A DNA stretch of 64,000 nucleotides from Thermaerobacter marianensis (GTDB lineage Bacteria > Bacillota > Sulfobacillia > DVGY01), in assembly GCA_020724425.1 (NCBI GenBank), contig DYGY01000005.1:1-64000 (forward strand). Reading direction: 5' to 3'. Numbering within the stretch: position 1 is the first letter of the stretch; the number at the start of each line of letters is the position of its first letter. The position numbers were made by a program, and so were the translations under genes. The notes below the pieces were generated by a model that was given only the letters and a program-made list of their open reading frames with translations, searched no databases and was not told the DNA's origin. This document shows positions 1 through 64,000 of the stretch, piece by piece.

Positions 1-83
1 GCTTTTCTGTCAATACCCGCCATCAAAATTTACACCACTACTTGAGATTCTAACTTTCTTAATAGATGTCGAATCTAAATAAT

Positions 84-490
84 GTGAAAATACAGCAAAT
101 ATCTTAGAAGGTCTTCAAAATATAATCGCACTCCAAGAGCAGCAAATAGCTGAACTGACGGCTAAACTTGCTTGGTTTGAAGAGCACTTCCGTCTTAGCC
201 AACATAAACAATTCGGCAAGTCTAGTGAACAAACTAACTCCAATCAAATAATGCTCTTTAATGAAGTGAAGAAAGAAGCTAAAGTTTCTCTACCTGAGCC
301 ATCCATGGAGGAAATCACCTATAAGCGTCGTAAAAAACATGGACATCGGGAGGCACAGTTAGAAGGCCTACCGGTAGAAACCGTTGAATATCGTCTGTCG
401 CCTGAAGAACAGGTATGTTCCTGTTGTGGTCAAGATCTGCATGAAATGAGTACAAAGGTAAACGCAGACGTCCAAGGATGCGGGTGGTAG
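84..490 (+). pseudogene. IS66-family transposase (TnpC-like) N-terminal remnant
   Basis: Reading frame ENTANILEGLQNIIALQEQQIAELTAKLAWFEEHFRLSQHKQFGKSSEQ...VCSCCGQDLHEMSTKV matches the typical IS66 TnpC N-terminus (coiled coil, FGKSSE, CxxC). ORF stops at 490 and no downstream catalytic domain is found. Confidence 0.8.
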
Positions 491-785
491 CAGCGCAGTA
501 AAGCCTAGGATAGTTCGTGCTAGAATCTCTAGGGGATGAAGCTGTAAAATGGGAATCACTCTTCTCAGTAATAATTATGGCACACGCATTGGGAATTTAT
601 GTCTGGCATAGTGATGATGCGGCAATTTGAGAGGAACAGTGTTTAGGCTTGAATCTGGAGTTTGTTTTATTACTGAGTTTCACAGCATATATTGTATGGG
701 CGTGGACAGTTGAGAACTGATGGTTTTCAAACAGTAGGTGAGAGTTTAGATCAGCTACCACAAAATTCTTGAAGTAGGTGGTACC

Positions 786-1232
786 GTGTCAGGGAAACTA
801 GATTATATCTTAAAAACATTGAGTTATCCAATGCGGCAAAAAACACTTAGAGTGTTGGAGACTAGAGATAAAATCAGTAACCGCCAGAAAGAACTTATGG
901 TATCTCTTTTAGTTACTGGAATTGCAGCAGTCTTAGTAATTAGCAATATTGCGTCTTATCTGGGAAATGTAATTCCCCCTGCAATATTTGGACATACAGT
1001 CAAGCGATTAAGTTTGTTTGAGCTGATTGTATTAGTAGTAGCAACTATTGGAGGTACTTACTGCTATCTTAAGTACAAGGAGCTAGGTGAGGAAAATCAG
1101 AGGTTTGAGAAGCTTAGACAGAACCTGAAAGATGCTGTGGGCAAACAGTTTTGCAACTGTAACATAAAATGCAAATGCATTGATGATTATGCAAGAGCTA
1201 TGGAAGAGGAGGGAATAGATTTGATTCTTTGA
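786..1232 (+). CDS. Hypothetical membrane protein, two predicted TM helices, C-terminal CNCNIKCKC cysteine cluster
   Basis: 148-aa ORF with GTG start; hydrophobic segments LMVSLLVTGIAAVLVISNIASYL and LFELIVLVVATIGGTYCYL. Confidence 0.5.
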   Translation: MSGKLDYILKTLSYPMRQKTLRVLETRDKISNRQKELMVSLLVTGIAAVLVISNIASYLGNVIPPAIFGHTVKRLSLFELIVLVVATIGGTYCYLKYKELGEENQRFEKLRQNLKDAVGKQFCNCNIKCKCIDDYARAMEEEGIDLIL

Positions 1233-1796
1233 TGCAGGTTGAAACAGCATGGTACATTTTCCAACTGTACAGCCATGGCAATGTTACCAGATGCTACGAT
1301 ACGGGTATATCCGATGGATGTTTTGGCATAGGAACTTAGGTTTGCAATAAGGTATTAGTGGTTTGTTAATGCAAATGGCATTTCATCGCAATTTTGAAGC
1401 GACAGGCAGGAAACTATTATAGGCATTGTATCTTGGCAGTTACCGATGCTTCGGATTAGATGAAAGACTGCCGAATGCGAAGGCATTAAACCGGAAAACT
1501 GCGGAAAGACATTAAGAGTAATGTGGGAGTCAATTTCCTGAATCGCTAAAGTATATTTAGAAGTCTTAGGGCCAAGTGGATTAACTTTTGAACTATGTAG
1601 AGTGAAGTATTATTTACAATGAGCCAGAATAGTTGGTAATATCAAATTGTGCTTTTAATGTACAAAGTTCTGCAAAGTGGCCAGTTTCTTAAAGGGCAGG
1701 TGGGGTTATAGCGAAAATAGGCCCTGTTTTTTATCTTTGTGCAGTCCCTCCAATTTTCCTTCCATTGGTTCCTACAAAGAAAGAAAAGGTGATGAG

Positions 1797-2741
1797 ATGT
1801 CTCCACAGTTTGCTAAGAAATCTTTCACAGAAGGAGTAAGGGACACAGGCTATCTCTTGAGAAATTCATTCAAGATTATTGGAAAAAACTCTGATACCTT
1901 GAAACCGACAGTTAACATGATTATTGTAGCAATTATCTTAAATACTATTTTCTTTGGTTCTTTGCTATCTTTTCTTACAGGTCGTTATATTGGCTGGGGT
2001 ATTCTTGCTCTTGTTGTCCTTCTTTTCCTTCTTACGCCTGCTAAGATATTCTACAATATTAGGCAAAAGGCCAATCTAAGCTGGCTTGTCTATAATTCGA
2101 TCACGGGTAGTACCATTAGCTATCAGGATGCACATAAGCATACAAAGTTACAGAAACCGGACTTGAGGAAAATTGCTTTAGCTGAAGTGGGTTTGAAGTA
2201 TCTTGGCACCCAGAGAAACAAAGAGGGTGGCATCGGTAGTGTTTTGATGAATCTTTTTATGGGTGCTTTAATAGAGATCTGGGATCTTTTGAGTCACTAT
2301 ATGTTACCAGGAGTTGTTGTTGAACAGAAGCCTATAGATAAGTTGGTAGATGAGATAAAGACTTTACGAAATAATGTTCCTGCTACTTTAATGGGTGTGT
2401 TTGGTATTGACTTTGTGGGTCATCTAGTAAAGTTGGTGCTTTTGCCATTTTATCTGGTCATCGTTGCACTTTCGGTAGGTGTTGGATATCTATTGACTTC
2501 TGTAATTCCTAGTACTGTCTGGACAGTTGAAGGGTTCTCTTTTTCCTGGGTGCCATTATTTGTTGGTCTGTTTATGGTCTCCATTATTGCCTCTATAGTT
2601 AGCAAATTGGTTGAGTCAACAAAGGTAATCTATTTCACGATATTCTACAGCTGTATTACAAGGCCTGAAAATATTATTGAAGAGATGCGTATGGAATTAA
2701 CGCAGTTTTTGCGTATGGAAGAGGCAAAAGCTGAAGTGTAG
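1797..2741 (+). CDS. Hypothetical multi-TM membrane protein
   Basis: ORF 1677-2741; internal ATG at 1797 (MSPQFAKKSF) preceded by AAAGAAAAGGTGATG is the more likely start; several hydrophobic helices. Confidence 0.6.
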   Translation: MSPQFAKKSFTEGVRDTGYLLRNSFKIIGKNSDTLKPTVNMIIVAIILNTIFFGSLLSFLTGRYIGWGILALVVLLFLLTPAKIFYNIRQKANLSWLVYNSITGSTISYQDAHKHTKLQKPDLRKIALAEVGLKYLGTQRNKEGGIGSVLMNLFMGALIEIWDLLSHYMLPGVVVEQKPIDKLVDEIKTLRNNVPATLMGVFGIDFVGHLVKLVLLPFYLVIVALSVGVGYLLTSVIPSTVWTVEGFSFSWVPLFVGLFMVSIIASIVSKLVESTKVIYFTIFYSCITRPENIIEEMRMELTQFLRMEEAKAEV

Positions 2742-2848
2742 CTCTGTTGAAAATTAGCTAGTTGCCTCAGCATCTTTTATGGCTTTATAGGATTCTGAAG
2801 CGTTAAGGGAGAAGTCTTGATAATATACTGAGACAAAAAGGGGATTAT

Positions 2849-3206
2849 CGTCAATTACCCACGACTAAAGTCGAGGGTTTGTGTTGAAACCTAGACACAA
2901 GTTCTGATTGACTAGCCTAAGTCTTAAATGACTAGGTTACCAAGAAATATATAGGCACCTTGGGGTACTCCTCTATCTCCAAGCACTGCAGTTGATGGTT
3001 AAACAGTTCTGAGGGGTAGGAACTGTGCTGTCAACAACAAACTGTTGGATAACATTGGCGAAGAGGAAATTACTAGTTTTTGCTAGCTTTCTAGAATAGT
3101 TTACCGATAGGTTTTTAGCTATTACAAAAAAACTAGCAATCATACTAAAAAAGGAGGATGGCGTTCCTCCCAAGACTGAAGTCACGGGTATTCACGCCAC
3201 AAGTAT
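2849..3206 (+). mobile_element. Non-coding IS200/IS605-like element (MITE/PATE-like), copy A
   Basis: Near-identical, by eye, to the reverse complement of 55986-56339. Bounded by CGTCAATT(A/G)CCCACGACTAAAGTCG... and ...GGAGGATGGCGTTCCTCC...CACGCCACAAGTAT; subterminal hairpins; no transposase ORF. Confidence 0.75.
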
Positions 3207-4157
3207 ATGAAAAGGTTAGCGGTTGTTTTAGTGCTTTTATCAATGCTGGCTCTAGTTGTTTATGGGAGTAAGCAGGTTGCAACATATCCAGATGTGGATC
3301 GTGAAGAGAAAATCCCAGGAGATATGTGGAAACGAGGGCCGGAAACAGATCAACATAAGCCAATCTTGCATTCAGATGAGTTTAAGGAGCCGATACCCTT
3401 ACCTTATCCGGTGAATACTGCAGGTTTTGAAGATTCTCCCTTTATTTTACCTGATGGTAAGACCTTATACTTCTTCTATACTCCCGATGTGAGAATACCA
3501 CCGGAAAAGCAAGTGCTCGATGAGGTAAGTGGTATTTGGGTTACTCATAAAGAGGGAACAAGCTGGAGCAAGCCTGAGAGAGTATGGCTTCAGGAGCCAG
3601 GCAAGTTGTCCTTGGATGGTGCTGTAGCTATCCAGGGGGATGAGATGTGGTTTGCTTCGGCAAGGGAAGGGTATACCGGAGTAAATATGTTTACGGCACG
3701 CTCAGTTGATGGCAAGTGGGTGGACTGGGAATATGCAGGGGATTATCTTATGAAGGAAATACAAATAGGAGAAGTACATCTTCATGGTGATGATTTGTAT
3801 TTTCATTCTGATAGACCCGGGGGTAAGGGAGACTATGACATTTGGGTAACTACCAGAATCGGGAATTCCTGGACTGACCCTGTTAATATTGAGGTAGTTA
3901 ATACTGAAACAATGGATGGATATCCTTTTGTTTCTCAAGATGGGAATGAGTTATGGTTTACAAGGACATATCTGGGCACTCCGGGCATATTCCGCTCCAT
4001 AAAAGAGAATGGTGTATGGGGAGAACCGGAACTGATAGTATCACAGTTTGCTGGGGAACCAACCCTGGATAATGAGGGTAATCTATATTTTGTCCATCAC
4101 TATTTTGAGGATGGGGTAATGGTTGATGCAGATATCTATGTTGCCTATAGGAAATAG
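3207..4157 (+). CDS. Exported PD40/WD40-like beta-propeller protein (TolB-like repeats)
   Basis: Signal-peptide-like N-terminus MKRLAVVLVLLSMLALVVYG; repeated blades such as FILPDGKTLYF, DLYFHSDRPGGKGDYDIWV, PFVSQDGNELWFT. Confidence 0.7.
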   Translation: MKRLAVVLVLLSMLALVVYGSKQVATYPDVDREEKIPGDMWKRGPETDQHKPILHSDEFKEPIPLPYPVNTAGFEDSPFILPDGKTLYFFYTPDVRIPPEKQVLDEVSGIWVTHKEGTSWSKPERVWLQEPGKLSLDGAVAIQGDEMWFASAREGYTGVNMFTARSVDGKWVDWEYAGDYLMKEIQIGEVHLHGDDLYFHSDRPGGKGDYDIWVTTRIGNSWTDPVNIEVVNTETMDGYPFVSQDGNELWFTRTYLGTPGIFRSIKENGVWGEPELIVSQFAGEPTLDNEGNLYFVHHYFEDGVMVDADIYVAYRK

Positions 4158-4180
4158 GGAAAAAGGAAGGAAAGTGAATA

Positions 4181-4363
4181 GTGAAGAGAAGTGAGGTGCA
4201 AGTAGGTTCAAAGGTGTTAATTGTGCAAAAAAAGGATCAACAGAGTGGTGTTCTTACAGAGGGTATTGTTAAGAGGATACTTACAAAATCAGCTAGTCAT
4301 CCTCATGGGATTAAAGTCATGCTGGAGAGTGGGTTTGTTGGTAGAGTTAAAGAAGTCAAATGA
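4181..4363 (+). CDS. YwbE family protein (DUF2196)
   Basis: MKRSEVQVGSKVLIVQKKDQQSGVLTEGIVKRILTKSASHPHGIKVMLESGFVGRVKEV is the YwbE pattern; GTG start with upstream GGAAGGAAAG. Confidence 0.85.
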   Translation: MKRSEVQVGSKVLIVQKKDQQSGVLTEGIVKRILTKSASHPHGIKVMLESGFVGRVKEVK

Positions 4364-4539
4364 GATACCTCTAGCCGTCCTTTTATATATAGAAATCATA
4401 TTTAGCCATTTGAGTATAGGGTTGAATATGATTTTTTTATTTAGTGAGAGGAAATAACACGAAAAATGACGAAGGAATAAAAAGGTAAACAAGGCAATAT
4501 TATTTTGAAATGGAGGTGGGGCCGCTAAGGCTGAAAATC

Positions 4540-7500
4540 ATGAAATATTATATGGGTATTGATATTGGATCAACAACTATTAAGGTAGTTATTCTTGATA
4601 GTGAGAAAAACCTTATCTATAGCAAGTATGAAAGGCATTTTGCTGACATTAAATACAAATTGCAGCAGGTTCTTTATGATGCATACAGATTGTTAAAGAA
4701 CGTGGAATTAAATGTGATGATCACTGGTTCTGCTGGTATGGGTATTGCTCAGCGAATGGGTGTCCCCTTTACTCAGGAGGTTATTGCTGCAACAGAAGCA
4801 ATTAACACCTATCATCCTGAGACTGATGTGGTTATTGAGTTAGGGGGAGAAGATGCTAAGATAACCTATTTTGATAATGGTGTGGAACAGAGGATGAATG
4901 GTATCTGTGCAGGTGGGACGGGTTCCTTTATAGACCAGATGGCATCTCTATTGAAGGTGGATGCAGCTGGCTTGAATGAACTGGCTAAGGGCTATGATAC
5001 TCTTTATCCGATTGCTGCTAGGTGTGGGGTTTTTGCTAAGACAGATGTTCAACCATTACTAAATGAGGGTGTTGCTAAGGAGAATATTGCTGCTTCTGTG
5101 CTTCAGGCTGTTGTTATTCAGACTGTGAGTGGGTTAGCCTGTGGTAGACCTATTAGAGGAAATGTGGCTTTCTTAGGTGGTCCCTTGTATTTTCTTTCTG
5201 AGTTAAGAAAGAGATTTATAGAAACTCTTAATTTGGCGCCAGAACATGTGGTTTTTCCAGAGAATTCTCAGCTTTATGTAGCTATTGGTGCTGCTTTGGC
5301 TTCTAAGAGTGAAGAGCTAGTTACTCTAAAATCCCTATTGGGTAAGGTTGAGAATCTTGGGAGTAGTTCTGCTAAATCTCATAGACTAGCAGCCTTGTTT
5401 AAGGATAATCAAGAGTATGAGGACTTTAGGTCAAGGCATAAACGGAGTGCTGTAAAGAGAAAAGACCTAGATACCTTTGAAGGTGAATGTTTCCTAGGGA
5501 TAGATGCAGGTTCTACAACTACCAAGGTAGCCTTAATAGATAGGGAAGGAGCACTCTTGCATACCTATTATGGTAGTAATGAGGGCAGTCCTTTAAATTC
5601 AACAAGGAAGGCCTTAAGAGAACTCTATGATATCCTGCCAGCTAAGGCAAGGATTGTTAATTCAACTGTCACCGGTTATGGTGAGGGGTTGATTAAGGCT
5701 GCGTTGAAGGTTGATATTGGTGAGATAGAGACTGTGGCTCACTACAAAGCAGCTGAGTTCTTTAATCCAGGTGTAGACTTTATTCTGGATATTGGTGGTC
5801 AGGATATGAAGTGTCTGAAAATTAAGGATGGAATTATTGATGAGATTCTCCTTAATGAAGCCTGTTCTTCTGGCTGTGGTTCCTTTTTAGATACCTTTGC
5901 GAATTCTTTAGGTTTAGATATCGAGGATTTCGCTGATAGAGCTCTTGATGCACCTGATCCCGTAGATTTAGGTTCTAGGTGCACAGTCTTTATGAACTCT
6001 AGAGTGAAGCAGGCACAGAAGGATGGTGCCTCTGTAGGGGAAATCTCTGCTGGGTTATCCTATTCAGTAGTTAAGAATGCTTTGTATAAGGTGATTAAGC
6101 TGAAGAGTCCTGAGGAGTTAGGAGAAAAGATTGTTGTCCAGGGTGGGACCTTTCATAATGATGCAGTATTGAGAAGTTTTGAAATGCTATCTGGCAGAGA
6201 GGTTGTCAGGCCTGATATTTCAGGTATTATGGGAGCCTTTGGCGCAGCCTTAATTGCTAAAGAAAGATGTGTTGAAAATCATAGTTCCACTCTTTTGGAT
6301 AGATATGAGTTAGATCAATTTGAATATAAAACCTCGATATCAAGGTGTAAGTTATGCTCAAATAAGTGTCTTTTGACCATCAATGATTTTAATGATGGTG
6401 ACCGATTTGTTTCAGGTAACAGATGTGAAAGAGGCAGTGGTAAGTGGCAAAAGGATAAGATATTACCTAACCTCTATCAATATAGGTATCGAAGGATATT
6501 TAAGTATAGACCGTTATCTGAAGCAGATGCGAAAAGAGGTACTGTGGGTATTCCTAGAGTCTTAAACACTTATGAAAACTATCCTTTCTGGTTTACCTTC
6601 TTTACCAATCTTGGTTTTAGGGTACAGTTATCAGATAGGTCATCAACAGCCATTTATGAAAAAGGGATAGAGACTATTCCTTCTGAGTCTGTCTGTTATC
6701 CAGGGAAGTTAGTCCATGGTCATATAATGGATCTTGTTGAAAAAGACATTAACTTCATTTTTTATCCCTCAATCACTTATGAGCAAAGGGAACAGGAAGA
6801 GGCGGATAACCATTTCAACTGCCCTATTGTTATCTCATACCCAGAGGTGATAAAGAACAATGTTGATGTTTTAAGGGATAAGGATATTCTCTATATGAAT
6901 CCTTTTCTTCCTTATGATAATCAAAAGAGAATGGTACAGAGATTGTATGAGGAATTAAGGGTATTTGATATCAGCATGAAAGAGATTAGGGAAAGTGTTG
7001 ATAGGGCATATAGGGAGCAGGAGGGCTTCAAGAAAGACATTGAGAAGGCTGGAGAAGATACCTTAAGCTTAATAAGGGAAAAGGGTATTAAGGGGATTGT
7101 TCTAGCAGGAAGACCCTATCATATTGACCCGGAAATTAACCATGGTATACCAGAGATGATTAACACCTTAGGGATGGCTGTATTGACTGAAGACTCTATA
7201 GCTCATCTTGGAGAGGTGGAGAGACCTCTTAGAGTAGTTGATCAGTGGGCCTATCATTCAAGGCTTTATGCAGCAGCTAGCTATGTAGCGACAAGAAAGG
7301 ACTTGGAACTAGTCCAGCTAAATTCCTTTGGCTGCGGTTTAGATGCCATTACAACTGATCAGGTTCAAGAGATTTTACAGGGGTCTTCAAAAATATATAC
7401 AACGCTAAAAGTTGATGAGGGCAATAATCTGGGGGCAGCTCGAATCAGAATTCGTTCTTTGAAAGCTGCCATGACAGAAAGAGACAAGAGTGGCTACAAG

Positions 7501-8826
7501 TTAACTAGGGTAGACAATAGGTATAAAAGAATTAAGTTTACAAAAGAGATGAAGAAGAGGCATACTATCCTGGCTCCTGAGATGTCACCTATGCATTTTC
7601 AGTTTTTAGAAGAGGCTTTTAGGCAGTCTGGTTATGATGTGGTTATCTTACCATCAATAGACTATAAAGCTATTGATGAAGGTCTAAAATATGTGAACAA
7701 TGATGCTTGTTATCCAGCCATCATTGTCATCGGTCAGCTGATAGAAGCGTTGAAGTCAGGAGAGTATGATTTGGAGAATACCTCTGTGGCCATGGTACAA
7801 ACTGGTGGTGGCTGTAGAGCTACCAACTATATTGCTCTTTTAAGAAAAGCTTTGCGAGATTCAGGGTTTGAGCATATCCCGGTTATCTCTGTCAACGCTA
7901 CTGGAATAGAGAAGAATCCTGGTTTCAAGTGGACTCTTAAGCTTCTGGATAAATCTATGATGGCTTTGGTATATGGTGATGTCTTGATGAATGTACTTTA
8001 TCGAGTCAGACCATATGAGAAATTTAAGGGCTCTGCCAATGAACTTTATGAGAAGTGGGTTAAGATTTGTAAAGATTCATTGAAGCGTTCTAGTAAGAAG
8101 GTCTTCCGAGAGAACATCCTGAATATGGTGCGAGAGTTTGATGAACTAGAAATTACTAATGAGGTTAAACCGAGGGTCGGTCTTGTCGGTGAGATTCTAG
8201 TAAAGTATCATCCGACTGCTAATAATGAAGTAGTTAAGATAGTTGAGGCTGAGGGTGCTGAAGCAGTAATGCCGGGAATGTTTGACTTCTTCCTGTATTC
8301 TCTGTATTACAAAGACTTCAGTCATAAGTATCTGTCTGGCAGCAAGAAGTCTCAGGTCATTGCTTTAGCGGTGATTAGACTGATGGAGTATTATCGCAAG
8401 GCATATAGGGAGGCTCTCAGTCACAGTGATAAGTTCTTGATACCAAAACCAATCGATGAACTAGCAGAGGATGCTTCTAAGGTTATTTCGTTGGGTCATC
8501 AGACGGGTGAAGGCTGGTTCTTAACTGGAGAGATGATTGAACTTATTGAGTCAGATGTCAAGAATATTATCTGTATGCAGCCTTTTGCCTGCTTGCCAAA
8601 TCATGTTACCGGAAAAGGTATGATTAAGGAATTGAAAAGACTCTATCCGGGGACCAATGTGGTAGCTATTGACTACGATCCTGGTGCTAGTGAGGTCAAT
8701 CAGCTTAACAGGATCAAGCTTATGATTTCCACTGCTTTTAAGAATTTAGAAGTAAACAATGATAAGGTAGAGAAGGAAACAATACGTGATACTGTTGTTT
8801 CGCAAAGCTCAAGGCATAATCATTAG
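4540..8826 (+). CDS. Acyl-CoA dehydratase activase-related protein (tandem BcrA/BadF/HgdC-type ASKHA ATPase domains + DUF2229 + HgdB-like region)
   Basis: Two phosphate-1 motifs ([34 protein letters not shown]), [13 protein letters not shown] and [13 protein letters not shown] cluster motifs, DUF2229-like [24 protein letters not shown]. Start placed at 4540 rather than 4510. Confidence 0.9.
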
Positions 8827-8830
8827 ACTT

Positions 8831-8862
8831 AACCCCCACTGTTTATTACGGTGGGGGTTCTT
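8831..8862 (+). terminator. Rho-independent-type hairpin
   Basis: AACCCCCAC...GTGGGGGTT stem just after the stop at 8826. Confidence 0.7.
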
Positions 8863-8895
8863 AGGATGTGATACTAGCTTAAGAGGTGAGATGGT

Positions 8896-11277
8896 ATGAG
8901 CCTTAAAGAGAAGGCTAAAGAGCTAGTTACTCAGATGACCTTGGAAGAAAAGGCAGGTCTTTGTTCGGGTTATGATTCCTGGTCTTTAAAGGGTATTAAA
9001 CCTCTGGGTTTACCTTCAGTTATGGTTGCTGATGGTCCCCACGGGTTAAGGAAACAGGTGGACTCCTCAGACCATTTAGGTCTAAATGATAGTGTTCCTG
9101 CTACTTGTTTCCCTACTGCTAGCAGCCTGGCCTGTAGTTTTGATAGGGAATTGCTCTATGAGATTGGCAAAGCCTTAGGGGAGGAGTGTCAAGAAGAACA
9201 GGTTGCTGTACTGTTAGGTCCTGGAATTAATCAGAAGAGAAGTCCTTTGTGTGGTCGCAATTTTGAGTATTTCAGCGAGGATCCTCTCTTAAGTGGTGAG
9301 TTAGGAGCAAGCTGGATTCAGGGTGTGCAAAGTCAGAGAGTGGGTACCTCATTAAAGCATTTTGCTGTTAACAATCAGGAAAAGAAGCGTATGACAGTTG
9401 ATGCAATTGTGGATGAAAGGGCTCTAAGGGAGACATATCTTAAGGCCTTTGAGATTGCTATTAAAAAAGGCAAACCCTGGACTGTTATGAGTGCCTACAA
9501 TCGGGTTAATGGTTCATATTGCAGTGAAAGTGTTTTTCTTCTAGAGAAGGTGTTGAGAGAAGAATGGGGTTTTGAAGGCCTGGTGGTAAGTGACTGGGGA
9601 GCTACCAATGATAGAGTGGCAGGTCTTCTTTTTGGTTTGGATCTAGAGATGCCGGGTAATGGAGGCTATAATGATCGTCAAATAGTTGAAGCGGTAGAGA
9701 AAGGTATCCTACCAGAGGAAGTCTTGGATGTCAGTGCCTGTCGGGTTACAGAGTTAGTCCTTAAAGCTAAAGAGAACTCAGTTAAAGGTTTCAAGTATGA
9801 TAGAGAAGCTCATCATCAGCTAGCGGTTAGAGCAGCAGAAGAATCTGCAGTGTTGTTAAAGAATATAGATAATATTCTGCCAGGGAACTTCAATCAGAAT
9901 GCAGCTATCGTTGGTGTATTTGCTAAAGAGCCAAGATATCAGGGATCAGGGAGTTCTAAAGTTAAACCCTTCAGGTTAGATAATGCCTGGGATGCTTTGA
10001 CTGAAGCTGGTTTAAGAGCAGAATATGCCAGTGGATATTCTCTAGATAATCATTGTGTGGATGAACATTTGCTAACGGAAGCATGTAGGGTTGCTCAAGA
10101 CAAGGACATCGTATATGTTTTTGTTGGGTTGCCCGATTCCTATGAATCTGAAGGGTTTGACAGGAAAGATCTTTCTTTACCTGAGAGTCATAACAGGTTA
10201 GTTGAGGAACTAGTGACAGTTAATCAGAACATAGTGGTAGTTCTTCTTTGTGGTGCTCCGGTGGAATTACCTTGGGCAGATAAGGTTAAGGCTATTCTTC
10301 TTGGCTATCTTGGCGGCCAGGGAGGAGGTAGAGCTATTGCTAATCTGTTGATGGGTAAAGCTATTCCCTCTGGAAAGCTTGCAGAAACCTGGCCGGTTTG
10401 CTTAGAAGATACCCCTTCTTATCAGCATTTCCCGGGTGATAAGGATACTGTGGAGTACAGGGAAAGCATTTTTGTCGGTTATCGCTACTACAACACATTT
10501 GCCGTTGAGGTTCGGTATCCTTTTGGTCATGGACTTTCCTATTCCAGTTTTGCATATTCAGATATGGAGATTGACAAGAAGGACAAAGTTACTGTGTCCT
10601 TTACTATAAAGAACATCGGTAACTACAAGGCTAGAGAGATTGCCCAAGTATATGTTTCCTCTAACAATGATAGAGTGTTTCGGCCTGCCAAGGAACTACG
10701 GGGGTTCAAGAAGGTTCTCTTAGAGCCAGGTCAAAGTACGCGAGTATCTGTTGTTCTTAATCATTCCGCTTTTGCATACTACAATACGCTGATTAAGGAC
10801 TGGTATGTTAAGAGCGGTACTTATACGATCATGGTAGGTCCTTCAAGTACAGTGTTTCCATTGACAACCACAGTACAGATAAATAGTCCTAGGAGAGCAG
10901 AGCCTGACTATCTTGAGAATACATCAGGGTATTTTAATGGTAAGTTTTCTAGGGAAGAGTTTGCTGTTCTGTATGGTCTGCCGTTACCTGAGGGGAATAG
11001 GGTTAAAGCCTATCCCTTTGATATTAATGATACTCTCCATGATGTAGAGGTAACTTTTTTTGGCAGGCTTTTTGTGTGGGTAACTAAAAAGGTTGCTCTT
11101 AGAATGGCTAAAGATAAAGAAACTAAGAAGATGGTAGCCAGTATGTTACCTGATCTCCCTATTCGGGCAATTATGTTCATGGGTGGTAAGACTGTTCCAC
11201 CCATGAAGATTGAAGGGATATTAGACTTGATTAACAAGAGATACCTTAAAGGAATCCAGAAGATTCTAAGGGGTTAA
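8896..11277 (+). CDS. Glycoside hydrolase family 3 protein (beta-glucosidase-like)
   Basis: LKHFAVNNQEKKRMTVDAIVDERALRE, GLVVSDWGA nucleophile region, C-terminal fibronectin III-like domain; no signal peptide. Confidence 0.93.
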   Translation: MSLKEKAKELVTQMTLEEKAGLCSGYDSWSLKGIKPLGLPSVMVADGPHGLRKQVDSSDHLGLNDSVPATCFPTASSLACSFDRELLYEIGKALGEECQEEQVAVLLGPGINQKRSPLCGRNFEYFSEDPLLSGELGASWIQGVQSQRVGTSLKHFAVNNQEKKRMTVDAIVDERALRETYLKAFEIAIKKGKPWTVMSAYNRVNGSYCSESVFLLEKVLREEWGFEGLVVSDWGATNDRVAGLLFGLDLEMPGNGGYNDRQIVEAVEKGILPEEVLDVSACRVTELVLKAKENSVKGFKYDREAHHQLAVRAAEESAVLLKNIDNILPGNFNQNAAIVGVFAKEPRYQGSGSSKVKPFRLDNAWDALTEAGLRAEYASGYSLDNHCVDEHLLTEACRVAQDKDIVYVFVGLPDSYESEGFDRKDLSLPESHNRLVEELVTVNQNIVVVLLCGAPVELPWADKVKAILLGYLGGQGGGRAIANLLMGKAIPSGKLAETWPVCLEDTPSYQHFPGDKDTVEYRESIFVGYRYYNTFAVEVRYPFGHGLSYSSFAYSDMEIDKKDKVTVSFTIKNIGNYKAREIAQVYVSSNNDRVFRPAKELRGFKKVLLEPGQSTRVSVVLNHSAFAYYNTLIKDWYVKSGTYTIMVGPSSTVFPLTTTVQINSPRRAEPDYLENTSGYFNGKFSREEFAVLYGLPLPEGNRVKAYPFDINDTLHDVEVTFFGRLFVWVTKKVALRMAKDKETKKMVASMLPDLPIRAIMFMGGKTVPPMKIEGILDLINKRYLKGIQKILRG

Positions 11278-11367
11278 TGTTGAAAGGATGGGAAGCTGTC
11301 TGTTCTAGTGGTGCTTTAGGGTGGTTTTTGGTGCGAAACTGTAAGTATGGAAGAAACCCCTTCTTCA

Positions 11368-12741
11368 TCATTTGTTAACTAAAAGGGAGAGTTGCAGCAG
11401 TTCTCTCTTATTAGAAACATTAAGTTTGCTGTAGATCTTTTTGGTGTGAGTCTTAACCGTATTTTCGCTGATATTTAGCATGTCAGCTATTTGTTTGTTG
11501 GTATACCCCTGGATAAGGAGTTCTGCCACTTCAGTTTCCCGTTTACTTAAGAGTTCTGTTTGGGGTAGTTGTAAAGCTAGAGGGTTCTTTTCTAAAGGAG
11601 TCTCTGATAAGGAAGATATTTTGCTGCCCAGATCCTTTTCAACTACCTGATTCAGTAAGTGCATGAGCATAAGTGATATAAAGATGATACTTACAGAGAA
11701 TACTGCTGATATTAGATAAGCATTATCCATTTTTGCAAGTATTTGAACGCCAATTAGCCCTCCAGCGAAGACTCCAAAAAGGTTTGCCAGAAAGGCATAC
11801 CCGGTAATCTTCAAGGGTCGACCGTAGATAGAAGCGATGAGGCCAAATAGAGTCCAGAGGACCAAATCCATCATTGCCCAGCCTGCCTGAAGGAGTGTAT
11901 CGGTAAGGAAATAGCTATAAAGGTTTTCGGTAAGCAGACCAAAGGAAAGGTATGCCAATCCTAAGAGAGAGGTACCTATGAAGACATGAAACATAAGTGG
12001 TATCTTCTGACCTAAGAAGAACAGTAGCAAGAGGACAGTTAGGTAGGGAAGGATACCATAGTAGATTGAATACTCAGGAAACAGTGTGTTGAATGAGGGT
12101 GCTATGGCATGAAAAGACAGGCCGTCATTGATATTAATTAGAAAAAGAAACAAACAGGTGATAAAGATTAGTTTTGTGGGAAACGGTCTATTCTTTAAGG
12201 GTATTTCTATAGGTTGGGTTATAGTGGTTCTTGATGAAGCTAATAGGCTTGCTCCTAGGATCAGTTCTAATAGTATCAAAATGCTAGAGGTAGGTAACCA
12301 GGTAAGAATATTCAGGATGTAATAGATAATATTTCCTGTAAAGATGACTAGGGCCATCACTTGGAGTTTCTGTTGGATTGGGATTTCCATGGTGTAGAAG
12401 TAGCTCCACGAGATTATATAGAGAACACTAGCGATTCCCATTAGTGCTAGAACAGGATACCAGTATGTTGGTGGAATTAGAAAAAGGATTAGTGTACCAA
12501 TCATAGAGACGATTAGGCTCCAGGTCATTAAGGACTTGGAGTATTTTTCTTCTATTGAAAAAAAAGAGTACCCTATTAGGAATAGGACAGGTATAGCAGT
12601 ATAGGTTAGGCTATACGAAGCAATGGCAAGGTCATAGGGGGCCAGTAGTTGTTCTAGAAGGGGCCCGTTATAGGGAAAGGAGAGAAGCCAACCTAAGAAT
12701 AGACCATAGGATAAGATTATTGGCACATAGCGTTTTTGCAT
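11368..12741 (-). CDS. Membrane-bound LuxR-family transcriptional regulator (MFS-like multi-TM N-terminus + LuxR HTH)
   Basis: About 10-12 hydrophobic helices followed by LSKRETEVAELLIQGYTNKQIADMLNISENTVKTHTKKIYSKLNVSNKRELLQL. Confidence 0.9.
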   Translation of the reverse strand: MQKRYVPIILSYGLFLGWLLSFPYNGPLLEQLLAPYDLAIASYSLTYTAIPVLFLIGYSFFSIEEKYSKSLMTWSLIVSMIGTLILFLIPPTYWYPVLALMGIASVLYIISWSYFYTMEIPIQQKLQVMALVIFTGNIIYYILNILTWLPTSSILILLELILGASLLASSRTTITQPIEIPLKNRPFPTKLIFITCLFLFLININDGLSFHAIAPSFNTLFPEYSIYYGILPYLTVLLLLFFLGQKIPLMFHVFIGTSLLGLAYLSFGLLTENLYSYFLTDTLLQAGWAMMDLVLWTLFGLIASIYGRPLKITGYAFLANLFGVFAGGLIGVQILAKMDNAYLISAVFSVSIIFISLMLMHLLNQVVEKDLGSKISSLSETPLEKNPLALQLPQTELLSKRETEVAELLIQGYTNKQIADMLNISENTVKTHTKKIYSKLNVSNKRELLQLSLLVNK

Positions 12742-12809
12742 GCAATTCTCTCCTACTCTTTATTCTATGGACATAATTTATTGTACAGTATCTTTATCTC
12801 TATAAGCAA

Positions 12810-12829
12810 TGATATTGCATGCAATATCA
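12810..12829. promoter_or_regulatory. Perfect 20-bp palindrome TGATATTGCATGCAATATCA (candidate operator)
   Basis: Sequence equals its own reverse complement; lies in the divergent intergenic region 12742-12937. Confidence 0.6.
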
Positions 12830-12845
12830 CCCCTTAGGGGTGATA
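12825..12845. promoter_or_regulatory. 21-bp palindrome TATCACCCCTTAGGGGTGATA, overlapping the previous one by 5 bp
   Basis: 10-bp perfect arms around one central T; same divergent intergenic region. Confidence 0.6.
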
Positions 12846-12937
12846 CCCGGATTCATGAATGAAAGATAGAATGAATGTGAGAGTGGTGTACATAATAAGC
12901 ATGGGCATTTTGCTTTTAAAGAAAGGGAGGAAAGTTC

Positions 12938-15900
12938 ATGATTCATAAAAGGAAGTTTGTTTCTATAATTCTCGTATTTTTTTTGTTTTTGACTTTGGTT
13001 ACTGTGGTTATGGCTCAGCCGGGTGATCTTGAAGGGCATTGGGCTAAGGAACAGATTAACTCTTGGTCTTCTTCAGGGCTAATATCTGGATATCCTGATG
13101 GGACATTTAGGCCGGAAGGATATATCTCAAGAGCTGAGTTTTTCACTTTGATTAATAGGGTATTTGGCTTGGAGGATAGGGAGATAGTAAATTTTTCTGA
13201 TGTTCCTACGGATGCCTGGTATTATGATGAGATAGCTAAGGCTGTAGCTGCTGGTTATGTTTCTGGTTATCCTGATGGCACAATTAGGCCTCATAATTAC
13301 ATTACCAGACAGGAAGCGGCTGTGGTTGTTGCTAGAGCATTTGCTTTGGAAGGGAGTTCTATAGCAAGCTTTACTGATTCAAAAGCTATTGCTTCCTGGG
13401 CTAGTGATGCAGTGGGTGTTTTATATGAAAAAGATATTCTTAAGGGATATCCTGATGGGAGTTTTGGTCCTAACAATAATATTAAGCGAGCTGAAACAGT
13501 AGCATTGTTAAGCAATGCTGGTGGAAATATTTATACATCTCCAGGCAGTTATACTGAGGATACTAAAGGGAATGTGGTTATTAATACAGGTGGGGTTATC
13601 TTAAAAAATATGACTATCGGTGGTGACCTCTATTTAGCACAGGGTATTGGTGATGGGGATGTAACTCTTGAGGGAGTTACTGTACAAGGGGTGACCTATG
13701 TCTGGGGTGGTGGAGAAGAGTCTATCTATTTTAGGAATTCTAGACTTAGGGATATGGTGATTAATAGGTCTTTGAGTTCTGTTCGAGTTGTAGCAGAGGG
13801 GAATACTCTGATTACTGGTGTTACACGGGTGGACTCGGGTGTAAAGCTTGAGTCAAAGGATACTTCTGAGATAGCTTTCAAGGAACTTGAGATTTCTGAG
13901 AGGATTCCTAGTAGTGCTTCAGTACAACTAGCAGGTCATTTTGGTAATGTGACGCTAAGGAATGCGGCTATGGTTAGCGTTGCTCCAGGATCTCTTGTAA
14001 ATAGGGTTGTTGTAACTGAATCTGCTCAGGGAGCTAGGATTGAATCTAGTGCTCGCCTTCAGGTTGAAGTACAAGCAGAGAATGTTTTTGTAAATAATCA
14101 AAGCTTTTCATCAGGGCAAGAGGTTAGTGTATCTGATGGTGGTTTTACTACAATATCAGCACCTCCTAGACCTAGCGTTACAGTTGTTGAGGTTAGTTCA
14201 GTTGGTGTTGAACCAAGTACCATGACTTTAGATGCTGGTGGAGCAACAGGTACCTTGATTGCTAGTATAGAGCCTGGTAATGCAACAAATAAGGGGATTG
14301 AATGGACTTCAAGTCATCCGGAAGTAGCTACTGTGGTAGATGGGATAGTTACTCCATTATCTGCAGGTACTACTACAATTATGGTGACATCTTTGGCTAA
14401 TGAGAATATTGTTGCTAGTTGTATTGTAACTGTAGATGAGTTTGCTGGAGGAGTTGGAACACTAGAGGATCCTTACAGGGTAGCTTCAGCAGTACAGCTT
14501 AATAGTGTGCGTAACTATTTAGATGCCCATTTTATATTGGTTGAAGATATTAATCTATCCCTCTATTCTACTGGTGAGGGATGGGAACCTATAGGGACAT
14601 CATATGAAAATGCATTTATGGGTACTTTTGATGGTAATGGGTACTCAATTGAGAACTTAACTATTGACAGTGTTAACTATGATAGCTTTGGTCTTTTTGG
14701 TTATGTTAGAGGAGCAAGTATTGAGAATGTAACTCTTTTGGATGTGGATATAACCGGGAGAACCTCTGACTCTTTGAGAAGAGAAGAAACTCGGATAGGT
14801 TCGTTAGTTGGCTATAACAGAGAAGGAACTGTGAAGAACAGTTCGGCTACCGGGGTTGTCCGGGGAGAAAGAAACTCACAGGTAGGTGGGTTAGTAGGGT
14901 ATAACTCTGCTGGTCTAATTGAGGCTTCTTTTGCAGATGTGCTGGTTATTAGTGAGGGTCAGGCTGGGGGTCTAATTGGTAATAACTCTTCAAGTGCTTT
15001 GAGTATACACAATAGCTATGCTACTGGTGATGTCGAAGGCTACCAGCATGTTGGTGGTTTGGTTGGTCGTAATTCTGGGGAGATTCAGTCTAGTTATGCT
15101 ACAGGGCAGGTTAGAGGATATACACAAGTTGGTGGTTTAGTTGGAGGAACTGACCATAGAAATATTAGATCTTCCTATGCTACTGGAAATGTAGTTGGAA
15201 ATGAGTATGTGGGCGGTCTTATTGGTTATAACAATAGCTCGAAGATATATGATAGCTATGCTAGCGGTAGTGTAACGGGTGGCTATGTTGTGGGTGGCTT
15301 GATTGGCTATAACTATAGCTGGAACACCTATATTGAGAACTGTTATGCTGTTGGTGCAGTTTTAGGTGAAGGTAGTCATGTGGGTGGATTGCTTGGGATG
15401 AACTATAAAGATGAGGCTCTGATTGTATCTAGTTATTATGACTTAGCGACAACCGGGCAGACTGATCTTTCTAAGGGTGAAAGAAGGACTTCTGATCAGA
15501 TGGTTGATATAGATAATTTCAATGGCTGGGATTTTGAGAACACTTGGCAGATTGCTGGTGGGTATCCCTATCTAAAATGGCAGGCTAATAATATTCCTGG
15601 TTTGCCAGAGTTGGATCCTAATAAGTATGTTAGTTTTGTGGCAGGTACCGGTGGCAGTGTTTCTAAGAGTAGTATAAGTGCTCTCTGGGGAACTACCCAT
15701 ACTATAACAGCTACTCCTGCTGAGGGATATCTATTCTTTAACTGGACGCAGAATGGTAGGGAGCTCTCTAGAGATGAAGCTTATACCTTTATGGTAACTG
15801 GTGATACAGAGATTAAGGCAAACTTTATGGAGAATCCATTTGCAGGTGGTTCTGGTACAGTACTTGATCCTTATCTAGTTGATACGGCTCTAGCTCTTGA

Positions 15901-16852
15901 TGCTGTTAGATACTATCTTGATAAGCATTTTAGACAGGTTGAGGATATTGATTTGATTGGGTATGATTGGGAACCAATTGGTGAAAAACCTGCCACATGG
16001 GAAGATAACTATAGGGCTTTTTCGGGTCAGTATGATGGTAATGGTAGGGTCATAACAAACCTTTCTATCAACAGACCTGATGAGGATTATGTGGGTCTCT
16101 TCTCTCAGGTTGATAGTACCGGGCAGTTAATGAATGTCTCTCTTAGAGATGTGTCTGTTCTGGGACATGATTATGTGGGATCATTGGCTGGAAGGAATCT
16201 GGGCAGTATTCTAGGTTCAAGTGCTATCGGTAGTGTAGAGGGTTATAGCTATGTAGGAGGACTTGTTGGTTCACAGAATGTTTTTGGGTTTGATCAGGGA
16301 GTAATTGAAGCGAGTTACACTTCTGGTTCTGTGTCTGGGTATAGTATTGTTGGAGGACTCTTAGGCTATAATTGGCAGGGTGGTAAGGTCTTAAAGAGTT
16401 TTTCTTCTGCTAATGTTGTTGGTGATTATTATGTCGGTGGGTTAGTTGGTCAGAGTTCCGCTAATAGTCCATACATGAATATAATTGAGAATTCTTATGC
16501 TACTGGCTCTGTGACAGGCAACAGAACGGTTGGTGGCCTTGTTGGATATCTTGGTAGGAGCTATGTCATTAATTCTTATGCTGTTGGAACGGTGTCGGGT
16601 GATACTGGTGAGCTAGGTGGATTAATAGGGTATACCTTTATAGTCGAAATAACTAACTCATATTATGATGTGGAGACTACCACTAAAGATAATTCTAAAG
16701 GTAGTGCTAGGACTACTCAAGAGATGATGCAGCAGTGGACCTTTAATAGCTGGGATTTTGAAAGCATATGGGAGATAGAGGAGGGTCTGTCCTATCCATA
16801 TTTAAGATGGCAGGAAGGCCTAAATATTCCCTATTCTAATCAGATGGATTAA
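12938..16852 (+). CDS. S-layer-homology (SLH) surface protein with Big2-like and GLUG-repeat regions
   Basis: Signal peptide; three SLH domains (WAKEQI..GYPDGTFRP; AWYYDEI..GYPDGTIRP; WASDAV..GYPDGSFGP); Ig-like segment; many SYATGxVxGxxxVGGLVGxN repeats; InlB B-repeat-like FVAGTGGSVS...IKANFM. Confidence 0.93.
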   Translation: MIHKRKFVSIILVFFLFLTLVTVVMAQPGDLEGHWAKEQINSWSSSGLISGYPDGTFRPEGYISRAEFFTLINRVFGLEDREIVNFSDVPTDAWYYDEIAKAVAAGYVSGYPDGTIRPHNYITRQEAAVVVARAFALEGSSIASFTDSKAIASWASDAVGVLYEKDILKGYPDGSFGPNNNIKRAETVALLSNAGGNIYTSPGSYTEDTKGNVVINTGGVILKNMTIGGDLYLAQGIGDGDVTLEGVTVQGVTYVWGGGEESIYFRNSRLRDMVINRSLSSVRVVAEGNTLITGVTRVDSGVKLESKDTSEIAFKELEISERIPSSASVQLAGHFGNVTLRNAAMVSVAPGSLVNRVVVTESAQGARIESSARLQVEVQAENVFVNNQSFSSGQEVSVSDGGFTTISAPPRPSVTVVEVSSVGVEPSTMTLDAGGATGTLIASIEPGNATNKGIEWTSSHPEVATVVDGIVTPLSAGTTTIMVTSLANENIVASCIVTVDEFAGGVGTLEDPYRVASAVQLNSVRNYLDAHFILVEDINLSLYSTGEGWEPIGTSYENAFMGTFDGNGYSIENLTIDSVNYDSFGLFGYVRGASIENVTLLDVDITGRTSDSLRREETRIGSLVGYNREGTVKNSSATGVVRGERNSQVGGLVGYNSAGLIEASFADVLVISEGQAGGLIGNNSSSALSIHNSYATGDVEGYQHVGGLVGRNSGEIQSSYATGQVRGYTQVGGLVGGTDHRNIRSSYATGNVVGNEYVGGLIGYNNSSKIYDSYASGSVTGGYVVGGLIGYNYSWNTYIENCYAVGAVLGEGSHVGGLLGMNYKDEALIVSSYYDLATTGQTDLSKGERRTSDQMVDIDNFNGWDFENTWQIAGGYPYLKWQANNIPGLPELDPNKYVSFVAGTGGSVSKSSISALWGTTHTITATPAEGYLFFNWTQNGRELSRDEAYTFMVTGDTEIKANFMENPFAGGSGTVLDPYLVDTALALDAVRYYLDKHFRQVEDIDLIGYDWEPIGEKPATWEDNYRAFSGQYDGNGRVITNLSINRPDEDYVGLFSQVDSTGQLMNVSLRDVSVLGHDYVGSLAGRNLGSILGSSAIGSVEGYSYVGGLVGSQNVFGFDQGVIEASYTSGSVSGYSIVGGLLGYNWQGGKVLKSFSSANVVGDYYVGGLVGQSSANSPYMNIIENSYATGSVTGNRTVGGLVGYLGRSYVINSYAVGTVSGDTGELGGLIGYTFIVEITNSYYDVETTTKDNSKGSARTTQEMMQQWTFNSWDFESIWEIEEGLSYPYLRWQEGLNIPYSNQMD
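14441..15600 (+). repeat. GLUG module, first copy of an internal duplication
   Basis: Starts FAGGVGTLEDPYRV..., ends WDFENTWQIAGGYPYLKWQ; parallel to 15839-16834. Confidence 0.75.
15839..16834 (+). repeat. GLUG module, second copy of an internal duplication
   Basis: Starts FAGGSGTVLDPYLV..., ends WDFESIWEIEEGLSYPYLRWQ. Confidence 0.75.
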
Positions 16853-16875
16853 CAAAGAAAAGCGGTATACAGCAA

Positions 16876-16915
16876 ATTACTGCAGTTACCCAGGCAGGGG
16901 GGTAACTGCAGTAAT
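16876..16915. other. Long perfect hairpin downstream of the SLH gene
   Basis: ATTACTGCAGTTACCC - 8-nt loop - GGGTAACTGCAGTAAT; 16-bp perfect stem, no T-run. Confidence 0.7.
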
Positions 16916-16992
16916 CATAAGAGGATATAGTTAGTTCAAATATACATGGTTTAGAATACTTGTAAAAGCATCAAAGAGAAATTGGCATTGAC

Positions 16993-17023
16993 AGATTCCT
17001 GGCACTTTTTGTGCCAGGAATCT
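16993..17023. terminator. Perfect 13-bp hairpin next to the stop codon of the 17024-18493 gene
   Basis: AGATTCCTGGCAC-TTTTT-GTGCCAGGAATCT; no good T-run on either strand, so termination is uncertain. Confidence 0.5.
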
Positions 17024-18493
17024 CTATCTAAGTTCCTTAATTAGGCTTCTGATAAGAGATAAGCTTTTTTTCTCCCCTGTTGAAATTGTTTGTAGGTAGT
17101 CCCAGAAGGCTGCTGTCATGTTGCTTTCATTGATGGCAAAAATTATGGAGGGAATAGAGGTTTTGGCAGCAATTATCCCGATATCCTCCTTTATGTATAA
17201 CATATAGTTTGTGGCTTCTTGATTTTCAATATATATGTGGTAGTTCTCATAGGTTTCTGTCAGATATAGTACGTTTTCTAAGTGCTCTCTGAATTGCTCT
17301 TTAGTATAGTAGATGGGGTCTGTATTTAGTATATCTGAGAAGTTTATTAATACATTACCACTTTGTATTTCATCAACCTCTGGTAAGGTGATAAACTCGA
17401 TGTGTTGCTGATTTTTCAGTCTGTTTTTAAAATTTCTAATGCGAGATTCTTGAAATGCCAAGAGGTTTTCTCTATCTTTTGTATCAGGCAGAATTCTTTC
17501 TGCAACGGATAGGGGTATAGTGATATTGGAAAGATTGTTGCTTCTAAGAATACTTGTGCCGGCTTCGTTTTCAAATTCAATGAGGGTTGTAAGCCAGGCA
17601 TCTCTGGTATTTGGGGTGAAAATCTGCATCAGAGGACGACAGAGAGAAAGAAAGCTCCGAAATTCTTCTGTCATTGCCTTAAGTATTTGCTTATCAGTGT
17701 ATAGGAAGTTGACAGTGTTTGTAGGGTTATTGCCTACGGAGTTTGATGTCAGGGCAACAGTATTTGGAGCTATGAACAGGGTACGTCTAAATACCCCATC
17801 CCGGACTTTGGGGTAGTGGTATGGTTCAATAGCTCCGGTCATATAGATAGGGAGCCATTCTCTAATTGCTGAAAGCATTTGGTCAAGGTTACGATTGACA
17901 GTGTGAATTATCTTAATCCTATTACCTTTCATAATGACCTGGGCTAGCAGAGTTGACCATTTTTGAGTGAAGTTAGGATCGCCTGTTAGCCACTCCAAGT
18001 CTTCATCGCTGTATAGGAGCAGAGTTTGGGATTGGTCTGAACTCAATGTTAGTAGCAGGAAGTTAGTAACGGCATCTCTTTTCCCTTGAGTTCCGTAGAA
18101 TACGTTCTGAGATAGATCTGCTTCTCCAAGTTCAATCTCAACTGTTGGCCTCCTAAAGTGGAAGTGGGTAACTTGGTTGAGAAAGTCTTGAATTGTGTTC
18201 TCTGACTCTTGTTCCTGTAACCATTTGTACAGGAGTTCTGACAATTCTTCTTCAGTTTGTTTCTCTTGAAGGTTTAGGGTTTTGTAGATAGTTTCTTTTT
18301 GATAGGTTGCTTGACTATTTCTTGAGAAGTATATGGCCATTGCTTTGAGATAGTTCTCTTTTCTTGAGGGTTTTCTCTTTCCGTGCCTTAGACGGCTGAC
18401 AAAGGAAGGGTCAAGGGAACAGCTTTTTGCTAATGCACTGTTCGATGTGTTGGTTATCTTCATAAGGAATTCTAACTTTTCATTGAATCTCAT
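17024..18493 (-). CDS. XRE-type HTH protein with large uncharacterised C-terminal region
   Basis: N-terminal HTH MRFNEKLEFLMKITNTSNSALAKSCSLDPSFVSRLRHGKRKPSRKENYLKAMAIYF; remaining ~400 aa not assigned to a known domain. Confidence 0.7.
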   Translation of the reverse strand: MRFNEKLEFLMKITNTSNSALAKSCSLDPSFVSRLRHGKRKPSRKENYLKAMAIYFSRNSQATYQKETIYKTLNLQEKQTEEELSELLYKWLQEQESENTIQDFLNQVTHFHFRRPTVEIELGEADLSQNVFYGTQGKRDAVTNFLLLTLSSDQSQTLLLYSDEDLEWLTGDPNFTQKWSTLLAQVIMKGNRIKIIHTVNRNLDQMLSAIREWLPIYMTGAIEPYHYPKVRDGVFRRTLFIAPNTVALTSNSVGNNPTNTVNFLYTDKQILKAMTEEFRSFLSLCRPLMQIFTPNTRDAWLTTLIEFENEAGTSILRSNNLSNITIPLSVAERILPDTKDRENLLAFQESRIRNFKNRLKNQQHIEFITLPEVDEIQSGNVLINFSDILNTDPIYYTKEQFREHLENVLYLTETYENYHIYIENQEATNYMLYIKEDIGIIAAKTSIPSIIFAINESNMTAAFWDYLQTISTGEKKSLSLIRSLIKELR

Positions 18494-18648
18494 AGTTTTC
18501 CTCTCCTTTAGGGAAAGTATATTACGGAGTTAGATGTTTTGACAATGCAACAGGCATGATTCATGTCATTATTTTGGCAGTGCCATGTTAGGAGAAGTGT
18601 TTTATCTGTGGTTGGCACTTGGTATAGTGTAGTTAGAGGTGGTTTGAT

Positions 18649-18945
18649 ATGGCATACAATTTCAGGCTGAGATTAGGTTTTTTTAGAACAGAGAGATACA
18701 GTTTAGAGGTTTTTCTAAAACAGTTAGTTCTCATACCTGCTGCCAATGGTGATATGATTGTTCTAGGTGACAAGGATATTGAGAGCATTATTTTCTTTAA
18801 GCGAAAGTTGGAGACGATGGAGTTTGAGATTAATGCTGTTGGTGGGTTATATATGGGCATTCTTGAAGAAGCTGTTGATATATCTGAGTTAATGGGGCTT
18901 TTGAAAGAACAGTTTGGCAATAGGGTGCTTTTAGATTATCGCTAG
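18649..18945 (+). CDS. Conserved hypothetical protein (98 aa)
   Basis: Intact ORF between the XRE gene and a hairpin/T-run terminator. Confidence 0.55.
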   Translation: MAYNFRLRLGFFRTERYSLEVFLKQLVLIPAANGDMIVLGDKDIESIIFFKRKLETMEFEINAVGGLYMGILEEAVDISELMGLLKEQFGNRVLLDYR

Positions 18946-18965
18946 GATGGATGTTGAGTTTGATG

Positions 18966-18994
18966 AACTTGTCGGGGAATCGGCAAGTTTTTTT
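18966..18994 (+). terminator. Rho-independent terminator
   Basis: AACTTGTCG-GGGAAT-CGGCAAGTT followed by TTTTT. Confidence 0.75.
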
Positions 18995-19124
18995 GTGGAA
19001 GGAGATTGAACTGATCTTTATCTAAGAAACTAAAGGGTTCTAGCAACGGAAGTCAGCAAGAAGCCAAAGCCTGCAAACGAAATTAGAAGCTTGTCAAAGA
19101 ATATGTCACTATCTATCCATCGGG

Positions 19125-19607
19125 ATGTTTATCTGCAGGTATTCTTGTTCTGCTCTTTTGGAAGGACAGGACCTTGAAGCTGCTCTCAGAGATACTATTA
19201 AAGAATATCAAAACCATGAGGAATGTAGTGAGAGGCTAACATTGGCTTTAGAGTTAGCTCTGAGCGCTTCTGATAACGATATATCAAGACTTGGAGAGGG
19301 GATAGGTGAAGAAGTTTTGGCCATATCGGTATACTGTGCCCTTAAACACAGGGATGATTTCAAGAAAGCCTTAATCGCTGCAGTAAATCATGATGGTGAT
19401 AGTGATAGTAGGGGTGCTATCACGGGAAATGTTTTGGGAGTATATCTGGGTATACAAATGATTCCTGAAGACTGGGATAATGGGGTAGAGATGAGGGAAG
19501 TACTTACACAGATAGCTGATGATCTACATGCTGCTAACAGAGGTAAGGATGATTGGCAGAGAGATACAGGGATTAGTAGGGATTTTAAGGTGGTGGAGAA
19601 GCTATAA
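19125..19607 (+). pseudogene. ADP-ribosylglycohydrolase (DraG-like) C-terminal remnant
   Basis: KKALIAAVNHDGDSDSRGAITGNVLGVYLG is the C-terminal metal-site motif of ADP-ribosylglycohydrolases. N-terminal half absent; apparent frameshift near 19115-19150 (PSGCLSAGILVLLF in another frame). Confidence 0.75.
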
Positions 19608-19617
19608 ATTGCTGTCA

Positions 19618-19654
19618 AGAAAGCTTATTGGTCGAGGTGGTCGATAAGCTTTCT
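19618..19654 (+). terminator. Hairpin terminator-like structure
   Basis: AGAAAGCTTAT...ATAAGCTTTCT, 11-bp perfect outer stem. Confidence 0.55.
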
Positions 19655-19827
19655 TGGTACCTGCAGGAAAAACCTAGGTAAGAAAGATGTCTACAGCATG
19701 CTAAGATATTTGGCATATTCAAGAGGATTAAGGTAGATTTGTTTTGTTAGGTCTTCTCTTAGTTTGCTGAACATGGCTTTTTGGGGTAATCCATTGACTT
19801 CTATTACAGGAAAGGGGTGTTAAAGGA

Positions 19828-20106
19828 ATGGGCGTAACTACAAAACCATGTTGTTGCAGGTGTGTAGAATTGCTAGGAATTGGGACGAGATTTGAGATTG
19901 AGATTGGTGATCGGATACGGGTTTTCACAACAGGGGGAGTAGGACCTGAACCTTTTGAGGGAGTTCTTTCTGCAATTGAAGAAAATGCTATAGTTCTTAA
20001 CGGTGAGATTCTTGATGGAGAGGGAAAACCAGTAGATTCGAGATTTATCCGTTATTGTTGTTCTCATATCACCACTATCGAGTTGAGGAGAGCTGCTTCT
20101 GATTAG
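19828..20106 (+). CDS. Hypothetical protein with N-terminal CCCxC motif
   Basis: 92-aa ORF MGVTTKPCCCRCVELLGIGTRFEIEIGDRIRVFTTGG...; upstream GGAAAGG and downstream hairpin 20114-20137. Confidence 0.5.
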   Translation: MGVTTKPCCCRCVELLGIGTRFEIEIGDRIRVFTTGGVGPEPFEGVLSAIEENAIVLNGEILDGEGKPVDSRFIRYCCSHITTIELRRAASD

Positions 20107-20177
20107 GTGACAGGAAAGTCAGCTGTTGCTGACTTTCTAACCAAAATGGGGACATCCCCTAGTCTGGAGGAAGATAA

Positions 20178-20495
20178 ATGGATAAGGCATCTAGGCTAGC
20201 AAATGCTTCTTTGTTGCTGGGAATTGGTAGTATGGTTGGGTTGATTATGGCTATAGTATTGGGGTTTCTGGTGGAGGATCTGGGGATGGTTTCTCTTTTT
20301 CGTATGGTTATACCTTTAGCCTTTGCAGCAGTGGTATTTGGTGTATTGGCTAGGCAAAAGATTGCTGAAGAGGGATTACCCGGTCTAGGGATAGCTAATA
20401 CTGGCTTATATCTTGGTATAGTTTGTCTTGTGATAATGGGGGCTATTTTCTTGGTTGTAGCTACTTTGTTTCTACCAATGTTATTCTTAAATTAA
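20178..20495 (+). CDS. Small membrane protein (three TM helices, DUF4190-like layout)
   Basis: 105 aa, three hydrophobic helices; SD CTGGAGG upstream. Confidence 0.6.
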   Translation: MDKASRLANASLLLGIGSMVGLIMAIVLGFLVEDLGMVSLFRMVIPLAFAAVVFGVLARQKIAEEGLPGLGIANTGLYLGIVCLVIMGAIFLVVATLFLPMLFLN

Positions 20496-20556
20496 CAGGA
20501 AAAATCTCTCTGTTTGTGGAAGAATACCGGCAGTTGGTTATGACTGGGGTGATTTA

Positions 20557-22521
20557 ATGAGCGAAACGTTGTATAAAAGGATATTTGATCATATCAAGAG
20601 CTCTGTAGTTATTACTAGAAGAAATGAAATCATAGATAGCAATCTAGCTTTTCTAGAACTTTTCAGGGTAGAGGTTAAGGAAGAGTTGTTTGGCGATCCA
20701 TATGTTAAGAGTATAATCAGCAAAAGTATTGATAGTGGTAAGGCTGTTCTGTTTGAGAGTGTAGTTAACCGGAATGGGGATGCTAAACTCGTTGAAATTG
20801 TGGTTTCACTGATGAATGAAGAAGATCAGGTATATATTCTAGAGTTTAAGCCGATTGCTGATGAGTCTCTCTACAAAGAGATTACTATTCTCTCATCATA
20901 CAGCAGGGAGCTATTTGATAACTCTCCCGATTCTATAGTTATTGTTGATAACGATAACAGGATTATTGATGCTAATAGTACTTTTGCGAAGATGTTTGGG
21001 TTTAACAGGCATGAAGCTATTGGTAGGGATATTGATGAGCTTGTGGTTAGTGAGGCAGATAGGTCTGTAGCTAAAGAGATCTCTATGAGAGTCTTAAATA
21101 GGGAGAAAGTGGAGTTACAGGCAAGAAGGGTGACTAAGTCTAAGGGGCTTTTAGATGTACTGATTGTTAGTTATCCTGTGGTGATTGATAACCGGATAAG
21201 TGGTAGCTATGTAATCTATCGGGATGTTAGCTCCGAAAAAGAGAAGGAAAAGCTACTTAAGGAAAAGGATGAGTTCTTACATCAGCTCTTTAATCGCTCT
21301 TTGTATCCCATAGCTATTCTTGATATTGAAGAGAATATCCTAGATGTTAATGAGGAGTTTGCCAGGCTTTTTGAGTATACCAGGGAGGATTGTTTGTCTA
21401 AGAATATTAACGAGTTGATTATTCCTGCTGGATATTTTGAGGAGTCGCAAAGATTTAAAGGGAAGATTCTTCGGAGAGAGAGTATGATGACAGAAACAAA
21501 GAGGAGAACAAGAACCGGAAAGCTGATAGATGTTGAAGCTGTAGGGAGACCGGTTATCATTAATGATAGGGTTGTTGGTATGTTTGCCATGTATCGGGAT
21601 AGAAGGGTTGAAGTTCAGGCTTTGGAGAGATTAGAGAGGCAAAAGGCATATTTTAAGCAGTTGTTTGCTAATTCTCCAGACGCTATAGCCATGCTTGATG
21701 GCAAGGATACGGTAGTTGATGTAAACAGTTCTTTTGAAAATCTGTTTGGATACTCTTTAGCTGAAGTGCAGGGAGTCTGTATGGATGACCTAATTGTATC
21801 TAAAGAGTTTAAAGAAGAGGCTAGGGAATATAACCAGTGTGTGGTTGGTAATGGACAAATTGTTAAAGCTGAAACTGTAAGGGTTAAGAAAGATGGTACA
21901 CCTGTTGAAGTAGAGATCCTCTCATACCCTATTTACCTTAAGGAGAATCAGCTTGGGGTTTATGCTATCTATACGGATATCACTGAGAGAAAAGATAGGG
22001 AAAGAGAGATTAAGAGGCTCTTGGATACAGATACTCTAACTGGGTTGTTCAATAGAAGGTATATCTATGAGTGTTTAGCAGAACGAGTACAGGTTGGTGG
22101 TCTAGCCATTTTGTATTTTGATTTAGATGATTTTAAGAAGGTTAATGATGAGCTGGGTCATAAGGCTGGAGACGAACTATTAAGACAGGTGGCGGAGAGA
22201 TTAAAAAATGGGTATGGAAATATTATTGAGTTTGCCAGGATTGGTGGGGATGAGTTCTTGGCAGTGCTAGGACAGCATTGTAATAGAACATTAGAAGAGT
22301 ATGTGGAAGAAATACAGAGCCTTTTAGGGGAAGAGTATCACATCGATGGGAAAGATGTGTACTGTGATATGAGTGTGGGTTATGCAAAATACCCTGAAGA
22401 TGGAATAGGTGTGGATGAATTGGTGGCAACTGCTGACTATCGTATGTATGAAGAAAAGAAAAGGAAGAGGATTCTAAGAAATCCCATAAGGAAGGGTCCT
22501 ATTCTTGGAAAAGAGGAATAG
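20557..22521 (+). CDS. Multi-PAS sensor diguanylate cyclase (GGDEF)
   Basis: Repeated PAS segments (LFDNSPDSIVIVDNDNRIIDAN; LFNRSLYPIAILDIEENILDVN; LFANSPDAIAMLDGKDTVVDVN); DTLTGLFNRR...ARIGGDEFLAVL. Confidence 0.92.
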   Translation: MSETLYKRIFDHIKSSVVITRRNEIIDSNLAFLELFRVEVKEELFGDPYVKSIISKSIDSGKAVLFESVVNRNGDAKLVEIVVSLMNEEDQVYILEFKPIADESLYKEITILSSYSRELFDNSPDSIVIVDNDNRIIDANSTFAKMFGFNRHEAIGRDIDELVVSEADRSVAKEISMRVLNREKVELQARRVTKSKGLLDVLIVSYPVVIDNRISGSYVIYRDVSSEKEKEKLLKEKDEFLHQLFNRSLYPIAILDIEENILDVNEEFARLFEYTREDCLSKNINELIIPAGYFEESQRFKGKILRRESMMTETKRRTRTGKLIDVEAVGRPVIINDRVVGMFAMYRDRRVEVQALERLERQKAYFKQLFANSPDAIAMLDGKDTVVDVNSSFENLFGYSLAEVQGVCMDDLIVSKEFKEEAREYNQCVVGNGQIVKAETVRVKKDGTPVEVEILSYPIYLKENQLGVYAIYTDITERKDREREIKRLLDTDTLTGLFNRRYIYECLAERVQVGGLAILYFDLDDFKKVNDELGHKAGDELLRQVAERLKNGYGNIIEFARIGGDEFLAVLGQHCNRTLEEYVEEIQSLLGEEYHIDGKDVYCDMSVGYAKYPEDGIGVDELVATADYRMYEEKKRKRILRNPIRKGPILGKEE

Positions 22522-22527
22522 CTTTTT

Positions 22528-23373
22528 ATGATTGTTATGACCAATGGAGTTACCGCTACTAAAGAGTTTAGGGAGCTGTATAACGAGCTAATTCTTAATG
22601 TCTTTGGTTTTAGCTTTGAGAAGTGGCATAAACAGGATGTTTGGAATGAGGATTATGAATGCTATTCCATTTTTGATAACGGCTGTATGATTGCTAATGT
22701 TTCGGTATATAAGATGAGGCTTTTGCTTAATGGGATACAAAGAGAGTATCTTCAGTTTGGAGCAGTTGCTACTAGGGAGGAATACCGGGGCAAGGGGTTA
22801 TCTAGAACAATAATGGAACATATTCTTGGGAAGTATCCGGATACTCAAGCTTTTTTGCTAGCTAATGATAGTGTGGTGGAACTCTATCCTAAGTTTGGTT
22901 TTAAGCCTACTAGAGATAAACAGCCGTATCTGGAACTTAAGCTTGATAATGCAGGTGAGATGAGAGGGTTAACTGTGTTAGATACACGTCTAGACGCTTA
23001 CATGAGAGGTAGAAATCAGCACTCCAAAATCTTTGATTGTCTTAATAGCTATGGGGTTAACTGGTTTCACTTGCTGTATAGCTATCAGGATAGTGTCTAT
23101 GAGATTCCTGAGCTAGATGCTTTGGTGATAGCTAGACAGAGGGACCGGGTGTTAAGGCTTGTTGATGTAATGGCGCAAAGACCGATACATTTTAATGAAC
23201 TGCTACCCTATTTGTTTTTTGAAAATGTTGAAGTGATTGAGTTTGGTTTTAATCCTGATTGGTTGGGGATTAAGTATAAACTGAGGGATTATGAGATAGA
23301 AGACACTCATCTATTTGTTAAAGGGGATTTTGGGGTGGAAGGCTATATTCTGCCTTTGCTAATAAGGACTTAG
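22528..23373 (+). CDS. GNAT family N-acetyltransferase
   Basis: QFGAVATREEYRGKGLSRTIMEHIL is an acetyl-CoA-binding motif A. Confidence 0.85.
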   Translation: MIVMTNGVTATKEFRELYNELILNVFGFSFEKWHKQDVWNEDYECYSIFDNGCMIANVSVYKMRLLLNGIQREYLQFGAVATREEYRGKGLSRTIMEHILGKYPDTQAFLLANDSVVELYPKFGFKPTRDKQPYLELKLDNAGEMRGLTVLDTRLDAYMRGRNQHSKIFDCLNSYGVNWFHLLYSYQDSVYEIPELDALVIARQRDRVLRLVDVMAQRPIHFNELLPYLFFENVEVIEFGFNPDWLGIKYKLRDYEIEDTHLFVKGDFGVEGYILPLLIRT

Positions 23374-23383
23374 GGGGTTTTTT

Positions 23384-23722
23384 GTGAATATTCAGATATA
23401 TGGTAGCAAAAAGTGCTTTGATACCAAAAAGGCTGAGAGGTATTTTAAAGAGAGAAAAATCAAGTATCAGTATATTGATCTCTTAAGGTATGGGATGAGT
23501 CAGGGAGAATTGAACAGTGTTAAGGCTGCAGTGGGCTTAAAAGAACTCATAAATTCTAAAGCTCAAGAATATGACTCACTGAATCTAGCCCGGATTACTA
23601 GTAGTGAGGTAAAGGAGAGATTGCTATTGGAGAATCTAGCTCTCTTTAAGACCCCTATTGTGCGTAATGGTAGGCAAGCAACTGTGGGATACAGACCAGA
23701 AATATGGAAGGATTGGGAATAG
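23384..23722 (+). CDS. ArsC/Spx-type (arsenate reductase family) protein
   Basis: IQIYGSKKCFDTKKAERYFKERKIKYQYIDLLRYGMSQGEL...LLLENLALFKTPIVRNGRQATVGYRPEIWKDW; GTG start. Confidence 0.85.
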   Translation: MNIQIYGSKKCFDTKKAERYFKERKIKYQYIDLLRYGMSQGELNSVKAAVGLKELINSKAQEYDSLNLARITSSEVKERLLLENLALFKTPIVRNGRQATVGYRPEIWKDWE

Positions 23723-23740
23723 GACAGGGAGGAATATACA

Positions 23741-23935
23741 GGTGGTCTATATGCAGTGACATCGGTTGTCCCTGTAGAAACTTGGGTTGATATTCCAGAG
23801 AGATGGAGCAAGTTGGTGAAATGGGTCAAAGATAATGGTTATCTTATCGGTGACAATCAGTGTCTGGAAGAACATCTTTTTTTGGATGATGAAGAGCAGT
23901 TAAAGTTAGATCCATACTTATCTATTGAAGGGTAG
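23741..23935 (+). pseudogene. Remnant of a GyrI-like / AraC effector-binding domain
   Basis: GGLYAVTSVVPVETWVDIPERWSKLVKWVKDNGYLIGDNQCLEEHLFLDDEEQLKLDPYLSIEG* resembles the C-terminus of AraC-E_bind/GyrI-like domains; no start or N-terminal part (in-frame stop at 23720-23722). Confidence 0.65.
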
Positions 23936-23939
23936 AGAT

Positions 23940-24392
23940 ATGGTTAGAATTGAGAGAGTTTTAGTTGAGCAAAAAGAGATTCTTTTTAACCTAATGCAGT
24001 TATATCTATATGAGTTCACTGATTTTGTAGATGATGACTTTGATGAGAAGGGTATTTTTCCTTATGAGTATTTTGACCTCTATTGGCAGGAACCTGAGCG
24101 TTTCCCCTTCTTTATCTTCTGGGAAGGTAAGCTAGTGGGGTTTGTGTTGGTTAGATTTACAGGGGATAAATACGCAATTGCAGAATTCTTTGTGGCCAGA
24201 AGGTATAGGGGGAAGGGTATAGGGAAGAGTGCAGCTATTCAGGTATTTGAGATTTTTAAGGGAGACTGGGAGGTTTCTCAGTTAGAGAGCAATGTGGATG
24301 GTATTGCTTTTTGGCGTAAGGTTCTCACAGACTATTGTAAGTATTCTGAGAGAAAGGAACGGGGCTTGATAGTTCAGGAGTTCAAGAATTAA
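23940..24392 (+). CDS. GNAT family N-acetyltransferase
   Basis: AEFFVARRYRGKGIGKSAAIQVFEIFKGDWEVSQLESNVDGIAFWRKV; start at 23940 preferred over 23925. Confidence 0.85.
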   Translation: MVRIERVLVEQKEILFNLMQLYLYEFTDFVDDDFDEKGIFPYEYFDLYWQEPERFPFFIFWEGKLVGFVLVRFTGDKYAIAEFFVARRYRGKGIGKSAAIQVFEIFKGDWEVSQLESNVDGIAFWRKVLTDYCKYSERKERGLIVQEFKN

Positions 24393-24418
24393 CCTTATTT
24401 TGAGAGGAAGCGAAAAGA

Positions 24419-25165
24419 ATGGAACCATACTACTACCGATTAGGAGAGGTATATGATGAAGAAAATAAGGGATTGATAGCTGATATTCCCTTTTATCTTA
24501 GAAAGGCTAGGGAGTATGGTGGACCAATCTTGGAACTGGCCTGTGGAACAGGAAGGCTTAGCATTCCTCTTGCTAGAGAGGGTTTTGATGTTACTGGTCT
24601 TGATATTTCTAAGCCTATGCTTCATTATGCTAGGAAGAAAGCAGCTGGTTTAGATATTTCTTGGGTAGAGGCTGATTGCCGGGATTTTAAGATGGACAGG
24701 GAGTTTGCTTTTATCTTTCTAGGTTACAATTCGTTGAGTCACTTGCATGATCTTGATAGTCTGGAGAGATGTTTTTCTAGGGTGAGAGAACATTTAAGAG
24801 ATGATGGGCATTTTGCTATTGATGTTTTTAACCCTAATTTGACTTTGTTGAGTAGGGATCCTGATAAGAGGTTTCTTGTTAATACCTATGAGGATCCTTT
24901 AGGTAGAGGAATGGTAAGTAAGTGGGAGAGTAATGAGTATGATGCAAAGGAACAGGTTAATCATATTCGCTGGTATTATGAGTTAGGTAATGAGGAATTC
25001 ATTGAGAAGCTGGATATGAGGATATTTTTCCCTCAGGAACTTGATGCTTTGCTTAAGTATAATGGGTTTACTATTGAAGAAAAGTATGGGGATTTTGAGG
25101 GGAGTGCTTTTAATAAAGATTCCTTAAAGCAAATAGTGGTATGTAGGAAAAATGAGGGCGGGTAG
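24419..25165 (+). CDS. Class I SAM-dependent methyltransferase
   Basis: ILELACGTGRLSIPLAREGFDVTGLDISKPMLHYARKK. Confidence 0.9.
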   Translation: MEPYYYRLGEVYDEENKGLIADIPFYLRKAREYGGPILELACGTGRLSIPLAREGFDVTGLDISKPMLHYARKKAAGLDISWVEADCRDFKMDREFAFIFLGYNSLSHLHDLDSLERCFSRVREHLRDDGHFAIDVFNPNLTLLSRDPDKRFLVNTYEDPLGRGMVSKWESNEYDAKEQVNHIRWYYELGNEEFIEKLDMRIFFPQELDALLKYNGFTIEEKYGDFEGSAFNKDSLKQIVVCRKNEGG

Positions 25166-25176
25166 CCCTCATTTTT
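25148..25176. terminator. Shared bidirectional terminator containing both stop codons
   Basis: AAAAATGAGGGC-GGGTA-GCCCTCATTTTT, perfect 12-bp stem, A-run and T-run on both sides; + strand TAG at 25163-25165, - strand TGA at 25171-25169. Confidence 0.85.
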
Positions 25177-26470
25177 GATCTCTAATCATTAGTGTATAGC
25201 CATAGTATGCTAGGACAATGGATAAGGTTACTGTAGCTAGTCCTGTATCGATGAATGGCAGGGTAAAATGATTGTAGGGGTCGGGATTAATGAACATATA
25301 TGGTACGGTAAAGCCTGTGGCTAGGATGTAGCCGAAGGTACCGGTATAGCCGACCCAGCGTTTGATCTTATCGTTGATTGGATAATGATCAATAATTAGA
25401 AACATTAAGACTATGGCTGAGAGTAGGGCGAGCATATGGTAGTGACCGTGTTCGAATGCTTCAGCTACTCTTTTCATGTGTGGTTGTCTGAAGTGTTCGA
25501 TGTTTATCGCTACCCAGACTCCCGGTATGGCAACTACGATGTTGACCCAGAAGAGGACAAAGAGAAGTCCTGCTTTTAGGGGTTCAGTGATAAGGAACCC
25601 GCTTAGTGAGAGGTTCTTTTCTTTAATCAGTTTCTTAAATGCTGCCATCATTATCATCAGTGAGCCTAAGAGGACTACACTAGATGCAGGTGTAATAACT
25701 TGATGGGCATCTGGTCCCCACCAGATATAGAGGTAGTTCGCTACTACAGCAAACAGGGCTCCAATGGTGGCTGCCCAGAGGCCATATAGGGTAACTCTTT
25801 GTGTTAGTTGGGTTCCTTCTTTCAGTAGTTTGTATTTCTCAACTATCATGATTACTATGGCCATTGGGATGATGACTAGGGTTGTATGCAGGTGAGCTAC
25901 CAGGGTTCTCTCCCAGAGCACTGTGGCAAGGAGATCTGCTCTTTTGTTTGAACCATAGATGGCTCCAATTATGACGGTTATGGTCATAAGTATTAACATG
26001 ATAAACATGGTGGCTCTGGTTGCAGATTTTTCTTTGCCTTTAGGGAAGAATTCATAGACCAAAGCTAGTAGGGCTATGAAGGAAAGGCTTAGTCCAAAGA
26101 CAAAGATTCCATGGGGAATGGGGTGTCTAGCAAAGTATGCATAGATGATTGCTGAGATAGATGTAATGAAGTATCCAGCAGTACCCATAAGTATTACGAG
26201 TTTTTCGATGAAGGGATCTACCTTAAACAATTCCAGGAGAAAGAATGCCATTAAGGCTGTAAACACTACTGCTGCTGAGTGTATATATAGTGTGGCCCGT
26301 ACTGGCATGTCTTCTACGGATAATTGAATCCCCAGAAACTCTCGAATGAAGAGTGCTGGCGGAGACAGGAATATCCCAAAGAGTACCAGGATGAGTAGCC
26401 AGGTAAAGGCTATCCAGATATGTTTCTTGATGTTAACTGACATGTAAGCACCTCCAGGAGTATAATGCAA
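25169..26470 (-). CDS. Multi-TM membrane protein with conserved His motifs (possible divergent heme-copper oxidase subunit I-like protein)
   Basis: About 12 hydrophobic helices with His in helices: LYIHSAAVV, LVAHLHTTLVII, AFEHGHYHMLALLSAIVLM. Start may be at M10 (26443). Confidence 0.55.
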   Translation of the reverse strand: MHYTPGGAYMSVNIKKHIWIAFTWLLILVLFGIFLSPPALFIREFLGIQLSVEDMPVRATLYIHSAAVVFTALMAFFLLELFKVDPFIEKLVILMGTAGYFITSISAIIYAYFARHPIPHGIFVFGLSLSFIALLALVYEFFPKGKEKSATRATMFIMLILMTITVIIGAIYGSNKRADLLATVLWERTLVAHLHTTLVIIPMAIVIMIVEKYKLLKEGTQLTQRVTLYGLWAATIGALFAVVANYLYIWWGPDAHQVITPASSVVLLGSLMIMMAAFKKLIKEKNLSLSGFLITEPLKAGLLFVLFWVNIVVAIPGVWVAINIEHFRQPHMKRVAEAFEHGHYHMLALLSAIVLMFLIIDHYPINDKIKRWVGYTGTFGYILATGFTVPYMFINPDPYNHFTLPFIDTGLATVTLSIVLAYYGYTLMIRDQK

Positions 26471-26530
26471 TATACTACTATTGTACTATACCCTGATATA
26501 CTATATAAGTACCAATCGTGCTTTTTGGTT

Positions 26531-26563
26531 GAAAAAAGAGAGGGTAGCCGGTGGCTACCCTCT
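26531..26563 (-). terminator. Rho-independent terminator of the LysM gene
   Basis: AGAGGGTAGCC-ACC-GGCTACCCTCT then T-run, on the - strand. Confidence 0.85.
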
Positions 26564-26567
26564 TGGC

Positions 26568-27126
26568 TTAGCGTCGGGGGATACAGAGCTTCTGACCTGC
26601 GAAGATTCTATCTGGATCTTCAAGTTGTGGATTGGCAGCAATGATAGCATCTGGGCTAACATTGAATTTGCGTGCAATACTGAAGATTGTATCACCAGCC
26701 ATTACCGTATATATGGTTCCTCCTGGACATGCCGGGGGTCTTGGTGTGACAGGAATACATAGGACTTGCCCAACTGTTAGTCTATTTGGATCTTCAAGTT
26801 GTGGATTGGCATCAATTAAGGCTTGTAGTGATACTTCAAAGCGTGCTGAGAGTTGAAACAGGGTGTCACCTGGCCTGACAGTATAGAGGAACCCATCAGG
26901 ACAGCGTACAGGTACTTCTCTAGCAGGAATGCAAATCTTATCACCCACATCTATTCTGTTGGGGTCCGCTATTTGTGGATTTGCTGCTATCAAGCGATCA
27001 AGAGGAATGTTGAAACGTCTGGCAATTAAGAACATTGTATCACCAGATCTAACTGTGTAGATACTCCCACCGGGGCAAGGAGGTACACTCATGCTTTCTT
27101 CAGTACCGCGAAATTTTCTAAACATA
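26568..27126 (-). CDS. Triple LysM domain protein
   Basis: Three repeats of CPGG/D-(T/F)-(I/L)YTVxxGDTxFxxxxRFxVxxxxxxxANPQxxDPxRxxxGxxxCIP; start at 27126 (MFRKFRG) preferred. Confidence 0.92.
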
Positions 27127-27253
27127 GGAAAAATCACCCCCTTCTACCAATTCATGCTATATCTTATGCTTAGGAGTGTCTCATGTTGTCTATGAGGTTT
27201 TGACTATCTGATTTGCTGGCGTTACAATATTGGCTATAAGGGGAGGATGTTAG

Positions 27254-28153
27254 ATGAACAAGATTAGAGTTGCTGTAGTTGGATATGGAAACATTGGTCA
27301 GTATGCAATTGCTTCGTTGAGGGATGAAGAGGATATGGAGATTGCCGGGGTAGTTAGACGTAAGGCTGATAGACCTGAAGGTTTATCTTCGGACATCCCT
27401 GTTGTTAGTGATGTTAGGGAACTAGGTAAGGTGGATGTAGCTTTATTAGCCATTCCTTCTCGTTCTGTTCCTGAGTATGCTAAAGAGTATCTTGCTTTGG
27501 GCATTAATACGGTTGATAGTTTTGACATTCATGGTGATGAGCTTTTAAGGTTGTGGGAGGACCTTAATGAGGTAGGTAGGGAACATGGTAGTACGGCTGT
27601 TATCTGTGCTGGGTGGGATCCGGGAACTGATTCGGTGGTTAGATTAATGTTTGAATATATGGCTCCCCGTGGTATTACCTATACCAATTTCGGACCTGGT
27701 ATGAGTATGGGGCATTCGGTGGCTGTTAAGGCTATTAAGGGAGTGAGGGATGCCCTATCTATGACTCTGCCTTTGAATTTTGGGGTGCATCGTCGAGCAG
27801 TATATGTGGAATTGGAAGAAGGGGCAGAGTTTGAAAGAGTGAAAGAAGAGATTATGCAGGACCCGTATTTTGTGAAGGATGAGACTCATGTATACAGGGT
27901 TGATGATGTGAAGAAGTTGATTGATATGGGTCATGGTGTGGTTATGGAACGTTCAGGTGCTGCGGGGATGACTGAGAACCAGACTTTAAAGCTTGTGATG
28001 AGGATTAATAACCCGGCTTTGACTGCCCAGGTAATGGTGGCTTCAGCTAGAGCGACAATGAGACAAAAACCAGGGGCATATACTCTACCTGAAATAGCAG
28101 CAATCGATATGCTGCCGGGAGACAAGAGTGAATGGATTAGGAGATTCATCTAA
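27254..28153 (+). CDS. ddh: meso-diaminopimelate dehydrogenase
   Basis: [63 protein letters not shown]; overall length and pattern. Confidence 0.92.
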
Positions 28154-29160
28154 TGAGTATTCTTGGTGAAAGGATTAGGCAATTTGCTTATGAGCTTGGT
28201 TTTGAACTTGTGGCTATTACCACTGCAGAACCTTTCTTGAAAGAAGAAAGGTTCTTGAATAGTCTTAATGTGCCTGTTCCTTTTGCTGAAGAGGATATAT
28301 CTTTAAGAACGCATCCGAGGTTAGTTCTTAAAGATGCAAAGAGTATTGTCAGTGTAGCTTTATCCTATAATGTTAAACCTCCTAGAGGTAAACAGGAAGG
28401 TTTTAGAGGAGTTATTGCTCGTTCTGGCAGAGGAAGAGACTATCACTTGGTTCTAGGGGAAAAGCTTGAAGGGTTAAGGGAATACATTGTTAGTCAGACT
28501 GGTGAAGAAGCTATGGCTTTTGTTGATACGGGACCTTTGCTAGATAAGGCTATAGCTGTTAGGGCAGGTTTGGGTTGGCAGGGAAAGAATACCCTAGTAA
28601 TTAATCCCTTGTATGGATCAAGGATATTTCTTGGAGAGATATTAACTACGGCGGTTCTAGAACCGGATTTAGAAGTGATAGAGGATCAGTGTCTAGATTG
28701 TACTGTTTGTGTTGATGCCTGTCCCACAGGGGCTTTGGCTGAACCCTATGTTTTACAGACAGATAGATGTCTGGCTTATGTGAATCAGAGCAAGGAAGAG
28801 GTATCTGAGGAGTTAGGTAGGTTGATGGGTAATAGGTTATATGGTTGTGATGTCTGTCAGGATGTGTGTCAATATAATCGTAAAGCTATCAAGGTGAAAA
28901 GGAGTGACTTTGAGGTTAGCTATGGTGTTGCTAGACCCTTGCTTAAAGAGATATTACAGAGTAGCAACAGGGAGTTTAAGGAGGGTGTTGGCCGGATGAC
29001 TGCTGGCTGGCGAGGCAAAAAGATTATGCAGAGAAATGCCCTATTAGCTCTTGGTAATCTGGGCATGGATGAGGAAACAGCAGAACTAGTCCAGGACATT
29101 GCTAAGAATGATCCTAGAGCTGAGTTAAGAATGTATGCTAAAAGAATCATTAGAACTTGA
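28153..29160 (+). CDS. queG: Epoxyqueuosine reductase
   Basis: CLDCTVCVDACPTGAL and YGCDVCQDVCQYN 4Fe-4S motifs; start overlaps ddh stop by 1 nt. Confidence 0.93.
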   Translation: MSILGERIRQFAYELGFELVAITTAEPFLKEERFLNSLNVPVPFAEEDISLRTHPRLVLKDAKSIVSVALSYNVKPPRGKQEGFRGVIARSGRGRDYHLVLGEKLEGLREYIVSQTGEEAMAFVDTGPLLDKAIAVRAGLGWQGKNTLVINPLYGSRIFLGEILTTAVLEPDLEVIEDQCLDCTVCVDACPTGALAEPYVLQTDRCLAYVNQSKEEVSEELGRLMGNRLYGCDVCQDVCQYNRKAIKVKRSDFEVSYGVARPLLKEILQSSNREFKEGVGRMTAGWRGKKIMQRNALLALGNLGMDEETAELVQDIAKNDPRAELRMYAKRIIRT

Positions 29161-29398
29161 TTTTCCCTATGTTGGCTTTATGCACTTTATCACATTCGGG
29201 GCAGTAGCCGAGGTGTCGGCAATCTGTGGTAAGAGCAAGTTCGTCAGTTGTTAATGGCATGCTTTCTAGCCGATAGGGTGAGTATGAATCTAGGTAGTCA
29301 TCAGTTTGGCCATAATCAATTAAAGGCCTTTTGCAATCAGGACAGTGGAGAGAAGACATTAGAACCATTCCATTACAGACAGGACATATTTTAGACAT
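29150..29398 (-). CDS. Small zinc-ribbon-like protein
   Basis: MSKICPVCNGMVLMSSLHCPDCKRPLIDYG...LGYCPECDKVHKANIGKIKF; starts at internal Met at 29398. Confidence 0.75.
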   Translation of the reverse strand: MSKICPVCNGMVLMSSLHCPDCKRPLIDYGQTDDYLDSYSPYRLESMPLTTDELALTTDCRHLGYCPECDKVHKANIGKIKF

Positions 29399-29441
29399 AA
29401 TTATCACCTCGATTATATGTTGTCCAGGAAGGGAGAAGGAT

Positions 29442-30278
29442 ATGATGCGAGAGATGAGTTTAGGGGATTTTAAGATATACTGGCTGCCAGAAGCTAAGTT
29501 TATGCTTGATGGTGGCAGTATGTTTGGTGTTGTACCCAAGGTTTTATGGACAAAGAGGTATCCGGTTGACGGTGAAAACTATATTCCTTTGGTAACAAAC
29601 CCTGTCCTGATTGATACGGGTGAAAAGAGGGTTTTGCTTGATACTGGATTGGGTAACAAGATGACTGAGAAGCAAAAGAAGATATACAGGATAGAGGAGT
29701 ATGATTTGCTGGGGGAGTCGTTACAGGCTCTGGGGTTAGAATTTACCGACATTGATTATGTTATATACTCTCATTTGGATTTTGATCATGCTAGTGGGGG
29801 GACAAGGTTAGAAGCTGGGGAGGTTGTACCTACTTTTCCTAATGCTAGGTATGTGGTTCAGGAAAGGGAATGGGATGATATGCGTAGTCCCGGGAAGAGG
29901 ACAAGTCATACCTATTGGACTGAAAATTGGCAGGTGCTGGCTACAAAGGATCTAGTTGATGTAGTTGAAGGATATAAGGAGATTCTGCCTGGTATAGAGG
30001 TGTTTTTGAGTGGAGGGCATACCAGGGGGCATCAGGTTATTAAGGTGAGTTCTCAAGGGGAAACCATGTTACATTTTGGAGATTTAATGCCGATGCATAG
30101 TCATCTGAATCCTTTATGGGTGATGGCTTATGATAACTATCCTATGGATTCGGTTCAGCAAAAGGAGCAATGGTTAGAGGAGGCTATTTTAGGGAACTGG
30201 TGGTTAAGTTTTTATCATGATCCTTTTATGGCAGCTATTAGAGTAGATGAGAAGAGAGAAATAGTGGAGCAATTGTAA
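29442..30278 (+). CDS. MBL-fold metallohydrolase (N-acyl homoserine lactonase-like)
   Basis: SHLDFDHASGG (HxDxDH variant); GGHTRGHQ; LHFGDLMP; start at 29442 chosen from SD GGGAGAAGG. Confidence 0.88.
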   Translation: MMREMSLGDFKIYWLPEAKFMLDGGSMFGVVPKVLWTKRYPVDGENYIPLVTNPVLIDTGEKRVLLDTGLGNKMTEKQKKIYRIEEYDLLGESLQALGLEFTDIDYVIYSHLDFDHASGGTRLEAGEVVPTFPNARYVVQEREWDDMRSPGKRTSHTYWTENWQVLATKDLVDVVEGYKEILPGIEVFLSGGHTRGHQVIKVSSQGETMLHFGDLMPMHSHLNPLWVMAYDNYPMDSVQQKEQWLEEAILGNWWLSFYHDPFMAAIRVDEKREIVEQL

Positions 30279-30365
30279 GGGGCCCTTAGGGGTCCTTTAC
30301 TGGTTAGATAACCGAGTTATGGGAATGCTAGCTTATGCAGGGTTTTAGGGGAGGCTGGTATTTCT

Positions 30366-31472
30366 ATGGAAAATATCAAAAGGCTACAGATTTCTAGGAG
30401 ACAACTCATTATTTTAGGTATTACCAGTGTTTCCACTACAGGACACCTGATTACTGTCTCGGTTCTTATTGGAAGGGCTGGTCGTGATGCCTGGCTAGCC
30501 TGGTTTCTTACCTTAATTCTAGCTGTAGGAGTTCTCTGGGTTATTGCTAGGCTAGGTGAGATTTATCCTGGAGAAAATCTGATCTCTATTATTAGTAGGA
30601 TTTTACCTAGGCCTTTTGGGTTTTTATTAGGTCTAGCTTATGTTGTGTTTTTCTTTTTAGCATTGGCGGTTCTCTTAAGGACTGTGACGGCCTTTATGGT
30701 TATAGGGGTTCTTCCTGAAGTACCTGTCTGGTTTGTTATTGTGAGTTTTGCATTCTTAGGGTTTTATGGCGTAAGGAAGGGTGTGGAGGCGTTCTTGAGG
30801 GTAGCTGAAATTCTTTTCCCCTTACTTATTTTCTTTGGGATTGCCGCCTCTTTAAGGACGATGAGTGACAAGGATTATCATGAGCTTTTACCGATTTTAG
30901 GTGCTGGATGGGAACCGATTTTTTGGGGTTCTTTGGTTGCACTAGGTTTTCTTGGTGAGTTGATTGGTCTAACAATGTACTATCCTTTTTTGGAGGAAAG
31001 AACAGAGTTGTTTAGATTGAATCTAGCTATTCTTTTAGCTACTGGTGTTCTCTTCATTGGTCCAATTACGGGTGTGATTGCAGTTTTTGGTCTTGAACAG
31101 GTCCTCAATTTAACCTTCCCCACCTTTTCTCAGTTGCGGTCAATATCAGTTATTGGTTTTGTGGAAAGAATTGACTCTCTGGCTATCTTTCTGATGTTGG
31201 TAGGGAGTTATGTTAAGATTGCATCGATTTCTTACGCATGTAATCTGGCAGTAGCGACTTTGTTCCCCTTAAAGGCTAACAATCTCTATCTGAATATTAC
31301 TATTGCTGTTGGAGTTTCGCTTATAAGTATGTTTATCTTTTTTAATTATTTGACCCTTCAGAATTTTGTTCACAATACTTATTTCAAGGTTGGTCTCTTG
31401 TTTGGTGTAGTTATTCCTTGTTTGCTCTTGTTAATCTGGTGGCTCAAAAAGATCTATTCCTCTCGGTGGTAG
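30366..31472 (+). CDS. Spore germination protein, GerAB/GerKB family
   Basis: About 10 TM helices, QISRRQLIILGITSVSTTGHLI N-terminus and overall GerB pattern; next to gerC and gerA genes. Confidence 0.88.
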   Translation: MENIKRLQISRRQLIILGITSVSTTGHLITVSVLIGRAGRDAWLAWFLTLILAVGVLWVIARLGEIYPGENLISIISRILPRPFGFLLGLAYVVFFFLALAVLLRTVTAFMVIGVLPEVPVWFVIVSFAFLGFYGVRKGVEAFLRVAEILFPLLIFFGIAASLRTMSDKDYHELLPILGAGWEPIFWGSLVALGFLGELIGLTMYYPFLEERTELFRLNLAILLATGVLFIGPITGVIAVFGLEQVLNLTFPTFSQLRSISVIGFVERIDSLAIFLMLVGSYVKIASISYACNLAVATLFPLKANNLYLNITIAVGVSLISMFIFFNYLTLQNFVHNTYFKVGLLFGVVIPCLLLLIWWLKKIYSSRW

Positions 31473-32641
31473 TTGGTTGGTTTGAAAGCCATACCAATTC
31501 GTTGGATGTCTATTTGAACTCGGCTTTCGATTGGGATTTCCGGAAAAATCTCTGACCAGTTAGCGGCTAGTTCTTGATACCAGATTTTTGGATAGTATCT
31601 CTCTATTTCTCGACCTAAAAAGATGACGTCACTATTTAGTTGTTGTATTGTCTTAAGAGCTATTTCAATATCCTTTAGGATGAAATCTTTGGTGTAGTTT
31701 TCTAGTTTTGAGAGATTCTCGGTATTGCTATAATCTATTGCACAGGTTTGGGCTATTAACCTTGAAGTGAGTTTTACGTTATATATTATGCTTCTAATTT
31801 CACCACTTTCTGATATATCCATATCTATTGTTCTTTTGTATCTTAGGACTTCGATAGTGGCGTAGCCTGGCATGTCTTCGCATTTAACTAGGAGAGGTCC
31901 CTTTTGTGAGGTGTCAAACAACCAGAGGACACCTCTGCTATCTTCATGGGTAAGCCAGTCAATTAAATGGTCTTCCTTAAAGATGGCAATGTCACTAATT
32001 GTGAGAAAAGGACAGGTTGAATCAGCAGAAGTAGGGGTAGTCATTTCTACACCAACTAACATGGGATGACTGGTTGTAGTGAAGCGAGCCCGGAAGTATC
32101 TGTGTAGGGTTGAGTCAATTATCCCGGCGGTATGTTGCCCGTTTTGCATCATAGTCTCTATGGCATTGGCAGGGATGATGTCTAATTCATGAGGTGCACA
32201 CAAGGTTTCTTTGGCTGTATGGTTTCTTGCAACAAGAAGCCAGGTCTTGCGACGAACGTTTTCTTCTCGAAAGAACCAGTCTAGTACAACATCGATGCCA
32301 GAACGAGCTAAGTCTTCGCCAATGACGATAATTCTGGCACTTTGAAGGAAGAGGCGCCGCCCAATTTGTTTTTCCAGGTTGCTAGCAGCTTCAGGTGTTG
32401 TTCTTCCTGTAGCACTTACTGTCCAGAATGCTGAACCCTTAGCGCCTCCTTGTTCTGGAGTACCGATATGTCGGGTTCTGATAATCTGTACTGTCATTTC
32501 GACTAAGTCTTCGTCTTCTCCAGGGATAATGTCAAGACCTATGGCTGACACTAAAGCCCATTCCTCTAGTTCCACTTGGTTCCAGCAACCCGAAGCTGTT
32601 AAGGCAATGACAAGTATTATTGAGAGGAGGGCAAAGCGCAT
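31454..32641 (-). CDS. Ger(x)C family spore germination lipoprotein
   Basis: Lipobox LTASGCWNQVELEEWALVSAIGLDI; FLQSARIIVIGEDLARSG. Confidence 0.92.
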   Translation of the reverse strand: MRFALLSIILVIALTASGCWNQVELEEWALVSAIGLDIIPGEDEDLVEMTVQIIRTRHIGTPEQGGAKGSAFWTVSATGRTTPEAASNLEKQIGRRLFLQSARIIVIGEDLARSGIDVVLDWFFREENVRRKTWLLVARNHTAKETLCAPHELDIIPANAIETMMQNGQHTAGIIDSTLHRYFRARFTTTSHPMLVGVEMTTPTSADSTCPFLTISDIAIFKEDHLIDWLTHEDSRGVLWLFDTSQKGPLLVKCEDMPGYATIEVLRYKRTIDMDISESGEIRSIIYNVKLTSRLIAQTCAIDYSNTENLSKLENYTKDFILKDIEIALKTIQQLNSDVIFLGREIERYYPKIWYQELAANWSEIFPEIPIESRVQIDIQRIGMAFKPTNYHREE

Positions 32642-32643
32642 TT

Positions 32644-34215
32644 TTAATCATCTTCCTTTCCTTCGAGAGCCTTGTTAAGAGAGGTGCTTCTTCTAGAGAC
32701 TTTTAAGTTGCCTGGTCTGTTAGGCATAAACCACCAGGGAAAGCGAACAATGGTATCTCTTAAACGAATTGTATCTAGAGGTGCAAAAGGTTCTGTATAT
32801 GGAGTCCCAAACGATTTAAGGGAAGTCATATGGGTTAGGAGGATGAGACTACCCCACATTATTCCGTAAAAACCAAAAATCGCACCTAAGAGAACAAATG
32901 GTAGGCGTAGGAGACCAAGGGCATCTGTTTGGGATGGTAGAACTAAGCCAGCAATAGCGGTGGTTGATACTATTATAACAACTATTGGGCTTGTTATACC
33001 GGCCTGGATGGCAGCTTGACCTAGTACTAGGGCACCAACTATACTAACTGCTGAGCCCATTGGTTTGGGCATCCGTATACTTGCTTCTCTAAGGGCTTCA
33101 TAAATTATCCAGATTAGAAAAACTTCAACGACAACGGGCCAAGGGATTCCTTCTCGAGCAGCAACCATGGTTACTAAAAGATCGGTAGGAATCATTTCTG
33201 CATGAAAGGTTGAGGTGGCTATGTATATACCGGGAAGGTAAAGACTAATCAAGAGACAAACACATCTAATTATGCGAACAAAGCTTGCATAGTATGCCCG
33301 AGAATAGTAGTCTTCAGGTACTTGTAAGGTTTCAACAAACGTATAGGGGAGGGTTAAAGCTATGGGTGTACCGTCTGTAAGAATTACAAGTTTGCCCTCT
33401 AGGATTTTGCTGGCAGCAATATCGGGTTTTTCGGTATTACCTATGGTTGGAAATGGTGAAGTGGGCGCGTCTTCGATGAGTTCTTCGATATAGCCTGATT
33501 CTAGGACGGAGTCAATTTTAATGCTTCTTAACCGTTTACGTGCTTCTTGGAGTACTAATGGGTCAACTAGATCTTCTAGGTAGATGAGGAGAACTTTGGT
33601 ATTGGTATTGGTACCAATACTGAATTGCTCAGATTTAAGTTTTGGGTTGTTGATTTTTCTACGGAGTAGTGTCATATTGGTTAGAAGGGATTCAGTGAAT
33701 CCTTCTCGGGGTCCTCTGACTACCATCTCGGTTGCTGGTTCTTGAACACCACGGTAATCAAACTCGCTGGTATCAATAATCAGGCATTGTGGTATTTTAT
33801 CTAAGAATAGAACAGTATTTCCTTGAAGTATTGCTTCGATGGCATCGGCATAGGTGTCTTTTTCTTGTATCTGTGAAGCGATAAGGAATGATTCTTTGAT
33901 ATGTGTTAAGGGTTGCTTTTCGTTTAGCTTTAGGTCTTGAGCTGCAAATAAAGGTTTGATAATATGTTCAGAAATGGTCATGGTGTTAACTAGGCCATCT
34001 AGATAGACAAGAATGCCTGAATGGGTTGAAAGCTTAATGTTTCTAATGACAAAATCATTAGCTGTAGAGAAGGTTTCTTCTAATAGGTATTTTGTCATTT
34101 CTATATCTTTAGCTATGGGAATGCTAAAAGAGTGTTCTTCTGCTTGTTTTAGCTCTTTTGCAGGAGAACTTCTTTTAATATATTTGTAGGCTGAAAGGAA
34201 GCGCTGCAGATCCAT
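32644..34215 (-). CDS. Spore germination protein, GerAA/GerKA family
   Basis: IQEKDTYADAIEAILQGNTVLFLD; VVRGPREGFTESLLTNMTLLRRKI; FREASIRMPKP-like segment; start at M27 (34215). Confidence 0.93.
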   Translation of the reverse strand: MDLQRFLSAYKYIKRSSPAKELKQAEEHSFSIPIAKDIEMTKYLLEETFSTANDFVIRNIKLSTHSGILVYLDGLVNTMTISEHIIKPLFAAQDLKLNEKQPLTHIKESFLIASQIQEKDTYADAIEAILQGNTVLFLDKIPQCLIIDTSEFDYRGVQEPATEMVVRGPREGFTESLLTNMTLLRRKINNPKLKSEQFSIGTNTNTKVLLIYLEDLVDPLVLQEARKRLRSIKIDSVLESGYIEELIEDAPTSPFPTIGNTEKPDIAASKILEGKLVILTDGTPIALTLPYTFVETLQVPEDYYSRAYYASFVRIIRCVCLLISLYLPGIYIATSTFHAEMIPTDLLVTMVAAREGIPWPVVVEVFLIWIIYEALREASIRMPKPMGSAVSIVGALVLGQAAIQAGITSPIVVIIVSTTAIAGLVLPSQTDALGLLRLPFVLLGAIFGFYGIMWGSLILLTHMTSLKSFGTPYTEPFAPLDTIRLRDTIVRFPWWFMPNRPGNLKVSRRSTSLNKALEGKEDD

Positions 34216-34261
34216 AGTGATTCTCCTTTGTATTTTAGTATCTCTAGAAGGGAGCAAAAAT

Positions 34262-35458
34262 ATGGCCCTAATTGTACAGAAATATGGTGGCACATCAGTT
34301 GGAGATTTAGATAGGATAAAGAATGTAGCTAAAAGAATTGCTTTGACTAGAGAACAGGGACATCAGGTGGCTGTTGTTGTTTCAGCTATGGGGGATAGTA
34401 CTGATCATTTGGTGGAGTTGGCTCTAGCTGCTGGAGGTGATATGCGTAATAGGGAGACAGATGCTCTTTTAGCTACAGGGGAGCAGGTTTCTGCTGCACT
34501 ACTGGCTTTAGCTCTTGGAAGGTTGGGAGTGCCTGCTATCTCTTTGACAGGTCCTCAGGCTGGTATTATGACTGATGGGATATTTGGTAGAGCCAAGATT
34601 ACTGATATCGATAGTTCAAGAGTCAAAACAGAGTTAAATAACGGGAAAGTGGTTATAGTTACAGGTTTTCAGGGTATGACTGAATCTGGGGATATAACAA
34701 CTTTAGGTCGGGGTGGATCTGATACTAGTGCAGTTGCTTTAGCTGTAGATCTAAAGGCTGATAGCTGTGAGATATATACTGATGTTGATGGGGTATATAC
34801 GGCTGACCCTAGGGTGGTTAACGAGGCCAGAAAGATTCATGTTATTGGTTATGATGAGATGCTTGAGTTAGCTAGTCAGGGAGCTAAGGTATTACATCTA
34901 AGATCTGTGGAGTTAGCTAAGCGCTATGGTCTTACTATGCATGTCAGGTCTAGCCTTTCATTTGTGGAGGGAACTCTGGTTAAGGAGGTAGGTAGTATGG
35001 AAGGTGGAAATGTTGTTACCGGTATCGCTCATAATAGGTCTTTAGCTAGGATTACGGTAACTGGTTTTGAGGGAGGTACTAAAGGATTTGCTGAACTGTT
35101 CAGGCGGTTAAGTGCTGAACAGGTTAATGTGGATATGATTGTTCAGGGTGCTACTAGGGATGGTATGGATATTGTCTCCTTTACTGTCAATGAAGATGAT
35201 GTTAGTAAGTCTTTAGAGGTCTGTGAGTCTATAGGTCAGGTTAGTGCTAGTCAGGATGTTGCCAAGGTATCGATAGTGGGTGCTGGGATGATAAGCAGGC
35301 CGGGTGTAGCTGCTGAAATGTTTAGTGTCCTAAGTGAAGCTCTTATTGAAATTCTTATGACCACTACTTCTGATATCAGTATTTCCTGTCTTGTACCACA
35401 TAAGGATGTGGAGGAGGCAGTACGGCTTTTGCATAAGGAGTTTGGTCTGGAGGGGTGA
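34262..35458 (+). CDS. lysC: Aspartate kinase
   Basis: MALIVQKYGGTSVGDLDRIKNVAKRI; TTLGRGGSDTSAVALA; tandem ACT regions. Confidence 0.93.
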   Translation: MALIVQKYGGTSVGDLDRIKNVAKRIALTREQGHQVAVVVSAMGDSTDHLVELALAAGGDMRNRETDALLATGEQVSAALLALALGRLGVPAISLTGPQAGIMTDGIFGRAKITDIDSSRVKTELNNGKVVIVTGFQGMTESGDITTLGRGGSDTSAVALAVDLKADSCEIYTDVDGVYTADPRVVNEARKIHVIGYDEMLELASQGAKVLHLRSVELAKRYGLTMHVRSSLSFVEGTLVKEVGSMEGGNVVTGIAHNRSLARITVTGFEGGTKGFAELFRRLSAEQVNVDMIVQGATRDGMDIVSFTVNEDDVSKSLEVCESIGQVSASQDVAKVSIVGAGMISRPGVAAEMFSVLSEALIEILMTTTSDISISCLVPHKDVEEAVRLLHKEFGLEG

Positions 35459-35462
35459 GTTT

Positions 35463-35951
35463 ATGTCTGTAAGGGTTCTTGTGCTTTCAGATACTCATGT
35501 ACCTACTAGAGCCAAGGATATACCAGGAGTTGTCTGGCAGGAAGCTAAGAAGGCTGATGCTATTTTGCATGCAGGAGATATTGCTGGGAAGAAGCTTTTT
35601 GATGAGTTGGATTCTTTAGGTCTTTTGTATGCTGTCAGAGGGAATATGGATCCTGGTGAGTTGGACTTCTTACCAAGGAAAAGAGTAGTTCTGATTGCTG
35701 GTTTTAGGATTGGTATTGTTCATGGGAATGGTATGGGTAGTAATTCTCTGGCTGTAGCTGCAAGGACATTTAGTGATGTTGACATTGTGGTTTTTGGTCA
35801 CAGTCATCAGGTATATAATGAAAGGCATGGAGATACTCATTATCTAAATCCTGGCTCTGTAACTGAACCTAGGGGTCAACAAAATGGGTCTTATGCTATA
35901 CTACATTTGGAGGATACAGGAGTTTTCCGGATTGAAATTATTTATCTCTGA
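35463..35951 (+). CDS. YfcE/MJ0936-family metallophosphoesterase
   Basis: VLVLSDTHVP; ILHAGDI; VRGNMD; VFGHSHQVYNERHGDTHYLNPGS. Confidence 0.92.
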   Translation: MSVRVLVLSDTHVPTRAKDIPGVVWQEAKKADAILHAGDIAGKKLFDELDSLGLLYAVRGNMDPGELDFLPRKRVVLIAGFRIGIVHGNGMGSNSLAVAARTFSDVDIVVFGHSHQVYNERHGDTHYLNPGSVTEPRGQQNGSYAILHLEDTGVFRIEIIYL

Positions 35952-35962
35952 GGGGTGATGTA

Positions 35963-36706
35963 ATGGCCAGGGAGCTTAAGGCTCTGTTATTTGATCTTGA
36001 TGGTACATTATTGGGTTTGGATGTGGATGTATTTTTGAAGGAATATTTCAAATTGTTTGGGTCTAAGATTGGGTCGTTTATGGATCCCATGGATTTTGCC
36101 AGACAGGTTATGTCTTCAACACAATACATGGTTAGCAATCTGGATGAAAAGGTGAGAAATCAGGAGGCTTTCTACAAGGATTTTTTTGATAAGATTGGGT
36201 ATAGTGAAGATGAAATGATTCCTGTTTTTGAAGAGTATTATGAGACAGATTTCTTAGAGTTAAAAGCGGTAACTAGTGAGGTACCAGGAGCTAGGGAGTT
36301 GTTGTTATGGGCTAAAGATGAAGGTTATGATTTAGTTTTGGCCACTAATCCGGTGTTTCCTCGTCGGGCTATTGAACATAGGATGGCCTGGGCTCATATA
36401 GAGGATATTCCTTTTTCCCTGGTAACTACCTTTGAAGATATGCATTTTTGTAAGCCACAGCTTCAATATTATCAGGAAATACTGAATCTTACAGGGTATT
36501 CTGCTGATGAAGTTATGATGATTGGTAATGATCCCCTTGAGGATATGGTAGCTGGAAAGTTAGGAATTAGGACGTTTTTTGCTGATAGTTTTCCTGTGGT
36601 AAGAGAAAAGGGTTTTCCTTATGATATGAGGGGAAGTTTAAAAGATTTGCATTCTCTGTTAGAGGGTAGTGATTTTGAAGTAGCTTCTGACCAGGAGAGA
36701 GATTAG
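35963..36706 (+). CDS. HAD family hydrolase
   Basis: LLFDLDGTLLGLD; LATNPVFPR; MMIGNDPLEDMVAGKLGI. Confidence 0.92.
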   Translation: MARELKALLFDLDGTLLGLDVDVFLKEYFKLFGSKIGSFMDPMDFARQVMSSTQYMVSNLDEKVRNQEAFYKDFFDKIGYSEDEMIPVFEEYYETDFLELKAVTSEVPGARELLLWAKDEGYDLVLATNPVFPRRAIEHRMAWAHIEDIPFSLVTTFEDMHFCKPQLQYYQEILNLTGYSADEVMMIGNDPLEDMVAGKLGIRTFFADSFPVVREKGFPYDMRGSLKDLHSLLEGSDFEVASDQERD

Positions 36707-36919
36707 ATGCAGGTGACAGTGAAGCTATATGGGGAAAACAGAGAAAAGATGGTATTTGAATTACCTGAAGGAAGTACTCTGGAAGGTCTGGCACTACTAC
36801 TAAAGATACCGTATAATGATAGTTGGTTATATGGAGTTAATGGTAGGGTTCAGTCATTAGCCCGTATTCTACAGGATGGCGATGAAGTGTTTATTAGTCC
36901 TCCGGTTGCCGGGGGGTGA
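36707..36919 (+). CDS. MoaD/ThiS family protein
   Basis: 70-aa beta-grasp-like ORF ending ...QDGDEVFISPPVAGG (C-terminal GG). Confidence 0.85.
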   Translation: MQVTVKLYGENREKMVFELPEGSTLEGLALLLKIPYNDSWLYGVNGRVQSLARILQDGDEVFISPPVAGG

Positions 36920-36982
36920 TATTAGAGAGAGAGGATGAGGCTGGGGGTTTTTGAGTTCTCTTTTTTGGAGGTAGTGTTATCC

Positions 36983-37011
36983 TTGACGCTATTTAGGGGC
37001 TCGGATATAAT
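36983..37011 (+). promoter_or_regulatory. SigA-type promoter of the nuo operon
   Basis: TTGACG - 17 nt - TATAAT, upstream of nuoA at 37091. Confidence 0.75.
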
Positions 37012-37090
37012 GGTTGTTGTGTATGGTTGGCGGAGAGTCTGTTTTTTTGTTTGTGAGATAAAGAACATGTAAAGGAAGGAGGAAAGGCAC

Positions 37091-37444
37091 ATGACTGATG
37101 GGCTTTATATCCTTATCTTTCTTCTCGGTGGGATGGCTTTTCCTATAGGGAGTATCCTTGTAGCAAGGCTATTAAGCCCGAGTTACCCAGAACCAAGCAA
37201 AGTTAGCACCTATGAATCAGGTGAGGTACCTTTTGGTGAAGCTCGTGTACAGTTTCACCTAGGGTATTATGCTTATGCTTTGGTTTTTCTTATTTTTGAC
37301 ATTGAAGCAATTTTTCTTTATCCTTGGGCAGTCATTTACAAAGACCTAGGACTTTTTGGTTTTGTTGAGATGTTAATCTTTATCTTGATCTTAGTCGTAG
37401 GTCTGGTATATGCCTTGAAGAAGAGGGTGTTAGAATGGATGTAA
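37091..37444 (+). CDS. nuoA: NADH-quinone oxidoreductase subunit A
   Basis: [43 protein letters not shown]. Confidence 0.95.
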
Positions 37445-38055
37445 GTAAGAAGTTGCGTGGGACAGTTAGGATTCAGGAAGCTCCGATGACAGATGTTAAG
37501 GTCATGGGTTCTCAGGAATCTGAAATTGCTCCTGGCGTCTGGCAGCATGCTCCTGGTGTTGTTACTACATCTTTACAGACTGCGCTAAACTGGGGACGTC
37601 AGAACTCTATGTGGTATCTGACTTTTGGTCTGGCTTGCTGTGCTATTGAGATGATGGCAACAGGTGGGTCTCGTTATGATTTTGACCGTTTTGGTATGGT
37701 ACCTTGGCCTTCTCCAAGACAGGCTGACTTGATGATTGTATCAGGTACAGTCACTGAGAAGATGGCACCAAGGGTTAGGACTCTTTGGGAACAGATGGCT
37801 GAACCTAGGTATGTTATTGCTATGGGTGCTTGTGCAACCAATGGTGGTCCTTATCATCAGGGTTATAATGTTGTTGATGGTGTGGACAAGGTTATACCTG
37901 TTGATGTTTATGTACCAGGATGTCCGCCTAGACCTGAGGCATTGCTTTATGGTGTAGTGCAGTTACAGAGAAAGATAAATGTAGCCGGAAAGCAGGAGCC
38001 TGAGAAACAGAAACAGGAGAAGGTTGAATCTGAGGCGGTGAAAGAAGATGTCTGA
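37435..38055 (+). CDS. nuoB: NADH-quinone oxidoreductase subunit B
   Basis: [39 protein letters not shown]; charged C-terminal extension. Confidence 0.95.
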
Positions 38056-38524
38056 GATTAATGAGAAGGTAAAAGGCCGGCTTATAGAGCAGTTTCCCGG
38101 TGTGGAAGTTTCGGAGACAGAGTTTGGACAAGTAGAGGTAAAGGCACCTAAGGAAATTATTGCTGACCTAGCTAGGTTTGTCAGGGAAGAACTTGATTTT
38201 GATTATCTAACTATGGTTGCTGGTGTGGATTATATAGAGTATCTGCAGCTGGTTTATCACATAAGAAGCCTCAAAGATTATGCAGAGTTGATAATCAAGG
38301 TTGATGTAGATTCAGAGAATGCCGTGGTTGCTAGTGTGGCCCCAATTTGGACAGGTGCAAATTGGCATGAACGCGAAGCTATGGATATGTTTGGAATTCA
38401 GTTTGAAGGTCATCCGGATCCCAGACCAATTCTACTGCCTGAAGATTGGCAGGGTGGTCATCCGTTACGTAAAGACTTTATTGACAAAAGGCCAAAGCGG
38501 GAAAGACAGTTTCGTACTCGCTAG
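38048..38524 (+). CDS. nuoC: NADH-quinone oxidoreductase subunit C
   Basis: [44 protein letters not shown]. Confidence 0.95.
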
Positions 38525-38553
38525 GTAGTATTTGAAGGGAATGGGGTGAGATT

Positions 38554-39687
38554 ATGTCAGAAATTGAAGCCAGACGGTTAAAGGCTGAAGAGGTTGGCCA
38601 TGAGAAGTTGATTCTCAACTTGGGTCCCCAGCATCCCAGTACTCACGGGGTATTACGCGTTATTACTACCCTTGAGGGTGAAAGGATTACTGAAGCCGAA
38701 CCAGATATTGGTTTTTTACATCGTAACTTTGAGAAGATTGTTGAAGGCTGGACCTGGTCACAGGTTATTCCTTTGACTGACCGTAATGACTATTTGGCTA
38801 ACATTAACAATGAGCATGCTTATGTACTGGCAGTGGAAAAACTAGCCGGGATTGAGGTGCCTGAGAGAGCTGAATACATTAGAGTCATTATGAGTGAGTT
38901 AAATAGGATTGCTAGTCACTTGTTGACCTTTGGTACCTTCGCGATGGATATGGGTGCTTTTACACCTTTCCTTTATGGTTTCCGGGAGAGAGAGCTTCTT
39001 TACGATATATTTGAGAAGGTTACCGGGGCTAGGATGATGCACAATTATGTCAGGTTAAGTGGTGTACGCAATGACTTGCCTGATGGTTGGGATAAGGAAG
39101 TCCTTGAGTTCTTAGACCGTTTAGAAAATGATGTAATTCCTGATTATTATGATCTTTTGATCAAAAATCCGATTTTTGAAGCCCGTAGTTTAGGCGTAGG
39201 TGTTCTGACTAAAGAGGATGCTATAGCTTATGGAGCAGCAGGACCTATTTTACGTGGTTCTGGTATAGATTGGGATTTGCGTAGGGACATGCCATATTCC
39301 ATCTATGATCGTTTTGACTTTGAGGTTATCACTCGTGAAGAGGGTGACCATTATGCAAGGTTCATGGTGCGTATGGATGAGATGATTGAGAGTGCTAAGA
39401 TTATCCGTCAGGCTTTTGAGCAGATGCCTGAAGGTCCTGTAATGGGTAAGGTGCCAAGGGTTCTTAAACCAGAAGGAGACATTTACTCTGCTGTTGAGGG
39501 ACCTAGAGGCGAAATTGGAGTATATCTTGTTGGTGATGGAAACTTTAAACCCTATAGGGTTAAGTGGCGGGCACCTTCTTTCTCCAATCTGTCCATCTTA
39601 CCATTAATGGCTAAAGGACAGTTTGTAGCGGATATTGTTCTAACTATCGGTACACTTGATCCGATCTTTGGGGAGGTGGATCGCTGA
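38554..39687 (+). CDS. nuoD: NADH-quinone oxidoreductase subunit D
   Basis: NLGPQHPSTHGVLRVITTLEGE; EAPRGE-like VEGPRGEIGVYLV; GEVDR C-terminus. Confidence 0.95.
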   Translation: MSEIEARRLKAEEVGHEKLILNLGPQHPSTHGVLRVITTLEGERITEAEPDIGFLHRNFEKIVEGWTWSQVIPLTDRNDYLANINNEHAYVLAVEKLAGIEVPERAEYIRVIMSELNRIASHLLTFGTFAMDMGAFTPFLYGFRERELLYDIFEKVTGARMMHNYVRLSGVRNDLPDGWDKEVLEFLDRLENDVIPDYYDLLIKNPIFEARSLGVGVLTKEDAIAYGAAGPILRGSGIDWDLRRDMPYSIYDRFDFEVITREEGDHYARFMVRMDEMIESAKIIRQAFEQMPEGPVMGKVPRVLKPEGDIYSAVEGPRGEIGVYLVGDGNFKPYRVKWRAPSFSNLSILPLMAKGQFVADIVLTIGTLDPIFGEVDR

Positions 39688-40646
39688 TGCCCGAATGGGT
39701 TATGGCTATAATCAAGATCTTAATTGTCTTAGCTTTCATTGGGCTAAACGGTATGTTCTTGATTTGGGCAGAACGTAAGGTTGCGGGTTTTATCCAGGCC
39801 CGTATTGGACCGGCTAGGGTTGGTAGACCACAAGGTTTCTTTCAGTTGTTTGCTGATGCAATTAAGATGTTTTCTAAGGAAGATGTTAGACCGGCTGCAG
39901 CAGACAAGTGGGTATGGTGGTTTGCACCTGTAGTATTTTTTACACCGGTAGCTATGGCGTTTCTGGTGTTGCCTTTTGGTCCTAATGTAATTGGTTTGGA
40001 TATGAATATTGGTCTTATCTATCTGGCAGCGGTTGCTTCTTTTGCGTTGCTCGGTGTATTTATGGCTGGATGGGGCTCAAATAACAAATATTCTTTGCTT
40101 GGTGCTATGCGTGCTGGCGCTCAGATGATTAGTTATGAGATTCCTCTCATTCTGGCTACCATTGGTGTCATTATGATTACCGGTACTTTAAGTACACAGG
40201 GTATTGTTGAGTATCAGGTTGCACATGGTTGGAATATTAAGACCCAGTTCCTGGCGTTTGTTGTGTTCTTTATTGCCATGTTAGCAGAGCTTAACAGGAC
40301 TCCTTTTGACCTTGTTATTGCTGAATCAGAGCTAACCTCAGGTTTCTTTACCGAGTACAGTGGTATTCGCTGGGGAATGTTTATGTTTGCTGAGTATACA
40401 AATATTTTTGTTATGTCAGCTTTGGCAGTAACTCTGTTTTTTGGAGGTTGGGCTTCTCCTTTTGGTCTTGTGGGTTCGGTTTTGATATTCCTTATTAAGA
40501 CCTATGCTATTGTGTTTCTTATCATCTGGATTCGCTGGTCTGTACCCCGTGTACGTATCGATCAGTTGATGACTTTGGGTTGGAAGTTCCTTTTACCGTT
40601 GAGTTTGTTCAATATCGTTTTCACAGGTTTAATCTTACTGATTTAA
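39687..40646 (+). CDS. nuoH: NADH-quinone oxidoreductase subunit H
   Basis: WAERKVAGFIQARIGPARVGRPQGFFQLFADAIKMFSKED. Confidence 0.95.
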   Translation: MPEWVMAIIKILIVLAFIGLNGMFLIWAERKVAGFIQARIGPARVGRPQGFFQLFADAIKMFSKEDVRPAAADKWVWWFAPVVFFTPVAMAFLVLPFGPNVIGLDMNIGLIYLAAVASFALLGVFMAGWGSNNKYSLLGAMRAGAQMISYEIPLILATIGVIMITGTLSTQGIVEYQVAHGWNIKTQFLAFVVFFIAMLAELNRTPFDLVIAESELTSGFFTEYSGIRWGMFMFAEYTNIFVMSALAVTLFFGGWASPFGLVGSVLIFLIKTYAIVFLIIWIRWSVPRVRIDQLMTLGWKFLLPLSLFNIVFTGLILLI

Positions 40647-40656
40647 TAAAACAGGG

Positions 40657-41148
40657 GTGAGTATGTTGGGTGGAGTATTAGGCAATGTGTATAATGCCAC
40701 TAAGAGTCTTATCAAGGGCCACCTAGTAACCCTAAAAGAGTTGAGAACCCCCAAAATCACAGTTCACTATCCAGATGAAAGGTTGGAGCTACCTTTAGGT
40801 AGCAGGGGGATGCCGGCTCTAAAGGTCAACCAGGATACAGGTCTATTGAATTGTACAGCTTGTGGTGTATGCGCCCGCGAATGCCCTGTTGATGCTATTG
40901 AAGTAGAGGCTGTTGTGGGTGAGAAGGGAAGAAAGAAGCGCTATCCAGCTATCTATAATTTGGATATGACCCACTGTATGCAATGTAACCTTTGTGTGGA
41001 GGCATGTCCATTTGATGCGCTAGAAATGTCTGATGCTTTTGAAATATCACGTTATGATTTGGATGATTTGATATTTGACAAAGAACAGTTGGCTGAGATT
41101 TGGAAGACTCATAAGGCTGTCCGCATTACAGGGGGTGAAAAGCTGTGA
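40657..41148 (+). CDS. nuoI: NADH-quinone oxidoreductase subunit I (2x[4Fe-4S])
   Basis: CTACGVCARECPVDAI and CMQCNLCVEACPFDAL. Confidence 0.95.
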   Translation: MSMLGGVLGNVYNATKSLIKGHLVTLKELRTPKITVHYPDERLELPLGSRGMPALKVNQDTGLLNCTACGVCARECPVDAIEVEAVVGEKGRKKRYPAIYNLDMTHCMQCNLCVEACPFDALEMSDAFEISRYDLDDLIFDKEQLAEIWKTHKAVRITGGEKL

Positions 41149-41696
41149 ACTGGGAATTGCTAGGTTTTGCCTTCCTGACTGGTATGCTTCTCTACAGTGC
41201 CTTTAAGGTGGTAACTACAACTTATATTACACATGCAGCTATCTATCTGGCCTTTACATTTGTGGCCTTAGCAGGTTTTTTCCTGATGTTAAGTGCCAAC
41301 TTTCTGGCAGCAGTACAGATTCTGGTGTATGCAGGTGCGGTAGTTGCTTTGGTTGTGTTCGCTATCATGTTATCTCAGAGACAGGATTACTCTGGTAAGC
41401 CGATTGAGGAAACAAGAACTGAGAAAATTGAGCGGACCTTTGGTTCTCAATACTGGGGAGCATTACCGTTAGTAATTGCAGCAGGTGTTGCCGCGATTAT
41501 GATTGTAATTTATCGTCAGGTTGTGGCTGCTGGATATTGGACTAGTGAGCCAGGTCCAGCTTTAGAAGATTCAACTGTGGCTATAGCTAATGAGTTATTT
41601 ACCAAGTATCTCATACCATTTGAGGTTGTTTCTCTGGTATTGCTGGCTGCAATGATTGGTGCCATCATCCTGACTAAGAGGGAGGGGCAGCGCTGA
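41145..41696 (+). CDS. nuoJ: NADH-quinone oxidoreductase subunit J
   Basis: FLMLSANFLAAVQILVYAGAVVALVVFAIML; GTG start. Confidence 0.93.
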   Translation: MNWELLGFAFLTGMLLYSAFKVVTTTYITHAAIYLAFTFVALAGFFLMLSANFLAAVQILVYAGAVVALVVFAIMLSQRQDYSGKPIEETRTEKIERTFGSQYWGALPLVIAAGVAAIMIVIYRQVVAAGYWTSEPGPALEDSTVAIANELFTKYLIPFEVVSLVLLAAMIGAIILTKREGQR

Positions 41697-42004
41697 TGAT
41701 TCCATTACACTACTATCTAATCGTTGCGGTAATCTTGTTTTCCATCGGGATTTGGGGCGCTTTAAAGCACACCAATCCTATTAGAGTTTTGATATCTATC
41801 GAGTTAATGTTGAATGCTGTTAACCTGAATCTGATTGCTTTTGCTAGGTTCAGTCAGGTGGATATGGTTTTAGGACAGGTATTTGCTATTTTTGTCATTG
41901 CTGTTGCTGCAGCAGAGGTTGCTATAGGTCTGGCTATAGTTTTGATGATTGTACGTGAACGCAATATCTATGACATTAATAAGATTAACCTTCTGAAGGG
42001 TTAG
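41696..42004 (+). CDS. nuoK: NADH-quinone oxidoreductase subunit K
   Basis: VLISIELMLNAVNLNLIAF; AAAEVAIGLAIVLMI. Confidence 0.95.
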   Translation: MIPLHYYLIVAVILFSIGIWGALKHTNPIRVLISIELMLNAVNLNLIAFARFSQVDMVLGQVFAIFVIAVAAAEVAIGLAIVLMIVRERNIYDINKINLLKG

Positions 42005-42017
42005 AGGGGTGATATCG

Positions 42018-43940
42018 GTGATCACATATTCGTGGATAATCGCAGTTATACCGCTGCTGGCCTTTGTTTTGCTCCTTGCCTTTGGCAATAGGATGAAGGA
42101 ACGGGCGGCTTGGATAGGAGTCACCGCTCTTGGCCTGGCCTTTTTGATGGCTTTGAAGGTATTGGCTGAAGTCCTAGCCGGTGCACAGGCGGCAGCAAGC
42201 TTTGAGTGGCTTAAGATTGGCTCCTACACTATAGATATGGGTTTTCAGGTAGGTGCCCTTGAGGCCTCAATGATGGTGGTTGTAACTGCAGTTAGTTTGA
42301 TGGTACAGCTTTATTCCATGGGTTATATGCATGGGGATCCACGCTTCAATCGTTACTACATGACTGTAAATCTCTTTACCACAGGTATGTTGGGTGTTGT
42401 CATTGCTGATAACTTCCTGCTGTTCCTGATGAGTTGGGAGATTATGGGCTTGTGTTCATATCTGCTCATCAGTCACTATTATGAAGATCTTAATAACGCA
42501 AAGGCTGGTATGAAGGCCTTCCTCACTACCAGAGTCGGTGATGTGGGTATGATGGCTGGTATCTGGCTTTTGTTCTCACAAGCTGGTTCTTTCAACTTCG
42601 CAGACATTGCTGTGTGGGTTGAAAATGCAAGTGGTAGTGAAAACATTATTACCTTAGCAGCATTGCTTTTGTTTGCGGGTGCTGTTGGTAAGTCGGCTCA
42701 GGTGCCACTACATGTCTGGTTACCTGATGCTATGGCAGGTCCTACACCTGCTAGTGCTTTGATCCATGCTGCAACAATGGTTGCTGCTGGTGTTTATCTT
42801 GTAGCAAAGAGTTATTTTATCTTCCAGGCTTCACCTGATGCTATGTTTGTGGTTGCAGTGATTGGTGCTTTAACAGCATTCCTAGCTGCTACAATTGCTA
42901 CAGTACAGGTGGACCTTAAGAAAGTTCTGGCTTACTCAACTGTCAGTCAGCTAGGCTTTATGATGCTGGGTCTAGGTGTTGGTGGCTATACAGCTGCACT
43001 ATTCCACCTTATCACCCACGCGTTCTTCAAAGCTCTGTTGTTCCTGGGTGCAGGTAGTGTTATCCACGCAGTGCATACCCAGAACATGCATGAAATGGGT
43101 GGCCTGTTTAAGAAGATGAAGATAACAGGTACTACCTTTATCATTGGTTCACTGGCCTTAGCAGGTATTCCACCTTTTGCTGGTTTTTACAGCAAGGATA
43201 TGATCTTGCTTGAGGCATACCGCTACAATGAGGTGCTCTTCTGGATTGGTGCAGCGGCTGCCTTTATGACAGCCTATTACATGACCAGAGCCATTATCCT
43301 TACCTTCTTTGGTAAGCCAAGGGATATGGAGAAGTATGAGCATGCCCATGAATCACCTCTAAACATGAGCATACCTTTGATGTTCCTAGCCATACCAGCA
43401 ACATTACTGGGTTATGGAATGTATCGTGATTACTTTGTCAAGAGTTTTATTACCTTGCCAGGTCTCACGCATGCATACCACTCAGATTTTGTTATGAATA
43501 TGGCAATATCAGTGGCAGTCGCGGGTATTGTAGTTGGGTTCATTGTTTATGGAACCAATTGGGTATCAAAGACTGCAGCGATTAGGAACCTCAAGCCATT
43601 GTATGTACTGCTCAAGCATAAGTACTACTTTGATGAACTCTACAATGGTGTTGTAGTAAAGGGTACTGTTGGTATCTCAAGGTTGGTAGGCTGGTTTGAC
43701 AAGTGGATTGTGGATGGACTGGTCAACTTTGTTGGTTGGAGCACAGGTCAGTTAAGCCGGTTAACAAGGACATTCGATACAATTGTAGTTGATGGAGCTG
43801 TTAATGGAACCGCAGCTTTGACAATGGCTGCTGGTAACCAGGTTCGTAAGCTTCAAACAGGTGTTGTACAGAGTTACATGTTGGTCTTGTTTGCTGGTGT
43901 TGTTATTGGACTAATCATATTTCAGCTGATTGGAGGATGA
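42018..43940 (+). CDS. nuoL: NADH-quinone oxidoreductase subunit L
   Basis: SWEIMGLCSYLLISHYYE; LPDAMAGPTPASALIHAATMVAAGVYL; GTG at 42018 with SD AGAGGGG. Confidence 0.95.
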   Translation: MITYSWIIAVIPLLAFVLLLAFGNRMKERAAWIGVTALGLAFLMALKVLAEVLAGAQAAASFEWLKIGSYTIDMGFQVGALEASMMVVVTAVSLMVQLYSMGYMHGDPRFNRYYMTVNLFTTGMLGVVIADNFLLFLMSWEIMGLCSYLLISHYYEDLNNAKAGMKAFLTTRVGDVGMMAGIWLLFSQAGSFNFADIAVWVENASGSENIITLAALLLFAGAVGKSAQVPLHVWLPDAMAGPTPASALIHAATMVAAGVYLVAKSYFIFQASPDAMFVVAVIGALTAFLAATIATVQVDLKKVLAYSTVSQLGFMMLGLGVGGYTAALFHLITHAFFKALLFLGAGSVIHAVHTQNMHEMGGLFKKMKITGTTFIIGSLALAGIPPFAGFYSKDMILLEAYRYNEVLFWIGAAAAFMTAYYMTRAIILTFFGKPRDMEKYEHAHESPLNMSIPLMFLAIPATLLGYGMYRDYFVKSFITLPGLTHAYHSDFVMNMAISVAVAGIVVGFIVYGTNWVSKTAAIRNLKPLYVLLKHKYYFDELYNGVVVKGTVGISRLVGWFDKWIVDGLVNFVGWSTGQLSRLTRTFDTIVVDGAVNGTAALTMAAGNQVRKLQTGVVQSYMLVLFAGVVIGLIIFQLIGG

Positions 43941-43944
43941 GGAC

Positions 43945-45417
43945 ATGAATTTGCCCTATTTGAGCCTGCTCATATTCGTGCCGTTGGCTGGGGCTGTCCT
44001 CGTGTTGTTTCTTAACGAGAAGCAGCACGCTACAATTAGGACCGTCGCAACTTTCATCGCTGCTATCCCAGTAGTCCTCGTAGGGATGATGTGGGCACAG
44101 TGGGATTACAGTGCAGTAGGCATGCAATTTACTGAGTATCATGAGTGGATTCCTAGCTTAGGAATAGCTTACAGGTTAGGCGTAGATGGAATGAGTTTTG
44201 CCATGTTGGCTTTAACAGCCTTTATTGGATTAATCGCTGTTATAGCTTCCTATGGCATTGAAAAAAGAGTTAAAGACTATTATGCATTGTTGCTTTTGCT
44301 TTTAGCAGGTATTAATGGTGTGTTTGTTGCTTTAGATTATGTTCTCTTCTATGTATTCTGGGAACTAGTTCTGGTACCAATGTACTTCTTGATTGGTATC
44401 TGGGGTGGTCCAAGGAGAGAATATGCTGCAATTAAGTTCTTTATTTACACAATGGTTGGTAGTGTTATCATGCTGGTTGGTATCCTGGCTCTGTATCTAC
44501 AGACAGGTGCACAGACCTTCGGTATTTTGGAGTTACAGCAGTTAGGTGCTGAATTGCCTTCAAACTGGCAGTGGGGTATCTTCTTAGCAATGTTCATTGG
44601 TTTTGCTGTTAAGGTGCCAATTGTGCCATTGCATACCTGGTTGCCTGATGCACACGTTGAGGCACCAACACCTATTTCGGTTATCCTTGCTGCAGTTCTC
44701 TTAAAAATGGGTACCTATGGTTTCTTAAGGATTTCCCATCCGACATTCCCTGAGATAGCTCAGAGCTTTGCTTATGTCCTAGCTATCCTTGGTGTTATCA
44801 ACCTGATTTATGGTGCCTTGGCCGCTATGGCTCAGGATGATATGAAGAAACTTGTTGCCTATTCCAGTGTTAGCCATATGGGTTATACCCTGCTTGGTCT
44901 AGCAGCAGCTACAGTTACTGCAGTTAATGGTGTAGTTTATCAGATGGTATCTCATGGTTTGATTTCTGCTATGCTCTTCCTTATGGTAGGTGTAATCTAT
45001 GATCGCACCCATACTAGGGATATGCGTAAGCTTGGCGGATTCTATATAACCATGCCAATTGCCGGTGGTATTCTGGCGTTTGCTGCTTTTGCAAACCTTG
45101 GCTTACCCGGTCTCAGTGGCTTTATTGCCGAGTTCTTTGTTCTGTTAGGTGCATATGCGGTGTATCCAAATCTGGTATATATCTCTTTGATTGGTCTGGT
45201 CTTGACTGCAGCATTTAACCTTTGGATGTTGCAAAAGGTTTTGATGGGTCAGCCTAAGCTTGAATGGGAAGGTCTCCCTGACATAAACAAGAGAGAGCTA
45301 ATTACTCTTGTACCATTGATGGCATTAACATTGCTATTCGGTTTAGTACCATCAATTCTGATGAATCTAATTAATACCCCTGTAAGTGAGCTTGTGGCAC
45401 GGTTAGGGGGTATGTAA
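43945..45417 (+). CDS. nuoM: NADH-quinone oxidoreductase subunit M
   Basis: YVFWELVLVPMYFLIGIWGGPRREYAAIKFF; TWLPDAHVEAPTPISVILAAVLLKMGTYG. Confidence 0.95.
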   Translation: MNLPYLSLLIFVPLAGAVLVLFLNEKQHATIRTVATFIAAIPVVLVGMMWAQWDYSAVGMQFTEYHEWIPSLGIAYRLGVDGMSFAMLALTAFIGLIAVIASYGIEKRVKDYYALLLLLLAGINGVFVALDYVLFYVFWELVLVPMYFLIGIWGGPRREYAAIKFFIYTMVGSVIMLVGILALYLQTGAQTFGILELQQLGAELPSNWQWGIFLAMFIGFAVKVPIVPLHTWLPDAHVEAPTPISVILAAVLLKMGTYGFLRISHPTFPEIAQSFAYVLAILGVINLIYGALAAMAQDDMKKLVAYSSVSHMGYTLLGLAAATVTAVNGVVYQMVSHGLISAMLFLMVGVIYDRTHTRDMRKLGGFYITMPIAGGILAFAAFANLGLPGLSGFIAEFFVLLGAYAVYPNLVYISLIGLVLTAAFNLWMLQKVLMGQPKLEWEGLPDINKRELITLVPLMALTLLFGLVPSILMNLINTPVSELVARLGGM

Positions 45418-45419
45418 CT

Positions 45420-46856
45420 GTGATTTTTGATGTGTTGATACCTGAAATTGTGCTAACTGTCGTGGCTCTTGGTCTTTTGTTAGCTGCGGCATGGCAGAAG
45501 GAAGGTCAGAGTGGTAGCTATCTTGGCTACCTAGGGATAGTTGGTCTATTGGGGGCGCTAGTCGCCCTCTGGCCAGCAATTGGTATCTCTGGTGAGGTCT
45601 TTGATGGTATGCTGGTAGCTGATGAGCTAACCATGTTCTTCAAAGCTTTATTGATTGTGGTTGGAATCCTGGTATTCCTTATGTCAATAGAGTTTGTGGA
45701 GAAGAATCATATTCCAGCAGGGGAATACTATGCCTTGCTTCTCTTTGGAATCGTTGGTGGTATGATCATGGTAGCTTCTGCAGACCTTCTGGCTTTCTAT
45801 GTTGGTCTTGAGCTATTGGCAATTGCTTCTTATGCACTTACTGGAATGCTAAGAAATGATCATAAGTCACAAGAAGCTGTATTAAAGTATTTTCTAAATG
45901 GAGCACTGGCATCTGCCATTATCCTCTTTGGTATTTCCTTGTTCTATGGTTTAACAGGAACTACAAGCATTCAGGGACTTGCTGATGCTTTTAAGGTTGG
46001 GGTAAATGGTACTGATTCTTTAGTTATGGCAGCTTTAGTCTTTTTAATGGCAGGGTTTGGTTTTAAGATTGCTGCTGTACCCTTCCATCTCTGGGCTGCT
46101 GATACCTATGAAGGTGCACCAACACCAATTACTGCGTTCCTTTCTGTTGTATCTAAGGGTGCAGCCTTTGTAGTGATGATGAGGATATTCTTTGTAGGTC
46201 TTGAGAGTTTGACAGTTAACTGGTCTGCAGCTTTTGCGGTGCTAGCCGTTATTACTATGACTGTTGGTAACCTAGCAGCTCTCTGGCAGAAGAATATTAA
46301 GAGAATGCTTGCATACTCCTCGATTGCTCATGCTGGATATATAATGGTCGGCTTTGCAGCTGCTACAGCTGATGGTTTAACAGGTATGACATACTATATC
46401 CTGGCCTATGCCTTAACCAATATGGGTCTATTTGCAATCATTGTTGCCATGAGCAATGCAGGTCTTGGTGAAGATATTGATGGGTATAAGGGTCTTAGCA
46501 GAAAGAACGCTCTTTATGCCTGGATGATGGTTGTTTTCTTCCTGAGTCTTATCGGTATACCACCAACAGGTGGTTTCCTAGGGAAGTTCCTGCTGTTTAA
46601 GGCATCTATTGGAGCAAACCTTGTTTGGTTGGCTTTAGCTATGGCCATTAACAGTGCTATCTCTGTTGGCTACTACTATGGAGTGGTTAAGACCATGTTC
46701 CTAAACGAAGAAGAAGAAGAGGAACCCCAAAAACTACCCACCACAGCAAATATTGGTCTGGTAGTCTGGATCACTGGTGCGATGGTACTAGTTCTCGGTA
46801 TCCTACCAAGCTTCTTCATTGAGTTAAGCAGTCAGGTAGCTAAGATACTACCCTAG
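45420..46856 (+). CDS. nuoN: NADH-quinone oxidoreductase subunit N
   Basis: FYVGLELLAIASYALTGMLRNDHKSQEAVLKYFLNGA; WAADTYEGAPTPITAFLSVVSKGAAF. Confidence 0.95.
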   Translation: MIFDVLIPEIVLTVVALGLLLAAAWQKEGQSGSYLGYLGIVGLLGALVALWPAIGISGEVFDGMLVADELTMFFKALLIVVGILVFLMSIEFVEKNHIPAGEYYALLLFGIVGGMIMVASADLLAFYVGLELLAIASYALTGMLRNDHKSQEAVLKYFLNGALASAIILFGISLFYGLTGTTSIQGLADAFKVGVNGTDSLVMAALVFLMAGFGFKIAAVPFHLWAADTYEGAPTPITAFLSVVSKGAAFVVMMRIFFVGLESLTVNWSAAFAVLAVITMTVGNLAALWQKNIKRMLAYSSIAHAGYIMVGFAAATADGLTGMTYYILAYALTNMGLFAIIVAMSNAGLGEDIDGYKGLSRKNALYAWMMVVFFLSLIGIPPTGGFLGKFLLFKASIGANLVWLALAMAINSAISVGYYYGVVKTMFLNEEEEEEPQKLPTTANIGLVVWITGAMVLVLGILPSFFIELSSQVAKILP

Positions 46857-46873
46857 TGAATATGTTGATTTTT

Positions 46874-46912
46874 GAGGAACCGTAAACCTTAAAAGGTTGC
46901 GGTTCCTCTTTT
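46874..46912 (+). terminator. Rho-independent terminator ending the nuo operon
   Basis: GAGGAACCG...CGGTTCCTC followed by TTTT. Confidence 0.85.
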
Positions 46913-46964
46913 CGTATAGTACATTAGTATTAAGAACTGTTAAGGTTTGTAGGAGGGATTTTTA

Positions 46965-47363
46965 GTGGCAGATGAGAGACAGCAAAGGATGACTATTCAG
47001 CGCAAGCTAATACTAGAGGTATTACAAAGTACCACTTCCCATCCTACAGCTGATTGGATCTATGAAGAGGTTCGAAAGAAACTTCCGCGGGTGAGTCTTG
47101 GTACTGTATACAGGAATCTCAATGTTCTAAAAGAGAATGGAGAGGTTCTGGAGCTTAACTATGGTAGTGGTCAGAGTCGTTATGATGGTAATCCTAAGAA
47201 CCACTATCATTTCACCTGTCAGATTTGTGGTGCCGTTTATGATGTACCTTTTGATGTGCAAAATGAGTTGAATGAAAGAGCTAAAGAGGCAAGCGGCTTT
47301 GTCATCTACAAGCATCGTCTAGAGTTCTATGGGATGTGTAATGAGTGTCAGAACAGCCATTAG
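46965..47363 (+). CDS. Fur family transcriptional regulator (PerR-like)
   Basis: RMTIQRKLILEVLQSTTSHPTADWIYEEVRKKLPRVSLGTVYRNLNVLKENGEV...HYHFTCQICGAVYD. Confidence 0.93.
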   Translation: MADERQQRMTIQRKLILEVLQSTTSHPTADWIYEEVRKKLPRVSLGTVYRNLNVLKENGEVLELNYGSGQSRYDGNPKNHYHFTCQICGAVYDVPFDVQNELNERAKEASGFVIYKHRLEFYGMCNECQNSH

Positions 47364-48064
47364 TATCTTTTAGCAACCTGCTACCAGTTAGAATCATAGA
47401 GAGACTTAATCGTTTTGTTGTGGCAGTTGAGCTTGAAGGGGTAGTTGTCAGGGCTCATCTGCCTAGTTCAGGCAGGCTAAAAGAGCTTGTCTATCTAGGG
47501 AATATGGGTTATGTGGAGAAAAGAAGCGGCAACCGGAAGACAGAGTATACCCTAATCCTAGTTGAATCACCTGAAGGGAATCTGGTATCTCTAGAGGCTA
47601 ATATGGCCTCTTATTTTACGTTTAAGGCACTGGAACAGGGTTTATGGGCTGACTTTGCTGATATCAAAAACCTAAAAAAAGAGGTTAGGGTTAATGATAG
47701 TCGCTTGGATCTTTTTTTCCACATGAAGGGGTTAGACTGGTATGCTGAAGTCAAGTCAGTTACACTAGTCAACGATGGAATTGCTCGTTTCCCTGATGCG
47801 CCGACTTTGAGAGGCAAAAAACATATCAGAGAGTTAGTTGAACTAGGAAAAGAGGGCCATAGGGCTGCAGTCATCTTCATTGTAGGTAGGGGTGATGCTT
47901 TGGAGTTCAGACCTAACTGGGCTATGGATTGGGACTTCAGCCAGGCCCTATATCAAGCAGCTAAAGAGGGTGTTGTCATCAAGGCATACTCCATGGAGGT
48001 GACTTTAAAGGGATTTTTTCTTGGAAGAGAAATTCCCATTAATCTTATGGAAAGCAACGAATAG
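47345..48064 (+). CDS. sfsA: SfsA-like protein (DNA/RNA nuclease SfsA)
   Basis: RIIERLNRFVVAVELEGVVVRAHLPSSGRLKELVYLG; EVKSVTLVNDGIARFPDAPTLRGKKHIRELVEL. Confidence 0.95.
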   Translation: MSEQPLVSFSNLLPVRIIERLNRFVVAVELEGVVVRAHLPSSGRLKELVYLGNMGYVEKRSGNRKTEYTLILVESPEGNLVSLEANMASYFTFKALEQGLWADFADIKNLKKEVRVNDSRLDLFFHMKGLDWYAEVKSVTLVNDGIARFPDAPTLRGKKHIRELVELGKEGHRAAVIFIVGRGDALEFRPNWAMDWDFSQALYQAAKEGVVIKAYSMEVTLKGFFLGREIPINLMESNE

Positions 48065-48119
48065 GTGGCATACCTCGCATATCCTCGTATATTCTCCTTC
48101 AGAACTGCTTTGATGGGAC

Positions 48120-48172
48120 TTGAAACACAATATGTTGTATATTACAATGTTGATAAACCCAAGATGTTGGAG
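48120..48172 (+). promoter_or_regulatory. nrdR-nrdJ promoter with two candidate NrdR boxes
   Basis: TTGAAA (48120-48125) - 17 nt - TACAAT (48143-48148); NrdR-box-like ACACAATATGTTGTAT (48125-48140) and weaker ACCCAAGATGTTGGAG (48157-48172), 32 bp apart. Confidence 0.75.
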
Positions 48173-48180
48173 GGTTGCCG

Positions 48181-48636
48181 ATGAAGTGTCCGTATTGTGA
48201 TTTCCCAGAAAGCAGGGTCCTTGACTCCCGACCAACTGAGGATGGTGCAGTGATCAGAAGACGTAGAGAATGTTTGCACTGTAATCAGCGTTTCACTACT
48301 TATGAGAAGATTGAAACTACTCCCTTCATTGTTATCAAAAAAGATGGTAACAGAGAACCCTTTGATGCAGATAAGATTCTTAGAGGGCTTATTACGGCGT
48401 GTGAAAAAAGGCCTGTTCCTCTAGAAAAACTAGAACGACTGGTTAATGAGGTTGAGAGAGAACTTAGAAGTTCATTGGAGAAGGAAGTTACCAGTGGGAT
48501 AATTGGGGAGCTAGTGATGGATAGGCTCAAGTATGTGGATGAGGTTGCTTATGTACGTTTTGCATCTGTTTACAGGCAGTTTAAAGACATTGAAAAGTTC
48601 AAAGAAGAACTAGAGAAGCTCTTGACGGAAAAATAG
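48181..48636 (+). CDS. nrdR: Transcriptional repressor NrdR
   Basis: [45 protein letters not shown]. Confidence 0.97.
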
Positions 48637-48649
48637 GGAGGGAAAAGAA

Positions 48650-50914
48650 GTGGAATTAAGCAAGAATGCGAGAATTGTTCTAGAGAAGAGATACTTAAAA
48701 AAGGTGGATGGCCAAGTAGTGGAATCTCCCGAAGATATGTTAAGGAGAGTAGCTGATAATATTGCCGGGGTAGAGGTGACTACATACAAGAGGTCTGAGG
48801 AGGAAGCTAAAAAGGTTAGTGAGCAGTTTTTTTCTTTGATGGATAGTGGAGAGTTTATGCCTAATAGCCCTACTCTGATGAATGCTGGTAGAGAGTTACA
48901 ACAGCTATCAGCTTGTTTTGTTCTCCCTATTGAAGACTCTATGATTAGTATTTTTGATACATTAAAACATGCGGCTTTGATTCATCAATCAGGTGGAGGA
49001 ACTGGGTTTGCTTTTTCAAGATTAAGACCCAAGAATGATATTGTTCGTTCTACCGGGGGAGTAGCTAGTGGGCCTATTTCCTTTATGAAAGTTTATGATT
49101 CAGCTACCAATGCTGTCAAACAGGGTGGTGCCAGAAGGGGAGCTAATATGGGTATCCTCAGGATAGATCACCCAGATGTCATCGACTTTATTGTTGCCAA
49201 AGAGAACAATGAGGAAATTACAAACTTCAATATCTCTGTTGGTATTACCAGAGAATTCATGGAAGCTTTAGAATCAGGTGGTATGTATAATCTATATAAT
49301 CCAAGAAGTAGAGAGAAGGTTGGGGAATTAGATGCCCAGGAGGTCTTTGATCTTGTTGTGCAGATGGCCTGGAAGAATGGGGAACCCGGAGTTATTTTTC
49401 TTGATAAGATTAATGATCATAATCCAACACCGCATATTGGTGAGATTGAGAGTACTAATCCCTGTGGGGAACAACCCTTGTTACCCTATGAGAGTTGTAA
49501 TTTAGGTTCTATTAACCTTGCTTTGATGGTTAAGGAAAAGGGTAAGAGGGTTGTTGTTGATTATGAGCGGATGGCTAAAGCGATTCATACAGCTGTCCAT
49601 TTCCTAGACAATGTTATTGATGCTAACAAGTGGCCATTAGAGGAGATTGGTGAGTTAACTCGGGCAAACAGAAAGATAGGTCTTGGTGTCATGGGTTGGG
49701 CTGAGATGCTATTTAAGCTGGGTATACCCTATGATTCAGAAGAGGCTTTAGAACTAGCTGAAGATGTTATGGCTTTCATTGAAAAAGAAGGCAGAGCTAA
49801 GTCCATTGAATTAGCAAAGGATAGAGGTACATTCCCAAACTGGAAGGGTAGTCTTTATGATGGGAATATTAAGTTAAGAAATGCTACCATAACCACTATT
49901 GCCCCTACTGGCACCATTAGCATCATTGCTAATACCTCTAGTGGTATTGAACCCTTGTTTGGCTTAGCTTTTACTAGGAATGTACTTGATGGTGAGGCTT
50001 TAGTAGAGGTGAATCCTGTTTTTGAAGAGGTTGCTAGGAAAGAGGGCTTCTATTCATCTGAGTTAATGCAGAGGATAGCTGAGGTTGGTAGCTTAGCGGA
50101 TATTGAAGAGATTCCTGAGCATATAAAAAGAGTCTTTGTTACTGCTCATGATATAAGTCCGGAATATCATATTCGTATGCAGGCAGCTTTCCAGAAACAT
50201 GTGGATAATGCGGTATCCAAGACGGTTAATCTTCCACATGATGCTTCAAAAGAGGATGTAAGGGACATCTATTTAATGGCTTATGATTTAGATTGCAAGG
50301 GTGTTACAGTATATCGTGATGGTTCAAGAGATGCCCAGGTTCTTTCTGTAGGGAAAAAAGAAACAAAGACTGAGGTTCATAGTGTAAATGGCAACTGGGG
50401 AGGTATTAAACCTATTCCAAGACCAAGACGTCTGCAGGGTTTGACTGACCGTCGGGAGACTCCTGTGGGGAATCTATATCTAACCATTAACAGTATGGAT
50501 GGGCATCCCTTTGAGCTTTTTGCCCAGATAGGTAAGGCAGGTAGTGATGTTTCAGCTTTCACTGAAGCGTTGGCTAGAATGGCTTCTCTGGCCTTCCGTT
50601 CAGGAATTGATCCCTATGAAGTGGTGGATCAGTTGGCAGGTATTGGTGGCTCACGTAGTGTTGGCTTTGGACCTAACCGGGTTAGATCAGTGCCTGATGC
50701 TATAGGGCAGTTTCTTAAGGAGTTTTTGGAGAACAATGAGGCAGCAGGTATATATCACCAACTTGATGTGTCAGAGTTGCTGGTCACTGAGGAAAGAGAG
50801 GAAAGTTCTCAGGAGAAGTCCTTATATGATATCTGTCCCTCCTGTGGAATGCAGTCTCTGGTACATGTTGAAGGTTGTGTAAAGTGTGTTGCTTGTGGAT
50901 ATAGCGAGTGTTAA
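48650..50914 (+). CDS. nrdJ: Adenosylcobalamin-dependent (class II) ribonucleoside-diphosphate reductase
   Basis: [77 protein letters not shown]-terminal TSCPD-like region and CxxC pairs. Confidence 0.95.
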
Positions 50915-50921
50915 AATTTGG

Positions 50922-50948
50922 GAGAGCGCTTAGGGCACTCTCTTTCTT
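50922..50948 (+). terminator. Hairpin terminator after nrdJ
   Basis: GGGAGAGCGC-TTAG-GGCACTCTCTTTCTTT, imperfect stem then T-rich. Confidence 0.5.
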
Positions 50949-51009
50949 TACAGAAATATTTCGTTTGCAGTACAGTTAGTGTATAAGAATATGTTAGGGG
51001 GTTTTGTAT

Positions 51010-52512
51010 ATGGCTAGTGAAGCTGAATTGAAGCAATACCTTGAGGTCTGGGAGAAAGAACTACAGGAAGTTATGGAGAAAATGGGTGAGCTGTCTTTTA
51101 AGAAATATAAGGAGAAAAAGCTTGACCCGGAGTTAGTGCAGCTTGAGAAAAGAAGAATGGAGCTTCTTTTGAATACTGAGTTAGAGGGAATGGTTAAGTA
51201 CTGGTTACCACTGGTTTCTGATAAGGCATTACAAAGGAAACTAGAGGTTCTTTCTGATACAATCCTTGCTAGCAAGGTAATGAGTCATGGTGAGGTAAGT
51301 ACTCTTGTTAGAGAGTTAGACAGTATGATTGTGGGTTATGATTATGTTGTTAAGGGTCAACTGGTTGATCTAGGTACTGTAAGGAATATACTAAAAAATG
51401 AACCTGACAGGGAAGTGCGAAAAGAGGCTTGGTTAACTTCAAAAAACCTTTCTTTGCAGATGGAAGAAAAGCTATTAGAGCTTGTTCATTTACGTAACTC
51501 ACTTGCTAGAGATCAGGGGTATGCTAATTATGCTGATATGTCCTTAGCTTTACAGGGTTTGCAGACAGAACAGGTCAAGGAATGGCTATTAGATCTCACT
51601 TTAAAAACCAATGATCTTTACCAGGATCTTCTAACAAGTGGTGCTAAAGAACAGGGTTTAGATAGTGTACAACCCTGGGATGTCCAGTATCTTCTTGATT
51701 CTAGTGGTCGGAGTGATTCAGTATTCTCTAGGGACAAGCTGCTTTTGGCTTTGGACCAATGGTGTAAGCAGCATGGGGTGGACTTAAGGGAACTGGGGAT
51801 TTCTGTTCACTTTATGGACATTCCCTATAATGGGCTCTGTATGTCAATTAAACGGGATGATATTCGTATCTTAGGTAATCCCACCAATGGTTATGGGTAT
51901 TACAAGACCATATTTCATGAATTAGGTCATTCATTGCATTCTGCTTATAATGAGCAGGATTCTCCTGTTTTACGCAGGGAAGCGGGAGTTTTCTCTGAAG
52001 GCATGGCTGAGCTGTTCGGTTATATAATGCATGAGGGTAAGTGGTTAGAGGAACTAGGGCTTAACAGTGAGGGATATGAGGCTTTACAGAAGAGCCTTCT
52101 AGGTAGCTGGTTCCACTATTTGCGGCAGAGAACTGCTTATGCACTGTTTGAGTATTCTCTGTATGCTAATCCGGCACAGGATCTGAATCAACTGATGGCT
52201 AAGAGTGAACAGGACATACTAGGTGTAGCTTATGATGAAACAGCTCGTTGGGCTGCTAATGCCTGGTATGTAAGTTTTCCGGTATACTGGCAGAATTATG
52301 TCATTGCTGACTTTATTGCCAGTCAGGTTCATGGATACTTAAAGAATGAATTTGGGGGATTTACAGGTTATCCTGAGGTCTTAAGTTACCTCAGGGAGAA
52401 ACTATTAAGGCCAGGGGCATCCATAGATTGGCAGGTAAAGATTAAAGATGCTACAGGCAGGCCTCTAAGTGCTGATGACTTGATTTCTGACATTCTTAAC
52501 CTAAAGGGATAA
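51010..52512 (+). CDS. M3 family metallopeptidase (oligoendopeptidase-like)
   Basis: TIFHELGHSLHSAY zinc motif with downstream GMAELFGYIMHE; start at 51010 preferred. Confidence 0.9.
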   Translation: MASEAELKQYLEVWEKELQEVMEKMGELSFKKYKEKKLDPELVQLEKRRMELLLNTELEGMVKYWLPLVSDKALQRKLEVLSDTILASKVMSHGEVSTLVRELDSMIVGYDYVVKGQLVDLGTVRNILKNEPDREVRKEAWLTSKNLSLQMEEKLLELVHLRNSLARDQGYANYADMSLALQGLQTEQVKEWLLDLTLKTNDLYQDLLTSGAKEQGLDSVQPWDVQYLLDSSGRSDSVFSRDKLLLALDQWCKQHGVDLRELGISVHFMDIPYNGLCMSIKRDDIRILGNPTNGYGYYKTIFHELGHSLHSAYNEQDSPVLRREAGVFSEGMAELFGYIMHEGKWLEELGLNSEGYEALQKSLLGSWFHYLRQRTAYALFEYSLYANPAQDLNQLMAKSEQDILGVAYDETARWAANAWYVSFPVYWQNYVIADFIASQVHGYLKNEFGGFTGYPEVLSYLREKLLRPGASIDWQVKIKDATGRPLSADDLISDILNLKG

Positions 52513-52570
52513 CTGGTTTGCTGTCAAAAATATCGTTTTAAGAGATATCAAGGAGAAGAGGAGGAATAGT

Positions 52571-53911
52571 ATGGGAACACTTAAGCAGAAGTGGCTAATC
52601 CTTATTGTTGTGTTTTTCACTCTTCCTCTTTTGCTCGCTTTTGTAAATTACAATACCTATATACAGGTACAGAGACTGTTCCGAGCCCAGTTAAGCATTA
52701 GCAGCTTTGAAACTGTAATGACAAGGTTAGAGGATAGGGTTGAGCATCTCCTTATTAATCCTTCTGATAGTCGGATACAGTCCCAACTAGTTAGGGATAT
52801 GGAGCAGTTTGATTTGATTCTTACAAGTCTTAAAGAAGGTAGTCCGGAGTTAGGGATTGAACCGGTGAGAACTGCTTCTTATGTGGATTTAGAGAGGTCT
52901 TGGGCTAATCTTAGGGATGAACTAGAAGCAGTGTTGGGTAACCCTGACATCTTAGAACAGAATCAACTAATGGTTTTGGTTGATATGTTAAGTATAGAGC
53001 TGAAGGCCTTTATCTATGAAGTTACCAGAGAGAACTTTGCAGGTGTAAAAAGACATTTGACTGTGAGTCTATTTGTTGCTCTAGGACTCTTTGTTGTTGG
53101 TGTTATCCTGTTTATACTTATTAGAAGAGAGATAGTTCAGGTCTCTAGGGGTTTGTCTAAACATAGTGAGAAGCTGGATGTGGGGATACCGGAGGTTAAT
53201 GCTTTTTTATCTGATTATGCTGACTTAATGCAGAAGATACAAAAACTAAAGGGTGTTACCGGAAAAGAGATAATTTGTCATACTAATCAGGGTATGGAGA
53301 TAGCCATGGCTATAAACTATGTTCAGCAGGCTAAAGAGGCTTTAAGAGAGGGCTCTTTAGAGCTATCTCTAAAGAGGGATATACAACTGGCTTTGAGCAG
53401 GTTAGAGGATATCAGTCGCGAGGTCAATCTTGTTGATTTAAGGAACAGGTTAAAAGAGTCAGTAGACTTGGAATCTTTGGAATATGTGGAGCAAAGACTG
53501 ATATTGTTGCTGGTAGCATCCATTTCAACTGCCTCTGCATTTAGATTGACCTGCAAGACATTGTATGAACTACCAGATTTTGAAATGCTTAGTTTTGCTA
53601 AGGCTGAGCATAGATTACTGGAGTTAAGGGCCTTTGTTCTTGCTCTTGGGTATGAGGAAATTCTTGTTCATCTACCAAAAAAAGAAGAGAATAAGTGTTG
53701 TATTGAGCAACTATTGGCAAGTGAGCAAGTGAAGAGTTTGGGTGATCATCCAAGACTTGAATCTCTGAAACATCATCATGAGGTCTTGCACAATCTGATG
53801 GCTAGTGTTGATATTGGTAATGAGGAGAAAATTCAGCGAATAAGGGATATGAATGCGTTTCTAAGAGAGGAATTGGAGTGGTTAGAAGAGAGATTGAGGA
53901 GCCATGGGTAA
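52571..53911 (+). CDS. Hypothetical membrane protein with coiled-coil regions
   Basis: TM helices near N-terminus (WLILIVVFFTLPLLLAFV) and at LFVALGLFVVGVILFILI; no recognisable kinase or MCP domain. Confidence 0.6.
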   Translation: MGTLKQKWLILIVVFFTLPLLLAFVNYNTYIQVQRLFRAQLSISSFETVMTRLEDRVEHLLINPSDSRIQSQLVRDMEQFDLILTSLKEGSPELGIEPVRTASYVDLERSWANLRDELEAVLGNPDILEQNQLMVLVDMLSIELKAFIYEVTRENFAGVKRHLTVSLFVALGLFVVGVILFILIRREIVQVSRGLSKHSEKLDVGIPEVNAFLSDYADLMQKIQKLKGVTGKEIICHTNQGMEIAMAINYVQQAKEALREGSLELSLKRDIQLALSRLEDISREVNLVDLRNRLKESVDLESLEYVEQRLILLLVASISTASAFRLTCKTLYELPDFEMLSFAKAEHRLLELRAFVLALGYEEILVHLPKKEENKCCIEQLLASEQVKSLGDHPRLESLKHHHEVLHNLMASVDIGNEEKIQRIRDMNAFLREELEWLEERLRSHG

Positions 53912-53920
53912 TGGCTCCTC
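53896..53920. terminator. Terminator hairpin with stop codon in the loop
   Basis: GAGGAGCCAT-GGGTA-ATGGCTCCTC; the TAA of the upstream gene (53909-53911) starts in the loop. Confidence 0.7.
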
Positions 53921-53925
53921 AGCAC

Positions 53926-55095
53926 TTAGATAATGGCATCTTCTGTATGTGGTTCATTTCTTAAGAAGCGCTCATACGTTAGGGGAGTGGCATCAATGGT
54001 CTGGTATTTCCCTGTAGTTATTAGCTCGGCGAGGGCTAGAGAAGCACCTGGGCCCTGCATCATTCCGTGTCCAGAAAAACCGTTGATGAGGTAGAATCCC
54101 TTAAGATGGGGGTGTTCACCGATAATAGCGTTATGGTCAAAGGTGTTTTCTTCGTAAAGTCCTGCCCAACCACTTTCTAGTTTGATTTGTTCCATTAGTG
54201 GCATTCTGGTGGCTAAGTCTGGCCAGACCTCTTGTAAAAACCAGTCCTTATCAAGCTTGAAGTTGTAACCAAATGGTTCATTAGGGTTGGATTTTCCGGT
54301 CATAATCCGACCGCCTGTTTCGTGACGGAAGTATGTGCCACTAGCATCAATGGTCATGGGTAGTTGATAGGGTAGTTGATGGCTAATTTGACAGACAAAG
54401 ATGTTGCGACGTAGGGGTTTGACCGGGAGATTAACTCCTGCCAGTGTGGCTAGGTCTCCTGCCCAGGGTCCTGCTGCATTAACAACTGTGTTTGTCTGAT
54501 AGGATTTGCCTTCTTTAGTGTGAACACCTGTTATCTTGCCATTATGAGTGTTAATTCCTGTTACTTCATCTGTAAGATATTCTACCCCTAGTTCTTTGGC
54601 TTTCAGTTCAAACCCCTGCATTACAGCATAGGGATCAAGGTAGCCATCTCTAGGAGTGTAGGTACCAGCGATAATACCTTCGGTATCAATGTCAGGGATG
54701 AGTTTCTTTATGTCTTCTGGAGTAAGAATCTCTACCTCTACTCCATGTTTTTTCTGGAGTTTGGCCCGCCGTTCAAGAATTGGCCAGCTTTTTGTATCTC
54801 CTAGGAAGAGATAGCCTCTTTGGTGGAATTCAATGTCAATTTTATGGTCTTTTATATTAAGAAGTTTTGAGAAGTTCTCATAGAATTCAATACTGTACTT
54901 GGAAAGCTGAATGTTTACAGATGACCCAAATTGTTGTCTAATTCCTCCGGCACTGAGTCCGGTTGAGCCAAGTCTGTGTAAGGGGTCTTTTTCAATGACA
55001 CTGATACTCCCTTCAAACCCCAGGTGTCTTAAGTGATAGGCTGTGGCTGAACCCATTACTCCACCACCGATGATAATAATTTCACGCTTTTCCAT
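53926..55095 (-). CDS. FAD-dependent oxidoreductase (DAO / sarcosine oxidase-like)
   Basis: EIIIIGGGVMGSATAYHLRHLG; VVNAAGPWAGDLA; GFSGHGMMQGPGASLALAELI. Confidence 0.92.
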   Translation of the reverse strand: MEKREIIIIGGGVMGSATAYHLRHLGFEGSISVIEKDPLHRLGSTGLSAGGIRQQFGSSVNIQLSKYSIEFYENFSKLLNIKDHKIDIEFHQRGYLFLGDTKSWPILERRAKLQKKHGVEVEILTPEDIKKLIPDIDTEGIIAGTYTPRDGYLDPYAVMQGFELKAKELGVEYLTDEVTGINTHNGKITGVHTKEGKSYQTNTVVNAAGPWAGDLATLAGVNLPVKPLRRNIFVCQISHQLPYQLPMTIDASGTYFRHETGGRIMTGKSNPNEPFGYNFKLDKDWFLQEVWPDLATRMPLMEQIKLESGWAGLYEENTFDHNAIIGEHPHLKGFYLINGFSGHGMMQGPGASLALAELITTGKYQTIDATPLTYERFLRNEPHTEDAII

Positions 55096-55984
55096 TGCTC
55101 TTCCCCCTTGATGATTTGTGTGGACGCCATAAAGCGATGAATAGGCCGGTTAGTATTAGTGTGCCACCGATAGTTTGTGTACTGTTAGGAAATTCTCTTA
55201 AAAAAATGGCTGCTAGAATTGATGATCCTACTGGTTCTCCAAGGATACTTAGAGAGACATATGTTGTTGGTAGATATGCTAAGGCCCAGTTAAATACTGT
55301 ATGACCAAATATGGTTGGTAACAGGGCCAAAGCTGCAAATCTAAGGTATTCCTCTACAGGGTATGGATAAAGAGGGGTGCCCTGAGTGAGGATTACGATT
55401 AAGATGATAAAGCTAGCAAAGCCGTATACTACAGATGTATAGGGGAGAACAGGGAGATTCTGGCGAACCTGTCTGCCGATAATTAGGTAACCGGCCATAA
55501 AGAATGCTCCTAAAAGAGCTAGTAGGTCACCAAAGAAGGCCTGGCCTCCAATAGCGAAATCTCCAGCACCGATTACAATACTACCGGATAAAGCGATTAA
55601 TACACCAAGAGCTGTTCTCTTGTGGATCTTTTCTTTGAAAACTAATGCATCAAAGGTCAATACTATGGCTGGGTGCATGGTTACTAGGACAACTGAGCTG
55701 GCTACAGTTGTATATTGTAGGGAACTTATCCAGCTTAGGAAGTGTCCTGCCAGAAAGGCACCACTTAAGAGCATCGGGCGTAGATATTCTTTCATGTTAA
55801 GAGTTTCTTTACGGTGCCAGATATATGCTAAAGGTGCTAATACTAAAGTTGTTAGGAAGAGACGATAGAAGGCCAGGACTGTTGCTGGCGCTTCTGATGA
55901 TTTGATTATAATTGAGGCAAAGGATACTGCCATAACTGCAAAGAAAACAGCTGTTAAGGGAAAAAGGTGCTTGTCTTTGTTCAC
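55082..55984 (-). CDS. DMT/EamA family transporter
   Basis: About 10 TM helices in two EamA-like halves. The annotated ORF start (56134) lies inside the mobile element; GTG at 55984, just outside the element, gives MNKDKHLFPLTAVFFAVM. Confidence 0.88.
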   Translation of the reverse strand: MNKDKHLFPLTAVFFAVMAVSFASIIIKSSEAPATVLAFYRLFLTTLVLAPLAYIWHRKETLNMKEYLRPMLLSGAFLAGHFLSWISSLQYTTVASSVVLVTMHPAIVLTFDALVFKEKIHKRTALGVLIALSGSIVIGAGDFAIGGQAFFGDLLALLGAFFMAGYLIIGRQVRQNLPVLPYTSVVYGFASFIILIVILTQGTPLYPYPVEEYLRFAALALLPTIFGHTVFNWALAYLPTTYVSLSILGEPVGSSILAAIFLREFPNSTQTIGGTLILTGLFIALWRPHKSSRGKSNGKA

Positions 55985-55985
55985 A

Positions 55986-56339
55986 ATACTTGTGGCGTGG
56001 ATACCCGTGACTTCAGTCATGGGAGGAACGCCATCCTCCTTTTTTAGTATGATTGTTAGTTTTTTTTTGTAATAGTTAAAAGCTGTAAACTCTTCTAGAA
56101 AAGTAGCAAAAACTAGTAATTTCCTCTTTGCCAATGTTATCCAACAGTTTTTGCTGACAGCACTGTTCCTACCCCTCAGAACTGTTTAACCATCAACCGC
56201 AGAGCTTGGAGCTAGAGGAGTACCCCAAGGTGCCTATATATTTGTTGGTGACGTAGTCATTTAAGACTTAGGCTAGTCAATCAGAACTTGTGTGTAGGTT
56301 TCAACACAAGCCCTCGTCTTTAGTCGTGGGCAATTGACG
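55986..56339 (-). mobile_element. Non-coding IS200/IS605-like element (MITE/PATE-like), copy B, inverted relative to copy A
   Basis: Reverse complement matches 2849-3206 along its whole length by eye (CGTCAATTGCCCACGACTAAAG... to ...CCACGCCACAAGTAT). Confidence 0.75.
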
Positions 56340-57303
56340 GGTCTAGTTTCACTCCTGTGTTAGAGGCTAGGGCTTTGTTTGTTATTCTCCCTGCCACTGC
56401 TATATCCTGTACTGCCAGACCTACGCTTTTAAATAGAGTGATTTCTTCTTCGGATTTTCTGCCTGATTTTAAGCCACTAATTACTTCACCTATCTCGGTC
56501 AATGACTCCTTTATAAGGAGATTGTTGTTAATGGGCTTAATGATGTCTCCTGCTTCTTTTAGGACTGCATCAATTGAATCCACAAATATCTGGCTTGTGG
56601 TGACTATTGCTTCGGGTATCTCCTGCATTTCTGGGGTAAAGCCACCGATAGCGTTGATATGTGTACCTGGTAGTATGGCCTCATGGGAGAATACCGGTTT
56701 TATGGAGGTTGTAACTGTTGTGACTATCTCGGATTTATGGACACCCTCTTCTGGGGTTTTAATTACTAAGAATTGAGTTGGGTATTCAAGTGTTAGCTCT
56801 TCTGCTAGTTGTCTAGCTTTATCTTGCTCCAAATCATAGATGAAGACTGTTTGGATTTTTCTAACAGTTAGTATGGCTTTGATTTGATGAATTGCCTGAC
56901 TACCGGCACCAATTATGGTCATGTTTTTTGCTGAGGGTAGGGCGAGTATATCGGTAGCAACACCTGATGCAGCTCCTGTTCTTAGTCCAGTTAGATATGT
57001 AGCATCCATGATTGCTAGGGGTTTACCTGTGGAGGCATCTAGAATAGCTATGATTCCTAGGATTGTCGGTAGGTCTTGTTTGTGGTTATCAGGATAGACT
57101 GAGACAATCTTTAGACCGGTATAATCTTCAAGATGTGCAGGCATGAATAATGAGACCCCTTGATGTTTTTTAACGGCTATTGGTGTTCTAAGGGGTGTGA
57201 TTGATTGTTTATTGCTAAATGCTTTGTATGCTTCTCTTACAGCAGCAATTGCTTCAGAATATTCAAGTAGTTTCTTAAGGTCCTTTTCACTTAGCCAGAT
57301 CAT
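56320..57303 (-). CDS. Ornithine cyclodeaminase / mu-crystallin family protein
   Basis: TPLRTPIAVKKHQGVSLFMPAHL; LRTGAASGVATDILA; MTIIGAGSQAIHQIKAIL. Last codons (PSIAHD*) lie within or at the edge of mobile element copy B. Confidence 0.9.
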   Translation of the reverse strand: MIWLSEKDLKKLLEYSEAIAAVREAYKAFSNKQSITPLRTPIAVKKHQGVSLFMPAHLEDYTGLKIVSVYPDNHKQDLPTILGIIAILDASTGKPLAIMDATYLTGLRTGAASGVATDILALPSAKNMTIIGAGSQAIHQIKAILTVRKIQTVFIYDLEQDKARQLAEELTLEYPTQFLVIKTPEEGVHKSEIVTTVTTSIKPVFSHEAILPGTHINAIGGFTPEMQEIPEAIVTTSQIFVDSIDAVLKEAGDIIKPINNNLLIKESLTEIGEVISGLKSGRKSEEEITLFKSVGLAVQDIAVAGRITNKALASNTGVKLDPSIAHD

Positions 57304-57554
57304 CTTTTTGCTCCTTATAGTTTTTTTGTCACTATTACTTTCGTGTTGCGTAATAAAAATCCTGCTAGAGGCAACCGATTCCAGTAGTTTAGTGGGCTCT
57401 AGATGGCGAAAACATATATTTCTATTTAATAAAAAGAGGGAATTAGTGAATATTCAAAGAAATACATTGACAAATCAAAGAGGGAGTGGTGTCCAAGATA
57501 TTTTGTTTGTCGTTTGGGGAATGTGAGCTCAATTCTGAAGGGAGGACCATTTGG

Positions 57555-58697
57555 ATGAAAAAGTTTGCTCTTGTAATGCTGGTATTAGTTATGGCTTTTG
57601 CTGTTACTGCTTGTGGCAGCAAGGATGATGCTGCTGATCCCATTAAGATAGGTGTTCAAGGACCTATCTCGGGTCAGTGGGCATTAGAGGGAACGGGTTT
57701 TGTTAGAGCAGTTACCATGTTAGCTGAAGAGATTAATGCTGATGGTGGTATCAATGGAAGAGAGATACAGATCATCCAGGGTGATGATAAGGGTGATCCC
57801 AAGGAAGCTACTTTGGTTGCACAAAGATTAGTAAATCAGGGTGTAGTGGCAGTGGTTGGTGCTTATAACTCTACAGCTACAGAACCAGCTTCTGCTATTT
57901 ACAATGAAGCTGGAGTTTTGCATGTTACTCCATCTTCTACAGCTACCGGTTTGACAGAAAAGGGCTATGACCAGTTCTTTAGGACATGTTTCCTTGATGA
58001 TCGGCAGGGATTGTTTGCAGCAGAGTTCATGACAGGTACTTTAGGAGCAAAGAAGATTGCTTTGATTCATGACAACACCACTTATGCCAAGGGGTTGGCT
58101 GATTGGACTAAGATTTATCTAGAAGAGCTAGGTGCAGAGGTTGTATTTTTTGATGCGATTGTACCTGGTGAACGTGAGTTTGGACCTACGCTTACAAGGC
58201 TGAAGAATGTTAATCCAGATGCCATTTATTTCACTGGGTATTTCTCTGAAGGTGGTTTGCTATTAAAGCAGGCTAGGGATATGGGTATTACTTCTACTTT
58301 TGTGGCCGGTAATGCTAATAACAATGCTGACTTTATTGAGATTGCTGGTATACAGAATGCAAAGGGTGCCATTATCACTACTGAACCTATTCCAACAGAT
58401 ATTGATTATCCAGAAGCAAGGAAGTTTATAGATGATTACCAAGCCCGTTATGGAGAAATGCCTCCTAGCATCTGGACTTTGAGTGCTGCTGATGCATTTA
58501 GAGTTGTTGTGGAGGCTATTGAGAAGACTCAATCAACGGATAAGGATAAGCTGGCAAATTATCTGCATAATACGATGAAAGACTTTCCTGGAATTACAGG
58601 TCCGATTACCTTTGATGAAAAGGGTGATCGTTTAGGGACAGTTCATAGAGCATATATTGTGAATGAAAAAGGTGAGTTTGTGCCGTACAGTAATTGA
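57555..58697 (+). CDS. livJ: Branched-chain amino acid ABC transporter substrate-binding protein
   Basis: Lipobox VMAFAVTACGSKDD; IKIGVQGPISGQWALEGTGFVRAVTMLAEEINADGGINGREIQIIQGDDKGDPKEA; start at M24 (57555) with SD GGGAGG. Confidence 0.92.
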   Translation: MKKFALVMLVLVMAFAVTACGSKDDAADPIKIGVQGPISGQWALEGTGFVRAVTMLAEEINADGGINGREIQIIQGDDKGDPKEATLVAQRLVNQGVVAVVGAYNSTATEPASAIYNEAGVLHVTPSSTATGLTEKGYDQFFRTCFLDDRQGLFAAEFMTGTLGAKKIALIHDNTTYAKGLADWTKIYLEELGAEVVFFDAIVPGEREFGPTLTRLKNVNPDAIYFTGYFSEGGLLLKQARDMGITSTFVAGNANNNADFIEIAGIQNAKGAIITTEPIPTDIDYPEARKFIDDYQARYGEMPPSIWTLSAADAFRVVVEAIEKTQSTDKDKLANYLHNTMKDFPGITGPITFDEKGDRLGTVHRAYIVNEKGEFVPYSN

Positions 58698-58704
58698 TTT
58701 AGCT

Positions 58705-58736
58705 GGGATAGGAGAGGGTCTTCCCTTTCCTATCCC
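58705..58736 (+). other. Intercistronic hairpin between livJ and livH
   Basis: GGGATAGG...CCTATCCC; likely mRNA stabiliser or attenuator. Confidence 0.6.
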
Positions 58737-58766
58737 TTATCCCAGTAAAAGGGGAGATATTGGTTC

Positions 58767-59675
58767 ATGGAGATGTTCTTTGGGCAGATAATTAATGGGA
58801 TAACGATTGGTTCGATATATGCTCTGGTTGCCTTGGGTTACACCATGGTTTATGGTGTCTTGCGAATGATTAACTTTGCTCATGGTGAGTTATTCACTCT
58901 TGGTGCCTATATGGCCTTTACCATGATTGTTAGTATGAATTTGGCAGCATATATACCCAATGCTGTTGTTGCTTTGATTGTGATGGCAGTGATGGTTGCG
59001 GGTTTGGTGGCTATTGTGGGGGTTCTGCTTGAGAGGATTGCATATAAACCGTTAAGGCAGTCTGGACGTTTGGCTCCGGTTATCTCAGCTTTGGGTGCAT
59101 CCATATTCTTGCAGAACGCCATAATGTTGATCTGGGGAGCAAATTACAAGGTTTTTCCCGAGGGAGTAGTGCCTAGTATTACCTGGGAAATTGGGGGAGT
59201 ATCAATTACTTTGATGAGAGTTCTGATTCTATCTACTTCCTTGACCTTGATGATTGCTCTTTATGTATTGATACAAAGAACTCAGGTTGGTACAGCTATT
59301 AGAGCCTGTGCCCTTGATCATGATACTGCTAGATTAATGGGTATTGATGTAGATAAGATAATTAGACTGGTTTTTATTATTGGTCCGGCTTTAGGTGGAA
59401 TTGCTGGGATGATGGTTGGTTTATATTACAGACAGATTGGCTTTACTATGGGTTGGCATTATGGTATTAAAGCTTTTACAGCGGCTATTTTAGGAGGAAT
59501 TGGTAATATACCTGGAGCTATGGTAGGTGGCTTGATACTGGGTGTGGCAGAATCTTTAGGAGCAGGCTATATTTCTAATGCCTGGAAGGATGCCATAGCT
59601 TTTCTAATATTGATACTTATTTTGATTCTCAGACCCACTGGTCTTTTGGGTGAACGTGTTGCTGAGAAGGTATAA
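58767..59675 (+). CDS. livH: Branched-chain amino acid ABC transporter permease
   Basis: IINGITIGSIYALVALGYTMVYGVLRMINFAHGELFTLGAY. Confidence 0.95.
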   Translation: MEMFFGQIINGITIGSIYALVALGYTMVYGVLRMINFAHGELFTLGAYMAFTMIVSMNLAAYIPNAVVALIVMAVMVAGLVAIVGVLLERIAYKPLRQSGRLAPVISALGASIFLQNAIMLIWGANYKVFPEGVVPSITWEIGGVSITLMRVLILSTSLTLMIALYVLIQRTQVGTAIRACALDHDTARLMGIDVDKIIRLVFIIGPALGGIAGMMVGLYYRQIGFTMGWHYGIKAFTAAILGGIGNIPGAMVGGLILGVAESLGAGYISNAWKDAIAFLILILILILRPTGLLGERVAEKV

Positions 59676-59689
59676 AGGAGGGGCTCCAG

Positions 59690-60697
59690 GTGAAGCCTTT
59701 ATGGCATAAGTTAACAGAGATGATAGGTAGGACGCAAAAGGTCTGGTATGTGGCACTCCTAATTCTTGTGCTTGTTTTCCCTGGGATGACAACATCATAC
59801 TGGACTGATGTTGCCTTCTTTTTTGGGTTGTATATTCTTCTGGGGTTGAGTTTGAACATTATTGTAGGTTATGCCGGGTTGTTTAATCTTGGGCATGCAG
59901 CCTTTTATGCCGTTGGTGCTTATACTACTGCTATTTTAAATACGGTGCTTGGTATTCCTGTTTTGTATCTATTACCGATAAGTGCTCTGGCGGCAGCTTT
60001 TTTTGCTTATTTAATTACAAAACCAATCTTGCATCTTCGCGGTGACTATCTGGCGATTGTGACCATTGGTTTTGCTGAGATTGTTAGGATATCTTTGATT
60101 AACAATATTGGTGGCCTTACCGGTGGACCTAATGGGCTATTGGGTATTAGCAGACCTGAGTTGTTTGGTATGCGTCTATATACACCTACCCACTTCTACT
60201 ATCTGGTCTGGTTTTTGGTTATCATGGTGATTCTGGCAATGGTTAGGTTAGAGGATTCCCGTTTGGGTCGGGCCTGGAATTATGTAAGAGAGGATGAACT
60301 GGCTGCTGAGGCTATGGGGATTGATGCAACAAGAACCAAGATGTTAGCTTTTGTGGTAGGGTCAGCTCTGGCGGGAGTCGCGGGTAATATTTATGCTGCT
60401 AAGATGACTATGATTGCACCGGAGAGTTTTGGTTTCTGGGAATCGGTAGTGATCTTTTCAATAGTTATTCTTGGGGGAATGGGATCTATACCCGGGGTAG
60501 TTGTAGGGGCTTTTGGTATGGTTGTATGGCCTGAGATTTTTAGGGGTTTTGCTGAGGCAAGAATGTTGATATTTGGTGCTGCTATGGTTTTGATGATGCT
60601 ATTTAGACCACAGGGGTTATGGCCAAGCCCTAGAGCGAGAAGAGCTATGGAGAGTCAGAAGAAATCAAGGCCTTCTGCTAAGGCTGGTACTGCGTGA
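59690..60697 (+). CDS. livM: Branched-chain amino acid ABC transporter permease
   Basis: [46 protein letters not shown]. Confidence 0.95.
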
Positions 60698-60713
60698 GGG
60701 AGAAGGTGGTAAT

Positions 60714-61496
60714 GTGACATTACTCCAAGTACGGGATTTGAGTAAGAGTTTTGGTGGACTCAGGGCTGTAAATGATGTGAGTTTTGAAATCAACAAGGGA
60801 GAAATTCTTGGTTTGATTGGACCTAATGGTGCTGGTAAGACGACGGTATTTAACCTGATTACCGGAATCTATCGGCCTGATACGGGTCAGGTGATGCTTG
60901 CTAGTGATAACCTGGTAGGTTTGCGTCCTAATGCCATAACTAAAAAGGGTATAGCCCGTACCTTTCAGACTTTAAGGTTGTTTCCTAATATGACTGTCTG
61001 GGAGAATGTTATGGCGGGAAGACATGTTAGGACACGGGCTGGTTTCTGGTTAGGGGTATTTAAGTTTAAGAGTGAACGGGAAGAGGAAAAACATATCAGG
61101 GAGACAAGTATTGAATATTTGAAACTAGTGGGTTTGGAGCATCTAAAGGATGAGTTAGCTAAGAGTCTTCCCTATGGTGATCAACGTAAGCTAGAGATTG
61201 CTAGGGCTTTAGCAACAGAACCAAAGCTTGTTATCCTAGATGAACCTGCCGGGGGATTAAATGATCAGGAGAGCTGGGAATTAGTTGAGTTAATGCGAAA
61301 GGTACGGGATATGGGAGTTACTATCCTGTTAATTGAACATGATATGGAAGTTGTTATGAATATATCTGACCGGATAGTGGTTTTAGATAATGGAGAAAAG
61401 ATTGCTGAAGGTACTCCTGAAGCTATTCAGCAAGACTCACGGGTTATTGAAGCCTATCTTGGAAAAGAAGAGGAAGAGAGCTCATGGCATTTCTAA
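60714..61496 (+). CDS. livG: Branched-chain amino acid ABC transporter ATP-binding protein
   Basis: Walker [32 protein letters not shown]; Walker [13 protein letters not shown]. Confidence 0.95.
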
Positions 61497-62200
61497 GACT
61501 AGAGAATCTAGAGATTTTTTATGGCAGTGTACAGGCCTTGAAAGGTATCTCCTTGACAGTCAATGAAGGAGAGGTTGTTGCACTGCTTGGAGCCAATGGA
61601 GCCGGGAAAACAACCACATTAAGAGCTATTTCTGGCCTTGTTGGTATAGAGCGGGGAGAGATTCATTTTGATGGTGAGCTTTTGAATAGTGTACCTGCTC
61701 ATGAAATTGTGGGTAGAGGGATTGCTCATGCCCCTGAAGGGAGGAAAATCTTTTCGACGTTAACCGTAGAAGAGAATCTGAATCTAGGTGGGTATTCTAG
61801 GGGGAAAGATAAAGAGGGTCTGGCTAGAACTAAGAAGTATGTGTTTGAGCTATTCCCTAGGTTATCTGAAAGAAAGCATCAGCTGGCAGGAACTCTTTCT
61901 GGTGGAGAACAACAGATGTTAGCTATTAGTAGGGCTTTAATGGCTAAACCAAGAATGCTTTTACTTGATGAGCCATCTTTGGGTCTTGCACCATTGCTTG
62001 TCCAGAATATCTTTGCTACTATTAAAGAGATAAATGAGGAAGGTATGACTATCTTGCTTGTGGAGCAAAATGCAAAGGTGGCACTCAAAACAGCGCATAG
62101 AGGTTATGTGTTAGAAACAGGAAAGATTGTTCTAGAAGGAACAGCACAAGACCTGATAGCTGATGAAAGAGTACGGAAGGCATATCTAGGGGAAAAATAG
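61484..62200 (+). CDS. livF: Branched-chain amino acid ABC transporter ATP-binding protein
   Basis: GANGAGKTTTLRAISGL; APEGRKIFSTLTVEENL; LSGGEQQMLAISRALM. Confidence 0.95.
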   Translation: MAFLRLENLEIFYGSVQALKGISLTVNEGEVVALLGANGAGKTTTLRAISGLVGIERGEIHFDGELLNSVPAHEIVGRGIAHAPEGRKIFSTLTVEENLNLGGYSRGKDKEGLARTKKYVFELFPRLSERKHQLAGTLSGGEQQMLAISRALMAKPRMLLLDEPSLGLAPLLVQNIFATIKEINEEGMTILLVEQNAKVALKTAHRGYVLETGKIVLEGTAQDLIADERVRKAYLGEK

Positions 62201-62219
62201 GGATAGAGCTAACCATACT

Positions 62220-62246
62220 GAGAGAGCCACGGTAGTGTGTGGCTCT
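62220..62246 (+). terminator. Hairpin after livF
   Basis: AGAGCCAC...GTGGCTCT, weak T-rich tail. Confidence 0.5.
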
Positions 62247-62269
62247 TATTTATGTTAGAGGAGTGGTTA

Positions 62270-63085
62270 ATGATGGCGCAGGTGAAAAGGGGGGGTATTC
62301 CCTTACCAAAGGAACATGGTGGTTGGGGAATGTTCATTCCAGCATTGGTTTTGGGAGGGATTCTAGCAGGAACCATTAATGTGCCTTTACTCATGTTTTA
62401 TGGAGCAGCACTTGCTTTCTATATTTTTAGAGAACCATTGTTTCTTTTACAGAAGACAAGTGATCCACAAAGGAAAAAGGAACTGGTGTGGTGGTCTATC
62501 TTTTTTGCTTTAATAGGTATCATCTTTACTATTGGCTTGTTGTATGCCTTTGAGCGCTGGATTTTGCTCTGGATAGGGATCATTACAAGTATAGTATTGC
62601 TCTGGGATAATCAACTAAGAAAAAACCGGAAGGAACGCAGTGTCTTTGGAGAGATTCTTGGCATTATCCAGATTTCCTTAGCAGCACCAACTAGCTATTA
62701 TGCGGCTTTGGGTGCTTTAGGGGATGTTAGTGTTGCTTTTTATACCTGGATACTCTTGGTCTTGTTTTATCTCACCAGTATTCCTTATGTTAAGTTAAAG
62801 GTGCAACAACAGATTCATAAGCCCAAGACTTTTGCTGAGAAGGCAAGATTGGGTAGAAATAGCTTGTTAGTGCAGGTACTGGCCTTAGGTGTTGCCATTA
62901 CTCTGTTCTTTTTGGGTCTTGTGCCTTTAGCAGGTATTTTGGCGTTGTTGCCTAATGCTATTAAGGCATGGATTGGTGTGTTCAATGTACCTAGTAGGGT
63001 TAACTTAAAGAAGGTTGGCTTTACTGAGCTTTATATGTCTTCTGCTTTTGCTTTGATTCTTGGCTTAGGATACTGGCTACTTTAA
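62270..63085 (+). CDS. YwiC-like family membrane protein
   Basis: PLPKEHGGWGMFIPALVLG N-terminal motif; multi-TM; SD GAGGAG before ATG at 62270/62273. Confidence 0.85.
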   Translation: MMAQVKRGGIPLPKEHGGWGMFIPALVLGGILAGTINVPLLMFYGAALAFYIFREPLFLLQKTSDPQRKKELVWWSIFFALIGIIFTIGLLYAFERWILLWIGIITSIVLLWDNQLRKNRKERSVFGEILGIIQISLAAPTSYYAALGALGDVSVAFYTWILLVLFYLTSIPYVKLKVQQQIHKPKTFAEKARLGRNSLLVQVLALGVAITLFFLGLVPLAGILALLPNAIKAWIGVFNVPSRVNLKKVGFTELYMSSAFALILGLGYWLL

Positions 63086-63131
63086 TTTTTTGCTTGCGCT
63101 ATATTCTTGATAGTATAACGGGGAGGACATA

Positions 63132-63947
63132 ATGAAGAAGTTTCTGGTAGGCATAATTGTTGTTCTGGCTTTAGCTTTCTTGATATCAGGAGATAATGAA
63201 AGTGACATTTTAGTTCTGGCTACAACCACTAGTGTTCAGGATAGTGGTTTGCTAGATGTGATTGTGCCATTGTATGAAACAGAGACCGGGATTACCGTTA
63301 AGTATATTGCGGTAGGCAGTGGACAGGCCTTAGAGTTAGCCAGAAGGGGAGAAGTGGATGCTTTGCTAGTTCATGACCCTAAAGGTGAAGAAGAACTAGC
63401 AAAGGAGGGTTATGTTGTTAACAGGCAGAGATTGATGCATAACTCGATGGTTATAGTGGGGCCTAGTGAGGATCCTGCCGGTGTTAAAGAAGCAGAATCA
63501 GCTATTGAGGCTTTTATGAGGATTTATGAGACAGAATCGTTGTTTGTTTCTCGGGGAGATGATTCAGGTACTCATCGTTTAGAGGTATCTATCTGGCAGG
63601 CTAGCTCTATTACACCAGAAGAGAATTATCTTTCCGTTGGCAGTGGCATGGGAGCAACTCTAACTATAGCTGGGCAGAAAAATGCTTATGCTTTGACTGA
63701 CAAGGCAACATATCTCTGGTTAAAGGATAGTCTCTCTTTAGTTATTTTACATGAGGGTTCAGAAGAACTGCTTAATATCTATCATGTGATGCAGGTAAAT
63801 CCTGAGAGGTTTGAGCTGGTTAACGATGAAGCAGGGAAAGGCTTTGTGGAGTTCATGCTGAGTGCAGAGATCCAAGAGCTAATTGGTACCTTTGGAGTTG
63901 ATTTGGTGGGGGAACCACTTTTTTACCCTGCTGCAGGGGGGAGATAG
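63132..63947 (+). CDS. tupA: Tungstate ABC transporter substrate-binding protein (TupA-like)
   Basis: LATTTSVQDSGLLDVIVPLYETETGITVKYIAVGSGQALELARRGEVDALLVHDP; LFVSRGDDSGTHRLE. Confidence 0.88.
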   Translation: MKKFLVGIIVVLALAFLISGDNESDILVLATTTSVQDSGLLDVIVPLYETETGITVKYIAVGSGQALELARRGEVDALLVHDPKGEEELAKEGYVVNRQRLMHNSMVIVGPSEDPAGVKEAESAIEAFMRIYETESLFVSRGDDSGTHRLEVSIWQASSITPEENYLSVGSGMGATLTIAGQKNAYALTDKATYLWLKDSLSLVILHEGSEELLNIYHVMQVNPERFELVNDEAGKGFVEFMLSAEIQELIGTFGVDLVGEPLFYPAAGGR

Positions 63948-63950
63948 GGT

Positions 63951-64000
63951 GTGTTAAGTGCTGGTTTAAAGGGTGCCTGGGAGATGCTTGTTAGTGGTGA
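63951..64000 (+). CDS. Start of tungstate ABC transporter permease (TupB-like), truncated by window end
   Basis: GTG start, MLSAGLKGAWEMLVSG..., directly after tupA. Confidence 0.55.
   Translation, partial: MLSAGLKGAWEMLVSG

Follow-up and report, generated by a model that had tools for sequence, protein, structure and literature searches.

A palindromic candidate operator between the genes for a membrane LuxR-type regulator and an SLH surface protein in Thermaerobacter marianensis

The lux box of canonical LuxR is a palindrome centred near -42.5 that overlaps the -35 region, and activation from it is of the class-II type. Regulators with 10-12 transmembrane segments in Eggerthella lenta and other Coriobacteriia (DadR, HcdR, CadR) combine an N-terminal multi-transmembrane part with a C-terminal LuxR helix-turn-helix (HTH), and those of E. 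lenta control an individual neighboring gene, as activators, with metabolic enzymes as the known targets (PMC9734109). How membrane LuxR regulators work is called unclear there, and the passages searched name no operator for the E. lenta proteins (PMC9734109). For the response regulator NarL of E. coli, a dimer of LuxR/GerE HTHs reads a C-rich/G-rich inverted repeat of the 7-2-7 type, an engineered site being TACCCCTAAAGGGGTA (PMC4549865, PMC9314961), and activation needs no more than one NarL site, placed at -44.5 and 32 bp from the -10 box (PMC9314961). Here a candidate operator with its promoter geometry is described for a membrane LuxR of the same N-terminal and C-terminal build as those of E. 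lenta, predicted to control an individual neighbor as those do, with SLH and other surface genes as the likely targets in place of metabolic enzymes.

The window, a 64-kb stretch of DNA from a 2.08-Mb genome (92% complete, 45 contigs), has a 196-bp gap between the gene for a 457-aa membrane LuxR-type regulator (11368-12741, minus strand), the predicted activator, and that for its predicted target, a 1304-aa surface protein in which domain search finds SLH, GLUG, Big_2 and InlB-B-repeat-like domains (12938-16852, plus strand). In this gap are a 20-bp perfect palindrome, pal1, TGATATTGCATGCAATATCA (12810-12829), and a second one, pal2, TATCACCCCTTAGGGGTGATA (12825-12845), neither assigned to a strand, which overlap by the 5 bp TATCA just as the initial annotation had reported. 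They are the only perfect palindromes in the window with arms of at least 10 and a spacer of at most 1, for which a shuffled control gives 0.3 per 64 kb, and dinucleotide shuffles of the gap have at least one palindrome with arms of at least 9 in 0.4% of cases and at least two in 0.005%. Because they are the sole perfect ones in 64 kb, and two per 196 bp come up in about 5 of 100,000 shuffles, the pair is not due to chance. With up to 3 mismatches allowed, the genome has no other copy of pal2 and one of pal1, with 3 mismatches, at 18645-18664, a probably fortuitous match that overlaps a small ORF at its start. As each is unique in its own genome, origin from a dispersed repeat, a possibility raised in the initial annotation, is ruled out. 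A viral origin was also rejected, exact copies being absent from viral contigs.

Comparison across the class places pal2 among the sites of a predicted operator, ATCACCC-N4/5-GGGTGAT, that is class-wide and goes with membrane-LuxR loci; its core (12826-12844) has the 5-bp spacer CTTAG. When 154 genomes of the class were scanned, 32 of them proved to have ATCAYCC-N4-GGRTGAT, at 54 sites in all, and the reversed control had 1 match; ATCACCC..GGGTGAT with a free spacer gave 75 sites against 5 control matches. Counted by hand, the spacer is 4 bp in 35 of these 75 and 5 bp in 5, pal2 included, and that of pal2 is a real minority variant. About two-thirds of the perfect sites are outside ORFs; the relaxed ATCATCC forms are mostly within them and are probably chance occurrences. 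The relatives compared are all of the same class and most loci are from draft genomes with mechanically called ORFs. In its own genome pal2 is the only match with 0 mismatches to the operator and -10 layout together, and this suggests that the window LuxR and the SLH gene form a private regulator-target pair. Most class sites, with 4 bp between TCACCC and GGGTGA, equal the 7-2-7 of NarL in length, whereas pal2 read as TCACCCC-3-GGGGTGA is 7-3-7, and its half-site TCACCCC differs from the TACCCCT of the engineered NarL site. A further difference is that the predicted reader of pal2 is membrane-embedded whereas NarL is a response regulator.

The window regulator has 11 transmembrane segments by a simple hydropathy count, within the range of 10-12, and a GerE domain (PF00196) at residues 397-450 (E = 3.4e-20; 11392-11553, minus strand, by domain search) whose recognition helix is ISENTVKTH. 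Its single-sequence structure model, with pLDDT 50, is too poor for use, and a scan of the sequence collection for close relatives gave 3 matches only, at the level of the HTH. The ATCACCC-type palindrome is present at several loci of membrane-LuxR homologues. With up to 1 mismatch, and at no more than 400 bp before or 250 bp after the LuxR gene, the operator is near 12 of the 15 non-duplicate membrane-LuxR genes of the K[T/S]H recognition-helix type against 0.17 expected, the other 3 loci being without it, and near just one of 7 of the K[F/Y]H type, that one mismatched (Fisher P = 0.007 between the types; neither the counts nor P take account of relatedness). Upstream of the K[F/Y]H membrane-LuxR genes of L069, L077 and L078, tandem TACCCC repeats replace the ATCACCC operator; the LuxR neighbor in L069 is also an SLH gene. 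The operator is in addition found beside other LuxR-HTH genes, two large ones for proteins of ~1540 aa and one for a response regulator, and so its code may be common to several LuxR-type proteins. In L162 (4408-9021, minus strand) and L163 (5043-9665, minus strand) the operator is directly 3′ of the gene for a LuxR-HTH protein of ~1540 aa and is followed 21 bp beyond by a TATATT hexamer; the L162 protein has kinase, AAA, TPR and GAF domains.

The distance from operator to promoter is constrained. Among 40 perfect sites taken in both directions there are 23 matches to TAnnnT 21-23 bp after the site where ~1.2 are expected (P = 3e-22), and among fetched TCAYCC..GGRTGA sites TAnnnT accompanies 27 of 64 with a 4-bp spacer, 6 of 8 with a 5-bp spacer and 1 of 23 with any other, the additional 5-bp-spacer sites keeping the same distance to the -10 box. 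At pal2 the predicted -10 hexamer of the SLH gene, TAGAAT (12867-12872, plus strand), is 22 bp past the palindrome and reads toward the SLH gene, whose ribosome-binding site AGGGAGG (12924-12930, plus strand), read from sequence, is 7 nt before the ATG at 12938. Relative to the start predicted at ~12879, the operator is thereby centred at about -44, with the site centre ~31-32 bp upstream of the -10 box, as is class-II-type spacing, and pal2 would serve the membrane LuxR as an activator site of the class-II type. It resembles the lux box as a palindrome of the -35 region, and differs from that system in sequence and in sensor domain.

Beside these computed features, namely the motif, its recurrence near membrane-LuxR genes, the fixed distance to the -10 box and the surface-related targets, we think it probable that the membrane LuxR of the divergent gene has its operator in pal2, for class-II-type activation of the SLH gene. 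The spacer of pal2, 5 bp where 4 bp prevails, and the 3 K[T/S]H loci that lack the operator weigh against this reading. A dimer of the cytoplasmic HTH would bind the inverted repeat ATCACCC-N5-GGGTGAT within pal2; positioned at about -44 the bound protein would take the place of a -35 element and recruit RNA polymerase to the TAGAAT box; and a signal sensed by the membrane domain would in this way switch on one adjacent gene for a surface-layer protein. Binding by the window's own LuxR, activation as opposed to repression, and the signal are what we infer from sequence. With a fixed geometry, the predicted operator allows direct tests of which DNA is bound by a membrane-tethered LuxR and of how the promoter is reached.

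The presence of the operator beside non-membrane LuxR-HTH genes, together with the five LuxR-HTH matches that the genome has besides the window LuxR, would also fit a LuxR/NarL-type operator read by a soluble LuxR-family protein encoded elsewhere, with the adjacent membrane protein a non-reader or one of several readers. We regard this as unlikely, given that 12 of the 15 K[T/S]H membrane-LuxR loci carry the operator when 0.17 would be expected, and that the sole exact site in the genome adjoins the membrane LuxR gene. Less likely again is that the membrane LuxR is a repressor and that pal2 blocks one or both of the divergent promoters, with autorepression. Operators do occur near the LuxR start at several loci (G035 and f37), but the fixed 21-23 bp to an outward-pointing -10 box is what is expected of an activator that replaces the -35 element, and the characterized 12-transmembrane LuxRs of E. 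lenta are activators (PMC9734109).

The perfect self-complementarity of both palindromes, and the 4-nt spacers elsewhere that could be hairpin loops, might instead be taken to mean that both are structural, forming a cruciform, a hairpin in a transcript or a terminator, and we give this very little credence. A T tract of the terminator kind is absent, pal1 and pal2 are upstream of both predicted start sites, the reversed control would make an equally good hairpin and yet is nearly absent from the genomes of the class, and the -10 box goes with particular spacers only. An Rfam search at the palindromes gave no match, and a riboswitch or other RNA element was accordingly rejected there, as was a terminator, none being detected.

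Pal1, a candidate site for another factor, abuts a weak putative -35 element of the LuxR gene, TTGCTT (12804-12809, minus strand), which is below the promoter-scanner threshold and is separated by an 18-bp spacer from a putative -10 element, TACAAT (12780-12785, minus strand); both were read from sequence. Its core, TTGCATGCAA (12815-12824), has a second copy, likewise without strand, 79 bp away at 12736-12745, spanning the start codon of the LuxR gene (12739-12741). The third short element claimed in the initial annotation at the LuxR start is thus real, with coordinates that were 2-3 bp off; GCATGCAAT is at 12738-12746. The core has 5 copies in the 2.08-Mb genome, two flanking the putative LuxR promoter and the other three within ORFs, and a single copy was present in the 1.2 Mb of foreign DNA retrieved. 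No counterpart of pal1 was found in relatives, these being of the same class and none closer, and nothing relevant to a binding partner for TTGCATGCAA was among the literature matches listed. Since the core recurs across the putative promoter of the LuxR gene, pal1 is, tentatively, most likely a separate site for a second factor that acts on that gene. The early proposal of the LuxR protein as likely binder is supported, for pal2, by the class-wide comparison. Overlap had also been taken to imply mutually exclusive binding or a cruciform, but by itself it does not demonstrate exclusion; with 15.5 bp between the centres, or about 1.5 helical turns, a dimer on each of two opposite faces of the DNA is as conceivable.

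Genes next to the operator elsewhere in the class include surface-related ones. SLH protein genes are beside sites in G035 and G074 and genes for Cu_amine_oxidN1-domain proteins in G016 and G074; other neighbors encode a CBM_20-bearing protein and three proteins that have lipoprotein-like starts and lack a Pfam match (lipoprotein and signal-peptide assignments are N-termini read by eye), and in G006 and G115 Wzz-like genes, by matches under the Pfam cut-off, follow the sites with a 5-bp spacer. That regulatory sites are present in the divergent promoter, and that a cell-surface gene is under their control, as initially proposed, both agree with this comparison, which suggests that the membrane LuxRs of the class would serve cell-surface genes (SLH, secreted, polysaccharide) and not metabolic enzymes. 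A wider proposal, which we hold to be possible but doubtful, is of a class-wide family of membrane-LuxR activators that would use an ATCACCC-N4/5-GGGTGAT-N21-23-TAnnnT code for surface genes, mostly their own neighbor, with the palindrome of a second factor interlocked at the present locus so as to tie inputs together. The 5-bp-spacer operators of L207 and L208 extend to GCAATCACCC...GGGTGATTGC and have an extra GGGTGA half-site ~10 bp upstream.

Further along the window, two strong hairpins (16876-16915 and 16993-17023) between the SLH gene and a convergent XRE-like gene are probably terminators. The latter gene (17024-18493, minus strand) encodes a 489-aa protein with an N-terminus that is XRE-like by eye, without a Pfam or NCBIfam match and with a homologue, at 28% identity, in 1 of the 60 class relatives searched; as a reader of pal1 by way of the near-match at 18645 it was dropped, that near-match overlapping an ORF start. 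At 19125-19607 (plus strand) an ADP-ribosylglycohydrolase profile of length 287 is matched at its positions 172-287 only, and this looks like a truncated gene.
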